Of a stretch of DNA of 41,623 nucleotides, positions 1 to 41,623 are shown one piece after another. Position numbers and translations under genes: made by a program. The number at the start of each line of letters is the position of its first letter. Within the stretch, counting starts at the first letter, position 1. Origin of the DNA: Clostridia bacterium (lineage in GTDB: Bacteria; Bacillota; Clostridia; Oscillospirales; Acutalibacteraceae); NCBI GenBank assembly GCA_017622555.1, contig JAGAQV010000005.1, positions 1 through 41,623 on the forward strand, written 5' to 3'. Below the pieces are notes generated by a model. That model was not told where the DNA came from. It did not search any database and saw only the letters and a list, made by a program, of their open reading frames with translations.

Positions 1-324
1 AGGCTATGGTTGGAGGTGCTGTGGGCAGAGCTACCCGAAGCTCTGCCCACGCAGACAGCGGCGGAACTTGTCGGACATAACCCACAGCGCATACATGAAC
101 TGATCAGAGAACAAACCTTGCACGGTATAAAAATTGGCAGCACCCAATACTGTGTGAAGGAAGAATTTATATGCTATATGGCATCACCGCAAAAATTATC
201 CAACCCACGCACAGAACGATATAAAGAACTTATTCGAGAATTTAAGTACATACAACGCAGAGAGCGTGAAAACGAACAGCGCCGATGCAAAAGAAGAATG
301 AAAAGAGGTGAAAAAATTGATTAA
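1..324 (+). CDS. Excisionase-like HTH protein, 5' end open
   Basis: Small basic protein. Residues about 17-60 fit the HTH_17/excisionase pattern: an 'AAELVGHNPQRIHELI' helix-turn-helix, then a 'GIKIGSTQYCV' wing. The last 35 residues are strongly basic (many R and K), which suits DNA binding. Proteins of this type are recombination directionality factors or regulators in integrative elements and phages; which role applies here cannot be told. The frame is open to the window edge, so the true start is unknown; the first possible in-frame start is TTG at 10. A perfect inverted repeat at 21-50 lies inside the coding sequence. The gene overlaps the start of the next one (stop at 322-324, next start about 317), so the two are translationally coupled. 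Confidence 0.55.
   Translation, partial: RLWLEVLWAELPEALPTQTAAELVGHNPQRIHELIREQTLHGIKIGSTQYCVKEEFICYMASPQKLSNPRTERYKELIREFKYIQRRERENEQRRCKRRMKRGEKID
21..50. repeat. Perfect 12-bp inverted repeat, 6-nt loop
   Basis: The arms GTGGGCAGAGCT (21-32) and AGCTCTGCCCAC (39-50) are perfectly complementary around a 6-nt loop (33-38). There is no T-tract, so it is not an intrinsic terminator. It lies inside an open reading frame at the very edge of the window. It may be a regulator site, a recombination end or an mRNA hairpin. Confidence 0.75.
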
Positions 325-643
325 GAAGAAAGTTCTGACACAAGAACAGATAGCCGAAAAACTTGATTATCTCCGTAAACAGCGTGACGGTCTTATCGTA
401 GGTGAATACAGAAATTATTTATATAAACTGTATATGTACCTCAAAGAGCGTTGCTCCGAAACCGAGGACGGCAGTTGCAACCCATATCCATGGCAAATGC
501 TCGTCGCCCTTGGGAGAGATGATCTGCACAAATCCTATCTTGGATACACCTATTGTGACGACCTTGAAACTCTTGGATATATCAAGATGCAAGGATACGG
601 TAAGAATAAAAAGATTTTTATCATAAAAGAAATTGATTTTTAA
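317..643 (+). CDS. Small hypothetical protein of accessory element
   Basis: A 108-residue soluble, charged protein I do not recognise. It begins with a Lys-rich segment and a short helix ('LTQEQIAEKLDYLRKQRDGL'), followed by aromatic-rich stretches (Y at many positions). I chose TTG at 317 because GAGGTG (305-310) sits six bases upstream; the GTG at 308 is inside that ribosome-binding site. It overlaps the HTH gene before it and ends just ahead of a strong terminator, so the two form a short operon. The setting (HTH protein before, defence-type nuclease after) suggests a mobile or defence island, but nothing in the sequence gives a function. Confidence 0.6.
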   Translation: MIKKKVLTQEQIAEKLDYLRKQRDGLIVGEYRNYLYKLYMYLKERCSETEDGSCNPYPWQMLVALGRDDLHKSYLGYTYCDDLETLGYIKMQGYGKNKKIFIIKEIDF

Positions 644-662
644 TCCCTTGCCGTAACGGAAT

Positions 663-701
663 GCCCCGCCGAAAAATCGGCGGGGCAGCTATTTTTGTTT
701 T
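663..701 (+). terminator. Rho-independent terminator
   Basis: A perfect 10-bp GC-rich stem, GCCCCGCCGA (663-672) with TCGGCGGGGC (677-686), has a 4-base A loop and is followed on the plus strand by a T-rich tail (ATTTTTGTTTT). It ends the small operon at 1-643 and faces the convergent nuclease gene. Confidence 0.85.
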
Positions 702-703
702 GC

Positions 704-2398
704 TTACTTACTTTCTATTTTCCCGAATTGTTTCCCGCTGGAATTTTTCGAGAGAATAGAATAATTAATTTGGTATTCTATTTTTTCATCTATAAGTGTG
801 TATATAAATGGAGCCAACCATTTTGCTTCTCCTGCTCGTAATGACTTAATATCATATGATACGTTTCCTGCTTTGTCTATTTCTGCTTGATAATCTGAAA
901 AACAATCAACAAAATCATCGTAATCATATAATAATCTTCCGCCAAGAGGTGTCATTCGGATAGGCTGTTGATACGGTTGAAAAGACGGATCTACACTTAT
1001 TTGTTCGTTGTCTGTAACATCGAAAAGTTTTGATATTATATCATCGTCAATAAGCCAATCAGACATAGCGCCTAAAATTTCACGCTCATCACAAGTCAAG
1101 TCGCTGTTAATGTCAAAAATTTTAATATCACTATTAGCAAGATGTAAGGTGATTGTTATATCTGAATCGCTATTATCGCCTATATTTTCAATACAAAGCG
1201 GGATACGATATAAATTGGAAAATATTTTTTCGAACTCCTCTAACAACTCCAAATGCAATATAACTTCTTGCAAATCGCATATTAAGTCGTTCTTTTTGGT
1301 TTCAGAGGGAGTCCCTTCATATTGAACACCTGTAATCTGCGCAAACATAGTGCTTTTCGTAAGATTTCCCACATAGAAGAAATCATTAGTTATATCAATA
1401 TTCCAATACTTTTTTATAGCAGTTTTTGCATCGTTTTTTTCTTCCTCAGATAATTCAGCGGGAGAAGACATATTCAAATTAGCTAATCTTTCCCCAAATT
1501 CTTCTATGGATTCAGGGTCATTAGGTATATATTTCCTTATATGAGAATTGTTTTGTTTGGCCTTTTTCGTTTCTGATATTATTGTTTTTATTTTTATGCT
1601 TGGTATTTTAGTAATTAATTCTCTTCCTTTGCTTAAAAGATTTTCTCTAATTGATGCAAAGGCTTTTGTCTCTGTTATCTTGATTAGATTAATATTATTA
1701 CATGTGCAGTTGTCTTGCTCATTAAAGGATTTAACTGTTAAAGTAGATGACTCTTTCCTTCTGTGTAACATTCCATTGCAACTAAGTTCCAACCACTGTG
1801 CTATTTTTTTGATGTACTCATCTTTGGATATACATTTGCTGTTTGTACCAAATAACATATGTAATGAAATTAAAGCGTGAGCCAATTCATCAAGCGAATC
1901 ATAATTTATTGTGTAACCTAAATTTGAAACAAAGCGATTCAAAGAGTCACGCACAACTCCAATTAGGTTGTCAGGATCAAATGGTAACAAGCTGATTTTG
2001 ACTTTTTTATCGGATAAAAAATCTGTATAACCTAAGAGACTCTTTTCTGCCTCTTTATCCATTTGCCCTGCATAATATTTTTCAATAGATTTGATAAAAT
2101 TATTAGTATTTTTATCGCAATTACCGATAAGAATTATCTGATACTCCAAAGCGACAACATCGTTTGATAAGTCTAAAAGCCACTGTTTTATATTTGCAAT
2201 AGTAAATAAATTTACGGATGATTTTACTTGCAGTGCATTTATAACGATATTATTTTCATCCAGCAAAGCAATATCTACTTTATCGTTAGAAGTGGTGTAT
2301 TCAACCGAAATGCTTTCCCATGTCTGTTCAGTACAAGCGTTTAATATTGATACTATAGATTGATATAAATATCCACGGCTTCCTTCTTGTCCTCCCAT
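704..2398 (-). CDS. DUF4297/Cap4-like dsDNA nuclease protein, putative stand-alone antiviral effector
   Basis: 564 residues. The N-terminal ~110 residues match the DUF4297/Cap4 nuclease pattern: 'GSRGYLYQ' at the start, an acidic position in 'SVEYTTSNDKVDI', then 'INALQVKSS', i.e. a PD-(D/E)XK-type core E...D-x-A...Q-x-K. In CBASS Cap4, Avs and ABC-3C systems this domain degrades DNA once a sensor part is triggered. The remaining ~450 residues are unrecognised and contain no visible P-loop or SAVED signature. I start at the ATG at 2398 because AGGAGG (2407-2412) lies eight bases upstream; a longer frame to 2440 would include the promoter. It has its own TATAAT box and lies directly 3' of tRNA-Ser, a usual position for defence cargo. 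No cyclase or partner gene is visible, so it may act alone or with genes outside the window. Confidence 0.65.
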   Translation of the reverse strand: MGGQEGSRGYLYQSIVSILNACTEQTWESISVEYTTSNDKVDIALLDENNIVINALQVKSSVNLFTIANIKQWLLDLSNDVVALEYQIILIGNCDKNTNNFIKSIEKYYAGQMDKEAEKSLLGYTDFLSDKKVKISLLPFDPDNLIGVVRDSLNRFVSNLGYTINYDSLDELAHALISLHMLFGTNSKCISKDEYIKKIAQWLELSCNGMLHRRKESSTLTVKSFNEQDNCTCNNINLIKITETKAFASIRENLLSKGRELITKIPSIKIKTIISETKKAKQNNSHIRKYIPNDPESIEEFGERLANLNMSSPAELSEEEKNDAKTAIKKYWNIDITNDFFYVGNLTKSTMFAQITGVQYEGTPSETKKNDLICDLQEVILHLELLEEFEKIFSNLYRIPLCIENIGDNSDSDITITLHLANSDIKIFDINSDLTCDEREILGAMSDWLIDDDIISKLFDVTDNEQISVDPSFQPYQQPIRMTPLGGRLLYDYDDFVDCFSDYQAEIDKAGNVSYDIKSLRAGEAKWLAPFIYTLIDEKIEYQINYSILSKNSSGKQFGKIESK

Positions 2399-2406
2399 AT
2401 GATTCG

Positions 2407-2429
2407 CCTCCTCATTTTTTATTATTATA
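2407..2429 (-). promoter_or_regulatory. -10 box and RBS of the nuclease gene
   Basis: On the minus strand a perfect TATAAT (2429-2424) is followed by AGGAGG (2412-2407) and the ATG at 2398. No good -35 hexamer is seen 16-18 bases upstream. The very short leader supports the ATG at 2398 over an earlier start. Confidence 0.55.
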
Positions 2430-2466
2430 CCATATCTCACTTAATAAAGAAAGGAAGATTATAAAG

Positions 2467-2500
2467 AAACGCCTTGGAATTATTCAGTTCCAAGGCGTTT
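2467..2500 (-). terminator. Terminator after tRNA-Ser(CGA)
   Basis: A perfect 13-bp stem (AAACGCCTTGGAA at 2467-2479, complement at 2488-2500) begins immediately after the tRNA CCA end on the minus strand. It ends in TTT but the following bases are only moderately U-rich. Confidence 0.7.
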
Positions 2501-2589
2501 TGGCGGAGACGGCGAGATTCGAACTCGCGGGGGATTGCTCCCTAACTGATTTCGAGTCAGCCCCGTTATGACCACTTCGATACGTCTCC
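2501..2589 (-). tRNA. tRNA-Ser(CGA), copy with duplicated 5' half
   Basis: This tRNA folds with acceptor stem GGAGACG/CGTCTCC, a long class-II variable arm (GGGAGCAATCCC), T-arm GTTCGAATC and anticodon loop CTCGAAA (anticodon CGA, reading UCG). Discriminator G and the CCA end are encoded (2504 and 2503-2501). Its 5' half, from the anticodon loop to base 1 (2549-2589), recurs exactly at 4265-4305 and 4450-4489, so the gene was an integration target. The sequence upstream of it lacks the strong promoter found far upstream at 4718-4746, so its present expression is uncertain. Confidence 0.92.
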
Positions 2590-2680
2590 GTGTATGTTAA
2601 ACTCCCAAAGGAGTATTAACGCAAATATTCAGTTGTATTAGAATTCTCGTTAGAACTCTGTGTGATGTGGCGATAGGCAG

Positions 2681-2776
2681 ATGCCTGAAAACCGCACAGT
2701 TAAAGGCTTTTGGGAAGATTGGCTTCCGTTTGGCAAAGAAGATTTCGAGTGTTATTGGCAACTGTTAAAACAGTAA
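2681..2776 (+). CDS. Possible 31-residue peptide or gene remnant
   Basis: ATG to TAA encodes a 31-residue charged, aromatic-rich peptide ('GFWEDWLPFGKEDFECYWQL'). The composition looks protein-like, but there is no clear ribosome-binding site and the frame is closed just upstream at 2663. It may be the tail of a lost gene. The ATTTCGAGT core shared with the tRNA attachment sites lies within it. Confidence 0.25.
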   Translation: MPENRTVKGFWEDWLPFGKEDFECYWQLLKQ

Positions 2777-2910
2777 AAAACGATTTTAAACATCAACGAA
2801 ATAAGAAGGATGAAAAACCCCTAAACCCGCATAAATAAAGGGGTTTCCGCCATTTTAGCCTTTAGAAATCTGGGTTTTTGAAAAAATTATGAAAAATTGA
2901 TTTTTCGACA

Positions 2911-2923
2911 AACCCTTTAGACA
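2911..2923. repeat. 13-bp direct repeat, left copy (AACCCTTTAGACA)
   Basis: This 13-mer is repeated exactly at 4171-4183 in the same orientation, inside the stretch bounded by the tRNA-Ser half copies. It is a candidate integrase arm-type site or element end. Confidence 0.5.
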
Positions 2924-2925
2924 CT

Positions 2926-3213
2926 ATGATAAACAAACATATTTTGAGCAGAGATGGTAAAAGCAAAAAAGAAATTTGTCTGGCTATTCTTAATGACATC
3001 ATCTTACCTACAACAGATATTTTTCTCTCAAATGCTCCTGGTCTTATAGGTAATATAATGTCAATTATGACACCATTTAATAAAACATCCAAGGATGTTA
3101 TGGAATGTGCTGAAATTCAAAGCATTATTACAAACATCGTAATTGTAATTTCTTTAGAACAAATTACAGGGGAATCTTTTTACATAAAAGAATTCGTAGA
3201 GGGAACATGCTAA
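2926..3213 (+). CDS. Hypothetical protein, possibly a remnant
   Basis: A 95-residue frame with a hydrophilic start, two moderately hydrophobic stretches and a Cys end. I do not recognise a family. No Shine-Dalgarno precedes the ATG; instead the repeat AACCCTTTAGACA runs up to it. It stops just before a stem-loop shared with the opposite gene. It could be a small cargo gene or the surviving end of a larger one. Confidence 0.3.
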   Translation: MINKHILSRDGKSKKEICLAILNDIILPTTDIFLSNAPGLIGNIMSIMTPFNKTSKDVMECAEIQSIITNIVIVISLEQITGESFYIKEFVEGTC

Positions 3214-3215
3214 AA

Positions 3216-3242
3216 AATAGCAGGGCGACAAGCCCTGCTATT
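3216..3242 (-). terminator. Terminator of the Xre-type gene
   Basis: A perfect 11-bp stem, AATAGCAGGGC (3216-3226) with GCCCTGCTATT (3232-3242), is followed on the minus strand by a run of T (complement of A3212-A3217). It ends the minus-strand Xre gene and may also stop the opposing short frame. Confidence 0.8.
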
Positions 3243-3276
3243 ACACTAAGAATCTTATTAAATTATATATGCTTGT

Positions 3277-3997
3277 TTAGTTATCATCATGCGGGATGAG
3301 ATTTAAGATTGAGAAGGCATTCTCAATAAGTGATTTCATAATTTTGAAATGTGCATTAGGAAGATGGCGTACTGCTTCATGAGCTGTGTAAGTAAAATGA
3401 TTTGTTTGGAATTGTTCGAGAATTTTCTTTTTTGAATTCAAAAATATCTTCGCCCTGATAGCGCTTAAAAGAATCTTTCCATTCTTCAAAATTATCTGGT
3501 TCAGAGGAAAAATCTGCCACGTCAACAAAAAGTGCAGCAATGATTTTTTCTAACAATTTTTCAGAGGGAACGTGAGTGCCTTTTATATATCGATGAAGAG
3601 AGCTCCTGCTAATATCAATGTTACGGCAAAAATCAGCGACTTCCTGATTGTTGATATTCATAAGAAATACTATTCTTTCGCCAATATAGTTATGTTCCGG
3701 AGTATATTCAAAAACTGGATAATCTACCAAATCTTTAGGTTCTACACCTTTTGCTTTTGCTTGGTTTTCTTTAAGTTCAGTATATTGAGAATACTTTTCT
3801 TTATAGGCATATTGTATCGGCATCTGCTTATTGCGAAGTTTCCTAAGATTCTTAAGACCTTCTTTTTCACGGTCTTCCTGAATGCTTAAATAGGCTCGGT
3901 ACATTTGTTCGGCCACTTCTGTATGGGCAGGGTCATCAAAAGGAACACCAGCAGTCCCTTCATTGAGTACAGTTACTTCTTCGCCATCTATCAGCAT
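3277..3997 (-). pseudogene. Xre-family HTH protein interrupted by a +1 frameshift
   Basis: From ATG 3997 the frame encodes ~207 residues with a charged N-terminal part of unknown type, then a clear Xre/HTH_3 domain ('NNQEVADFCRNIDISRSSLH', 'RYIKGTHVPSEKLLEKIIAA'). It breaks at a run of six A (T3428-T3433 on the plus strand): the zero frame stops at 3377, while the +1 frame continues for ~50 protein-like residues ('TAHEAVRHLPNAHFKIMKSL') to a TAA at 3277 just before the terminator. One extra A explains it: a mutation, a base-call error or, less likely, recoding. There is no Shine-Dalgarno at 3997 and the start abuts the terminator of tRNA-Ser 2, so the 5' end may also be truncated. The gene sits inside the integration scar. 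Confidence 0.6.
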
Positions 3998-3998
3998 A

Positions 3999-4030
3999 AG
4001 AAAAAGCAGCAGGTAAAAACCTACTGCTTT
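3999..4030 (-). terminator. Terminator after second tRNA-Ser(CGA)
   Basis: A 12-bp stem with one wobble (AAAGCAGCAGGT at 4003-4014, ACCTACTGCTTT at 4019-4030) is followed on the minus strand by TTTTTCTT. It starts a few bases after the tRNA. Confidence 0.8.
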
Positions 4031-4037
4031 CCTTATC

Positions 4038-4127
4038 TGGCGGAGAGTTAGGGATTCGAACCCTAGGTTCATTTGACTGAACACAGCATTTCGAGTGCTG
4101 CACCTTCGACCACTCGGACAACTCTCC
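4038..4127 (-). tRNA. tRNA-Ser(CGA), second isoacceptor inside the insertion
   Basis: Acceptor stem GGAGAGT/ACTCTCC, D-arm CCGAGTGG, anticodon stem CAGCA/TGCTG around loop CTCGAAA (anticodon CGA), a long class-II variable arm, T-arm GGTTCGAATCC and an encoded CCA (4040-4038). It shares the anticodon with the tRNA at 2501-2589 but differs through most of its body. Two CGA serine tRNAs are unusual in a Clostridium-type genome. This one lies between copies of the disrupted tRNA's 5' half, so it may be element cargo that compensates for loss of the target gene. Confidence 0.92.
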
Positions 4128-4170
4128 GTATCAAACATATAAAATTTTTAGATGAGCAAAACCTATAGAC

Positions 4171-4183
4171 AACCCTTTAGACA
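4171..4183. repeat. 13-bp direct repeat, right copy (AACCCTTTAGACA)
   Basis: Identical to 2911-2923. It is preceded directly by a related AACCTATAGACA unit, and TTTAGACA here faces TGTCTAAA about 25 bases later, giving an inverted arrangement (TTTAGACA..TCGCT / AGCGA.GTCTAAA). Such clustered short repeats beside a core site resemble tyrosine-integrase arm sites. Confidence 0.5.
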
Positions 4184-4264
4184 AATCGCTGTTTGCTCAA
4201 AGCGATGTCTAAAAACCTTTTGAAATCAAGGGGTTTAGGGAGAAGTTCGAAAATAGCCAACAAC

Positions 4265-4305
4265 ATTTCGAGTCAGCCCCGTTATGACCACTTCGATACG
4301 TCTCC
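4265..4305 (-). repeat. tRNA-Ser 5'-half copy B (att-like)
   Basis: 41 bases identical to 2549-2589: from the anticodon loop to nucleotide 1 of tRNA-Ser(CGA), with no matching 3' half. The match ends exactly at tRNA base 1 on one side and at ATTTCGAG on the other. Confidence 0.85.
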
Positions 4306-4449
4306 ATATAAAATTGTATAGGCTTGCGCCTTGATACCAAATTGCGAGAAAACTGCGAGATGCAGAATTCTTAAAGTGCAAATGCACGTGGCGTAAACGC
4401 CGATAAACAGCGGAGTTTCAAAGAGTAGTGTGTGACAGACCCGACTATG

Positions 4450-4504
4450 TTTCGAGTCAGCCCCGTTATGACCACTTCGATACGTCTCCGTGTATGTTAA
4501 ACTC
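4450..4504 (-). repeat. tRNA-Ser 5'-half copy C plus leader (att-like)
   Basis: 55 bases identical to 2550-2604, covering the tRNA 5' half and 15 bases of its leader. Beyond that the two leaders are still recognisably related but diverged (both have a short ACTC/GAGT hairpin followed by a TATTCA motif). It is probably the displaced host half of the tRNA gene. Confidence 0.85.
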
Positions 4505-4539
4505 AATTTAGAGTATAACGAACTATTCAATTTTTACCG

Positions 4540-4555
4540 AACGGGGCGCCCCGTT
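4540..4555. repeat. 16-bp perfect palindrome
   Basis: AACGGGGCGCCCCGTT is a perfect self-complementary 16-mer. Its right part (GCCCCGTTATG, 4548-4558) is identical to 11 bases of the tRNA-Ser 5' half (2560-2570). Confidence 0.8.
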
Positions 4556-4565
4556 ATGTCCTGTT

Positions 4566-4612
4566 GCGGTGCCCGAAAATTTTTAACACTGCCGTGTAAA
4601 AATTTCGACCGC
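4566..4612. repeat. Long imperfect hairpin between tRNA-like blocks
   Basis: GCGGT (4566-4570) pairs with ACCGC (4608-4612), and GAAAATTTTT with AAAAATTTC, closing on CAC/GTG around TGCC. With GTTGC (4563-4567) and GCAAC (4657-4661) at its borders it resembles a small non-autonomous element or a folded RNA. Confidence 0.6.
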
Positions 4613-4696
4613 GGCCACTCCTTATGCCTCGCTTAATCTGCCACCGGCGGCGCCCAGCAACGTCCCCGCTTCGATACGTATGCATATATAAATATA

Positions 4697-4725
4697 TTGC
4701 TTTTATCAGCAAGAATTATTATAAT
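4697..4725 (+). promoter_or_regulatory. Probable birA promoter, overlapping the divergent tRNA promoter
   Basis: On the plus strand TTGCTT (4697-4702), 17 bases, TATAAT (4720-4725). The two TATAAT boxes of the divergent promoters overlap in the sequence ATTATAAT, so the promoters should exclude each other. Confidence 0.5.
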
Positions 4726-4746
4726 GAATTTAAAAGACTTTGTCAA
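4718..4746 (-). promoter_or_regulatory. Perfect-consensus promoter facing the tRNA-Ser scar
   Basis: On the minus strand TTGACA (4746-4741), 17 bases, TATAAT (4723-4718). Both hexamers are exact consensus with ideal spacing. Transcription would start near 4711 and run through the structured block towards copies C and B. It is probably the original stable-RNA promoter of the tRNA-Ser gene. Confidence 0.85.
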
Positions 4747-4773
4747 GGCTAATTTCGTTTTAAAGGAGGGTTT

Positions 4774-5553
4774 ATGTTGAGTGAAAATTTGATCACTGCC
4801 AACGGCATTACTTCACGTCTAAAAACTGACGGAATTAACCTTTCACTTTTTGAAAGTGTAACCTCAACCAACACTCTTTTAAAAGAAATGGCTGTAAACG
4901 GCGAAGGTGAAGGACAGGTTATTATAGCCCTTTCACAAACCGAGGGCCGTGGCAGGTATGACCGCAAATTCCAGTCCGACAAGGGCGGAATTTATATGAG
5001 CATTTTACTCCGCCCTAAAGCCGACACAATTGACACTACCCTTTTAACCGCCGCCGCAGCAGTAGCTGTAAGCGATGCCATCGAAGATGCTTCAGGCAAA
5101 AACACCGAAATAAAATGGGTTAATGACATTTTAATTAATGGCAAGAAGGTTTGCGGCATTTTGTGCGAGGGTGGTTTTATGGGTCGTGACAGCTTTGTTG
5201 TTGTGGGCATAGGGATTAACGCTTGCGAGAGCGAAAACGGCTTTTATGATGAAATTAAGGATATTGCCGGCACTGTTTTTGATAACTACCACCCCACCCT
5301 TTGCGAAAAGCTTTGCGCCGCTGTAATTGATAATTTATTTTACCAATATAAACACCTTGAAAACCGTGAATTTTTAAACACCTACCGCCAAAAAAGTATG
5401 GCTTTAGGTCAAAAGATTCATATTTTAAAGCAAGGCCAAATTATTAACGAAGGCACTGCTTTAGAAATTGACGATAACTGCCATCTTAAAGTAAAACTTA
5501 ACAATGACGAAACTGTAACCCTTTCAAGTGGTGAGGTATCAATAAAACTATAA
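4774..5553 (+). CDS. birA: Biotin--[acetyl-CoA carboxylase] ligase (monofunctional BirA)
   Basis: Activates biotin with ATP and attaches it to the lysine of biotin carboxyl carrier protein in the cytoplasm. 259 residues. The catalytic domain shows 'STNTLLKEMA', the biotin/ATP loop 'TEGRGRYDRKF' (around residues 57-67), and 'KWVNDILINGKKVCGIL'; the C-terminal ~45 residues form the small BPL_C barrel. The N-terminal winged helix of repressor-type BirA is missing, since the protein begins ~25 residues before the catalytic motif, so it should not act as a repressor. AAAGGAGG (4762-4769) precedes the ATG. It is monocistronic and ends in a shared bidirectional terminator. Confidence 0.93.
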   Translation: MLSENLITANGITSRLKTDGINLSLFESVTSTNTLLKEMAVNGEGEGQVIIALSQTEGRGRYDRKFQSDKGGIYMSILLRPKADTIDTTLLTAAAAVAVSDAIEDASGKNTEIKWVNDILINGKKVCGILCEGGFMGRDSFVVVGIGINACESENGFYDEIKDIAGTVFDNYHPTLCEKLCAAVIDNLFYQYKHLENREFLNTYRQKSMALGQKIHILKQGQIINEGTALEIDDNCHLKVKLNNDETVTLSSGEVSIKL

Positions 5554-5577
5554 AAAGCACCCTAAAGGGTGCTTTTT
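5552..5577. terminator. Bidirectional terminator
   Basis: AAAAAGCACCC (5552-5562) and GGGTGCTTTTT (5567-5577) form a perfect 11-bp stem with loop TAAA, flanked by A and T runs on both sides. It serves birA (+) and the GH3 remnant (-). Confidence 0.9.
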
Positions 5578-5579
5578 AA

Positions 5580-6050
5580 TTAAATAAGTTCAAATTCTTT
5601 TGTAAAAATTAAGTGGTCAGCATAGCCTGTAGAAAGCTGGAACTTACCTTTTTCGGAAACAAACTCGTCGTTATCATTCCAGAAACGAAGCATTGGCTCA
5701 GTTACCTTAAATTTAATTTGCTTTGTTTCGCCAGCTTTGATATCCACCTTTTCAAAGGCAACAAGCTGCTGAACAGGGCGTGATGTTGATGCAACCAAAT
5801 CACGCATATAAAGCATAACCGTTTCCTTTCCGTCAATGTTGCTATCATTCCTTACAGTTACAACCGCTTCTATTTCACCGTTAGAATTAAGTGTGTCGCT
5901 CGAAAGCTCATCCTGTGTGTAACCATTGTCAAACTGCTTACCCGTTATTTGCGCGTCGGTTTTAATGAACACATTTGCGTTTTGCTGCATTAGCTGACCG
6001 ATTTTTTCCTCTATTGTCATATTGTTAAGTATCTTTTTTACATCAGCCAT
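5580..6050 (-). pseudogene. Glycoside hydrolase family 3 remnant (catalytic domains deleted)
   Basis: 156 residues. It starts like a GH3 beta-glucosidase ('MTIEEKIGQLMQ' at residues 11-22) and then jumps to the C-terminal part: 'LSSDTLNSNGEIEAVVTVRN', 'VMLYMRDLVAS', 'RPVQQLVAFEKVDI', an Fn3-like domain at about 50-150. Full-length GH3 enzymes have roughly 700 or more residues; the TIM barrel and the alpha/beta sandwich with the catalytic acids are gone, so it cannot hydrolyse glucosides. The frame is intact, and start, RBS (AAAGGGTGA) and promoter (6081-6109) survive, which means an in-frame internal deletion. It might persist as a small Fn3-like protein, but decay is more likely. Confidence 0.75.
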
Positions 6051-6080
6051 AAAATCACCCTTTACCGTGGCTTTAATATG

Positions 6081-6109
6081 ATTATATCCTAATTATACCG
6101 TATTTTCAA
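6081..6109 (-). promoter_or_regulatory. Promoter of the GH3 remnant
   Basis: Minus strand TTGAAA (6109-6104), 17 bases, TATAAT (6086-6081), 30 bases before the ATG at 6050. Confidence 0.7.
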
Positions 6110-6194
6110 TACAAATTGCGATATTATTAAATAATACTTTACAAATTTTGACATATATCGTATAATTAAAATGTAAATTTTAATATTGGGATAA

Positions 6195-6229
6195 ATAAAA
6201 AATCCCTCAAGTAAAGCACTTAAGGGATT
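6195..6229 (-). terminator. Terminator after tRNA-Thr
   Basis: AATCCCTCAAGT (6201-6212) pairs with ACTTAAGGGATT (6218-6229), with one bulge. The minus strand then runs into TTTTTTAT. Confidence 0.8.
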
Positions 6230-6304
6230 GGAGCTGAAGATGGGACTCGAACCCACGACCTGCTGATTACGAATCAGCTGCTCTACCAACTGAGCCACTC
6301 CAGC
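6229..6304 (-). tRNA. tRNA-Thr(CGT)
   Basis: 76 bases including an encoded CCA (6231-6229). Acceptor stem GCTGGAG/CTTCAGC with one G-U pair, D-arm GCTCAGTTGGTAGAGC, anticodon stem GCTGA/TCAGC around TTCGTAA (anticodon CGT, reading ACG), T-arm GTGGGTTCGAGTCCCAT. Confidence 0.93.
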
Positions 6305-6369
6305 ATATAAGTCATTTTACCAATAATAACGCCCAGTGTCAAGTAATTTTAATGAATGAGGATTTTATT

Positions 6370-6822
6370 ATGGCGAGTGAAGTTAATGAAAGAATTAAAA
6401 CGTACCGCAAAGAAAAAAAACTTACCCAAGGCGAGCTTGCAAAAATGATCGACCTTAAAACCAGCACCTATTCACAAATGGAGCGTGAAGGCAATATAAC
6501 TGTTGATATGGCGCTAAAAATTGCCGAGGTGCTTGGTATTGAACCCAACCTTATTATATACGGTAAAGAAACCAAAGGCGACGGCGAGCTGGAGGTTTCA
6601 ACTGTTAAACCAACCGGCTATATTTTGCATACACCCGGAGGTGTTATTGAAACACTTTATGGTACTACCACTCAACCCGAAGATAAAAAGGATGAAAACG
6701 ACCTTCCTTTTGATTTATCAAATACCGAAAAGAGTATAATTAAAATATATCACTATCTACCCAAATTGCAACAAAAAGAAGTACGTATGTTTATCGACGA
6801 AATAAGAAAAAGAGGCAGTTAA
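6370..6822 (+). CDS. Xre-family transcriptional regulator
   Basis: 150 residues. The Xre/Cro HTH occupies about residues 5-62 ('ERIKTYRKEKKLTQGELAKM', 'STYSQMEREGNITVDMALKI'), then a linker and a C-terminal helical part ('SIIKIYHYLPKLQQKEVRMF') that may dimerise. I chose the ATG at 6370 because GAGG (6357-6360) lies before it; the earlier ATG at 6352 has no RBS and contains that site. It is convergent with the deo operon and shares its terminator. Its target is not evident; the short gap to the operon end says little about regulation. Confidence 0.85.
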   Translation: MASEVNERIKTYRKEKKLTQGELAKMIDLKTSTYSQMEREGNITVDMALKIAEVLGIEPNLIIYGKETKGDGELEVSTVKPTGYILHTPGGVIETLYGTTTQPEDKKDENDLPFDLSNTEKSIIKIYHYLPKLQQKEVRMFIDEIRKRGS

Positions 6823-6838
6823 CTGCCTCTTTTATTTT
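6806..6838. terminator. Bidirectional terminator between xre gene and deo operon
   Basis: AAAAAGAGGCAG and CTGCCTCTTTT form a perfect stem with loop TTAA, which includes the xre stop codon. Both strands have T-rich tails. Confidence 0.9.
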
Positions 6839-7533
6839 TGCCATTTTTCTAAAAAATCTTCCGATAAAAGTGAAGCGTCAAAACGGTAATGCGCCACGAC
6901 CTTTGTTCTTGGAAGATAATCCTCTTCCCTATTTGGCTGACCGCCGTTATGTATTATATAGGGCTTTCCGTCACTACTTCGTTTATCCGACACAACACCA
7001 ATATGAGTATTATTGTTAAAAATTACAATATCTCCTGGCTGCCATTCGGAAATTTCCTCAGTATCGGTTGTTAAAACGGTAGCATATTTATCAAAAAACA
7101 CCTTTAAATTTTTAACACGGCGAAAGTCAATTTTATCATCAGGCTTTTGCACGTTAGGGTAATCTTTTGTGTTCTGTGATATATCCTTTGAAACCATTGC
7201 CCTTAAATCATACCCTGCCGCTTTAAAGGCACGCCATACAACGTCGGTGCAAACACCGATATTATCAGGCGGAAAAGCGTTTGCATAATATTCGCTTTTA
7301 TATTTGGGTTTATTTTCAGCATCCTGCCTGGCACCGAGCATTATATCACGGTAATCATCAACCCCGTCACCGTCAAAATCGACTGTACTTTCAACCGTTT
7401 TTATGCCAAAATCGTCCGCCGAATATGTTTTTTGCGGAAAAAGATTATAATAATCCATTATTAAAACTGTCGGCACCGCTATAATTAGCAGCACCGCCGC
7501 AAAAACCAAAAACAAATACTTATTATTTTTCAA
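6832..7533 (-). CDS. Membrane-anchored DUF1287 protein (predicted NlpC/P60-like amidase or hydrolase)
   Basis: 233 residues. A single hydrophobic segment near residues 6-26 anchors it to the membrane. The rest faces outside and matches DUF1287: 'CTDVVWRAFKAAGYDLRAMV' with a likely catalytic Cys, 'WQPGDIVIF', and 'HIGVVSDKRSSDGKPYIIHN' with His residues, the C...H layout of cysteine peptidase folds acting on peptidoglycan. I start at TTG 7533, right after the tdk stop (7535) and just before the membrane segment; the longer frame to 7614 would overlap tdk and no good ATG lies closer. It is the last gene of the deo operon; its link to nucleoside metabolism is unclear. Confidence 0.7.
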   Translation of the reverse strand: MKNNKYLFLVFAAVLLIIAVPTVLIMDYYNLFPQKTYSADDFGIKTVESTVDFDGDGVDDYRDIMLGARQDAENKPKYKSEYYANAFPPDNIGVCTDVVWRAFKAAGYDLRAMVSKDISQNTKDYPNVQKPDDKIDFRRVKNLKVFFDKYATVLTTDTEEISEWQPGDIVIFNNNTHIGVVSDKRSSDGKPYIIHNGGQPNREEDYLPRTKVVAHYRFDASLLSEDFLEKWQK

Positions 7534-7534
7534 G

Positions 7535-8119
7535 TTATTTGCCTGCTTTTTGTTTCTTAATTTTTTCTTGCCAACAGCTGTGGCACATTGCAACGTAAGA
7601 ATCGTTACCACCAATTAAAATTTGGTCACCCTCGGTCACAATTTTGCCATTTTCATCAATTCGGGCATTTATAATTGCCTTTTTACCGCAGGTGCAAATA
7701 GTTTTAATTTCGCTAATAGAATCTGCCACCTCAAAAAGACGGCGCGAGCCTGGGAACAAATGTGTCAAAAAGTCAGTACGAAGACCAAAGCACAAAACAG
7801 GAATATCATATTCGTCAACAATAGTTCTTAACCCGTCAATTTGCTTTGGGGTTAAAAACTGACATTCGTCAGCTATTATCACGTTTATATCATTTTGCTT
7901 TTCATATTCTTCAATTAAGTTTATATCTGGGGTTACAACATAAGCCTCGGCATAAAGGCCTATGCGAGACTTAACGGCATTTGCGCCGTCACGGTCATCA
8001 ATTGAAGGCTTAATAAGCCAAACCTTCATTCCCCTTTCCTCATAATTGAATTTTGTTATAAGGGCGTTTGCGGTTTTTGAAGAACCCATTGCCCCATACT
8101 TAAAATATAATTTAGCCAT
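7535..8119 (-). CDS. tdk: Thymidine kinase
   Basis: Phosphorylates thymidine (and deoxyuridine) to dTMP with ATP in the cytoplasm, salvaging nucleosides. 194 residues, normal for type II Tdk. Walker A 'GAMGSSKTANA' at 9-19, the DECQF catalytic block near residue 90, lasso segment with 'GGNDSYV' near the end, and four zinc cysteines ('CTCGKKA' and 'CHSC'). It starts 11 bases after pdp, so it is cotranscribed with deoxynucleoside catabolism genes: the same operon can degrade or re-phosphorylate incoming thymidine. Confidence 0.95.
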   Translation of the reverse strand: MAKLYFKYGAMGSSKTANALITKFNYEERGMKVWLIKPSIDDRDGANAVKSRIGLYAEAYVVTPDINLIEEYEKQNDINVIIADECQFLTPKQIDGLRTIVDEYDIPVLCFGLRTDFLTHLFPGSRRLFEVADSISEIKTICTCGKKAIINARIDENGKIVTEGDQILIGGNDSYVAMCHSCWQEKIKKQKAGK

Positions 8120-8130
8120 ATTTTACTTCC

Positions 8131-9432
8131 TTATTCTACAACACTTAAAACCAAGGGCATTTCCTGTGGCTTTTCATCGCTTAAAACTGTGGCTTTTATC
8201 AGACGTTTTTCAGCCGCCTCAAAGGTTTCAGACTTTTCGGTATAAAGGGTTGCAATAACATCACCCTCATTCACATAATCGCCCGTTTTCTTGTTAAGAT
8301 AAATACCTGCGGCAAAGTCAATAACATCCTCTTTGGTGTTACGACCTGCGCCAAGTAAAAGACTTGCAATGCCGTAGCCCTCTGTATCAACACTGGTAAT
8401 ATAACCCGATTTTTCACTAACAACAGCCCTTTCATACTTGGCTTTTGGAAATTTTTCGGGGTTTAAAATCCAGTCGCTGTTACCGCCCTGAGCCTCGACC
8501 ATTTTTGCAAAGGTGTTAAGGGCCGTACCATCGGCAATAACCCTTAAAACATTGGCTTTACATTCATCATAACTGCCCTTTTCAGCAAGAGATAACATAT
8601 GGGAAGCCAAGGCAACACAAAGCTCGGTTAAATCCTCAGGTCCGTTGCCCTTAAGGGTTTCAATTGCTTCTATAACCTCAAGCGAATTACCAATAGCATT
8701 GCCCAAAGGTCTGTCCATATCGGTAATAAGCGCACGCATTTTTTTACCTGCGCGACGGCCGATATCAACCATAACCTGCGCAAGCTCACGGCTCTCGTCC
8801 ACGGTTTTCATAAATGAGCCGCTACCGGTTTTAACATCCAAAACAATGCAGTCGTCATCGGCTGCTAATTTTTTACCCATAATGCTTGAAACAATAAGGG
8901 GAAGACTGTCAACCGTTGCGGTAACATCCCTTAAAGCGTACAAAAGTTTGTCGGCAGGGGCAAGTGTTGCGTTTTGACCAACAATTGCGATGCCGACATT
9001 ATTAACTATTTCTTCAAATTCTTCGGTAGGAATATCGGTGCGAAAACCCGGAATTGCTTCCAATTTATCAATTGTACCGCCTGTATGACCAAGTCCACGG
9101 CCGCTCATTTTAGCAACCTTTACACCTAAAGATGCAACAATTGGGGTAACAACAAGGCTTGTTTTGTCACCCACACCACCTGTTGAGTGCTTATCCACAC
9201 GAAGACCGTTAATGTTAGAAAAATCAAGCGTGTCACCCGAATCACGAATAGCAAAGGTTAAAGCCGTGGTTTCATCAATGGTCATACCCTTATAGTATAT
9301 AGCCATGCAAAGCGCCGCAGCCTGATAGTCGGGAATTTCGCCCTTTACGTAATTTTCAATAAACCAAGCAATTTCCTCACTTGAAAGCTCGCCGCCATCA
9401 CGCTTTTTCTTGATTATGTCAAACATTCTCAT
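8131..9432 (-). CDS. pdp: Pyrimidine-nucleoside phosphorylase
   Basis: Splits thymidine, deoxyuridine or uridine with phosphate into base and (deoxy)ribose-1-phosphate. 433 residues, full length. It begins with the family signature 'MFDIIKKKRDGGELS', carries the phosphate-binding 'KHSTGGVGDKTS' (about 82-93) and 'SGRGLGHTGGTIDKLEAIPG', and has the C-terminal alpha/beta domain. ATG overlaps the cdd stop (ATGA at 9432-9429). The product enters deoB and then deoC of the same operon. Confidence 0.95.
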   Translation of the reverse strand: MRMFDIIKKKRDGGELSSEEIAWFIENYVKGEIPDYQAAALCMAIYYKGMTIDETTALTFAIRDSGDTLDFSNINGLRVDKHSTGGVGDKTSLVVTPIVASLGVKVAKMSGRGLGHTGGTIDKLEAIPGFRTDIPTEEFEEIVNNVGIAIVGQNATLAPADKLLYALRDVTATVDSLPLIVSSIMGKKLAADDDCIVLDVKTGSGSFMKTVDESRELAQVMVDIGRRAGKKMRALITDMDRPLGNAIGNSLEVIEAIETLKGNGPEDLTELCVALASHMLSLAEKGSYDECKANVLRVIADGTALNTFAKMVEAQGGNSDWILNPEKFPKAKYERAVVSEKSGYITSVDTEGYGIASLLLGAGRNTKEDVIDFAAGIYLNKKTGDYVNEGDVIATLYTEKSETFEAAEKRLIKATVLSDEKPQEMPLVLSVVE

Positions 9433-9836
9433 AGCTTTAAATCTCCCTTTCCAAAGGAATACGGCATAATTTCCTCCATTGTTAAAACCTTAATTTCTTT
9501 AGGGTTACCTAATATAAAGCGAAAATCCTTATCACAAAATTCCGAAAGTGCCTGCCTGCAAACACCGCATGGGGCACAAAATTCGCTAATATTTTCACCA
9601 AGGCCACCAACAATGGCAATGGCCGAAAATTCATGCTCACCCTCGCTAATTGCTTTAAACAAAGCAGTTCTTTCAGCGCAATTTGTGGGGGTATAGCCTG
9701 CATTTTCAACATTACAGCCTGTGTAAACCTTACCGCTTTTTCCCAAAAGTGCGGCACCCACACGGAAGTTTGAATAAGGCGAATATGACATTTCACGAGC
9801 CTTTACCGCAATTTCCATAAGCTTAATATCAGTCAT
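9429..9836 (-). CDS. cdd: Cytidine deaminase
   Basis: Deaminates cytidine and deoxycytidine to uridine and deoxyuridine, feeding pdp. 135 residues, normal size for the homotetrameric enzyme. Zinc and catalytic motifs 'CAERTALFKA' and 'PCGVCRQ' are intact, as is 'SPYSNFRVGAAL' at the N-terminus. I start at ATG 9836 with AAGGAG seven bases upstream; it overlaps the deoB stop by a few bases. Longer versions run inside deoB and lack support. Confidence 0.95.
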   Translation of the reverse strand: MTDIKLMEIAVKAREMSYSPYSNFRVGAALLGKSGKVYTGCNVENAGYTPTNCAERTALFKAISEGEHEFSAIAIVGGLGENISEFCAPCGVCRQALSEFCDKDFRFILGNPKEIKVLTMEEIMPYSFGKGDLKL

Positions 9837-10992
9837 TTGTAATCTCCTTAAAAAAGCTTTCGCCAAAGAGGTCGTTATCAGTAACACCAAGCCATTCTAA
9901 TACAGTTTTACCGATATCGGCAAAGCTACCACGAACGCCCAAATTAACCGCTTTGACACCCTTGCCGTATGCAAGCATTGGGGTGTATTCACGCGAATGG
10001 TCGGTTGATGGAGTTTTAGGGTCACAGCCGTGGTCGGCAGTAATAATAAGCAAATCGTCTTCCCTCAATTTACCTAAAACCTCGCCTAAACGAATATCAA
10101 ATTCGGTCATAGCCTTAGCATAACCCTCTACATCGTTACGGTGACCGTAAACCATATCAAAATCAACCAAATTTGTAAAGCAAAGGCCCGAAAAATCACG
10201 GTCCATTATAGCTAAAGTTTTATCCATACCGTCGCTGTTGCTGACAGTCGGATTACTTTCAGTAAAGCCCTGACCTGCAAAAATGTCAAAAATCTTACCA
10301 ACCGAAATAGTTTCAAAACCGTTGGCCTTTAAGACTGACGGCATTGTTTTTTCGGGCGGCAAAAGTGAATAGTCGTGCCTTTTTGGTGAACGCTTAAATG
10401 GATGCTTGTCATAAAACGGACGTGCAATAACACGACCTACACCGTGCTCACCCTGAAGCATTTCACGGGCAATTTCACAATATTTATATAATTCCTCAAC
10501 GGGAACAACATCCTCATGTGCAGCAATTTGAAAAACACTGTCAGCCGAGGTATAAACAATAAGCTTGCCTGTTTTAAGGTGCTCTTCACCATAATCCCTT
10601 ATAACGTCAGTGCCCGAATAAGGCTTGTTACAAAGAATTTCACGACCTGTTCTTTTTGTAAATTCCAATACAACTTCGTCAGGAAAACCGTTAGGATAAG
10701 TTGGAAACGCTTTAGGTGAATAAACACCTGCAATTTCCCAGTGACCAATGGTGGTATCTTTACCCTTTGAGGCTTCAAACATACGGGCATAGGCGCCAAT
10801 AGGCTCTACATTATTACCGCCCACACCGTCAATTGCAAAAAGACCAAGCTTTTCGAGGTTAGGGCAGTTAAAGGCTTCGTGCTGTCTTATAGAGGCCAAG
10901 GTGTTGCTGCCCTCGTCCTTCCATTCACTAGCGTCGGGCATTTCACCTATACCCATACTGTCAAGCACTATTAAAAATACTCTTTTCGACAT
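9829..10992 (-). CDS. deoB: Phosphopentomutase
   Basis: Interconverts (deoxy)ribose-1-phosphate and -5-phosphate, joining the phosphorylases to DeoC. 387 residues, standard length. The alkaline-phosphatase-superfamily metal sites are seen in 'DSMGIGEMPDA' (from residue 11), 'TTIGHWEIAG', and 'ITADHGCDP' with 'DHSREYTPML'. ATG 10992 follows deoD by 17 bases and its stop overlaps cdd. Confidence 0.96.
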   Translation of the reverse strand: MSKRVFLIVLDSMGIGEMPDASEWKDEGSNTLASIRQHEAFNCPNLEKLGLFAIDGVGGNNVEPIGAYARMFEASKGKDTTIGHWEIAGVYSPKAFPTYPNGFPDEVVLEFTKRTGREILCNKPYSGTDVIRDYGEEHLKTGKLIVYTSADSVFQIAAHEDVVPVEELYKYCEIAREMLQGEHGVGRVIARPFYDKHPFKRSPKRHDYSLLPPEKTMPSVLKANGFETISVGKIFDIFAGQGFTESNPTVSNSDGMDKTLAIMDRDFSGLCFTNLVDFDMVYGHRNDVEGYAKAMTEFDIRLGEVLGKLREDDLLIITADHGCDPKTPSTDHSREYTPMLAYGKGVKAVNLGVRGSFADIGKTVLEWLGVTDNDLFGESFFKEITND

Positions 10993-11009
10993 AAAATTTA
11001 TTCCTTTTT

Positions 11010-11717
11010 TTATGCTAATTCAAGCGCAATTTCCATCATTTTTGTGAAGGAATTTTGTCTTTCTTCAGCAGTAGTGTTTTCTTCGGGATAAATAAAGGAA
11101 TCGCTCACAGTGCAGATACAAAGCGCCTTTTTACCCGCACGGGCGGCGTTGCAGTAAAGGGCCGCAGATTCCATTTCGACGCCCAAAACACCCATCTTTG
11201 CCCACTGCATACCGGAATTAGCATCATCATAGAACATATCTGACGAGAAGATGTTACCAACCCTATAATTAACGCCTGCCTTTTCACATTCCTCAGCAGC
11301 ACGGCGAACTAAATCAAAGTCGGCAATAGGGCAAAACGTACCTGGAAGATTATACTGCGAAGCGTAATTGCCGTTGGTACAAGCGCCCATAGCAACAATA
11401 ATATCACGTGCGTGAAGGTCGGGTGAAAACGAACCGCAAGAACCAACACGTATAATTGTTTCAACGTCGTAAAAATTATAAAGCTCGTAGGAATAGATGC
11501 CAATTGCAGGCTGACCCATACCTGAAGCCATTACAGATACACGCTTGCCTTTGTAAAAACCGGTATAACCCTGAACACCACGAACGTTGTTTACAAGCAC
11601 GGCGTCTTCTAAGAAATTTTCAGCAATATACTTAGCGCGGAGCGGGTCGCCCGGCATTAAAACAGTTTTGGCGAAATCGCCCGGTTTTGATGATATATGA
11701 GGAGTAGGTGTAGACAT
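11010..11717 (-). CDS. deoD: Purine-nucleoside phosphorylase, DeoD type
   Basis: Phosphorolyses purine (deoxy)nucleosides to base and (deoxy)ribose-1-phosphate. 235 residues, the normal hexameric DeoD size. Motifs: 'PHISSKPGDFAKTVLMPGDP', 'GMGQPAIGIYSYEL', 'RVGSCGSF', and the substrate-binding 'GVEMESAALY' followed by the catalytic Asp in 'TVSDSF'. With pdp it covers both purine and pyrimidine deoxynucleosides. Confidence 0.96.
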   Translation of the reverse strand: MSTPTPHISSKPGDFAKTVLMPGDPLRAKYIAENFLEDAVLVNNVRGVQGYTGFYKGKRVSVMASGMGQPAIGIYSYELYNFYDVETIIRVGSCGSFSPDLHARDIIVAMGACTNGNYASQYNLPGTFCPIADFDLVRRAAEECEKAGVNYRVGNIFSSDMFYDDANSGMQWAKMGVLGVEMESAALYCNAARAGKKALCICTVSDSFIYPEENTTAEERQNSFTKMMEIALELA

Positions 11718-11738
11718 TTTATTTTTCTTCCTTTCAAA

Positions 11739-12404
11739 TTAATATCCCGAGCCCTCAAGACCCTGAACCGCTTTAACAACACGGCTTGTACCCAAACGGT
11801 CAGCCCCCAGGTTTATAAAGTCCTCAGCATCCTGAATGCCCGAAATACCGCCCGCAGCTTTAACTAAAATACCTTCGCCAACATTTTCTACCATAAGCTT
11901 AACGTCCTCACGGGTAGCGCCCGCAGTAGAAAAGCCTGTGGAAGTTTTAATATAATCAGCACCGGCGGCGGTTACGTTTTTACACATACGGATTTTTTCT
12001 TCTTCGCTTAAAAGACAGGTTTCAATAATAACCTTTAAAATTTTGTCGCCGCAAGCAGCCTTTATTTGCTTAATTTCATCAACAATATAATCATCCATTC
12101 CTGCTTTAAGTGCGCCAATATTTATAACCATATCAATTTCATCAGCACCCGAGGCAATAGCGTCCTTAGTTTCAAAAACCTTAACGGCTGTAGTATTGTA
12201 GCCGTTAGGAAAACCGATAACGGTGCAAATTGCCAATTTTTCACCGACATATTCCTTTGCCTGCTTTACAAAATAAGGCGGAATGCAAACAGATGCGGTG
12301 CTATATTTCATACCGTCATCGCAAATCTTTTTAATGTCATCCCAAGTAGCTGTTTGGGTTAATAGGGTGTGGTCGCATTTGGCTAAAATATTATTAATAT
12401 CCAT
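11739..12404 (-). CDS. deoC: Deoxyribose-phosphate aldolase
   Basis: Cleaves 2-deoxyribose-5-phosphate to glyceraldehyde-3-phosphate and acetaldehyde, the last step that turns DNA sugar into central-carbon substrate. 221 residues. Class I aldolase with the Schiff-base lysine in '[14 protein letters not shown]', and 'CDHTLL' at the N-terminus. I take ATG 12404 (GGAAGG ten bases upstream) rather than the in-frame ATG at 12422, which has no RBS. First gene of the deo operon with a strong promoter just upstream. Confidence 0.95.
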
Positions 12405-12444
12405 AATTTCGCATCCTTCCAATTTGGGTTATATATATTTTCAT

Positions 12445-12472
12445 TTTATATTAGACTTGTGCTATATGTCAA
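12445..12472 (-). promoter_or_regulatory. deo operon promoter
   Basis: Minus strand TTGACA (12472-12467), 16 bases, TATAAA (12450-12445), about 40 bases before the deoC start. I could not identify a clear DeoR operator; the flank is a long AT-only stretch (12485-12530). Confidence 0.75.
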
Positions 12473-12548
12473 GAAAAAATCGCCTAAATATATATAATAT
12501 ATATAAAAATATATTTTTTTAATTTTATACCTTAAAAAAGGTTGTTTT

Positions 12549-12577
12549 TTGCCGAAAAATGTGTTATGATTTATAAT
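12549..12577 (+). promoter_or_regulatory. Promoter of the RDD gene / transporter block
   Basis: Plus strand TTGCCG (12549-12554), 17 bases, TATAAT (12572-12577). A second TATAAT (12583-12588) lies 11 bases on. It is divergent from the deo promoter, ~80 bases away. Confidence 0.65.
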
Positions 12578-12632
12578 GCTTGTATAATGTCCTTAAATAT
12601 ACATATTTAACCCACTTTGAAAGGTCAATTTT

Positions 12633-13400
12633 TTGAAAATGATTTATGACTTACAAAAGCCAACTGTTTGGAAGCGGTTTTCGGCTTATCTTTTTGATAT
12701 TATTCTTATTATAACCTTGGCCGCGGGCTTTGCGGCTGTTGTTTCGGCTATTGTCGGCTTTGATAATAAGGTTGACAAGGTTCAAGCTTTAGAAACTAAG
12801 TATTATGAGGAATACGGCATTTCTGATATATCACTTGAAGATTTTGAAAAGCTGACAGATGAAGAAAAACAAATTTATGCCGAGGCTGACAAAGCCTTTA
12901 AAAATGATCCTGAGGTTTTAAAAGCTTATTCCCTAGTGTTTAACCTCATCATAACAATTACGGCATTAGGCATTTTCTTGGCTGTTCTTGTGTGGGAATT
13001 TATTATTCCCCTGTTCCTTAAAAACGGTCAAACGCTAGGTAAAAAGATTTTTGGCATTGCCGTTATGCGAACAAACGGTGTTAAGATTACTCCTATGCAG
13101 CTTTTTATTCGTTCCGTTTTGGGCAAATACACCTTTGAAATTATGCTTCCCGTTTTCTCGGTTATTCTTGTTGTGTTTGCAAATGCGGGAATTTTTGGTG
13201 TAGCAATGCTTTTGATTGTTACTATTGCTCAAATTGCTTCGCTTATTGCAACAAGAAAAACGCGTCAGGCCCTGCACGATTTATTATCAGACACGGTAAC
13301 GGTTGACCTTGCAAGCCAGCTTATTTTTGAAACCGAAGCTGACTTAATTAAATACAAGGAAGAACAGCACGCAAAAATGGTGGAGCGTGCCACCTATTAA
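12633..13400 (+). CDS. RDD-family integral membrane protein
   Basis: 255 residues. The RDD pattern is clear: 'WKRFSAYLFDIILIITLAAG' at 13-32 opening helix 1, a soluble charged insert (about 45-95), helix 2 near 100-125, 'KNGQTLGKKIFGIAVMRTNG' after it, helix 3 near 165-205, and the family end motif 'KTRQALHDLLSDT'. The molecular function of RDD proteins is generally unknown; some are linked to transport or ion stress. Start TTG 12633 has GAAAGG eight bases upstream; ATG 12639 is the alternative. No terminator separates it from the ABC ATPase gene, so it may be cotranscribed. Confidence 0.8.
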   Translation: MKMIYDLQKPTVWKRFSAYLFDIILIITLAAGFAAVVSAIVGFDNKVDKVQALETKYYEEYGISDISLEDFEKLTDEEKQIYAEADKAFKNDPEVLKAYSLVFNLIITITALGIFLAVLVWEFIIPLFLKNGQTLGKKIFGIAVMRTNGVKITPMQLFIRSVLGKYTFEIMLPVFSVILVVFANAGIFGVAMLLIVTIAQIASLIATRKTRQALHDLLSDTVTVDLASQLIFETEADLIKYKEEQHAKMVERATY

Positions 13401-13457
13401 TTTCGGGTTTAATTTGTTAAAAATTTTAATCATAAATATTTAAGGAGGTTCGGTTAT

Positions 13458-14558
13458 ATGAAAGTCGAATTGCAAAATTTAACCAAAATCTTTCCCAGCC
13501 GAAACAAAAAATCCAATGAAGAAGTAATCGCTGTAAACGATTTTACACTTACCATTCCCGACGGTAAGCTTGTTGGACTTTTGGGCCCTTCAGGCTGCGG
13601 AAAAAGTACAACCCTTTACATGATAAGCGGTTTGCAAAAATCCTCATCAGGTAAAATCTTCTTCGGTGAAGAGGACGTTACAAACGTTTCTCCCGAAAAC
13701 AGAGGTGTTGGTCTTGTTTTCCAGAACTATGCGCTTTATCCGCATATGACTGTTAAACAAAACATTCTTTTCCCTCTTCAAAACCTCACAGGCAAGGACA
13801 AGCTCCCCAAAAACGAAATGATTGAACGCGCTTACGAGGTAGCACGTCTTGTTCAGATTGACGACCTTATGGAAAGAAAGCCTAATGAATTATCAGGCGG
13901 TCAGCAACAGCGTGTTGCAATTGCCCGTGCGCTTGTTAAAATGCCAAGAATTCTTCTTTTGGACGAACCGCTTTCAAACCTTGATGCTCGTCTTCGTCTT
14001 CAAACCCGTGAAGAAATTCGCCGCATTCAGAAGGAAACCGGCATTACCACCATTTTCGTAACACACGACCAGGAAGAAGCAATGAGCATTTCTGATATGA
14101 TTATTGTTATGAAGCTTGGCGTTGTTCAGCAGGTTGGTAAACCTCAGGATATTTATGATGACCCCACAAACCTTTTCGTTGCCAAGTTCCTTGGTACTCC
14201 TCCCATCAACGTGTTTGACGGTAAGGTACAGGGAGGCAAACTTTACATAGGCGAGGATGCTGTTTTAGATGTTAACGGCATTGACGACCGTGACGTTTAC
14301 GTTGGCATTCGTCCCGAAGGCTTTGTTCCTTCTGACAAAGGCGAGCTTCACTGTGGCCTTAACAACGTTGAGGTTATGGGCCGTGACGTTAGCATTGTTT
14401 CAACAAATGCAGCTTCCTTAAACCCTGTTGTTCGTTCAATAGTAAGCTCTGAATATGTTAAAACTATTGCCGAAGGTCAGGAAATTGTTTCATACTCACT
14501 CGTACCTCATAAGGTATTCATTTTCGATAAAGAAACTGAAGAAAGAATTTATTTTTAA
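13458..14558 (+). CDS. ABC transporter ATPase, MsmK/UgpC (CUT1) type
   Basis: Cytoplasmic ATPase powering the importer encoded next to it. 366 residues. Walker A 'GPSGCGKST' (43-51), Q-loop 'FQNYALYPHMT', signature 'LSGGQQQR', Walker B 'ILLLDEPLSNLDA', H-loop 'VTHDQEEA', and a C-terminal TOBE/OB regulatory domain from about 235. This architecture belongs to the carbohydrate (CUT1) class, including multi-substrate MsmK. AAGGAGG precedes the ATG, and the first permease follows 14 bases downstream. Confidence 0.93.
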   Translation: MKVELQNLTKIFPSRNKKSNEEVIAVNDFTLTIPDGKLVGLLGPSGCGKSTTLYMISGLQKSSSGKIFFGEEDVTNVSPENRGVGLVFQNYALYPHMTVKQNILFPLQNLTGKDKLPKNEMIERAYEVARLVQIDDLMERKPNELSGGQQQRVAIARALVKMPRILLLDEPLSNLDARLRLQTREEIRRIQKETGITTIFVTHDQEEAMSISDMIIVMKLGVVQQVGKPQDIYDDPTNLFVAKFLGTPPINVFDGKVQGGKLYIGEDAVLDVNGIDDRDVYVGIRPEGFVPSDKGELHCGLNNVEVMGRDVSIVSTNAASLNPVVRSIVSSEYVKTIAEGQEIVSYSLVPHKVFIFDKETEERIYF

Positions 14559-14572
14559 GGAGAGTATGAAAT

Positions 14573-15511
14573 ATGGTTGAAAATAAACATCAATGGAAAG
14601 CGTGGATTTATCTTTCCCCCGCTATCGTATTGCTGTTAGTTTTCACCGTTTGGCCCATTATTAACACACTTATAATGGCTTTCAGTGAAAATTACAGCTC
14701 TCTTGCAGGTGTTGGCGGTCAAACCTTCCAGTTTGGTCTTGGCAACTTTACAAAGGTTGTGCAATACAAGGGCTTCGTTACCTGCCTTAAAAACACTATG
14801 CTTCTTTGTGTTCTTACTGTTCCGCTTTCAACAGTTTTAGCACTTTTAATTTCGGTTTGTCTTAATGCGATTAAGCCTTTCCAAAAATTACTTCAAACAA
14901 TTTATTTCTTGCCCTACGTTACAAACTCAATTGCTATCGGTATGGTATTTGCCGCAATGTTCAACATTATCGGTAACATTTCATCCGAATCCTCTATTAT
15001 CACCACCGCAGGTATTATTAATAACTTCCTCGGCCTTTTCGGTGTTGAACCTATTAACTGGATTAATGCAGGCTCAAGCTATTGGGCAAATATAACCGTT
15101 ATGGTTATTTACATTGTTTGGAATGCATTACCCTTTAAGATTTTGATTTTACTTGGTGGTCTTCAAAGCGTTAATAAGCAATATTATGACGCCGCTAAGA
15201 TTGACAGCACACCAAAATGGCGTGTATTAACCAAAATCACAGTTCCGCTTCTTTCCCCGATGATTGCTTACGTTGTTATTACAGGCTTTATCGGTGGCTT
15301 TAAGGAATATTCAAGCATTGTAGGTATATTCGACGTTGGTATGGGTCCCGCTGGTGACCATGGTCGACTTAATACAATGGTTGGTTACATTTACGAATCA
15401 ATTAAAAACCAACAAGGTCGTGCATCGGCTGCGGCTCTTATCTTGTTCGGCATAATCTTCATTGTTACAATGATTAACCTTTATGTCAGCAAGAAGAAGA
15501 CCCATTTCTAA
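14573..15511 (+). CDS. ABC transporter permease 1 (CUT1, UgpA/MalF-like)
   Basis: 312 residues with about six membrane helices; the first starts at 'WIYLSPAIVLLLVFTVWPII'. The EAA loop that docks to the ATPase is present as 'YDAAKIDSTPKWRVLTKITV' followed by P-LLSP. It pairs with the following permease. AAGGAG lies upstream of ATG 14573. Confidence 0.92.
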   Translation: MVENKHQWKAWIYLSPAIVLLLVFTVWPIINTLIMAFSENYSSLAGVGGQTFQFGLGNFTKVVQYKGFVTCLKNTMLLCVLTVPLSTVLALLISVCLNAIKPFQKLLQTIYFLPYVTNSIAIGMVFAAMFNIIGNISSESSIITTAGIINNFLGLFGVEPINWINAGSSYWANITVMVIYIVWNALPFKILILLGGLQSVNKQYYDAAKIDSTPKWRVLTKITVPLLSPMIAYVVITGFIGGFKEYSSIVGIFDVGMGPAGDHGRLNTMVGYIYESIKNQQGRASAAALILFGIIFIVTMINLYVSKKKTHF

Positions 15512-15526
15512 GGAGGTGCCTTTTGA

Positions 15527-16435
15527 ATGTCTAATAACTCATCTTTACAGGTTATGCAGGAAAGGGACATGCATAAGGTAGTCGTTGCCCAGAAGATTAT
15601 GAGGGTCGTAAGCCAATTTTTCCTTTATTTGTTCCTTTTTGCAGTTGCTTTTGTTATTTTGTTCCCATTTTATTGGATGCTTATTTCATCCGTTAAAACC
15701 TTGGATGAATATATGCTGGCAATTCCCACCCTTTTCCCAAGGGAATTTGACTTTGTAAACTACGTTGAAGCCTTCAACACCGCAAACCTTGGTCGCCTTT
15801 TTGGTAATACCGTTTTTGTTGGTGTGGTTTCTACCATTTTATCACTTGTTATCACCGTGCTTTCAGCTTTTGCATTTGCCCGTCTTGAATTTAAAGGCAA
15901 AAACGCAATGTTTGCTGCACTTTTGGCAACGATGATGATCCCCGGCGAATTATTCACAATTACAAACTATAAAACAGTTAACGATCTTGGCTGGTTAAAC
16001 CTTGAAAAGTACGGCTTCACTGTTTTAATTGTTCCCTTCCTTGTAAGTGTGTTCTACATTTACCTTTTAAAGCAAAACTTTATGCAAATTCCTAACGAGC
16101 TATATTTAGCCGCTAAGGTTGACGGCACAAGCGACCTTAAGTATTTGTGGAAGGTTATGATTCCGTTAGCGCTTCCAACCCTTATCTCAATTACAATTCT
16201 TAAGATGATGGGTTCATGGAACACTTATATGTGGCCAAACTTGGTTGCTGACAGCCAAAATTACTGGCTTGTTACCAACGGTTTAAGAAAATTCAGCGTT
16301 ACTGTTGACAACCGCCCTGATACCCCTGTTCAGATGGCTGCGGTTGCTATCGTATCAGCCCCCTTGTTTATGGTATTCCTCTTCTTACGCAAGTACATTA
16401 TGAAGGGCGTTTCCCGTAGCGGTATTAAGGGCTAA
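15527..16435 (+). CDS. ABC transporter permease 2 (CUT1, UgpE/MalG-like)
   Basis: 302 residues, six predicted helices. Features of MalG-like proteins: 'FPFYWMLISSVKT' after helix 1, and the EAA loop 'YLAAKVDGTSDLKYLWKVMI' with P-LALPTL. AAGGAGG (15510-15517) overlaps the stop of permease 1, so the two are tightly coupled. A stem-loop follows before the binding-protein gene. Confidence 0.92.
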   Translation: MSNNSSLQVMQERDMHKVVVAQKIMRVVSQFFLYLFLFAVAFVILFPFYWMLISSVKTLDEYMLAIPTLFPREFDFVNYVEAFNTANLGRLFGNTVFVGVVSTILSLVITVLSAFAFARLEFKGKNAMFAALLATMMIPGELFTITNYKTVNDLGWLNLEKYGFTVLIVPFLVSVFYIYLLKQNFMQIPNELYLAAKVDGTSDLKYLWKVMIPLALPTLISITILKMMGSWNTYMWPNLVADSQNYWLVTNGLRKFSVTVDNRPDTPVQMAAVAIVSAPLFMVFLFLRKYIMKGVSRSGIKG

Positions 16436-16455
16436 TTAAAGGTTATAAGCGTTTC

Positions 16456-16496
16456 AAGCAGGAAAGGTGATATTGGGTAAGCTAATCCTGCTTTTA
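16456..16496 (+). promoter_or_regulatory. Stem-loop between permease and binding-protein genes
   Basis: AAGCAGGA (16456-16463) and TCCTGCTT (16486-16493) can pair around a 22-base loop, with TT following. It may be a weak terminator or mRNA-stabilising structure that lets the binding protein be made in excess of the membrane parts. Confidence 0.45.
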
Positions 16497-16538
16497 ACCA
16501 TAACAAATATAAAATTTTTTCGAAAGGACAGAAACCAA

Positions 16539-17960
16539 ATGAAAAAAATTCTTGTAGCACTTCTTTTGGTTGCAACCCTACTTCTCGGCTGTTTTAGCAT
16601 GGCCGGCTGTGGCGGCGGCAACAAGGAAAACTTTGAACTTAGCGAAGGTGCTACCTATGACGGCAGTGAAGTAGAGCTCACTTTCTACCACACCATGGGT
16701 GCAAACCTCCGCGGCGTACTTGATAAGTACATCCTTAAGTTCAACGAACTTTACCCCAACATCAAAATTACACACTCACAAGTAGGTAGCTATGACGATG
16801 TTCGCGACAAAATCGCAGCCGAGCTTACTGTTAACAATCAACCTAACATTGCTTACTGCTACCCCGACCACGTTGCACTTTACAACCTTGCAGGCGGTGT
16901 TGTAACTCTTGACGAGCTTATTTCCAGCAAGGCAGAAGTAAAGCGTGCAGACGGCACAACCGAGACACTCGGCTTCACTGATGAACAAATTGAAGATTTC
17001 ATCGACGCTTACTATCAGGAAGGTAAGGAATTTGAAGGCGGCAAGATGCATACTCTTCCTCTTTCAAAGTCTACCGAAGTTCTTTACTACAACAAGACCT
17101 TCTTTGACAAGCACGGCTTAAAGGTTCCTACCACTTGGGACGAAATGGAAGCTGTTTGCAAGAAGATTCTTGAAATCGACCCCGACTGCATCCCCTTAGG
17201 TTATGACTCTGAAGCTAACTGGTTCATCACCATGACCGAACAGTTAAAGACCCCCTACACCTCAGCAACAGGCGACCGCTTCCTCTTTGACACTAAGGAA
17301 AACCAGGCTTTCGTTAAGCGTTTTGCTGAATGGCACAAGAAGGGTTATGTAACCACCGAAGAAATCTACGGCTCTTACACTTCAGGCCTCTTCACCAACC
17401 AGAAGGAAGGCGAAGCACGTTCTTACATGTGTATCGGTTCTTCCGCTGGTGCTTCTTACCAGCGTCCCACCAAGGATGCTAACGGTAAATATCCTTTTGA
17501 CGTAGGCATCACCACCATTCCTCAGGCTGACGCTTCTAACAAGAAGGTTATTTCTCAAGGTCCTTCACTCTGCATCTTCAACGGCACCGAGCAGGAAGTT
17601 CTTGCTTCCTTCCTCTTTGTTAAGTTCCTCACCACAAACGTTGAATTCCAGGCTGAATTCTCAATGACTTCAGGTTACGTTCCTGTAATCGAATCTGTTG
17701 CAGATCATCCTGTATACTCACAGTTCATTAAGAACGCAAACGGTGGCGACAACATTACCGCTCTTTCTGCCAAGACCTGTCTTGAACAGAAGGATGCTTA
17801 CTTCGTATCTCCCGCATTCAACGGTTCTTCTGAAGCTCGTGACCAGGTTGGTCAGCTTCTCCAGTACTGCATGGTTCAGTACAAGACTGCTAAGGACGTT
17901 GACGCTATGATCGACAAGGCATTTAAGGATGCTATTGCTGAATGCGAATATATGTCATAA
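16539..17960 (+). CDS. ABC transporter substrate-binding lipoprotein (CUT1 class)
   Basis: 473 residues, anchored to the outer face of the membrane. Signal peptide 'MKKILVALLLVATLLLGC' with two possible lipoboxes (LLGC at Cys18, MAGC at Cys24), then an SBP_bac_1-type fold: 'VELTFYHTMG', 'KYILKFNELYPNIKI', 'TLPLSKSTEVLYYNKTFFDK', 'VPTTWDEMEAVCKKI'. I start at ATG 16539 (GAAAGGA upstream). Codon choice (AAG, AAC, TAC, GAA heavily preferred) suggests high expression. The fold is that of sugar receptors, but the neighbours (secreted nuclease-like protein, OB-rich lipoprotein, deo operon) make a nucleoside or deoxyribose-containing ligand possible. The ligand cannot be read from sequence. Confidence 0.9.
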   Translation: MKKILVALLLVATLLLGCFSMAGCGGGNKENFELSEGATYDGSEVELTFYHTMGANLRGVLDKYILKFNELYPNIKITHSQVGSYDDVRDKIAAELTVNNQPNIAYCYPDHVALYNLAGGVVTLDELISSKAEVKRADGTTETLGFTDEQIEDFIDAYYQEGKEFEGGKMHTLPLSKSTEVLYYNKTFFDKHGLKVPTTWDEMEAVCKKILEIDPDCIPLGYDSEANWFITMTEQLKTPYTSATGDRFLFDTKENQAFVKRFAEWHKKGYVTTEEIYGSYTSGLFTNQKEGEARSYMCIGSSAGASYQRPTKDANGKYPFDVGITTIPQADASNKKVISQGPSLCIFNGTEQEVLASFLFVKFLTTNVEFQAEFSMTSGYVPVIESVADHPVYSQFIKNANGGDNITALSAKTCLEQKDAYFVSPAFNGSSEARDQVGQLLQYCMVQYKTAKDVDAMIDKAFKDAIAECEYMS

Positions 17961-17993
17961 TTTATTAAATTTAAGAAAAGTTGATTTTTGATT

Positions 17994-19334
17994 ATGAACA
18001 ACATTAAAAAAATCAGTGCGATAGTTTTACTGATATGCGTTGTTTTAACCTCTCTCGTTGCCTGCGGCGATAAGCCTGCAGGTAACGGTGGCGGTAAAGG
18101 CGATTTTATTGACTATGCTTCACAGGTGAAGCTTGATTTAAACGGCGCCAACAAAACCGTTGAGGTTAAGGTAAAACAGCTCATTGACGGTGACACTACC
18201 CACTTCTACATTGACGATTCATCATTTGACGGTGACGTTATTAAGGCACGTTACCTTGCGATTAATACACCCGAATCTACAGGCCAAATTGAAGAATGGG
18301 GCAAAACTGCTTCAAACTTCACAAAAGAAAAGCTTTCAAATGCTAAAAGCATTGTAATTGAAAGTGAGGACAGCGGCTGGAACGCTGACTCGACAGGTGA
18401 AAGGTATCTTCTTTGGATTTGGTATCAAACCGAAGAGGGCGGCGAATACCGCAACCTTAACCTTGAGCTTTTGCAGGAAGGCTTAGCAATTGCTTCGGCT
18501 ACCTCCTCTACCAAATACGGTGACTTGGGTATTAAAGCAATTGATCAGGCAAAAGCCCACAAAAAACATATTTATTCCGGTGAGAAAGACCCCAATTTCT
18601 ACTACGGCGGTTGTATCGAACTTACTTTAAAAGAGCTTCGCGCGAACCCCGAAAAATACCAGAATAAAACCGTTGCCTTTACAGGCGTAATTACAAAGAA
18701 CAAGGGCCAGCAGGTTTACGTTGAGGCTTACGACGAAGAAACCGATATGTACCACGGCATTGCTGTGTACTACGGCTTTAGCGTTAAATACGGCCTTGCT
18801 GATATTTTGCAGCCCGGCAACAAGGTAAGAATTGTTGGTTCTATGCAGTATTACGAAGCAGGCGATTCATATCAGATAGCTGACCTTGACTATGATATGA
18901 TGAACCCCACCGATCAAAGTAAGGTTATGCTTATTGAGAACGGTGCAAAGGCGGCTTTCGTTGAAACAAGTGCTGAAAAGTTTGCCAAGGGCAAGGTTGA
19001 AGTAACTGTTATCGAAAACGAAGAAGAAAAAATTAAAGAATATGATTACGCAGACCTTGCGATTGGTTCTACCATTTCTATGAAGGACCTTACCGTAAAG
19101 AGCGTTTACACCACAAATAACGGCGGCGATAATGATGGCGCTATGACACTTACCTGCCGTTCAGGTAACACCCAAATTACCGTTCGCACAGTTGTTTTAA
19201 CCGACAAAAACGGCAAGGTTGTTAAAGCTGACAGCTTTGAAGGCAAAACAATTGACGTTAAAGGCGTGGTTGACACCTATGACGGTGACTGTCAAATCAT
19301 ATTACTTTCAATGGATGACGTTAAATTCCATTGA
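17994..19334 (+). CDS. Secreted thermonuclease (SNase)-like lipoprotein with OB-fold C-terminal part
   Basis: 446 residues. Lipobox LVAC gives Cys24. Residues ~55-195 are staphylococcal-nuclease-like: 'QLIDGDTTHFY' (Asp21 equivalent), 'KARYLAINTPES' (Arg35, Thr41, Glu43 equivalents) and 'GERYLLWIWY' (Arg87 equivalent), ending 'LELLQEGLAIAS'. The calcium-ligand position of S. aureus Asp40 is Asn, so activity or metal use may differ. The remainder contains two stretches resembling nucleic-acid-binding OB folds ('NKTVAFTGVITKNKGQQVYV', 'LQPGNKVRIVGSMQYYEAGD' and a second at the end, 'EGKTIDVKGVVDTYDGDCQI'). It follows the transporter genes with no terminator between. Start ATG 17994 (in-frame TTG at 17988 is the alternative); the RBS is weak. 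Confidence 0.82.
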   Translation: MNNIKKISAIVLLICVVLTSLVACGDKPAGNGGGKGDFIDYASQVKLDLNGANKTVEVKVKQLIDGDTTHFYIDDSSFDGDVIKARYLAINTPESTGQIEEWGKTASNFTKEKLSNAKSIVIESEDSGWNADSTGERYLLWIWYQTEEGGEYRNLNLELLQEGLAIASATSSTKYGDLGIKAIDQAKAHKKHIYSGEKDPNFYYGGCIELTLKELRANPEKYQNKTVAFTGVITKNKGQQVYVEAYDEETDMYHGIAVYYGFSVKYGLADILQPGNKVRIVGSMQYYEAGDSYQIADLDYDMMNPTDQSKVMLIENGAKAAFVETSAEKFAKGKVEVTVIENEEEKIKEYDYADLAIGSTISMKDLTVKSVYTTNNGGDNDGAMTLTCRSGNTQITVRTVVLTDKNGKVVKADSFEGKTIDVKGVVDTYDGDCQIILLSMDDVKFH

Positions 19335-19361
19335 TAAAAATAAAATAAGGAGGAGTTTCAA

Positions 19362-22300
19362 ATGAAAAAACTTTTAGCATTCATTGTTGCGGCTATTCTT
19401 TGTTTGTCTTGCTTTGCTGCTTGCGGTAAGAAGAACGAAGCACCCCAAAACAATGAATCAACCCCTACACAAGTTGTATATGACGTTGAAGATGCTACGG
19501 CATATCTCAAAAACATGTACAAAAAGTACCTTGTCGAAACTGAAACCGCTGCTGACTTCACATTGGTTTCACAGGTTATGAAGGGTGGCGTTGTTTACAA
19601 GGTTACTTGGACTACCGACCGTGAAGACATTAAGGTTATTGTTGACGAGGAAAACAAGCAGGTTAAAATTGATCTTAATGAAAAAACAAAGGTAGACATT
19701 ACTTACAAGCTTACCGCTACCATTACCGACCCCGACGGCAAGACCGCTACCCTCACCTTCGAGCTTAAGGTTCCTAAGTATGTTCTTTCAACTTGGGAAG
19801 AATATATGGCTATGGAAAAAGACAAGGCTGTTGTAGTTGAAGGTTACATCGCTGCTGTTCACGCTCCATCTGAAGGCAACAAGTACAACACACTTTACCT
19901 CCACGACGTTAACAACAAGGGTGGTTACTACATCTACTCTATGGCAGACGATAAAGACCTTGTTAAAGACTTAGGTCTTAAAAAGGGTATGTTAGTATCT
20001 GTTACCGGTACTAAGGATATCTACAACGGCACACACGAAATTAAGAAAGCTTCTGTAAACGTTCTTGACACAACCGTTGTTGACTTTAAACCCCTTGATA
20101 TTACTGCTACCTATAAGGCAGCTACCACTCTTAAGGACAAGGCATTAACCGACAAGCTCGGTATGCTTGTTACCATTAAGGGCGTTGAAATTACCGACCA
20201 AGACCTTTCCGAAAGCAAAAAGTACTTAAACTTCAAGCTTGCAGGTCTTACCTCTTACCTCCGTGTATATGCTACTGACTGTCCTGTAAGCGTTACTGAC
20301 GCTGGCCAGAAGAGCATTATTGAAGAACACGGCAAGAAGAAGGGTTATGAAGCTGACGTTACCGGTGTTGTTGTAATGTACAACGGCGCTATCTATCTTA
20401 ACCCTGTTTCTGACACACCTTTTGCTTACGGCAAGAAGATTGAAAGAACCCCCGAACAAATGGTTGAGGTTGAAATTGAAGACCTTAAGTTTGAAAAAGA
20501 CATCGCTATTGATAAGACCATCACTCTCCCATCAAAGGGTAAATCTTATGAAGACGTTGTAATTACTTGGAAATCTAACAGCGAAGCTATCGTAATCGAA
20601 GATGGCAAGGCTAAGATTAAGCTTCAAGACGAGGCTACCACAGCTTCTATTACAGGTACCTTTACTTTAGGCACCATTACTAAGACTGCAACTTACACCT
20701 TTAACCTTGCTAAAAAGTCAAGCGTTGTTGCGCAGGTTGAAACCAACCCCGTTACCGGCAAGGCTTATAAGCTCTTCACTTTACAAGAAAACCTTGGCGG
20801 TTACTATTACTTCACAGGTGCTTATTCAAATGATAAGAACCAGTACGGTAAATCCTCCAACAACCCCGCTGATGCTGTTGACGTTTACCTTGAAGCCGCT
20901 GAAGGCAACAAGTATTATCTCACAATGGGTGAAGGCGCAAACAAGAAGTACATCACTATTGTAGGCACCGTAGGTACAGATAAAGAAGGTGCTCCGAAGT
21001 CTTATATCAACTTCAACATTGCTGACACCAAGCCCGCAACTGCATTCACCTTCAACACCACCTACAACACTCTTGTAATGCCTGTTGAAGATCCTCTTTC
21101 TCATGAAACCTTAGACTACTATATGGGCACATATAATAACTATGATACATTCAGCGCAAGTAAGCTTTCTTACGCTGCAACATCGTTCCCGTCACACCTC
21201 GGCACAGTTGTTGACACTAATACTATTGCTGCTGCCGATAAGGTTGCCGCTGAAAAAGAAGGTCTTTCAATTAAAGATGACGAATTCTTCGTTGATACTG
21301 AAATTGACCTTACAACTGAAGGCTCAATTTATAACGATGTAAAAATCACTTGGGCTTCTGACAATGCTGCAGCAGTTGTAAATGGTGGTAAACTTACCAT
21401 TACTCAAGGTAATGAAGACATTTCTGCTAACATTACTGCAACACTTACATGTGGCGATGTTACCGAAACTAAGGTATTCCCGATCACAATCCATAAAATT
21501 GTTACCATGCCTTATCAAACTGGTAAAGAATACCTCTTCGGTATGGTACATGGCAACCTAGAAAACAAAACCCTTTACTTTAAGGGTGAAATGCATTCAA
21601 ATGGTTACCAATTCACTTCTACCGAAGCTGTAGCTTCTGCTGTGAAGGTTATCCTTGAAGAAGACGGCACTGGTTATCAAATCTACTTCATGAACGGTAC
21701 TACCAAGACCTATATCACCATTGTTCCAAGTGGCGACTATAATAACCCTTCATTATCTACAACCAAGCCTGCAACACCTTGGAATTACGATCCCAGTCTT
21801 GGAACCTTCACAATTGTTTCTGGTTCAAAGACCTACTTCCTTGGCACAAGAAACGATAGAACTCAAGACACATTCAGTTCTTGTGAAACCAAGTACACCT
21901 CAAACTTTAAGGCAGTTCTTATGCCCACAACACCTGCTCCTTACAAGCTTAATACAGAATATGTAATGCAGATGGTTCAGGAAAAAGCAAACAAGACAGT
22001 TTACCTCAACGGTGCTAAGCAAGATTATTATTTAGCAACCAGTGAAGCTGTAGCTGATGCCATCAAATTTATTGTCGAACTAGACGGCGAAGGCTATCAA
22101 CTTTACTATATGAATGATACTGTTAAAACTTACCTTACCATGGTAATGAACGATACTCACTGCAATGGTGCATACGTTACCGAAAAACCTGCAGCTGTAT
22201 GGAATTGGGATTCTACCCTTAATGCTTTAACCATGACTATGAGTAATGGTAAAACCTATTTCCTCGGCACAAGAAACGATAAAACATATACTACTGTTGG

Positions 22301-23441
22301 TCCTTGCGAAAACATATACCCCAATAACTTCAAAGCAATTCCTGTTGACCCCGCAACTCTTGGTGGTAACGAAGGCGGCAATGAAGGCGGTTCAACCCTT
22401 TCAACACCTGCTGATATTGTAAATGCCGCTTATGCGCTTGAAAGTGGTGCTACACTTGCCGGTGGTCCCCACACCCTTACCGGTATTGTCACCAGTGTTG
22501 ACACCGTTTATAGTTCACAACACGGAAACGTTACGGTTACCATCGTTGTTGAAAACCTTGCTGACAAGCCTATTCAGTGCTTTCGCCTTAAAGGCACCGG
22601 TGCTGACGTTATCGGCGTTGGCGATACAATTACAGTAACCGGCAACATTAAAAACTACAACGGTACAATTGAATTTGATTCCGGCTGCTCACTCGATTCT
22701 TACAAGACCGCTGCTGCTATTGTAGACGAGCTTTACGCTTTGTCGTCCGGTAAATCACTTGAAGGCAAATACGCACTTAAGGGTGTTATTAAGTCAATTG
22801 ACACCGCTTACAGCAGTCAGCATAAAAACATAACCGTTACTATTGATGTTGATGGCGTTACCAATAAGCCCGTACAATGCTATCGTCTTAAGGGTGACAA
22901 GGCCGCTGACCTCGCAGTTGGCGACACTATAACCGTTTACGGTGCACTTAAAAACTATAGCGGCACCTTCGAATTTGACGGCGGTTGTGAGATTATTGGT
23001 TATGAAGCAGCTCCCGTTGATGACGGTTCCACTAAAGTAACTTATACTTGTTCTGTTTTAGGAACCACTACCACATCCTTCTCAAGTGCAGAACTTGACA
23101 GTGTAATTACAATGTCAGCTGTTACAGGAAGTGGCCAAAATGATCCAGCTTACAACAAAGATGGCACTGTAAGAATTTACACCAGCAACGTGTTTACTGT
23201 CGCTGCCAAAGCTGGTTATAAGATTTCATCTATAAAAATTGTTTCTTCTGACGCAAAATATCTTATGGACGGCATCGATGTTGGCTCTGCTACATTAGTA
23301 AATAATGCTACGGCAAAAACCGCAACTATTACAAATATCAACGCTCAAACGTTTGAAATTACAAACACCAAAACTAAATCTGACGGTGTAGAACTTCAAA
23401 TTAGAATTAAGAGCATTGAAGTTGCCTACGTTGCTGAATAA
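19362..23441 (+). CDS. Giant repeat lipoprotein with Ig-like and OB-like domains
   Basis: 1359 residues, probably bound to the outside of the cell by Cys21 (lipobox FAAC). Rough order: Ig-like 45-145; OB-like 150-255 ('AVVVEGYIAAVHAPSEGNKY'); OB-like 260-360; atrophied-Ig type 370-455; a ~150-residue repeat unit 460-625; Ig-like 640-725; two more related ~130-residue units 725-1010 (each ending 'YFLGTRND' then NFKA); a GGNEGG linker; two tandem OB-like domains (about 1020-1190) sharing 'SSQH', 'ITVT', 'PVQC/PIQC', 'RLKG', 'VGDTITV' and 'KNY.GT.EF'; and a C-terminal beta domain. No catalytic motif is visible. OB folds of this type accompany secreted nucleases, so capture of nucleic acid is plausible but unproven. 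AAGGAGGAG precedes the ATG; the gene ends in a strong terminator. Confidence 0.85.
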   Translation: MKKLLAFIVAAILCLSCFAACGKKNEAPQNNESTPTQVVYDVEDATAYLKNMYKKYLVETETAADFTLVSQVMKGGVVYKVTWTTDREDIKVIVDEENKQVKIDLNEKTKVDITYKLTATITDPDGKTATLTFELKVPKYVLSTWEEYMAMEKDKAVVVEGYIAAVHAPSEGNKYNTLYLHDVNNKGGYYIYSMADDKDLVKDLGLKKGMLVSVTGTKDIYNGTHEIKKASVNVLDTTVVDFKPLDITATYKAATTLKDKALTDKLGMLVTIKGVEITDQDLSESKKYLNFKLAGLTSYLRVYATDCPVSVTDAGQKSIIEEHGKKKGYEADVTGVVVMYNGAIYLNPVSDTPFAYGKKIERTPEQMVEVEIEDLKFEKDIAIDKTITLPSKGKSYEDVVITWKSNSEAIVIEDGKAKIKLQDEATTASITGTFTLGTITKTATYTFNLAKKSSVVAQVETNPVTGKAYKLFTLQENLGGYYYFTGAYSNDKNQYGKSSNNPADAVDVYLEAAEGNKYYLTMGEGANKKYITIVGTVGTDKEGAPKSYINFNIADTKPATAFTFNTTYNTLVMPVEDPLSHETLDYYMGTYNNYDTFSASKLSYAATSFPSHLGTVVDTNTIAAADKVAAEKEGLSIKDDEFFVDTEIDLTTEGSIYNDVKITWASDNAAAVVNGGKLTITQGNEDISANITATLTCGDVTETKVFPITIHKIVTMPYQTGKEYLFGMVHGNLENKTLYFKGEMHSNGYQFTSTEAVASAVKVILEEDGTGYQIYFMNGTTKTYITIVPSGDYNNPSLSTTKPATPWNYDPSLGTFTIVSGSKTYFLGTRNDRTQDTFSSCETKYTSNFKAVLMPTTPAPYKLNTEYVMQMVQEKANKTVYLNGAKQDYYLATSEAVADAIKFIVELDGEGYQLYYMNDTVKTYLTMVMNDTHCNGAYVTEKPAAVWNWDSTLNALTMTMSNGKTYFLGTRNDKTYTTVGPCENIYPNNFKAIPVDPATLGGNEGGNEGGSTLSTPADIVNAAYALESGATLAGGPHTLTGIVTSVDTVYSSQHGNVTVTIVVENLADKPIQCFRLKGTGADVIGVGDTITVTGNIKNYNGTIEFDSGCSLDSYKTAAAIVDELYALSSGKSLEGKYALKGVIKSIDTAYSSQHKNITVTIDVDGVTNKPVQCYRLKGDKAADLAVGDTITVYGALKNYSGTFEFDGGCEIIGYEAAPVDDGSTKVTYTCSVLGTTTTSFSSAELDSVITMSAVTGSGQNDPAYNKDGTVRIYTSNVFTVAAKAGYKISSIKIVSSDAKYLMDGIDVGSATLVNNATAKTATITNINAQTFEITNTKTKSDGVELQIRIKSIEVAYVAE

Positions 23442-23470
23442 TCAATTGGTTTCTGTTTAAATTGATTTAT

Positions 23471-23509
23471 AAAAAAATAACCGTACCCGAAAGGGTGCGG
23501 TTATTTTTT
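23471..23509 (+). terminator. Strong terminator of the transporter/nuclease block
   Basis: CCGTACCC (23481-23488) and GGGTGCGG (23493-23500), loop GAAA, extended by AAAAAAATAA / TTATTTTTT. It is perfect apart from one wobble. Confidence 0.92.
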
Positions 23510-23530
23510 GTGCTTTCTTTTATTGTCATT

Positions 23531-23756
23531 GGCTCCCTCCGAGAGGTTAACGTAGTGGGCGACGCGGTAGTGAATAACAGTCCAGTGGACTGTTAGAGCC
23601 GCGGAGGGACCGAGCACCGCAGTGCGAGAGCTGTCAACGAAGTTGACTGAAGGAGAATTGCGATGACTATAATCAAAATAGCGATTATTGTTAATTTTCG
23701 TATGCTCCTTCCGTCTTTTTGCATTGCAAAAATCCACCTCCCTCTCGGAGGGAGGC
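23531..23756. mobile_element. MITE-like element with 16-bp terminal inverted repeats
   Basis: A 226-bp gene-free block is bounded by GGCTCCCTCCGAGAGG (23531-23546) and CCTCTCGGAGGGAGGC (23741-23756), complementary at 15 of 16 positions. Inside are further palindromes: AACAGTCCA/TGGACTGTT (23576-23594) and GTCAAC GAA GTTGAC near 23635-23650. Short palindromic elements with CTCCCTC ends are widespread between genes of gut Clostridia (from general familiarity, not a search). It fills the whole 23510-23777 gap; no other gene is seen there. Confidence 0.65.
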
Positions 23757-23777
23757 ATATGAAAACAAAAATCCTCC

Positions 23778-24137
23778 TTAATCAAAGGAGGATTTTACAA
23801 TCATATCAATATACTCGCAAACACCACGAAAATTTGTATTTACTTGATTATTAGAAAATCTTATAACCCTTAAATCAAACTCTTCCAAAATTTCAGTACG
23901 AAATTCATCGTTTCTAATCCTATCCTCAGAAAAATGCTGTGAACCATCTATTTCAATAACAAGCTTGGCTTTATGACAATAAAAATCAACAATAAAATTC
24001 CCAATTGCCTTTTGCCGTTGAAATCTAATTGGATATTTTGCCAAAAAATCATACCATAAATGGTTTTCTTGCGGTGTGGCATTTCTTCTTAATTGTTTTG
24101 CTAATGATATATTTTTCTTATTGTATTCGATTGACAT
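23778..24137 (-). CDS. DUF559 endonuclease-like protein (Vsr/restriction fold)
   Basis: 119 residues, full length for DUF559. The PD-(D/E)XK-like core is visible: 'LRRNATPQENHLWYDFL', 'FQRQKAIGNFIVDFYC', 'LVIEIDGSQHF', 'DLRVIRFSNNQV'. DUF559 proteins are structurally related to very-short-patch-repair endonucleases, but their substrates are mostly unknown. It starts three bases after surE (AAGAGA RBS inside the surE end), so it is the last gene of the dgt-nrnA-nrnA-surE operon, next to a MITE-like element. Confidence 0.88.
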   Translation of the reverse strand: MSIEYNKKNISLAKQLRRNATPQENHLWYDFLAKYPIRFQRQKAIGNFIVDFYCHKAKLVIEIDGSQHFSEDRIRNDEFRTEILEEFDLRVIRFSNNQVNTNFRGVCEYIDMIVKSSFD

Positions 24138-24140
24138 TTT

Positions 24141-24860
24141 TTAATCTCTTTTATACTTTTCAAAAACCGCCATGTCGGTGCGGGTGGCAATTAGAGGAGT
24201 AACCGAAATTGTTTCGTTTAAAATTGCAACGGTGTCACGGTTTAAATCATTAGGGCAAACGTCGGGCACGGGCTCGCCTTCCTGATGGTACATATCGCCG
24301 CCGTCGTGCACAAAGCCGTCCGAAAAATAATGCGAACCCTGACGGGTAATTCTAATATCGCTTACCTTATCGGGAATATTTACGTTATAAATTAAGGCTT
24401 CGTCAAAAAGGCTTTGGCTTACAATAAAATCATAAGCCATATCAAAATACTGCGCAGCCTCTTTTTGACTGTGTGGAAAGGTTGAAAATGCAATGCCTTT
24501 TATACCCAAACGTGCGGCCTCGAAAACGGCGGCAACGGTACCTGAATAAACAATGTCCTGCCCAACGTTAACGCCGTAATTTATGCCCGAAAGCACAAGG
24601 TCAAATTTATCCTGAAGACCTAAAACGCCAAAACGCACACAGTCGGCAGGGGTCGAGCTCATTGAATAAGCGGTAACACCGTCAATAAAATCAACCCTTT
24701 TAATTTCCTGTGGGTTTACAAAGTCAATAGCGTGGCTCATTGCGCTTTGCTCTACTTTTGGGGCAACAACGGTAACCTCTCCAAGCTTTTTTGCCCACTG
24801 CGCCAAAAGGCGAATACCAGGTGCGTTAATGCCGTCGTCATTGGTTATTAAAATTTTCAT
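24141..24860 (-). CDS. surE: 5'/3'-nucleotidase SurE
   Basis: Dephosphorylates nucleoside 5'- and 3'-monophosphates (family also cleaves short polyphosphate). 239 residues. The metal site 'ITNDDGINAPG' at the N-terminus and 'SGINYGVNVGQDIVYSGTVA' are intact, followed by 'SSTPADCVR' type substrate loops. ATG shares an A with the upstream stop (TAATG), so it is translationally coupled to the DHH protein. It would turn nucleotides made by the upstream phosphodiesterases into nucleosides for the deo pathway. Confidence 0.95.
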   Translation of the reverse strand: MKILITNDDGINAPGIRLLAQWAKKLGEVTVVAPKVEQSAMSHAIDFVNPQEIKRVDFIDGVTAYSMSSTPADCVRFGVLGLQDKFDLVLSGINYGVNVGQDIVYSGTVAAVFEAARLGIKGIAFSTFPHSQKEAAQYFDMAYDFIVSQSLFDEALIYNVNIPDKVSDIRITRQGSHYFSDGFVHDGGDMYHQEGEPVPDVCPNDLNRDTVAILNETISVTPLIATRTDMAVFEKYKRD

Positions 24861-25834
24861 TACAGCCAGCCCTCGTTATTTTCTTTATAATTCTTAAGAA
24901 GTGCGTCGGCATCCTTTAAAACCTGCTTCATTTCTTTTTTAGAATATACCGTACCGCCTGCGGCACAAGCATGACCGCCGCCACGGTACTGTTCCGCCAA
25001 TTCGCTAACCGTTACAAAGCGTGAACGGAAGCGAATACGAATGGCATCATCACCTTCAATAAATGCAATCCAAATTAAAGAATCACGAATGGTGTCAAGG
25101 TATCCCACCGAGGCTGAGGCATCTTCATTAGTAAGACCAAACTTTTTCTTCATTCTTTTGGTAACGAAAATATATGCTACGCCGTTTTCGGTGAGCTTAA
25201 TATTATTTTGAACATACGCTTCAAATTTAATGTTTTTAATGTCCTTAAGGTATAAATGCGCATAAAGAGTGTCGGTGTCAATACCTTGATTCAGCATTAC
25301 ACCGGCCAATCGCATTGTTTCGCCGTCAACCTCACGGTAACGAAAACGGCCCGAATCGGTTACCATGCCCGCATAAATGTATGTGGCGGCTTCGGTATTA
25401 ATTTTAAGCTCATCCTTAAAGGTGTCGTAAAAATCGGCTATCATTTCGCAAGCGGAGGAACGGTTTTCTTCAACCCACTGCAAATCGCCGTAAGATTCAA
25501 GCGGAATATGATGGTCAATTTTTATAACCTCTTTACACAAGGCAAAGCTCTGGTTAGAGGCTCGCTTTGCGGTGCCTGTGTCGATTACAATGCCAAGAGC
25601 GTCTTTATATTCTTCCTCACTTAAAAGCTCGTCCTCGGCCCCCAGAAAGCTCATATAATCCGAAAAATCCCTGTTTTGAAGCAAAACGGTCTTTTCAGGG
25701 AAATTTAGCTTTATAATTGCCTGTAACCCCTTGGTTGAGCCAACGGCATCACCATCGGGACGGAAGTGGCGAAAAATTAAAATTTTATCGTATTCCTTAA
25801 TTTTATCTAAAATTGCCTGCTTTGTTTTTAACAT
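24860..25834 (-). CDS. DHH/DHHA1 phosphoesterase, NrnA-like (second copy)
   Basis: 324 residues. NrnA-type proteins degrade nanoRNA or linear dinucleotides and 3'-phosphoadenosine 5'-phosphate. DHH domain motifs 'FRPDGDAVGSTKG', 'VIDTGTA', 'KIDHHIPLES', 'TDSGRFRYREV'; DHHA1 domain ends with 'RGGGHACAAGGTVY'. Start ATG 25834 (M2 of the longest frame) overlaps the upstream stop in TGATG and has AGGAG upstream. It is a diverged paralogue of the preceding gene. Confidence 0.9.
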   Translation of the reverse strand: MLKTKQAILDKIKEYDKILIFRHFRPDGDAVGSTKGLQAIIKLNFPEKTVLLQNRDFSDYMSFLGAEDELLSEEEYKDALGIVIDTGTAKRASNQSFALCKEVIKIDHHIPLESYGDLQWVEENRSSACEMIADFYDTFKDELKINTEAATYIYAGMVTDSGRFRYREVDGETMRLAGVMLNQGIDTDTLYAHLYLKDIKNIKFEAYVQNNIKLTENGVAYIFVTKRMKKKFGLTNEDASASVGYLDTIRDSLIWIAFIEGDDAIRIRFRSRFVTVSELAEQYRGGGHACAAGGTVYSKKEMKQVLKDADALLKNYKENNEGWL

Positions 25835-26769
25835 CAAAAATCTCCTAATTCGTTTAAATCGTTAAGCATTTGCATTGCTTCGTCACGGTTTTTAAGTGTA
25901 GCGCCGCTTGCCTTTGCATGACCGCCGCCGCCATATTTAACGGCAATTGGGTTAATGTTATATTTATTTGAACGAAGCTCGGCCAAAACGCCGTTTTCGG
26001 TTTCGGTGAAATTAACCCAAACGTTAACCCCCTTAATGTCACCCATTGTGCCAACCATTGCACGAGAAATGGTAAAGGTGTCAGCCTCATAGGTTTCGGC
26101 TTCTTCCTTAGTGGTGTAAATATAAGCCACGTTTTTATCAGTAAACTGAATTTTTAAAACAAACTGTGCACGAAGGCGAATAAACGAAAATTCGTCCGCA
26201 TAAAGCTGAGCGTAAATTTCGTTTGTGTCAAATTCGGCTTTCATAAGGTGAGACGCCAAGCGGAAGGTGTTAGCGTTTGTGCTGTCATACCTGAAACGGC
26301 CCGAATCGGTCACCATACCTGTGTAAAGCGACTTTGCCGCCAATTTAGAAAGCCTAAGACCACTTTCAATTGCAAATTCGGTCACCAATCCGCAACAGCT
26401 TTCATAACTGGTGTCGGTAACCTCAATATCGCAAATTTCTTCACAAAAAATATGGTGGTCAATTCTAACGGTTCTTTTAGCCTTCTTATAACGGTCATCA
26501 CTTATAAGGGCAGAGGCCGAAGTATCAAGCACGATGGCCAAAGCATTTTCGTAAACGCTGTCATCAATTTCATCCATCGCACTGCCTTCCATAAAGCCGT
26601 AACGCTTTGAGCCATCACCCACGGCATAAACAGTTTTAGTGGGGAAATTTTCTTTAATAATTTCCCTCATACCAATTTGGCTACCGAGAGCATCACCGTC
26701 GGGGTTATTGTGGCGGTGAATTATAATTGTATCAAATTCTTTAATAGCTTCTAAAATTTTTTCAAACAT
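25834..26769 (-). CDS. DHH/DHHA1 phosphoesterase, NrnA-like (first copy)
   Basis: About 311 residues, same family as the following gene: 'NNPDGDALGSQIG', 'VLDTSAS', 'RIDHHIFCEE', 'TDSGRFRYDST', and the DHHA1 glycine loop 'YGGGGHAKASGATL'. Both keep the metal-binding residues, so both may be active with split substrates. I chose ATG 26769; a GTG at 26781 extends four residues but has no RBS. It follows the dGTPase gene by 12 bases. Confidence 0.88.
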   Translation of the reverse strand: MFEKILEAIKEFDTIIIHRHNNPDGDALGSQIGMREIIKENFPTKTVYAVGDGSKRYGFMEGSAMDEIDDSVYENALAIVLDTSASALISDDRYKKAKRTVRIDHHIFCEEICDIEVTDTSYESCCGLVTEFAIESGLRLSKLAAKSLYTGMVTDSGRFRYDSTNANTFRLASHLMKAEFDTNEIYAQLYADEFSFIRLRAQFVLKIQFTDKNVAYIYTTKEEAETYEADTFTISRAMVGTMGDIKGVNVWVNFTETENGVLAELRSNKYNINPIAVKYGGGGHAKASGATLKNRDEAMQMLNDLNELGDF

Positions 26770-26781
26770 AGCTCTTCTCAC

Positions 26782-27978
26782 TTAATCGTCAAAATATCCC
26801 CTGTAAACCACGGGGTAATCAGCATTCGGGAACATATATTTATGCAGTTCTATAAAATAATCGTCGGTCATGCTTGCAATAAAGTCCACAATAATTTGGT
26901 TAGGCTCGTTCTTTTCATAAGGGGTTTTAGGCGGGTTGCGAAGCGCCTTCACATAATTTATATGCCTTGTAAAAATTGGCGAATAGGTTTTTTGAAGCCG
27001 TAAATCCTCCAAAAGCTGACCGTAAATATCCGCCATCATAGGCTTTACGGTAACGTCAAGACGTGCATCATTTGCGGCGTGGTTGTAAATCTTTTCGTAA
27101 TTATCTTTTTTCGATTCCTTAAGCGCCTGAAAATGCTTTTTGTCCATTTTAATATATGGCTTGCCGTAACTGTTTTCAATAATATTAACCATTAAATTGT
27201 TTATAATTTCAGAATTTAACGAGCCTATATCCTCGTTATAAAAATCATTAGCGGTAACAGTTTTAGAAATTATAGCGTCCTGCCTGTCACGACCAAGGTA
27301 AGCAATAATATCCGAAATTTTAACCACCGCGCCTTCTAAAGTGGATGGGGCAATTTTATTGGCAAAATTACGGTCCTGTGCGCATTTTTCCATAATATCG
27401 TCAAACTCTTCGAAACCTGATAATTTTGCAGGGTAATATTCCTCAAGCTCAATTTCGCCGTTGTGGGCGGCAATACCGTCAAGAGTTTGAAGGGTAAGGT
27501 TGCAGGAATAAATTTTATCAAGCACCCTGACAGAATGAATGTTATGAAGAAAACGGCGACCTGTATGAGCACGGTATAATTCATCAAGATATTTTTCACC
27601 CGAATGTGCAAATGCGGGGTGGCCGATGTCGTGTCCCAAGGCGATAGATTCAATAAGCTCCTGATTTAAATTTAAAGCACCGCCAATAGTACGTGCAATA
27701 CGTGAAACAAACTGCACGTGTAAAAAACGACGGGTAATATCGTCATTTTTCCAAAGTGAATATACCTGTGTTTTATCGGCATAGCGGCTGTAAAAGGGGC
27801 AATGCAGAATTTTATCGCTATCACGCACAAAGGGGGTGCGCCAAATGTTAGACTTGTCCACCGTGGTATCTCTGCGGTAGGCGTCCTTATCATCAAAGCC
27901 AAATTTTTTAAAGGTTGCGGTTTCTTTTTCATATTCCATTTGTTTTACCAAAGCATCGGTTAACTGTTCCTTACGCAA
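26782..27978 (-). CDS. dgt: Deoxyguanosinetriphosphate triphosphohydrolase-like protein (HD)
   Basis: Family enzymes hydrolyse dGTP or other dNTPs to the nucleoside plus triphosphate. 398 residues. HD metal residues are in 'FLHVQFVSRIARTIG', 'ALGHDIGHPAFAHSGEKYLD' and 'KISDIIAYLGRDRQDA'. I use TTG 27978 (GGTGG eight bases upstream) because the promoter's predicted transcription start (about 28012) lies on top of the upstream GTG at 28014; the 12-residue longer form remains possible. First gene of a five-gene hydrolase operon. Confidence 0.88.
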   Translation of the reverse strand: MRKEQLTDALVKQMEYEKETATFKKFGFDDKDAYRRDTTVDKSNIWRTPFVRDSDKILHCPFYSRYADKTQVYSLWKNDDITRRFLHVQFVSRIARTIGGALNLNQELIESIALGHDIGHPAFAHSGEKYLDELYRAHTGRRFLHNIHSVRVLDKIYSCNLTLQTLDGIAAHNGEIELEEYYPAKLSGFEEFDDIMEKCAQDRNFANKIAPSTLEGAVVKISDIIAYLGRDRQDAIISKTVTANDFYNEDIGSLNSEIINNLMVNIIENSYGKPYIKMDKKHFQALKESKKDNYEKIYNHAANDARLDVTVKPMMADIYGQLLEDLRLQKTYSPIFTRHINYVKALRNPPKTPYEKNEPNQIIVDFIASMTDDYFIELHKYMFPNADYPVVYRGYFDD

Positions 27979-28018
27979 GAAAAATCCCACCTTTTTTAAA
28001 TATAGTTTAATCACAATT

Positions 28019-28047
28019 ATTATACCATATAATACTTTTATTGTAAA
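28019..28047 (-). promoter_or_regulatory. Promoter of the dgt-nrnA-surE operon
   Basis: Minus strand TTTACA (28047-28042), 17 bases, TATAAT (28024-28019). Confidence 0.8.
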
Positions 28048-28069
28048 TGTAATTATTTTATTGTATAAT
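28041..28069 (+). promoter_or_regulatory. Promoter of the radical SAM gene
   Basis: Plus strand TTGTAA (28041-28046), 17 bases, TATAAT (28064-28069). Its -35 hexamer overlaps the -35 hexamer of the divergent dgt promoter (28042-28047). Confidence 0.7.
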
Positions 28070-28087
28070 ACAAAACGAGGTGAAAAT

Positions 28088-28918
28088 ATGAAACGGTTTA
28101 AAAAGGCTTATATTGAAATTTCAAATATTTGTAACCTTAGCTGCAGCTTTTGTCCTGGCACAAAAAGACAGCCGAAAATGATGACAACTGAAGAATTTAC
28201 GGCAGTTATTAAAAAGGTTTCCCCTTTTACTGATTATATTTATTTTCACCTTTTGGGCGAACCGCTTTTGCACCCAAATTTAGAAAAATTTTTAAAAATT
28301 GCCGAAAATCATAGGTTAAAGGTAATTATTACCACCAACGGTACCCTTTTGAAAGAAAAAAGTGAAGTTTTACTTGAATCAAACTCACATTACAAAACCG
28401 TTATTTCACTTCACAGCTTTGAAGCAAACAAAATCCAAAATTTTAGTGATTATATTAACGACTGCCTCGATTATACAAAAGCGGCAGAAGGCAAAAAAAT
28501 TGTAGTGCTAAGGCTTTGGAACAGCGGCGGTGCAGATACACTTAACAGCGATATTTTACAAAAAATTAAAAACCGCTTCCCTGCCCCTTGGCGTGATACC
28601 CGCGGCGGAAAGCAAATTGGTAATAATATTTACATTCAGTTTGGTGATAAATTTGACTGGCCCGACATTGAAGGCCCCATCGAAAGCGATACCGCCTTTT
28701 GCTATGGCCTTCGTGACCAAATTGGCGTTTTGTGTGACGACACGGTTGTGCCCTGCTGTTTAGATAACAACGGCGAAATAAACCTTGGCAATATTTTTGA
28801 AAGCAATTTAGGTGATATTATAAATTCACCCCGTGCGCTTAATATATATAACGGCTTTTCAAACCGAAAAGCCTGTGAAGAGCTTTGTAAAAAATGCACC
28901 TTTGCAAGAAAATTTTAA
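28088..28918 (+). CDS. Radical SAM/SPASM-type protein
   Basis: 276 residues. The iron-sulfur motif CxxxCxxC is at Cys15, Cys19, Cys22 ('CNLSCSFC'), with 'HLLGEPLLHPNL' as the GGE-like SAM-binding motif. The C-terminus has a SPASM-like cysteine set ('FCYG', 'VLCDDTVVPCCLDN', 'CEELCKKCTF') for extra clusters. Such proteins modify peptides or other substrates by radical chemistry; no precursor peptide is visible nearby, so the substrate is unknown. ATG 28088 has GAGGTG upstream. It has its own promoter and terminator. Confidence 0.87.
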   Translation: MKRFKKAYIEISNICNLSCSFCPGTKRQPKMMTTEEFTAVIKKVSPFTDYIYFHLLGEPLLHPNLEKFLKIAENHRLKVIITTNGTLLKEKSEVLLESNSHYKTVISLHSFEANKIQNFSDYINDCLDYTKAAEGKKIVVLRLWNSGGADTLNSDILQKIKNRFPAPWRDTRGGKQIGNNIYIQFGDKFDWPDIEGPIESDTAFCYGLRDQIGVLCDDTVVPCCLDNNGEINLGNIFESNLGDIINSPRALNIYNGFSNRKACEELCKKCTFARKF

Positions 28919-28949
28919 AACGGATAGCCCTTGTGGGTTATCCGTTTTT
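28917..28949. terminator. Bidirectional terminator
   Basis: AAAACGGATAGCCC (28917-28930) pairs with GGGTTATCCGTTTT, loop TTGT. It serves the radical SAM gene (+); the stop codon and last residues of the convergent FAD/Rieske gene lie within it. Confidence 0.88.
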
Positions 28950-30236
28950 CTTTCTATTTGCGGGGCCATCTAAAATATTTCCGCCGTTATCAAACCGTGA
29001 TCCGTGGCAGCTACAGTCCCAAGAATGCTCCGCTTTGTTCCACTTAAGCTTGCAGCCCAAATGTGTGCAACGCTTTTTTGAAAAACCCACAATACCGTTT
29101 GCCGCTTCGGCAACATTAATTAAAAGCTGTTTTCTAAAAATTGAACGTGAGGGTGAAAACACTTCACAATATTTATTTTCACACCCTAAAACCATATCAC
29201 AAAGCATTTCGGCTGCAACCATTGACGAGGTCATACCCCATTTGTTAAAGCCTGTCGCAACAAGTAAATTATCTTTAAAGCTAGAATAATAGCCAATATA
29301 AGGTATATCATCAAGGGTTTTACAGTCCTGTGTGGCCCAATGAAATTTTTCCTGTGCGTCGGGAAATTTTTCATTCACAAAAGCACGAAGCCTGTTAAAC
29401 CCGCACTCACCCTTGCCAGTTCTGTGACCGTAACCGCCCAAAAGCAATAACCCGTTATAATTTCGAAAGGATAACCCGTTATCACGTTCATCTACGTACA
29501 TACCCTTAAAATCGGGAACATTTTCAAGCGCCAAAACATAGCTTCGGCTTTGATACATTTTTAAAAAATATAGCCCCCATTTATCAATAAACGGAAAATG
29601 AGTTGTAACAATTATTTTTTTAGCCTTTACACTGCCGTTTTCACAAATTGCGGTACTATTTTCAATTTTTAAAACACGGCTGTTTTCATAAACGTTAAGC
29701 CCCTTGCTTATAGCGCTTAAAAACATTATTGGGTTAAACTGCGCTTGGTTTTTAAACTCTACTGCACCAACCGTTTTAAGCGGCAAGGGTAAATCCTTTA
29801 CAAAATTGCTTCCAAAGCCTAAAGAATCTAACGCAATAACCTCTTTTTCAAGCTTTTCTGAATTATTAAGTGAATAAACAAACGAACTGCTTTTTTCAAA
29901 ATTACAGTCGAATTCACGGCTTAAGGCTTCGAATCGGCCAATTGCGTTTTGGTTGGCTTCAAGGTAAAGCTGTGCTTTTTCTTTACCAAAACGTTTAATT
30001 ATTTCCGCAAATATAAGCCCGTGCTGTGAGGTGATTTTTGCCGTAGTATTCATTGTTGTAGCATTTGCAATTCTATTAGCTTCCAAAAGGATATAATTAA
30101 CACCCTTTTGATGTAAAAAATAAGCAGTCAAAATACCGCATATTCCACCGCCGATTATTAAAACGTCGGTATTGCGACTACCTTTTAAAGCTTCATAATG
30201 CTGAAAATCGGCGCTTTCCTGCCAAAGTGATTTCAT
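28938..30236 (-). CDS. FAD-dependent oxidoreductase with C-terminal Rieske domain
   Basis: 432 residues. Dinucleotide-binding 'VLIIGGGICGILTAY' at ~25-39, DAO-type FAD domain through ~370, then a Rieske [2Fe-2S] domain with 'CTHLGC' (Cys390, His392) and 'CSCHGS' (Cys408, His411). The fusion is known in Firmicutes; the electron acceptor and substrate are not. The Rieske domain stops soon after 'ILDGPAN', and the last residues (RKKNG) are encoded by the terminator stem, so the end looks shortened by some tens of residues. AAAGGTGG precedes the ATG. It is the last gene of the operon starting at 32510. Confidence 0.87.
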   Translation of the reverse strand: MKSLWQESADFQHYEALKGSRNTDVLIIGGGICGILTAYFLHQKGVNYILLEANRIANATTMNTTAKITSQHGLIFAEIIKRFGKEKAQLYLEANQNAIGRFEALSREFDCNFEKSSSFVYSLNNSEKLEKEVIALDSLGFGSNFVKDLPLPLKTVGAVEFKNQAQFNPIMFLSAISKGLNVYENSRVLKIENSTAICENGSVKAKKIIVTTHFPFIDKWGLYFLKMYQSRSYVLALENVPDFKGMYVDERDNGLSFRNYNGLLLLGGYGHRTGKGECGFNRLRAFVNEKFPDAQEKFHWATQDCKTLDDIPYIGYYSSFKDNLLVATGFNKWGMTSSMVAAEMLCDMVLGCENKYCEVFSPSRSIFRKQLLINVAEAANGIVGFSKKRCTHLGCKLKWNKAEHSWDCSCHGSRFDNGGNILDGPANRKKNG

Positions 30237-30291
30237 AAAAACAACCCACCTTTAAGAACTATTTTTTCTCAAAAGCAGGTTGTTATTCTTT

Positions 30292-31134
30292 TCACTTAAG
30301 GCCAATTCCAATTAGTACTTCATTTGTGGTTGTACCGTTGTATGTATATTCTAATTCTTCTAAAGAAAATGGCAAAGCGGCACAGTCGCATAATTTTATA
30401 AGTTTGTAATTAAGCCGTAATCGGTCAGTATTTTCAATAACTGATTTTTTAACCGACGGTTTTGTGATTTTTTCGGCTTTTAAAATAATATTTTCCAAAG
30501 CGCCAAACTCGTTAACCAGCGCCGCCGCAGTTTTAGGGCCAATTTTGTCAGCACCCTTAATATTGTCAGCCGTATCACCCGTTAATGACTTATAATCGGC
30601 GTAAAGCTCGGGCATAATTCCAAACTTCGCTTTAAAAGCTTCAATGTCATAAATTAACGAACCTTCTCCCCTATAACGCAAAACCTTTACGTTTTCGGTT
30701 ATAAGCTGAAAAAAGTCGCTATCAAAGGACGAGATAATAATTTCGTTATCTATTCCGCATTTTAGGGCATAAGCCGCTATCACGTCGTCGGTTTCACAAA
30801 CGGTGGTTTCACAATGCTTTATCCCTAAAAAATCGAGCGCCTTGTAAACGTCGTTAAGCTGTGTAAACGGGTTTTCTTCTTCGGGAACAGAATCATAATC
30901 CACACGGTTGGCTTTATAACTTTCATCCAACTCATTTCGTGAGTTATGACTCTCCCCATCAAACAGCACTACAACGTGTGTGGGCTTTGTCATTTTTATA
31001 ATCTTTAAAAGCGCACCCGTAAAGCCAAGCGTTCCCTGAATTGCCTTGCCGTCTTTATTGACTATCCGTGCAGGCATACCGAAAAACATTTGAAAAAGCA
31101 GGTTGTGCCCATCAACAATTAAAAGCTTATTCAT
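30292..31134 (-). CDS. Stand-alone 5'-3' exonuclease (Pol I N-domain / FEN family)
   Basis: 280 residues. Structure-specific flap/5' exonuclease: 'LLIVDGHNLLFQMFFGMP' at the start, acidic metal cluster in 'CETDDVIAAYA' and 'IISSFDSDFFQLI', and the H3TH DNA-binding motif 'TADNIKGADKIGPKTAAALV'. The family removes RNA primers and flaps; here it is a separate protein without a polymerase part. ATG overlaps the GNAT stop in ATGA. Confidence 0.93.
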   Translation of the reverse strand: MNKLLIVDGHNLLFQMFFGMPARIVNKDGKAIQGTLGFTGALLKIIKMTKPTHVVVLFDGESHNSRNELDESYKANRVDYDSVPEEENPFTQLNDVYKALDFLGIKHCETTVCETDDVIAAYALKCGIDNEIIISSFDSDFFQLITENVKVLRYRGEGSLIYDIEAFKAKFGIMPELYADYKSLTGDTADNIKGADKIGPKTAAALVNEFGALENIILKAEKITKPSVKKSVIENTDRLRLNYKLIKLCDCAALPFSLEELEYTYNGTTTNEVLIGIGLK

Positions 31135-31562
31135 AAACTTTTAACCATTTTAATATGCGGTATTCCCGCTTCAAAAAATTCTTCCCCAACAGTAATAAAA
31201 CCAAGCTTTTCATAAAACCCTACAGCCGTTTTTTGCGAATTCAAAACAATGCTTTTAACACCGTTTTGTTTGAAATGCGAGGTAGCTTTATTCATAAGAG
31301 AAGTGCCAAGCCCTTTATTATGCTCGACCGACAGTACACGACCAATATGTATAACTTCGCTATCCTCTTCAAAAAAAGCGCGAAGATAGGCCAAAACCTC
31401 GCCTTTTTCTTCTAAGAAAAGGTGCTGTGATTTGTAATCAATGTTATCCATATCAAGATACCAGATTTTTTGTTCAAACATAAAAACCTTGGCACGTGCT
31501 TTTAAAATTTCATAAACCTCGCTACCAATTAGCTCATCAAAGCTTTTTGCAACAAATTTCAT
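31131..31562 (-). CDS. GNAT-family N-acetyltransferase (ElaA-like)
   Basis: 143 residues. Short N-terminal part 'FEQKIWYLDMDNIDYKSQHL', then the acetyl-CoA loop 'VEHNKGLGTSLMNKA' and 'VGFYEKLGFITVG', closing with 'IPHIKMVKSL', as in ElaA-like proteins. The acceptor is unknown. It lies three bases after the HAD gene and overlaps the exonuclease start. Confidence 0.87.
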   Translation of the reverse strand: MKFVAKSFDELIGSEVYEILKARAKVFMFEQKIWYLDMDNIDYKSQHLFLEEKGEVLAYLRAFFEEDSEVIHIGRVLSVEHNKGLGTSLMNKATSHFKQNGVKSIVLNSQKTAVGFYEKLGFITVGEEFFEAGIPHIKMVKSL

Positions 31563-31565
31563 AGC

Positions 31566-32204
31566 TTACAAATATTCCTTCAAAATTGGGATAGCTTCTT
31601 CAAGAGAATTAAGCTCTTTAAACATAAGTGATTTTGCCTCATCGGTAAAGGGTACAACGTCGGCGACACCAATGCATTTCATACCTGCGGTATGACCTGC
31701 TTTAATGCCAAGCGAAGAATCCTCAAATACAAAGCAGTCTTTAGGGTCTGCGCCCAAACGCTCAGCCGCAAGTAAAAAAACATCAGGCGCGGGCTTACAG
31801 AGCTCTACGTCGTCACCGCCTGCGAATGCTTTAAAATAATGTAGTATTCCTGTTTCGCCAAGCTTCCAATCAATTTCATATTTGGCCGAGCCCGAAGCCA
31901 CAGCCATTCTAACACCGTTTTGCTTTAAAAATTCCAATATTTCTTTTGCGCCCTTTTTAAGCTCGGGTGTACCGCTGTTTATTATATATTCACGCATTGC
32001 CTTATCAAAGGCCAAAAGGTCAATTCCCTCATAATGCGCGGCAAGATAGGCTTCCCAACCGTCCTTATTCATACCCAAAACATGCGGTATGCTTTCACCT
32101 GCATTTTTAAAGCCCTGAAGCTCGCCCGCATAATCCCACGCACGAATACAAACGCTTTGGGTATCGGTCAAGGTACCGTCCATATCAAAAATAACACTAA
32201 ACAT
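31566..32204 (-). CDS. HAD-superfamily phosphatase (beta-phosphoglucomutase/PGP-like)
   Basis: 212 residues. Motif I 'FDMDGTLTDT' (nucleophile Asp8, acid Asp10), helical cap, motif II 'MAVASGS', motif III Lys in 'CKPAPDVF', motif IV 'CFVFEDSSLG'. It hydrolyses a small phosphoester; which one cannot be told. Second gene of the five-gene operon. Confidence 0.88.
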   Translation of the reverse strand: MFSVIFDMDGTLTDTQSVCIRAWDYAGELQGFKNAGESIPHVLGMNKDGWEAYLAAHYEGIDLLAFDKAMREYIINSGTPELKKGAKEILEFLKQNGVRMAVASGSAKYEIDWKLGETGILHYFKAFAGGDDVELCKPAPDVFLLAAERLGADPKDCFVFEDSSLGIKAGHTAGMKCIGVADVVPFTDEAKSLMFKELNSLEEAIPILKEYL

Positions 32205-32213
32205 AATTACTCC

Positions 32214-32510
32214 TTAATCTTCGCAATAATCTATACAAGAACGTGATTCGGTAAAGGGGCGTACAAAATTGTCGGCCACAAAAACGTGCTTTTCGTGTGT
32301 AGCGTAATTATTAAGCGCCGCTTCATCGGTAAAAGCTGAATAAAGCATAACGTCCACATTTGAGGAATCAAGCTTTTCAATTTGCACTTTAATTTCTAAA
32401 AGACCGTCAATTTGACCGTAAAGACCTTCAAGCTTTTCCTTCATTTGATTTTTAATTTCATCGTTATTAAATTCGCTCTTTAATTTCCACAAAATAATAT
32501 GCTTTACCAT
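32214..32510 (-). CDS. Dabb-domain protein
   Basis: 98 residues, one stress-responsive alpha/beta-barrel (Dabb) domain: 'MVKHIILWKLKSEF' at the start, 'DVMLYSAFTDEAALNNYATH' and 'HVFVADNFVRPF'. Function of the family is poorly defined. ATG 32510 has AAAGGA upstream; the frame opens earlier without an RBS. First gene of the operon down to 28938. Confidence 0.88.
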   Translation of the reverse strand: MVKHIILWKLKSEFNNDEIKNQMKEKLEGLYGQIDGLLEIKVQIEKLDSSNVDVMLYSAFTDEAALNNYATHEKHVFVADNFVRPFTESRSCIDYCED

Positions 32511-32539
32511 AAAACCAATTCCTTTCACATAACAAAGTT

Positions 32540-32568
32540 ATCTTATCATATTTTGCCAATAAATTCAA
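32540..32568 (-). promoter_or_regulatory. Promoter of the Dabb-HAD-GNAT-exo-FAD operon
   Basis: Minus strand TTGAAT (32568-32563), 17 bases, TAAGAT (32545-32540), 30 bases before the ATG. Confidence 0.65.
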
Positions 32569-32590
32569 TAAAATGAGGGATAAAAACAAA

Positions 32591-32624
32591 AATAATACGG
32601 CAAGAAAACCCTTGCCGTATTATT
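32591..32624 (-). terminator. Terminator of the HAD-IIA gene
   Basis: Perfect 14-bp stem AATAATACGGCAAG / CTTGCCGTATTATT with a T-rich tail on the minus strand. It lies ~130 bases beyond the HAD-IIA stop (32753), so the transcript has a long 3' tail with repeats. Confidence 0.85.
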
Positions 32625-32639
32625 TCAATTAATATTCAA

Positions 32640-32735
32640 ATTATAGTTTATCGGGGACGCTAGCCCCTATGAATATACAATTAAATTGTTGTATAATTAC
32701 GAATTACGCATTACGAATTACGCATTTCGCCTCAG
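32640..32735. repeat. Short tandem and inverted repeats in an intergenic region
   Basis: The region holds the inverted GGGGACGCTAGCCCC (about 32652-32667), a TACAATT..AATTGTTGTA inverted repeat, and two tandem copies of ATTACGAATTACGC (about 32697-32724). No gene is present. Similar ATTACG repeats occur between genes of many Clostridia (general familiarity). Confidence 0.5.
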
Positions 32736-32752
32736 CGACAAACCCCAATTTA

Positions 32753-33553
32753 TCACTCTTTAATCATAGGTATCATAAGACCTGCGTTTTCTAAAACAAA
32801 ATCGGGCTTATCTTCTGATTTTTCAAGCACCTCATAAGTGGTTTCGCCACTCATAACCAAAACGGTTACAGTGCCTGCGTTTATACCGCTTTTAATATCG
32901 GTATAAATGCGGTCGCCAATAACGGCGGTTTGTTCCTTAGAATAACCCGTCATTGCCATTGCAAGTTGTGGCATTAAGGCTTCGGGCTTACCAATAAACA
33001 CGGGGCGCTTGCCTGTTGCGTTAAAAATCATATCACAAAAGCTGCCGCAGTCGGGCACGAAGCCAAATTCGGTGGGGCAAACATAGTCAATATTGGTTGC
33101 AATATAGGGCATATCGGGCTTTACTGTTAAAAGGTATGAAACGTCCCACAGCTTTTTAAAGGTGAGCTCGGTATCGTTACCCATAACAATGCAGTCTATT
33201 TCATCTATATTTTCGCTTACCTTAAAGCCCTCGCTTATAAATTCATCCTTAAGCGACTGGGTGCCGCAAACGTAAAGAGTAGCATTTTTATGATGATTTT
33301 TAAGGTAATAAGATGTTGCCTGAGATGAGGTTATAAAATCGTCCTTATCGGCTTTAATCCCCAACTTTTCAAGCTTTTCAATATAAGCGTCAACACTTTT
33401 TGAGGAATTATTTGTCATAAACAAATATCTTCCACCTGTTTCTTTAATTGTGTTTAAAAGCTCAATTGTAAAATCATAAAGAATATTACCAAGGTAAAGT
33501 GTACCATCCATATCAAATAAAAACAGCTTTACATTTTCAAGTGTCTTTTCCAT
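32753..33553 (-). CDS. HAD-IIA family phosphatase (NagD-like)
   Basis: 266 residues. Motif I 'FLFDMDGTLYLG' (14-25), motif II 'MTNNSSKSV' typical of NagD/AraL/PGP-type proteins, C2 cap, motif III/IV 'GKPEALMPQL' and 'AVIGDRIYTDI'. Family members dephosphorylate UMP, GMP or sugar phosphates; substrate here is open. It lies downstream of malic enzyme across a 112-base gap with a large hairpin. Confidence 0.9.
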   Translation of the reverse strand: MEKTLENVKLFLFDMDGTLYLGNILYDFTIELLNTIKETGGRYLFMTNNSSKSVDAYIEKLEKLGIKADKDDFITSSQATSYYLKNHHKNATLYVCGTQSLKDEFISEGFKVSENIDEIDCIVMGNDTELTFKKLWDVSYLLTVKPDMPYIATNIDYVCPTEFGFVPDCGSFCDMIFNATGKRPVFIGKPEALMPQLAMAMTGYSKEQTAVIGDRIYTDIKSGINAGTVTVLVMSGETTYEVLEKSEDKPDFVLENAGLMIPMIKE

Positions 33554-33583
33554 AATTTTATTCCTTTTTTACGATTTAAAGAG

Positions 33584-33662
33584 AAATTTTTCACAGCGTA
33601 GTTTTGCAATGAGCGGTGCTGTACAAAGGTACTGCCCCGAATAAAAAAGCTGTAAAAAATTT
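33584..33662. repeat. 79-bp element with 14-bp inverted ends
   Basis: AAATTTTTCACAGC (33584-33597) and GCTGTAAAAAATTT (33649-33662) match as inverted repeats at 13 of 14 positions. Nested inside is GGTGCTGTAC / GTACTGCCCC with loop AAAG. It starts four bases after the malic enzyme stop on the minus strand, so it could end or protect that mRNA; it could also be a tiny non-autonomous element. Confidence 0.5.
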
Positions 33663-33665
33663 AAC

Positions 33666-34838
33666 TTAAATTCTAGATACTCCTGTTTCTTTTGCAACCT
33701 TAGCCACGGCTTCGGCTACAACCTCAGCCACACGCTTATCAAGAGCGGACGCAATAATATTCTCTTCGGTAATTTCATCATCGGGGATGAGGGATGCTAA
33801 AGCATAAGAGGTGGCAACCTTCATTTCCTCATTAATGCAGGTTGCACGGCAGTCAAGCGCACCACGGAAAATACCTGGGAATGCAAGCACGTTGTTAATT
33901 TGGTTCGGAAAGTCGGAACGGCCTGTGCCTACAACCCTTGCGCCTGCTTTTTTTGCAATATCGGGCATAATTTCGGGTGTGGGGTTGGCCATTGGGAACA
34001 TAATAGCATCCTGTGCCATTGACTTCACCATTTCCTCATTAACAAGGTTGGGGGCAGAAACGCCGATAAATACGTCAGCACCTTTAAGAGCATCGGCAAG
34101 GGTTCCTTTTTTATGCTCAAGGTTAGTAACCTTAGAAATTTCTTCCTGAGCAACGTTATTGTTTTCATCACCCTCACAAATAATGCCAAAGCGGTCACAG
34201 AAGGTAAGGTTTTTAACACCCATATTCATAAGGTGCTTACCAATGGCAATACCTGCCGAGCCCGCACCGTTAATAACAACCTTTACTTCGCCAATTTCCT
34301 TTTTAACAAGCTTTAAGGCGTTGATTAAAGCGGCGGCAACAACAATTGCGGTTCCGTGCTGGTCGTCGTGAAAAATCGGAATATCGCAAATTTCCTTTAA
34401 CTTTCGTTCAATTTCGAAGCAACGAGGTGCAGAAATATCCTCAAGGTTAATGCCACCGAATGAGCCCGAAAGCAAATAAATTGTGCGAACTATTTCGTCA
34501 ACGTCCTTTGACTTGATGCAAAGAGGAAAGGCATCAACGTCCGCAAAGGCCTTAAAGAGTGCGCACTTTCCCTCCATAACAGGCATACCTGCTTCGGGAC
34601 CGATATCACCGAGACCCAAAATTGCAGTACCGTCAGTAACAACAGCAACCAAATTTGAACGTCGTGTAAGCTCGTAAGATTTGCTTATATCCTTATTAAT
34701 TTCAAGGCAAGGCTCGGCTACACCTGGGGTGTATGCTAAGGACAGGTCTTCCCTACTGTTTATGGGAGCACGGGAAATAACCTCAATTTTACCCCGCCAT
34801 TCGTAATGCTTTTTTAATGATTCTTGTCTGATATCCAT
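33666..34838 (-). CDS. NAD(P)-dependent malic enzyme
   Basis: Oxidatively decarboxylates malate to pyruvate. 390 residues, the short bacterial form without a phosphotransacetylase tail. 'SLAYTPGVAEPC', 'AILGLGDIGPEAGMPVMEGK', the acidic metal site 'IPIFHDDQHGTAIVV' and the NAD-binding 'VVINGAGSAGIAIG' are present. Start ATG 34838 with GGAGG seven bases upstream; it overlaps the stop of the dehydrogenase gene (34841), so the two are translationally coupled. Confidence 0.94.
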   Translation of the reverse strand: MDIRQESLKKHYEWRGKIEVISRAPINSREDLSLAYTPGVAEPCLEINKDISKSYELTRRSNLVAVVTDGTAILGLGDIGPEAGMPVMEGKCALFKAFADVDAFPLCIKSKDVDEIVRTIYLLSGSFGGINLEDISAPRCFEIERKLKEICDIPIFHDDQHGTAIVVAAALINALKLVKKEIGEVKVVINGAGSAGIAIGKHLMNMGVKNLTFCDRFGIICEGDENNNVAQEEISKVTNLEHKKGTLADALKGADVFIGVSAPNLVNEEMVKSMAQDAIMFPMANPTPEIMPDIAKKAGARVVGTGRSDFPNQINNVLAFPGIFRGALDCRATCINEEMKVATSYALASLIPDDEITEENIIASALDKRVAEVVAEAVAKVAKETGVSRI

Positions 34839-34840
34839 TA

Positions 34841-35953
34841 TTATGCCTCCCAAGGAAACTTGTACTGAGTGAGCCCCAATTCATCACGGATCTCTATAAT
34901 TTCCTTCTGAACAGATTCATTAATCGGAACACCGCTTTTGCGTGCAATACCGATTTCATATTCCTTTTCGCCTGCGGTATAAATGCGCTCGGCACCGGGT
35001 GCTTTCTTAGAAGCACGCATACTGCGGCAAATGTCACCTGCTTTATGACGGGCAACGTCTTCACCCATAAAGTGATTAGTATCAATTGCAATAAACCAGT
35101 GACCCAACTGATAAGGGCGGATATTTCCGTTTTCATCCTTACCGTCAAGCGCCTTACCGTAAGCGCCGTCCTGTAAAATGGATGAGAAAAATTCAACAGC
35201 CAAAGCAAAGCCGTAGCCTTTATAGCCTGCAAGGTCTTCACCTATACCGCCAAGGGTTGTAAGGGCAGCAGTGCCGCCGCGAATCTTTTTAAGGGCAACG
35301 CCTGCATCACCTTCAACAGCGTTACCGTCAAGGTCAATAATGGTGCCGGGGTGAACCTCTTCACCGATTCTTTCATAATATTCTACCTTGCCGTTTTGGG
35401 TAATAGAGGTAGCGCAGTCAAAGTTAAAGTCAAATGCTTCATCGGTAGGAACACCAATGGTAAAGGGGTTGGTACCGAACATACCTTCAACACCGTGGGT
35501 GGGCGCAACTGAGGGACGGGCGTTTGTACCTGTCATACCGATACAGCCTGCCTTTGTAGCCATAGTGGTGTAATAACCTGCAATACCGTAATGGCACGAA
35601 TTGCGAACAACAACCATACCCATACCGTACTTTTTAGCCTTTTCAATAGCCATACTCATAGCCTTGTGGCCGATAACCTGACCCATACCGTGATGACCGT
35701 CAATAACAGCGGTGGTTTCGGTTTCCTTAATAATTTCCATTTGGGTAACAGCCTGCTGAATACCTGCCTTAATTCTGTCAAGGTAAACAGGCTTAAAACG
35801 GTTTACACCGTGTGATTCAATACCACGCTTGTCAGATTCCAAAAGTACATCAGCACAGATTTCAGCATCTGCACGGGGAATTCCGTAACCCACGAAAGCG
35901 TCAATTACGAAATCGGTTATTGTTTTCCAGTCAACTATGTTTGTTTTTGCCAT
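34841..35953 (-). CDS. Malate/L-lactate dehydrogenase (Ldh2/YlbC family)
   Basis: NAD(P)-dependent 2-hydroxyacid dehydrogenase of the Ldh_2 family; substrates include malate, L-lactate and ureidoglycolate. 370 residues. Family motifs 'ADVLLESDKRGIESHGVNRF', 'VRNSCHYGIAGYYT' and 'GYKGYGFALAVEF' are intact. I use ATG 35953 (GGAGG eight bases upstream). Coupled to malic enzyme, it could feed malate or oxaloacetate to pyruvate. Upstream is a promoter and a leader terminator, next to a GlpP-like gene. Confidence 0.92.
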   Translation of the reverse strand: MAKTNIVDWKTITDFVIDAFVGYGIPRADAEICADVLLESDKRGIESHGVNRFKPVYLDRIKAGIQQAVTQMEIIKETETTAVIDGHHGMGQVIGHKAMSMAIEKAKKYGMGMVVVRNSCHYGIAGYYTTMATKAGCIGMTGTNARPSVAPTHGVEGMFGTNPFTIGVPTDEAFDFNFDCATSITQNGKVEYYERIGEEVHPGTIIDLDGNAVEGDAGVALKKIRGGTAALTTLGGIGEDLAGYKGYGFALAVEFFSSILQDGAYGKALDGKDENGNIRPYQLGHWFIAIDTNHFMGEDVARHKAGDICRSMRASKKAPGAERIYTAGEKEYEIGIARKSGVPINESVQKEIIEIRDELGLTQYKFPWEA

Positions 35954-35980
35954 TTTGCATTCCTCCGAAAAAATTTTTAA

Positions 35981-36021
35981 CAAAAAAAGAGTGCACTAAT
36001 CCCCAAGAATTAATGCACTCT
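35981..36021 (-). promoter_or_regulatory. Leader terminator (probable antitermination site) of the dehydrogenase/malic enzyme operon
   Basis: On the minus strand AGAGTGCATTAAT (36021-36009) pairs with ATTAGTGCACTCT (36000-35988), with one G-U pair, followed by seven T (35987-35981). It lies between the promoter and the RBS of the dehydrogenase gene, starting within ~10 bases of the predicted transcription start. Without readthrough the operon would be off; a GlpP-type protein is encoded directly upstream. Confidence 0.75.
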
Positions 36022-36035
36022 AAATCTCTAAAAGT

Positions 36036-36063
36036 ATTATAACATATTTTCGGGGTTTTGCAA
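36036..36063 (-). promoter_or_regulatory. Promoter of the dehydrogenase/malic enzyme operon
   Basis: Minus strand TTGCAA (36063-36058), 16 bases, TATAAT (36041-36036), with a TG one base before the -10 (extended -10). Confidence 0.75.
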
Positions 36064-36087
36064 TACTTTTTTATGTATTATTAAAAA

Positions 36088-36648
36088 TTAAATATACCAA
36101 AGCTCTTTTTTGCCTGTAGAAATTGCTAACGCACCGCTTGATAAAGCGGACGTAACCTCAGCCTTGGTTTCTAAAAGACCACCTGCAATTACAGGTATTT
36201 CGGAGCTTGCAAACTTTTTGATAACCTTTTCAATAACGCCGGGCATAATTTCAACAAAGTCGGGTCTGGTGCTGTTAATCATTTCGGTAATGCTTTCAAG
36301 GCCTTGGCTGTCAAGCGCAAAATAACGCTGAACGGTAAGCATACCAATTTCCTTAGCAGCTTTAATTAAAGGCGCGCGGGTGGAAATTATACCGTCAGCA
36401 CCGCATTTGGCCAAAAATTCAACACCGCATTTATCCTTGCCAATGCCCTTCATTAAATCAATATGCACCAAAACCGCCTTACCGTGCTCATGCGCAAGGG
36501 CGATTTTTTCATTAACTGTTATAACGTCACCCTCCAATAAGAAGATAATATCCACAGGAGCGTTCAAGGCATCACTAAACTGTTTTTCGTGCACAGCCGA
36601 AATTATTGGGCAGGCTTCAAGCCTTTCTATCGCCGATAATGAATCCAT
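36088..36648 (-). CDS. glpP: GlpP-like glycerol-3-phosphate-responsive antiterminator
   Basis: 186 residues. GlpP proteins bind glycerol-3-phosphate in a TIM-barrel fold and prevent termination in the leader of glycerol genes. Seen here: 'CPIISAVHEKQFSDAL', 'IIFLLEGDVITVNEKI', 'VLVHIDLMKGIGKDKCGVEF', 'DFVEIMPGVIEKVI', 'PVIAGGLLETKAEV', all family-typical. No glycerol kinase, GlpF or GlpD gene lies nearby; instead its stop is 25 bases from the promoter of a leader-attenuated malate/lactate dehydrogenase operon. It follows an SDR gene by 39 bases. Confidence 0.88.
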   Translation of the reverse strand: MDSLSAIERLEACPIISAVHEKQFSDALNAPVDIIFLLEGDVITVNEKIALAHEHGKAVLVHIDLMKGIGKDKCGVEFLAKCGADGIISTRAPLIKAAKEIGMLTVQRYFALDSQGLESITEMINSTRPDFVEIMPGVIEKVIKKFASSEIPVIAGGLLETKAEVTSALSSGALAISTGKKELWYI

Positions 36649-36687
36649 AATAATATCACATCCGTTGTAAGTTTAACATATATGCCG

Positions 36688-37581
36688 CTACCGTGTCAAG
36701 AAATCCAACACCTTACCATAGCATTCCTCGGCGGTTTTAAACACCAAATCGGCCTCGAACTTATCAAAGGTTTTTAGCTTCTTCTTATTTGGAAGACCCC
36801 ATACGTCAAAAAGCCTTGGGCCTATCCAAAAGCTATATTCCGTTTTTTCAAAAAGACCCCGTAAAATACAAAGCGCGGCCTTTTTCGGCCTCATAAAAAC
36901 AATTTTCATTGGGTGTTTAATTATTGCAAAAATCACCTTAGGGTAATGGGCGGTAATGTTTGTAAATGTAATGCCGGGGTGAACTACCGAAAGGCTGACA
37001 CCATTTTCATCTTCAAAAAGCTTATAAAACGACAGCATTAAATGGCGTTTAGCATTACCGTAAGCCTTACTTGCCGCTTTAACGGTGCGAAAATCAATAT
37101 TTTTGGGGTTGGTTTTAGAATAGTTGTGCGCAATACTGCCAACCGCTACCACCCTGCCGCTTTTTTGCTCTAGATACGGTAAAAGCGTTTTGGTAATATA
37201 GTAAGGCGATAAAAAGTTTATCATAAAAACGTTATCAAAACCACAGTCGGTAATATAACGGGGTATGCTGTAAGCGCCCGCATTATGTATTAAATAATCA
37301 GGGCAGTTTTTAATTAAAGCATCGGTCGCGGCTTTAACCGATTTTATATCGCTTAAATCACAAGGTATAAATTCAGTTTTAATATTTGGAAAATCGCTTT
37401 TCAAATCATTTATTTGTTCATAAGTTTTGGCTTTGCTTCTGTTTAGTAAAACAAGGTCTGCGCCAAGGGAAGCTAAATGGCGGCAAAGCCACACACCAAG
37501 CCCACCTGTACTGCCCGTTACCGCAACAGTTTTACCGCTTAAACTTTCGGCGTTTTTTAAAAACCATTTTTTATAATTCAC
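36688..37581 (-). CDS. Short-chain dehydrogenase/reductase
   Basis: 297 residues, Rossmann oxidoreductase. Cofactor loop 'AVTGSTGGLG', 'NRSKAK' after strand 2, 'LIHNAGAYS', catalytic Ser in 'AVGSIAH' and the Tyr/Lys pair in 'AYGNAKR'. Resembles retinol-dehydrogenase-like SDRs; substrate unknown. Start GTG 37581, three bases after the isochorismatase stop, with a weak GGTG RBS. Part of an operon with glpP-like gene. Confidence 0.88.
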   Translation of the reverse strand: MNYKKWFLKNAESLSGKTVAVTGSTGGLGVWLCRHLASLGADLVLLNRSKAKTYEQINDLKSDFPNIKTEFIPCDLSDIKSVKAATDALIKNCPDYLIHNAGAYSIPRYITDCGFDNVFMINFLSPYYITKTLLPYLEQKSGRVVAVGSIAHNYSKTNPKNIDFRTVKAASKAYGNAKRHLMLSFYKLFEDENGVSLSVVHPGITFTNITAHYPKVIFAIIKHPMKIVFMRPKKAALCILRGLFEKTEYSFWIGPRLFDVWGLPNKKKLKTFDKFEADLVFKTAEECYGKVLDFLTR

Positions 37582-37584
37582 GTT

Positions 37585-38109
37585 TTACACCACTTCAATT
37601 TGGCACATTTGCATTGTAGTTAATGCGGCGTTGTGACTGTCAACCGTTACACCCGCACAGCAAGCTTTATCCACAATAATATTTTTATCATAAAAATTCG
37701 CCTTTAAAATAAGAGCATTTGAAACCACGCAAATATCGGTGCAAAGGCCAATAAGGGTAATATCAAAATCCTCTTCCCCTGCCGATTTTTTAATAAGCTC
37801 GGGAAGCCTTGTTGAACCAAAGGTCAGTTTTTCAATTTCGGTATAGCTTTTGCCGTTAAGTGCCTTCTCAATTTCAGGGTTTAAACGCCAACCATCAGTG
37901 CCCTTAACACAATGTGTAACAGGAAGCTTTTTACCCTCGGCGGTGGTTAAATAATCTTCAAAATGGGTATCATAGGTAACAAAAATTTCACCATCAAAGC
38001 TTTTAATTTTCTCACAAGCAGGAACGATTATTTTCTCTGCCTCTTTAGTGCCTAAAGCACCGTCAACAAAATCGTTTTGAATATCAACAACAATCAAAAA
38101 ATGCTTCAT
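37585..38109 (-). CDS. Cysteine hydrolase of the isochorismatase/nicotinamidase family
   Basis: 174 residues. Catalytic Asp in 'VVDIQNDFVDGALG' and the nucleophile Cys in 'LIGLCTDICVVSNAL' fit the nicotinamidase branch (xTDxCV), with 'THCVKGTDGWRLNP' between them. It probably hydrolyses nicotinamide or another amide. AGGTGA precedes the ATG. First gene of the operon with SDR and glpP. Confidence 0.88.
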   Translation of the reverse strand: MKHFLIVVDIQNDFVDGALGTKEAEKIIVPACEKIKSFDGEIFVTYDTHFEDYLTTAEGKKLPVTHCVKGTDGWRLNPEIEKALNGKSYTEIEKLTFGSTRLPELIKKSAGEEDFDITLIGLCTDICVVSNALILKANFYDKNIIVDKACCAGVTVDSHNAALTTMQMCQIEVV

Positions 38110-38213
38110 TAAATATCACCTCATAAATTAATTCTAACACAAACTTCCGAACAGTTCAATATGTTATCTCCCTACTTTAAGGTTAAATTTATTGAAAATT
38201 ATTTACTCCCTTT

Positions 38214-38286
38214 CTGGTAACAAAAATATGCATTCAGGCACCGAAGGTGCACTTACCGTGCCGCAAGGCACACTTAGTTACACCAA
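38214..38286. repeat. Cluster of GC hairpins in an intergenic region
   Basis: Two small hairpins, GGCACC GAA GGTGC and GTGCC GCAA GGCAC, are flanked by TGGTAAC and GTTACACCA, making a cruciform-like unit. No gene lies between 38110 and 38356. Confidence 0.45.
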
Positions 38287-38288
38287 AC

Positions 38289-38319
38289 AAAAAAGACTTG
38301 CCGAAGCAAGTCTTTTTTT
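38289..38319. terminator. Bidirectional terminator
   Basis: AAAAAAGACTTGC / GCAAGTCTTTTTTT with loop CGAA. It lies ~40 bases beyond the end of the broken tetR gene. Confidence 0.88.
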
Positions 38320-38356
38320 GCTGCAACAAACCATTATGATGCCACTTTTTTAACAT

Positions 38357-38875
38357 TTATCTGCCTCTGTATTCCTGTTTTAAAACCTCTGCCATTTCTT
38401 CGGGAGATTCCTGACATCCGCCCGCAAGCCATAACTTTATAATAGCGTTTAGACCGTTTCTGAAAAATTCAATATGATATTTGATATTACTGTCAATATG
38501 TTCTTGTTCCGCTCGTCTTGTATCATATATCGAAATAAGGTGTTTGTCATCATAACACAGTTTGAAATATGTTTTATAGAAAATCTGATTTTCCTAGATA
38601 TGTTTAAACATCTTATGTGCACCACTACGCTCATTAAAATAATCGTAATCTGCGAACAGATTGCTGAACTCATTTTCCAGTTTTTCTCTCGTTTTATCGG
38701 CAAGATCGAATATATCAATATAGTTTGCATAGAACGTGCTACGATTTAATTCTGTCATTTTAATAATATCTGAAACGGTAATGTCCTTAATTTCACGGGT
38801 TTGCAGCAGTTCTATAAACGCCCGTTCGATTTTCTCTTGCGACTCTCTGCGCCGTTTGTTATTCTTTACATTCAT
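38357..38875 (-). pseudogene. TetR-family regulator split by one in-frame amber codon
   Basis: The frame encodes a typical TetR N-terminal HTH ('QEKIERAFIELLQTREIKDI', 'TVSDIIKMTELNRSTFYANY') and stops at TAG 38596-38594 after 93 residues. Reading on in the same frame gives ~78 more residues of a TetR_C domain ('FFRNGLNAIIKLWLAGGCQE', 'SPEEMAEVLKQEYRGR') up to TAA at 38357. A single CAG-, AAG- or similar-to-TAG change explains it. The 93-residue product would keep the DNA-binding part but lose most of the ligand/dimer domain. A palindromic operator-like site lies in the divergent intergenic region. Confidence 0.85.
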
Positions 38876-38935
38876 AACATTTCTCCATTATCCCAACATT
38901 TTTAACCAAACTGATGGTCGCTTTTTCTTTTATTC

Positions 38936-38958
38936 CAACAATTGTCGTTTAATTGTTG
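38936..38958. promoter_or_regulatory. Operator-like palindrome
   Basis: CAACAATT (38936-38943), 7-base spacer, AATTGTTG (38951-38958): a perfect 8-bp inverted repeat ending one base before the -35 of the divergent membrane-protein promoter and ~60 bases upstream of tetR. A TetR dimer would fit this spacing. Confidence 0.55.
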
Positions 38959-38959
38959 A

Positions 38960-38988
38960 TTGTTTTGCTTTAGCAAAAATATTATACT
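38960..38988 (+). promoter_or_regulatory. Promoter of the small membrane protein gene
   Basis: Plus strand TTGTTT (38960-38965), 17 bases, TATACT (38983-38988), directly next to the palindrome. Confidence 0.6.
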
Positions 38989-39038
38989 ATAAATGCAATA
39001 AAAACACAAGTGTTGGTTTAATGAAAGGAGATTTCAAA

Positions 39039-39407
39039 ATGAAAAAGAGTAGTTTTGTTGCATTAATATTAGGAACTGTAAGTGGAGTGCTTTTCGCGCT
39101 CGGAATGTGTATGGCACTTTTACCTGAATGGGATGCCTTCACAGAGGGTGTAATTTTCGGAGCTATCGGCATCGTGCTTAGCATTGTTACTGCACTTATT
39201 TGGTGCAAAATGGAGAACAAGAAACTGCCGAAAATGAATGGTAAAAATCTGTTCCGTATTATTTACGCCGTCATTGCCGCTTTGGTGCTTGGCGTAGGTA
39301 TGTGTATGTGCCTTGTATGGCAGCAAATCATTTGGGGCACACTCGTAGGACTTCTCGGTATCATTATGCTGATTGCCCTCATTCCGATGGTTAAAGGTAT
39401 CAAATGA
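39039..39407 (+). CDS. Small integral membrane protein next to tetR
   Basis: 122 residues with four hydrophobic helices (about 5-25, 35-55, 75-95, 97-117) and short charged loops ('CKMENKKLPKMNG'). I do not recognise a characterised family. AAAGGAG (39024-39030) sets the ATG at 39039. It is divergent from the broken tetR and overlaps the next truncated gene by ATGA, so it was part of a TetR-controlled operon; with TetR damaged it may be constitutive. Confidence 0.75.
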   Translation: MKKSSFVALILGTVSGVLFALGMCMALLPEWDAFTEGVIFGAIGIVLSIVTALIWCKMENKKLPKMNGKNLFRIIYAVIAALVLGVGMCMCLVWQQIIWGTLVGLLGIIMLIALIPMVKGIK

Positions 39408-39649
39408 AAGTATTAAATCTTGTAAGAAGTCCTTATACAAGCCTTGCGTTTAATGTTGCTTATGCGCTCGGCAACTGTATTATAGGTTTTCTTAGCCCTT
39501 CGTGGTGGTTTATTACGGTAATATTAAATCTTCCTTCCTTAACTTCGGGACGCGGCACACCAGATCCGCAGCTTGTCAAGCCGATCGAGAGCAGCAAAAA
39601 AGCAATTATTGCAACAAATATTTTTTTCATTTTTAAATCTCCGTTCTAA
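39404..39649 (+). pseudogene. Membrane protein gene truncated after ~39 residues
   Basis: The ATG overlaps the stop of the previous gene. The first ~39 residues ('MKVLNLVRSPYTSLAFNVAY', then two Trp in 'SPSWWFITV') look like the start of a membrane protein. After about 39520 the frame reads through DNA that codes for a lipoprotein start on the other strand, so the remaining residues are not native. The 3' part of the gene has been lost by recombination. Confidence 0.65.
39460..39630 (-). pseudogene. Lipoprotein gene truncated after ~39 residues, paralogue of the next gene
   Basis: From ATG 39630 (GGAG nine bases upstream) it encodes a signal peptide and lipobox 'LSIGLTSC', then 'VKEGRFNITV', closely similar to the lipoprotein at 39675-40193 ('LSTCLTSC', 'IKEGRFNFSV'). 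The homology ends near 39514, where the convergent membrane-protein gene ends; the frame then runs antisense through that gene to a TAA at 39460. Confidence 0.7.
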
Positions 39650-39674
39650 AATATTAAACAAAAGCCTATACTCA

Positions 39675-40193
39675 TTATTTGCCAAAGGAGTTTTCGACAG
39701 GTGCATCGTAATGATATTCGATGATCTTGAGTCCGTAAAGCTCTTCTATCTCTTCGGGAGTACCTGAGGATTCAGAGGAAAGATTATCGTCGGTAGAATG
39801 TACGATGTACAAGCTGGGCTCAATTACCGAATCAGCAAAGCCGGGCTCGCCCATGAAGTAAGCTGCAAAAACTCCGAGGTCTAATAAGATCTCGCCACCG
39901 TCATTGGTCTCGCCTACACGTACCGTGGCATAAAAGGTGTCGTGTAATTTCTCAACACCCTCGACGGAACCCTCCCATTCTCTTGTGAAGTCTCCCCCCT
40001 CAAGAGTGAAGGAACGTCCCGCATATTCACATACGAAAACACCGGATACGGCCTTAGCCTCTCCCCACTCCTCGTAGGTGACCGAGAAATTGAATCTTCC
40101 CTCTTTGATCTTAGGTGCAGGTTCAACCCCGCAGCTTGTAAGACAAGTGGAAAGCAAAAGAATAAGAGCAAAAATACAGAATAATTTCTTCAC
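39675..40193 (-). CDS. Hypothetical lipoprotein
   Basis: 172 residues. Signal peptide 'MKKLFCIFALILLLSTCLTS' ending in lipobox LTSC (Cys21), then a soluble, acidic beta-rich domain ('KEGRFNFSVTYEEWGEAKAV', 'FTLEGGDFTREWEGSVEG') of no family I know. A truncated paralogue lies downstream and a small membrane-protein gene 27 bases upstream, so it belongs to a small minus-strand operon. An AGGAG-type RBS precedes the ATG. Confidence 0.75.
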   Translation of the reverse strand: MKKLFCIFALILLLSTCLTSCGVEPAPKIKEGRFNFSVTYEEWGEAKAVSGVFVCEYAGRSFTLEGGDFTREWEGSVEGVEKLHDTFYATVRVGETNDGGEILLDLGVFAAYFMGEPGFADSVIEPSLYIVHSTDDNLSSESSGTPEEIEELYGLKIIEYHYDAPVENSFGK

Positions 40194-40220
40194 AATATAT
40201 TCTCCTTTTTACTTATGATC

Positions 40221-40508
40221 TTAATTGGAAAATCCTATAACAAACAAGACGGCTACAACAACAAACGTAATAACAAAAACTATTAGTGGGATCAGCATAG
40301 ACAAAGCAATTCCAAGCATGAACTTTCGCTTTGCCTTTTTGTCTTCAGCTTTGGCAAATAAAATAATCAGCCAGATCAGCATAGCCAATGTAGCAACAAC
40401 GGCTATTACTATGGGAATATACAGCGAGCTGTTAGCCAACGCCATCATAAAAAGAACATCAACGAACAACTCAGCGGCAAGCAGAATAAAATACAATACC
40501 TTTTTCAT
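40221..40508 (-). CDS. Small membrane protein
   Basis: 95 residues with two or three hydrophobic helices (about 3-25, 28-52, 67-92) and a basic loop 'KAEDKKAKRKFM'. Family unknown. GGAGGGAAAG-type RBS precedes ATG 40508. Part of its N-terminal coding sequence (40426-40484) is duplicated just upstream at 40540-40598. Confidence 0.7.
   Translation of the reverse strand: MKKVLYFILLAAELFVDVLFMMALANSSLYIPIVIAVVATLAMLIWLIILFAKAEDKKAKRKFMLGIALSMLIPLIVFVITFVVVAVLFVIGFSN
40426..40484. repeat. 59-bp direct repeat, copy inside the gene
   Basis: Identical to 40540-40598 except for one base (ACATC versus ACGTC). It codes for residues ~9-27 of the membrane protein. Confidence 0.9.
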
Positions 40509-40539
40509 TTCTTTCCCTCCTTAGAATGTATTTTTCTGT

Positions 40540-40598
40540 GAGCTGTTAGCCAACGCCATCATAAAAAGAACGTCAACGAACAACTCAGCGGCAAGCAG
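40540..40598. repeat. 59-bp direct repeat, upstream orphan copy
   Basis: 58 of 59 bases match 40426-40484. It is followed by unrelated sequence, so it is the leftover of a tandem paralogous gene deleted by recombination. Confidence 0.9.
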
Positions 40599-40671
40599 AT
40601 AGATATAACAATCCCACTTTAACTACATTATTATATAATTTAGGGTATGACAAACCTCTTACAAACCAACA

Positions 40672-40698
40672 AAAAAAGCCGTCGAAATGACGGCTTTT
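40672..40698 (-). terminator. Terminator of the two-component operon
   Basis: AAAAGCCGTC / GACGGCTTTT with loop GAAAT; the minus strand continues with TTT from the seven A at 40671-40677. Confidence 0.88.
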
Positions 40699-40711
40699 CC
40701 TGAGTTTGTTA

Positions 40712-41488
40712 TTAAGTTCGTTTTTTCCAAAGTAATCCGCAGGTTTCCTCTGCCCAACTATATTGGGACATATACTCGCCATGGAATTCGGGTTTTCCGG
40801 TTTTTAAGTATGTGTAATAGTCGCAATCTAATTTTTCGGGATTTAAGGAGTAGTAATAATTGTTCCTCTCAAAAATCTCTTCTACACCTACCGCTTCAAG
40901 GGACTGGCGTAAATCACGAAACAGTTGGTGGATATAATTTTGGTTCTTTTGATCTTCATCATTTTCCCAAAGTGCAACCCCGATTTCCGCAACTGTAACG
41001 CCCGCACCGTTTCGATCCACCAAAAAGGCAAACAACTCTTTGGTTTTTGAACGCTTAAAGGTTAGCTTTTCACCTTTTGCATAGACCTCAAAAGTGCCAA
41101 AGCACTTTACGGTAAGCGGCTTTTGACTTTGGCGAATACCTTTAATGTTATCAATCTCCACCTGCACGTCTTTAGCAGACACGGGTTTCATCAAATATCC
41201 GGAGGCATGAAGCTTGAATGCTGGAATTGCGTATTCCTCATAACCGGTGCAAAATACGATTTTGCAGTCCGGACAAGCTTCGATGATTTTCTCAGCAAGA
41301 GCAAGTCCGCCCATACCACGCATATTGATATCCAGAAAAGCAATGTCAATCGCATTTTCTTTTACATAGTCAAGGGCTTCATCACAGTTGGAGAACTGAG
41401 AAACTTCAGAGATATCGGACGATGCCTTGATTGCTGCTACCAAAGCACCAAGCATCAATTTTTCATCATCAACTGCTATCGCAATCAT
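40712..41488 (-). CDS. Response regulator with OmpR/SARP-like C-terminal domain
   Basis: 258 residues. REC domain 1-118: acidic pocket 'VDDEK' (7-8), phospho-acceptor Asp53 in 'AFLDINMRGMGG', Lys in 'GYLMKPVS'. From ~128 a winged-helix transcription-activator-like domain ('VKCFGTFEVYAKGEKLTFKR', 'SKTKELFAFLVDRNGAGVTV') followed by a short acidic tail, similar to regulators that combine REC with a BTAD/SARP-type part. ATG overlaps the kinase stop in ATGA, so sensor and regulator are translated together. Targets are unknown. Confidence 0.9.
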   Translation of the reverse strand: MIAIAVDDEKLMLGALVAAIKASSDISEVSQFSNCDEALDYVKENAIDIAFLDINMRGMGGLALAEKIIEACPDCKIVFCTGYEEYAIPAFKLHASGYLMKPVSAKDVQVEIDNIKGIRQSQKPLTVKCFGTFEVYAKGEKLTFKRSKTKELFAFLVDRNGAGVTVAEIGVALWENDEDQKNQNYIHQLFRDLRQSLEAVGVEEIFERNNYYYSLNPEKLDCDYYTYLKTGKPEFHGEYMSQYSWAEETCGLLWKKRT

Positions 41489-41623
41489 TGTGCCACCTCC
41501 TTGGGGATTTTGATTAAAACTGTAGTACCGATACCGACACGGCTTTCGATTTCAAGGGTTCCGTTTACCATTGCTTTTAATCTTCCACGAATATTACGGA
41601 TTCCCACATGCTTTCTTTCATCA
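41485..41623 (-). CDS. Sensor histidine kinase, 3' end only
   Basis: The last 45 residues of a LytS-like/5TM histidine kinase: 'HVGIRNIRGRLKAMVNGTLE' is the G2-type end of the HATPase domain and 'GIGTTVLIKIPKE' the final strand. The 5' part lies beyond the window. It overlaps the response regulator start by four bases. Confidence 0.85.
   Translation of the reverse strand, partial: DERKHVGIRNIRGRLKAMVNGTLEIESRVGIGTTVLIKIPKEVAQ

Follow-up and report, generated by a model that had tools for sequence, protein, structure and literature searches.

Repeated tRNA-Ser 5′ halves at a heptamer core

Why does one bacterial contig carry several copies of the 5′ half of a tRNA-Ser(CGA) gene, all starting at the same point of the anticodon loop, and where is the host's own gene? 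The window analyzed here is an entire contig (C28, 41,623 bp) from a draft genome of a Clostridia bacterium (1.60 Mb, 31 contigs). We consider it likely that mobile elements split the host tRNA-Ser(CGA) gene at its anticodon loop, supply a complete spare tRNA, and leave stubs of ∼190 bp behind.

The initial annotation had described three 5′-half copies, and their coordinates and exact recurrence were confirmed. Within a 55-bp family, positions 2550 to 2604 and 4450 to 4504 are 100% identical, and the copy at 4266 to 4320 matches at 82% over 55 bp, its initial 40 bp agreeing exactly with the other copies. The common start point was found as well, the base preceding the core being A at 2549 and 4265 and G at 4449. 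These three boundaries stood as ends of elements or stubs, but an intervening mini-element with a second tRNA had been overlooked (Table 1). The core itself, TTTCGAG, occurs in the window at 2550, 2743, 4089, 4266, and 4450. The earlier proposals that the anticodon loop serves as an integration site, that at least two insertions took place, and that the 5′ half is the repeated part were all borne out.

Table 1. Features of the tRNA-Ser(CGA) locus in the 41,623-bp window
Feature	Position	Strand	Remarks
Right-hand part of integrative element B	1–2500		Contig starts within 201-aa gene
3′ part of 201-aa gene	10–324		Element B; 100% identical to gene beside G024 tRNA
Element B gene	308–643		98% identical to gene beside G024 tRNA
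Element B cargo gene	704–2440	−	PADLOC "Effector" endonuclease match, 1.4e-59; no Pfam match
Complete tRNA-Ser(CGA) of element B	2501–2589	−	ARAGORN, Rfam RF00005; acceptor stem unlike native
7-bp core TTTCGAG, anticodon loop and attachment core of intact tRNA	2550–2556	+	
Stub B, 193 bp (tRNA 5′ half, leader, arm)	2550–2742	+	
Stub B direct repeats TTAGAA	near 2638–2643 and 2650–2655	+	
Mini-element 2, 1,523 bp	2743–4265		Flanked by two cores; integrase-less
Mini-element 2, left end X2	from 2743		
Mini-element 2, ORF	2926–3213		
Mini-element 2, HTH_3 gene	3377–4138	−	
Second complete tRNA-Ser(CGA), borne by mini-element 2	4038–4127	−	ARAGORN, Rfam
Stub of mini-element 2, 177 bp	4089–4265	+	
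Mini-element 2 stub direct repeats TATAGACAA / TTTAGACAA	near 4164–4184	+	
Stub A, 184 bp	4266–4449	+	
Stub A direct repeats TGCGAGA	near 4343–4349 and 4354–4360	+	
Stub E, short, truncated, B-like leader	4450–4548 (right limit approximate)	+	Copy C of the initial annotation
Native displaced tRNA-Ser 5′ half, piece CCCCGTTATG	4549–4558	+	Comparison with G008
Hairpin module M, within displaced native half	4560–4668	−	
Native tRNA-Ser 5′-terminal piece	4669–4683	+	Comparison with G008
Orphan native tRNA-Ser promoter TTGACA-17-TATAAT	4718–4746	−	Sigma-70, 12/12
Host birA, right border of locus	4774–5553	+	PF03099, PF02237; 78.8% to G008

Among 113 tRNA-Ser(CGA) loci with at least 1,300 bp on the 5′ side, a nonrandom sample picked for resemblance to the tRNA half in the window, 35 had a second TTTCGAG starting at a distance of 160 to 215 bp, versus 3 of 1,017 control windows, and the spacing is therefore not due to chance. 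Comparable spacing was present in the isolates Eubacterium coprostanoligenes ATCC 51222 (L115, next core at +201) and Oscillospiraceae bacterium MH27-2 (L109, +196). Since like spacing recurs in other assemblies, including these two isolates, the repeats are not the assembly artifact that the initial annotation had allowed for. Local tandem duplication or misassembly could account for identical 55-bp copies only 1.9 kb apart, but is hardly credible here, because the body behind each copy differs and the same architecture is found in many assemblies, the two isolates among them.

Where neighboring 5′ halves were closer together than 2,500 bp, the loci scanned yielded 31 distinct intervening units. 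Twenty-five of them measured 168 to 202 bp and the rest 78, 78, 347, 395, 395, and 1,716 bp; both 395-bp units enclose a further core (193 + 202 bp).

Mini-element 2 and the stubs are flanked by att cores and lack integrase and transfer genes, and six window ORFs scanned against PHROGs matched only regulators. No element A body was seen adjoining stub A in the window. Stub E is also present in G009 and G021. As had been noted from the start, no integrase is encoded on the window contig; all PF00589 matches in the genome lie on other contigs. Those on C6 and C16 were compared with the integrases of tRNA arrays in relatives, the comparison being confined to these two out of a set that also includes C7, C15, and a pair on C21. 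Both were rejected as the missing integrase: they are fragments, that on C6 being 29 to 50% identical to array integrases over the aligned parts and that on C16 giving no match.

The host gene and its empty site

Host 3′ halves were located by BLAST. A tRNA-Ser 3′-half copy (62 bp, 98%) was found at C18:10028–10089(−), behind genes identified by eye as rubredoxin, ZIP, and ferritin. Past its anticodon loop the DNA is different and includes, among other genes, that for a candidate PDC-S01 ATPase (PADLOC) and a pair of type III restriction-modification genes. In the relative G008, a single locus (L030) contains ZIP, ferritin, an uncut tRNA-Ser, and birA, with one extra ORF between ferritin and the tRNA; its ferritin is 94.7% identical at the amino acid level to that on C18, and its birA 78.8% identical to that in the window. 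The acceptor variant GCAGACG/CGTCTGC is common to G008 and C18, whereas the tRNA at 2501 to 2589 has GGAGACG/CGTCTCC. On the birA side, the window retains a leader matching G008, a 5′ half that is decayed and stops at 4683, as well as a promoter at 4746–4718(−); a similar TTGACA...TATAAT was seen by eye ahead of the G008 tRNA. Because of the G008 synteny, the acceptor variant, the leader, and the promoter, we assign the native halves to C18 and to window positions 4549 to 4683.

Judged by these sequence comparisons, G008 represents the empty site, and the host tRNA-Ser(CGA) is split at the anticodon loop between C18 and the window, with neither the tRNA at 2501 to 2589 nor the copy at 4450 being native. 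The initial annotation had taken the latter for the host half, but the real one is decayed, ends at 4683, and is accompanied by the native promoter and birA. It had also envisaged a relative free of the insert, with an intact tRNA-Ser joined from the halves at 4450 and 2501; G008 does have an intact tRNA-Ser, but its halves correspond to C18 and 4549 to 4683. Element DNA adjoins each host half, and comparison of G008 with C18 and the window, together with the acceptor stems, indicates that the host gene was disrupted and not rebuilt. As C18 and C28 are unjoined, further element bodies may sit in the gap.

Of the 36 tRNA matches in the draft genome, just two are tRNA-Ser(CGA) genes, and both are borne by elements in the window. 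tRNA-Ser genes with anticodons GCT, TGA, and GGA occur once each, elsewhere in the genome; tRNA-Ser(TGA) might read UCG by wobble.

The displaced native half is interrupted by module M, a conserved hairpin with two-sided changes in 15 of 26 pairs across 16 sequences and without a match in Rfam. A model of it matched 57 of 70 genomes of the genus and six places in this genome. In 27 of 40 matches examined (from 49 rows, duplicates and cut-off rows being left out), a same-strand tRNA lay no more than 450 nt downstream, and in 20 of the 40 the 5′ end of that tRNA was copied directly before M; across relatives, 5′ pieces of several tRNAs precede it. A flanking repeat scoring at least 16 was found at 28 of 31 matches tested, and in four of these 28 (L344, one of L347, L360, and L248) it did not abut M. 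Module M may itself be mobile as a separate unit.

Complete elements in related genomes

In relatives, the full element reads core-X, integrase, then the 3′ half, core, and 5′ half of its own tRNA, followed by arm and core, the tRNA core lying about 170 to 200 bp from the element end. Thus, the isotype that is disrupted is also present on the element as a complete tRNA. The X end and the tRNA 5′ half share only TTTCGAG in D, A, and G054, 8 bp in G006, 8 to 9 bp in e2, and 10 bp in B, i.e., a short common attP/attB core of 7 to 10 bp.

Both ends of B (X and stub) are found again in G000 and G024 despite differing native 3′ halves. G024 contains B alone, one contig having the host 3′ half together with X_B and a second the tRNA, stub B, and another 5′ half. 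There, the 201-aa gene is complete and comes after a large serine recombinase gene; a C-terminal piece between them, identified by eye, was the only trace of a tyrosine integrase seen in this copy of element B. In the window genome, the element B integrase would lie beyond the left end of the contig.

G017 and G030 each contain a single element on one contig between host-type halves, with an element tRNA unlike these halves; the two tRNAs differ more than in the window genome. The G017 element spans 17 kb, encodes an integrase, a relaxase, MobC, and AbiTii, and is bounded on one contig by a host-type 3′ half and by stubs D and A and a further 5′ half. With the type III restriction-modification genes and other defense candidates on the element side of C18 and only regulators among the PHROGs matches, the annotated elements are not temperate phages.

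Stub A recurs in G000, G012, G017, G037, and G064. The tRNA region finds a match in 58 of the 70 genomes of the genus, although such a match may be to any similar tRNA-Ser. Other Clostridia have similar stubs, which often adjoin a tyrosine integrase; tRNA-Leu is a site of such stubs too. The initial annotation had regarded the same copies between unrelated flanks as evidence against insertion; stub types do recur with the flanks of other hosts, but in other orders, as mobile-element ends predict.

An integrase lies beside the tRNA in relatives, in contrast to the window contig. The array integrases scanned there are of the Phage_integrase/SAM type, and a search against solved structures returned ordinary tyrosine recombinases (best, 3nkh, 1.3e-11). 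Where flanks exceeded 260 bp on the right and 1,500 bp on the left, an integrase was present within 4 kb at 11 of 19 loci with a stub (none within that distance at the other 8) versus 5 of 71 without. Two of these five, L062 and L197, do have stubs and were counted as lacking them because their tRNA core reads TTTCGAA; the remaining ones are L133 (right flank of just 265 bp), L120, and L139.

Starting from the L062 integrase, we searched 300 genomes of the family and found relatives at 1e-50 or better in 67, spanning 50 of 135 genera. At 26 of 30 fetched loci, a complete, convergent tRNA lies past the 3′ end of the integrase gene (Ser-CGA, 16; Leu-TAA, 5; Leu-CAA, 3; Ser-TGA, 2); the other four had no complete tRNA in the locus. 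An exact second core at 160 to 215 bp was present at 19 of the 26, versus 7 of 338 control windows; exact cores were used since a one-mismatch control proved too loose (38 of 260 windows). At L285, L288, L289, and L291, a one-mismatch core is followed by a tRNA 5′ half, and L297, L298, and L300 have an integrase and tRNA and no stub, the one-mismatch core of L298 being a chance match. The following 5′ half is interrupted by module M at L281.

At 8 of the 26 loci (L273 to L276, L278, L280, L286, and L291), the following 5′ half matches that of the element at no more than 18 to 21 of 39 to 40 ungapped positions, near the control level, and thus the element tRNA was not assembled from it. This bears on the classical account of a tRNA island, in which the element's 5′ half rebuilds the gene, copy C belongs to the host, and copy B is an old element end. 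Three exact 5′-half copies are compatible with such a history, and 5′ fragments do occur in 159 of the 3,919 islands of Islander (PMC4383910). Nevertheless, we judge it highly improbable: the empty site in G008 places the native halves elsewhere, and element tRNAs are unlike the host halves in G000, G017, and G030, so that element and host fragment do not add up to the gene there or at the eight loci. The earlier suggestion of a gene rebuilt from an element-borne half was consequently abandoned; the element carries a complete tRNA whose acceptor stem is unlike the native one.

Paired repeats in the stubs

Stubs usually hold two short direct repeats 11 to 13 bp apart, and a perfect 9-bp pair was found at 16 of the 26 integrase loci. 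Five integrases with at least 65% mutual identity (L026, L031, L057, L151, and L197) were all accompanied by TGCGAGA pairs, and those of L062 and L170 (72%) by GGA(A/G)AGAAC pairs. Integrase identity correlated with repeat similarity (Mantel r of 0.56, 0 of 5,000 permutations) over 36 of 44 loci, four having been dropped for lack of an adjacent tRNA and four for lack of a detected stub; one of the latter four, L031, had a stub in the 4-kb count. Shared ancestry contributes to this correlation.

Copies of the arm motif were also present in the X end of the same element: four for A in two genomes (0 of 1,000 shuffles each), five for D (0 of 1,000), two for B (4 and 15 of 1,000), and one for e2 (14 of 1,000), with motifs chosen after the ends had been seen. 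The B motif also matches the X end of D, with four copies, and the D motif that of B. With a stricter 11-mer test, e2 (0 of 300 shuffles) and B (8 and 7 of 300) still stood out, and the signal for D and A was weak (160, 36, and 49 of 300). From these patterns, we infer that the paired repeats are putative arm-type sites of the integrase.

The ∼190-bp units might alternatively be cassettes moved in trans by an element integrase, as in integrons. Their narrow length range, their precise core boundaries, and the recurrence of the same types in varied order and hosts would suit this idea, which we nonetheless find quite improbable: next to an integrase, the repeats of the first stub track that integrase, as expected for the element's own end, and no unit of this size could hold more than about 65 codons.

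Proposed origin of the stub rows

We propose that the integrase would join attP (arm-core-X) to the core in the anticodon loop, whereupon the host tRNA would cease to function and be replaced by the spare tRNA of the element. Since the spare tRNA holds the same core, it offers a fresh target in which later elements can nest. If the left core of an element recombined with the core inside the tRNA it carries, the body would be lost and the 5′ half and arm would stay behind. Either nesting or such inner-core excision could thus build a row of ∼190-bp stubs with the newest adjoining the intact tRNA, and every stub would provide that tRNA with a new leader and 5′ half. Both processes are likely and are not separable here.

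That a stub can outlive its body is suggested mainly by G017, where stub A lies between the halves without an A body and the only integrase in the interval is that of D. The leader of the last 5′ half in G017 resembles that of a stub, and this half may itself be a truncated stub; synteny of the G017 host flanks was unconfirmed, as the seven orthologue loci inspected had no tRNA-Ser within 1.5 kb on each side. For G012, X_A is the leftmost end seen and the stubs are B and A, i.e., a nesting order, spread over two contigs. The left flanks of L114, L109, L112, and L050 gave no proof of a scar without an element, that of L114 holding an AAA-like cargo gene (by eye). In the window, the extra half-genes look like a stack of old visits.

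A more far-reaching version, which we think rather unlikely, would make the anticodon loop an integron-like platform on which both elements and ∼190-bp promoter-plus-5′-half units are added, removed, and reshuffled at TTTCGAG by several integrase lineages; the promoter and 5′ half of a host tRNA would then be interchangeable, with UCG decoding dependent on the resident elements.

Relation to known systems

The closest likeness is to tRNA-dependent lysogeny of actinobacteriophages (Guerrero-Bustamante and Hatfull 2024, PMC10865867; core of 8 to 17 bp), which likewise involves a tyrosine integrase (here, in relatives), a tRNA target that is not rebuilt, a short common core, a complete tRNA of the same isotype on the element, and, putatively, paired arm-type sites. 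In contrast to those phages, the annotated Clostridia elements carry relaxase or defense genes (G017, C18), their spare tRNA lies ∼190 bp from the element end with the core inside it, and stubs pile up. The system thus works like tRNA-dependent lysogeny, but we do not file it there because the annotated elements are not phages. Site-specific accretion and CIMEs (PMC5704250) similarly involve decayed, att-flanked elements and newcomers that enter an att site beside the target gene, but the units here are just ∼190 bp and include a tRNA leader and 5′ half. An anticodon-centered site is shared with the tRNA islands of Islander (PMC4383910), where this class makes up 2,083 of 3,919 islands and a 3′ fragment is found in 3,760 of 3,919; the rule there is that island sequence restores the gene, whereas here a whole gene is supplied. 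By these analogies, the combination would work like tRNA-dependent-lysogeny logic plus accretion, in mobilizable, defense-carrying elements. No description of stub rows was found in the available text of PMC10865867 or in titles and abstracts of related literature.

How common tRNA-dependent lysogeny is outside actinobacteriophages is left open in PMC10865867, and the same logic appears in mobilizable, defense-carrying elements of gut Clostridia. Rows of stubs could record a readable order of past visitors, and the paired arm repeats offer a route to predicting integrase specificity. For the bacterium itself, the draft assembly suggests that the tRNA gene for UCG decoding is now the property of its elements.

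Recombinases, targets and cargo of the elements

In relative genome G024, inspection by eye revealed a short C-terminal piece of element B resembling a tyrosine integrase, located after a large serine recombinase gene. Stubs, the repeated tRNA 5'-half ends of the elements, were very short at two loci, and no paired repeats were seen by eye in either. The integrase family found next to tRNA-Ser also served tRNA-Leu (CAA, TAA) at L292, L293, L295, L296 and L299, with stubs of 179-202 bp. Judged from sequence, the cargo in the window, on contig C18 of the same genome and in L047 is defence-like; across these loci, such cargo includes type III R-M and PDC-S01 and PDC-S57 candidates.

Features of the elements and module M (L, fetched loci)
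Feature	Location	Strand	Remark
Module M	window 4560-4668	-	conserved, ~110 bp, two hairpins
Stub	L050 2205-2283		78 bp
Stub	L141 50-128		78 bp
Endonuclease 'Effector'	window 704-2440		defence-like cargo
Schlafen AlbA_2	C18, within 1-9557		defence-like cargo
AbiTii, PD-T7-3, DUF4143	L047		defence-like cargo
Large serine recombinase gene	L048 57-1880 (G024)		before element B's tyrosine-integrase-like piece

Four viral contigs from IMG/VR (L217, L222, L223, L225) joined a foreign end to TTTCGAG, the anticodon-loop core, plus a tRNA-Ser 5' half, and their fetched pieces carried a tyrosine integrase; prophages may share this tRNA-Ser site with the elements.

A hairpin module near tRNA genes

The two-hairpin fold of module M, which lies within the displaced native tRNA-Ser 5' half, was supported by compensatory changes in an alignment of M sequences, and an Rfam search of the window sequence returned nothing matching it. 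Six matches occurred in the window's own genome and 57 of 70 genus genomes contained a match (copies beyond the window include L237, L256, L248, L268, L349, L353 and L357), in some cases arranged as tandem units of ~200 bp. Immediately before the module there was often a second copy of a tRNA gene's 5' segment (Ser, Pro or Leu); in L248 the module lay close to tRNA-Met. Module M is possibly a tRNA-seeking mobile repeat, or an RNA driven by a tRNA promoter.
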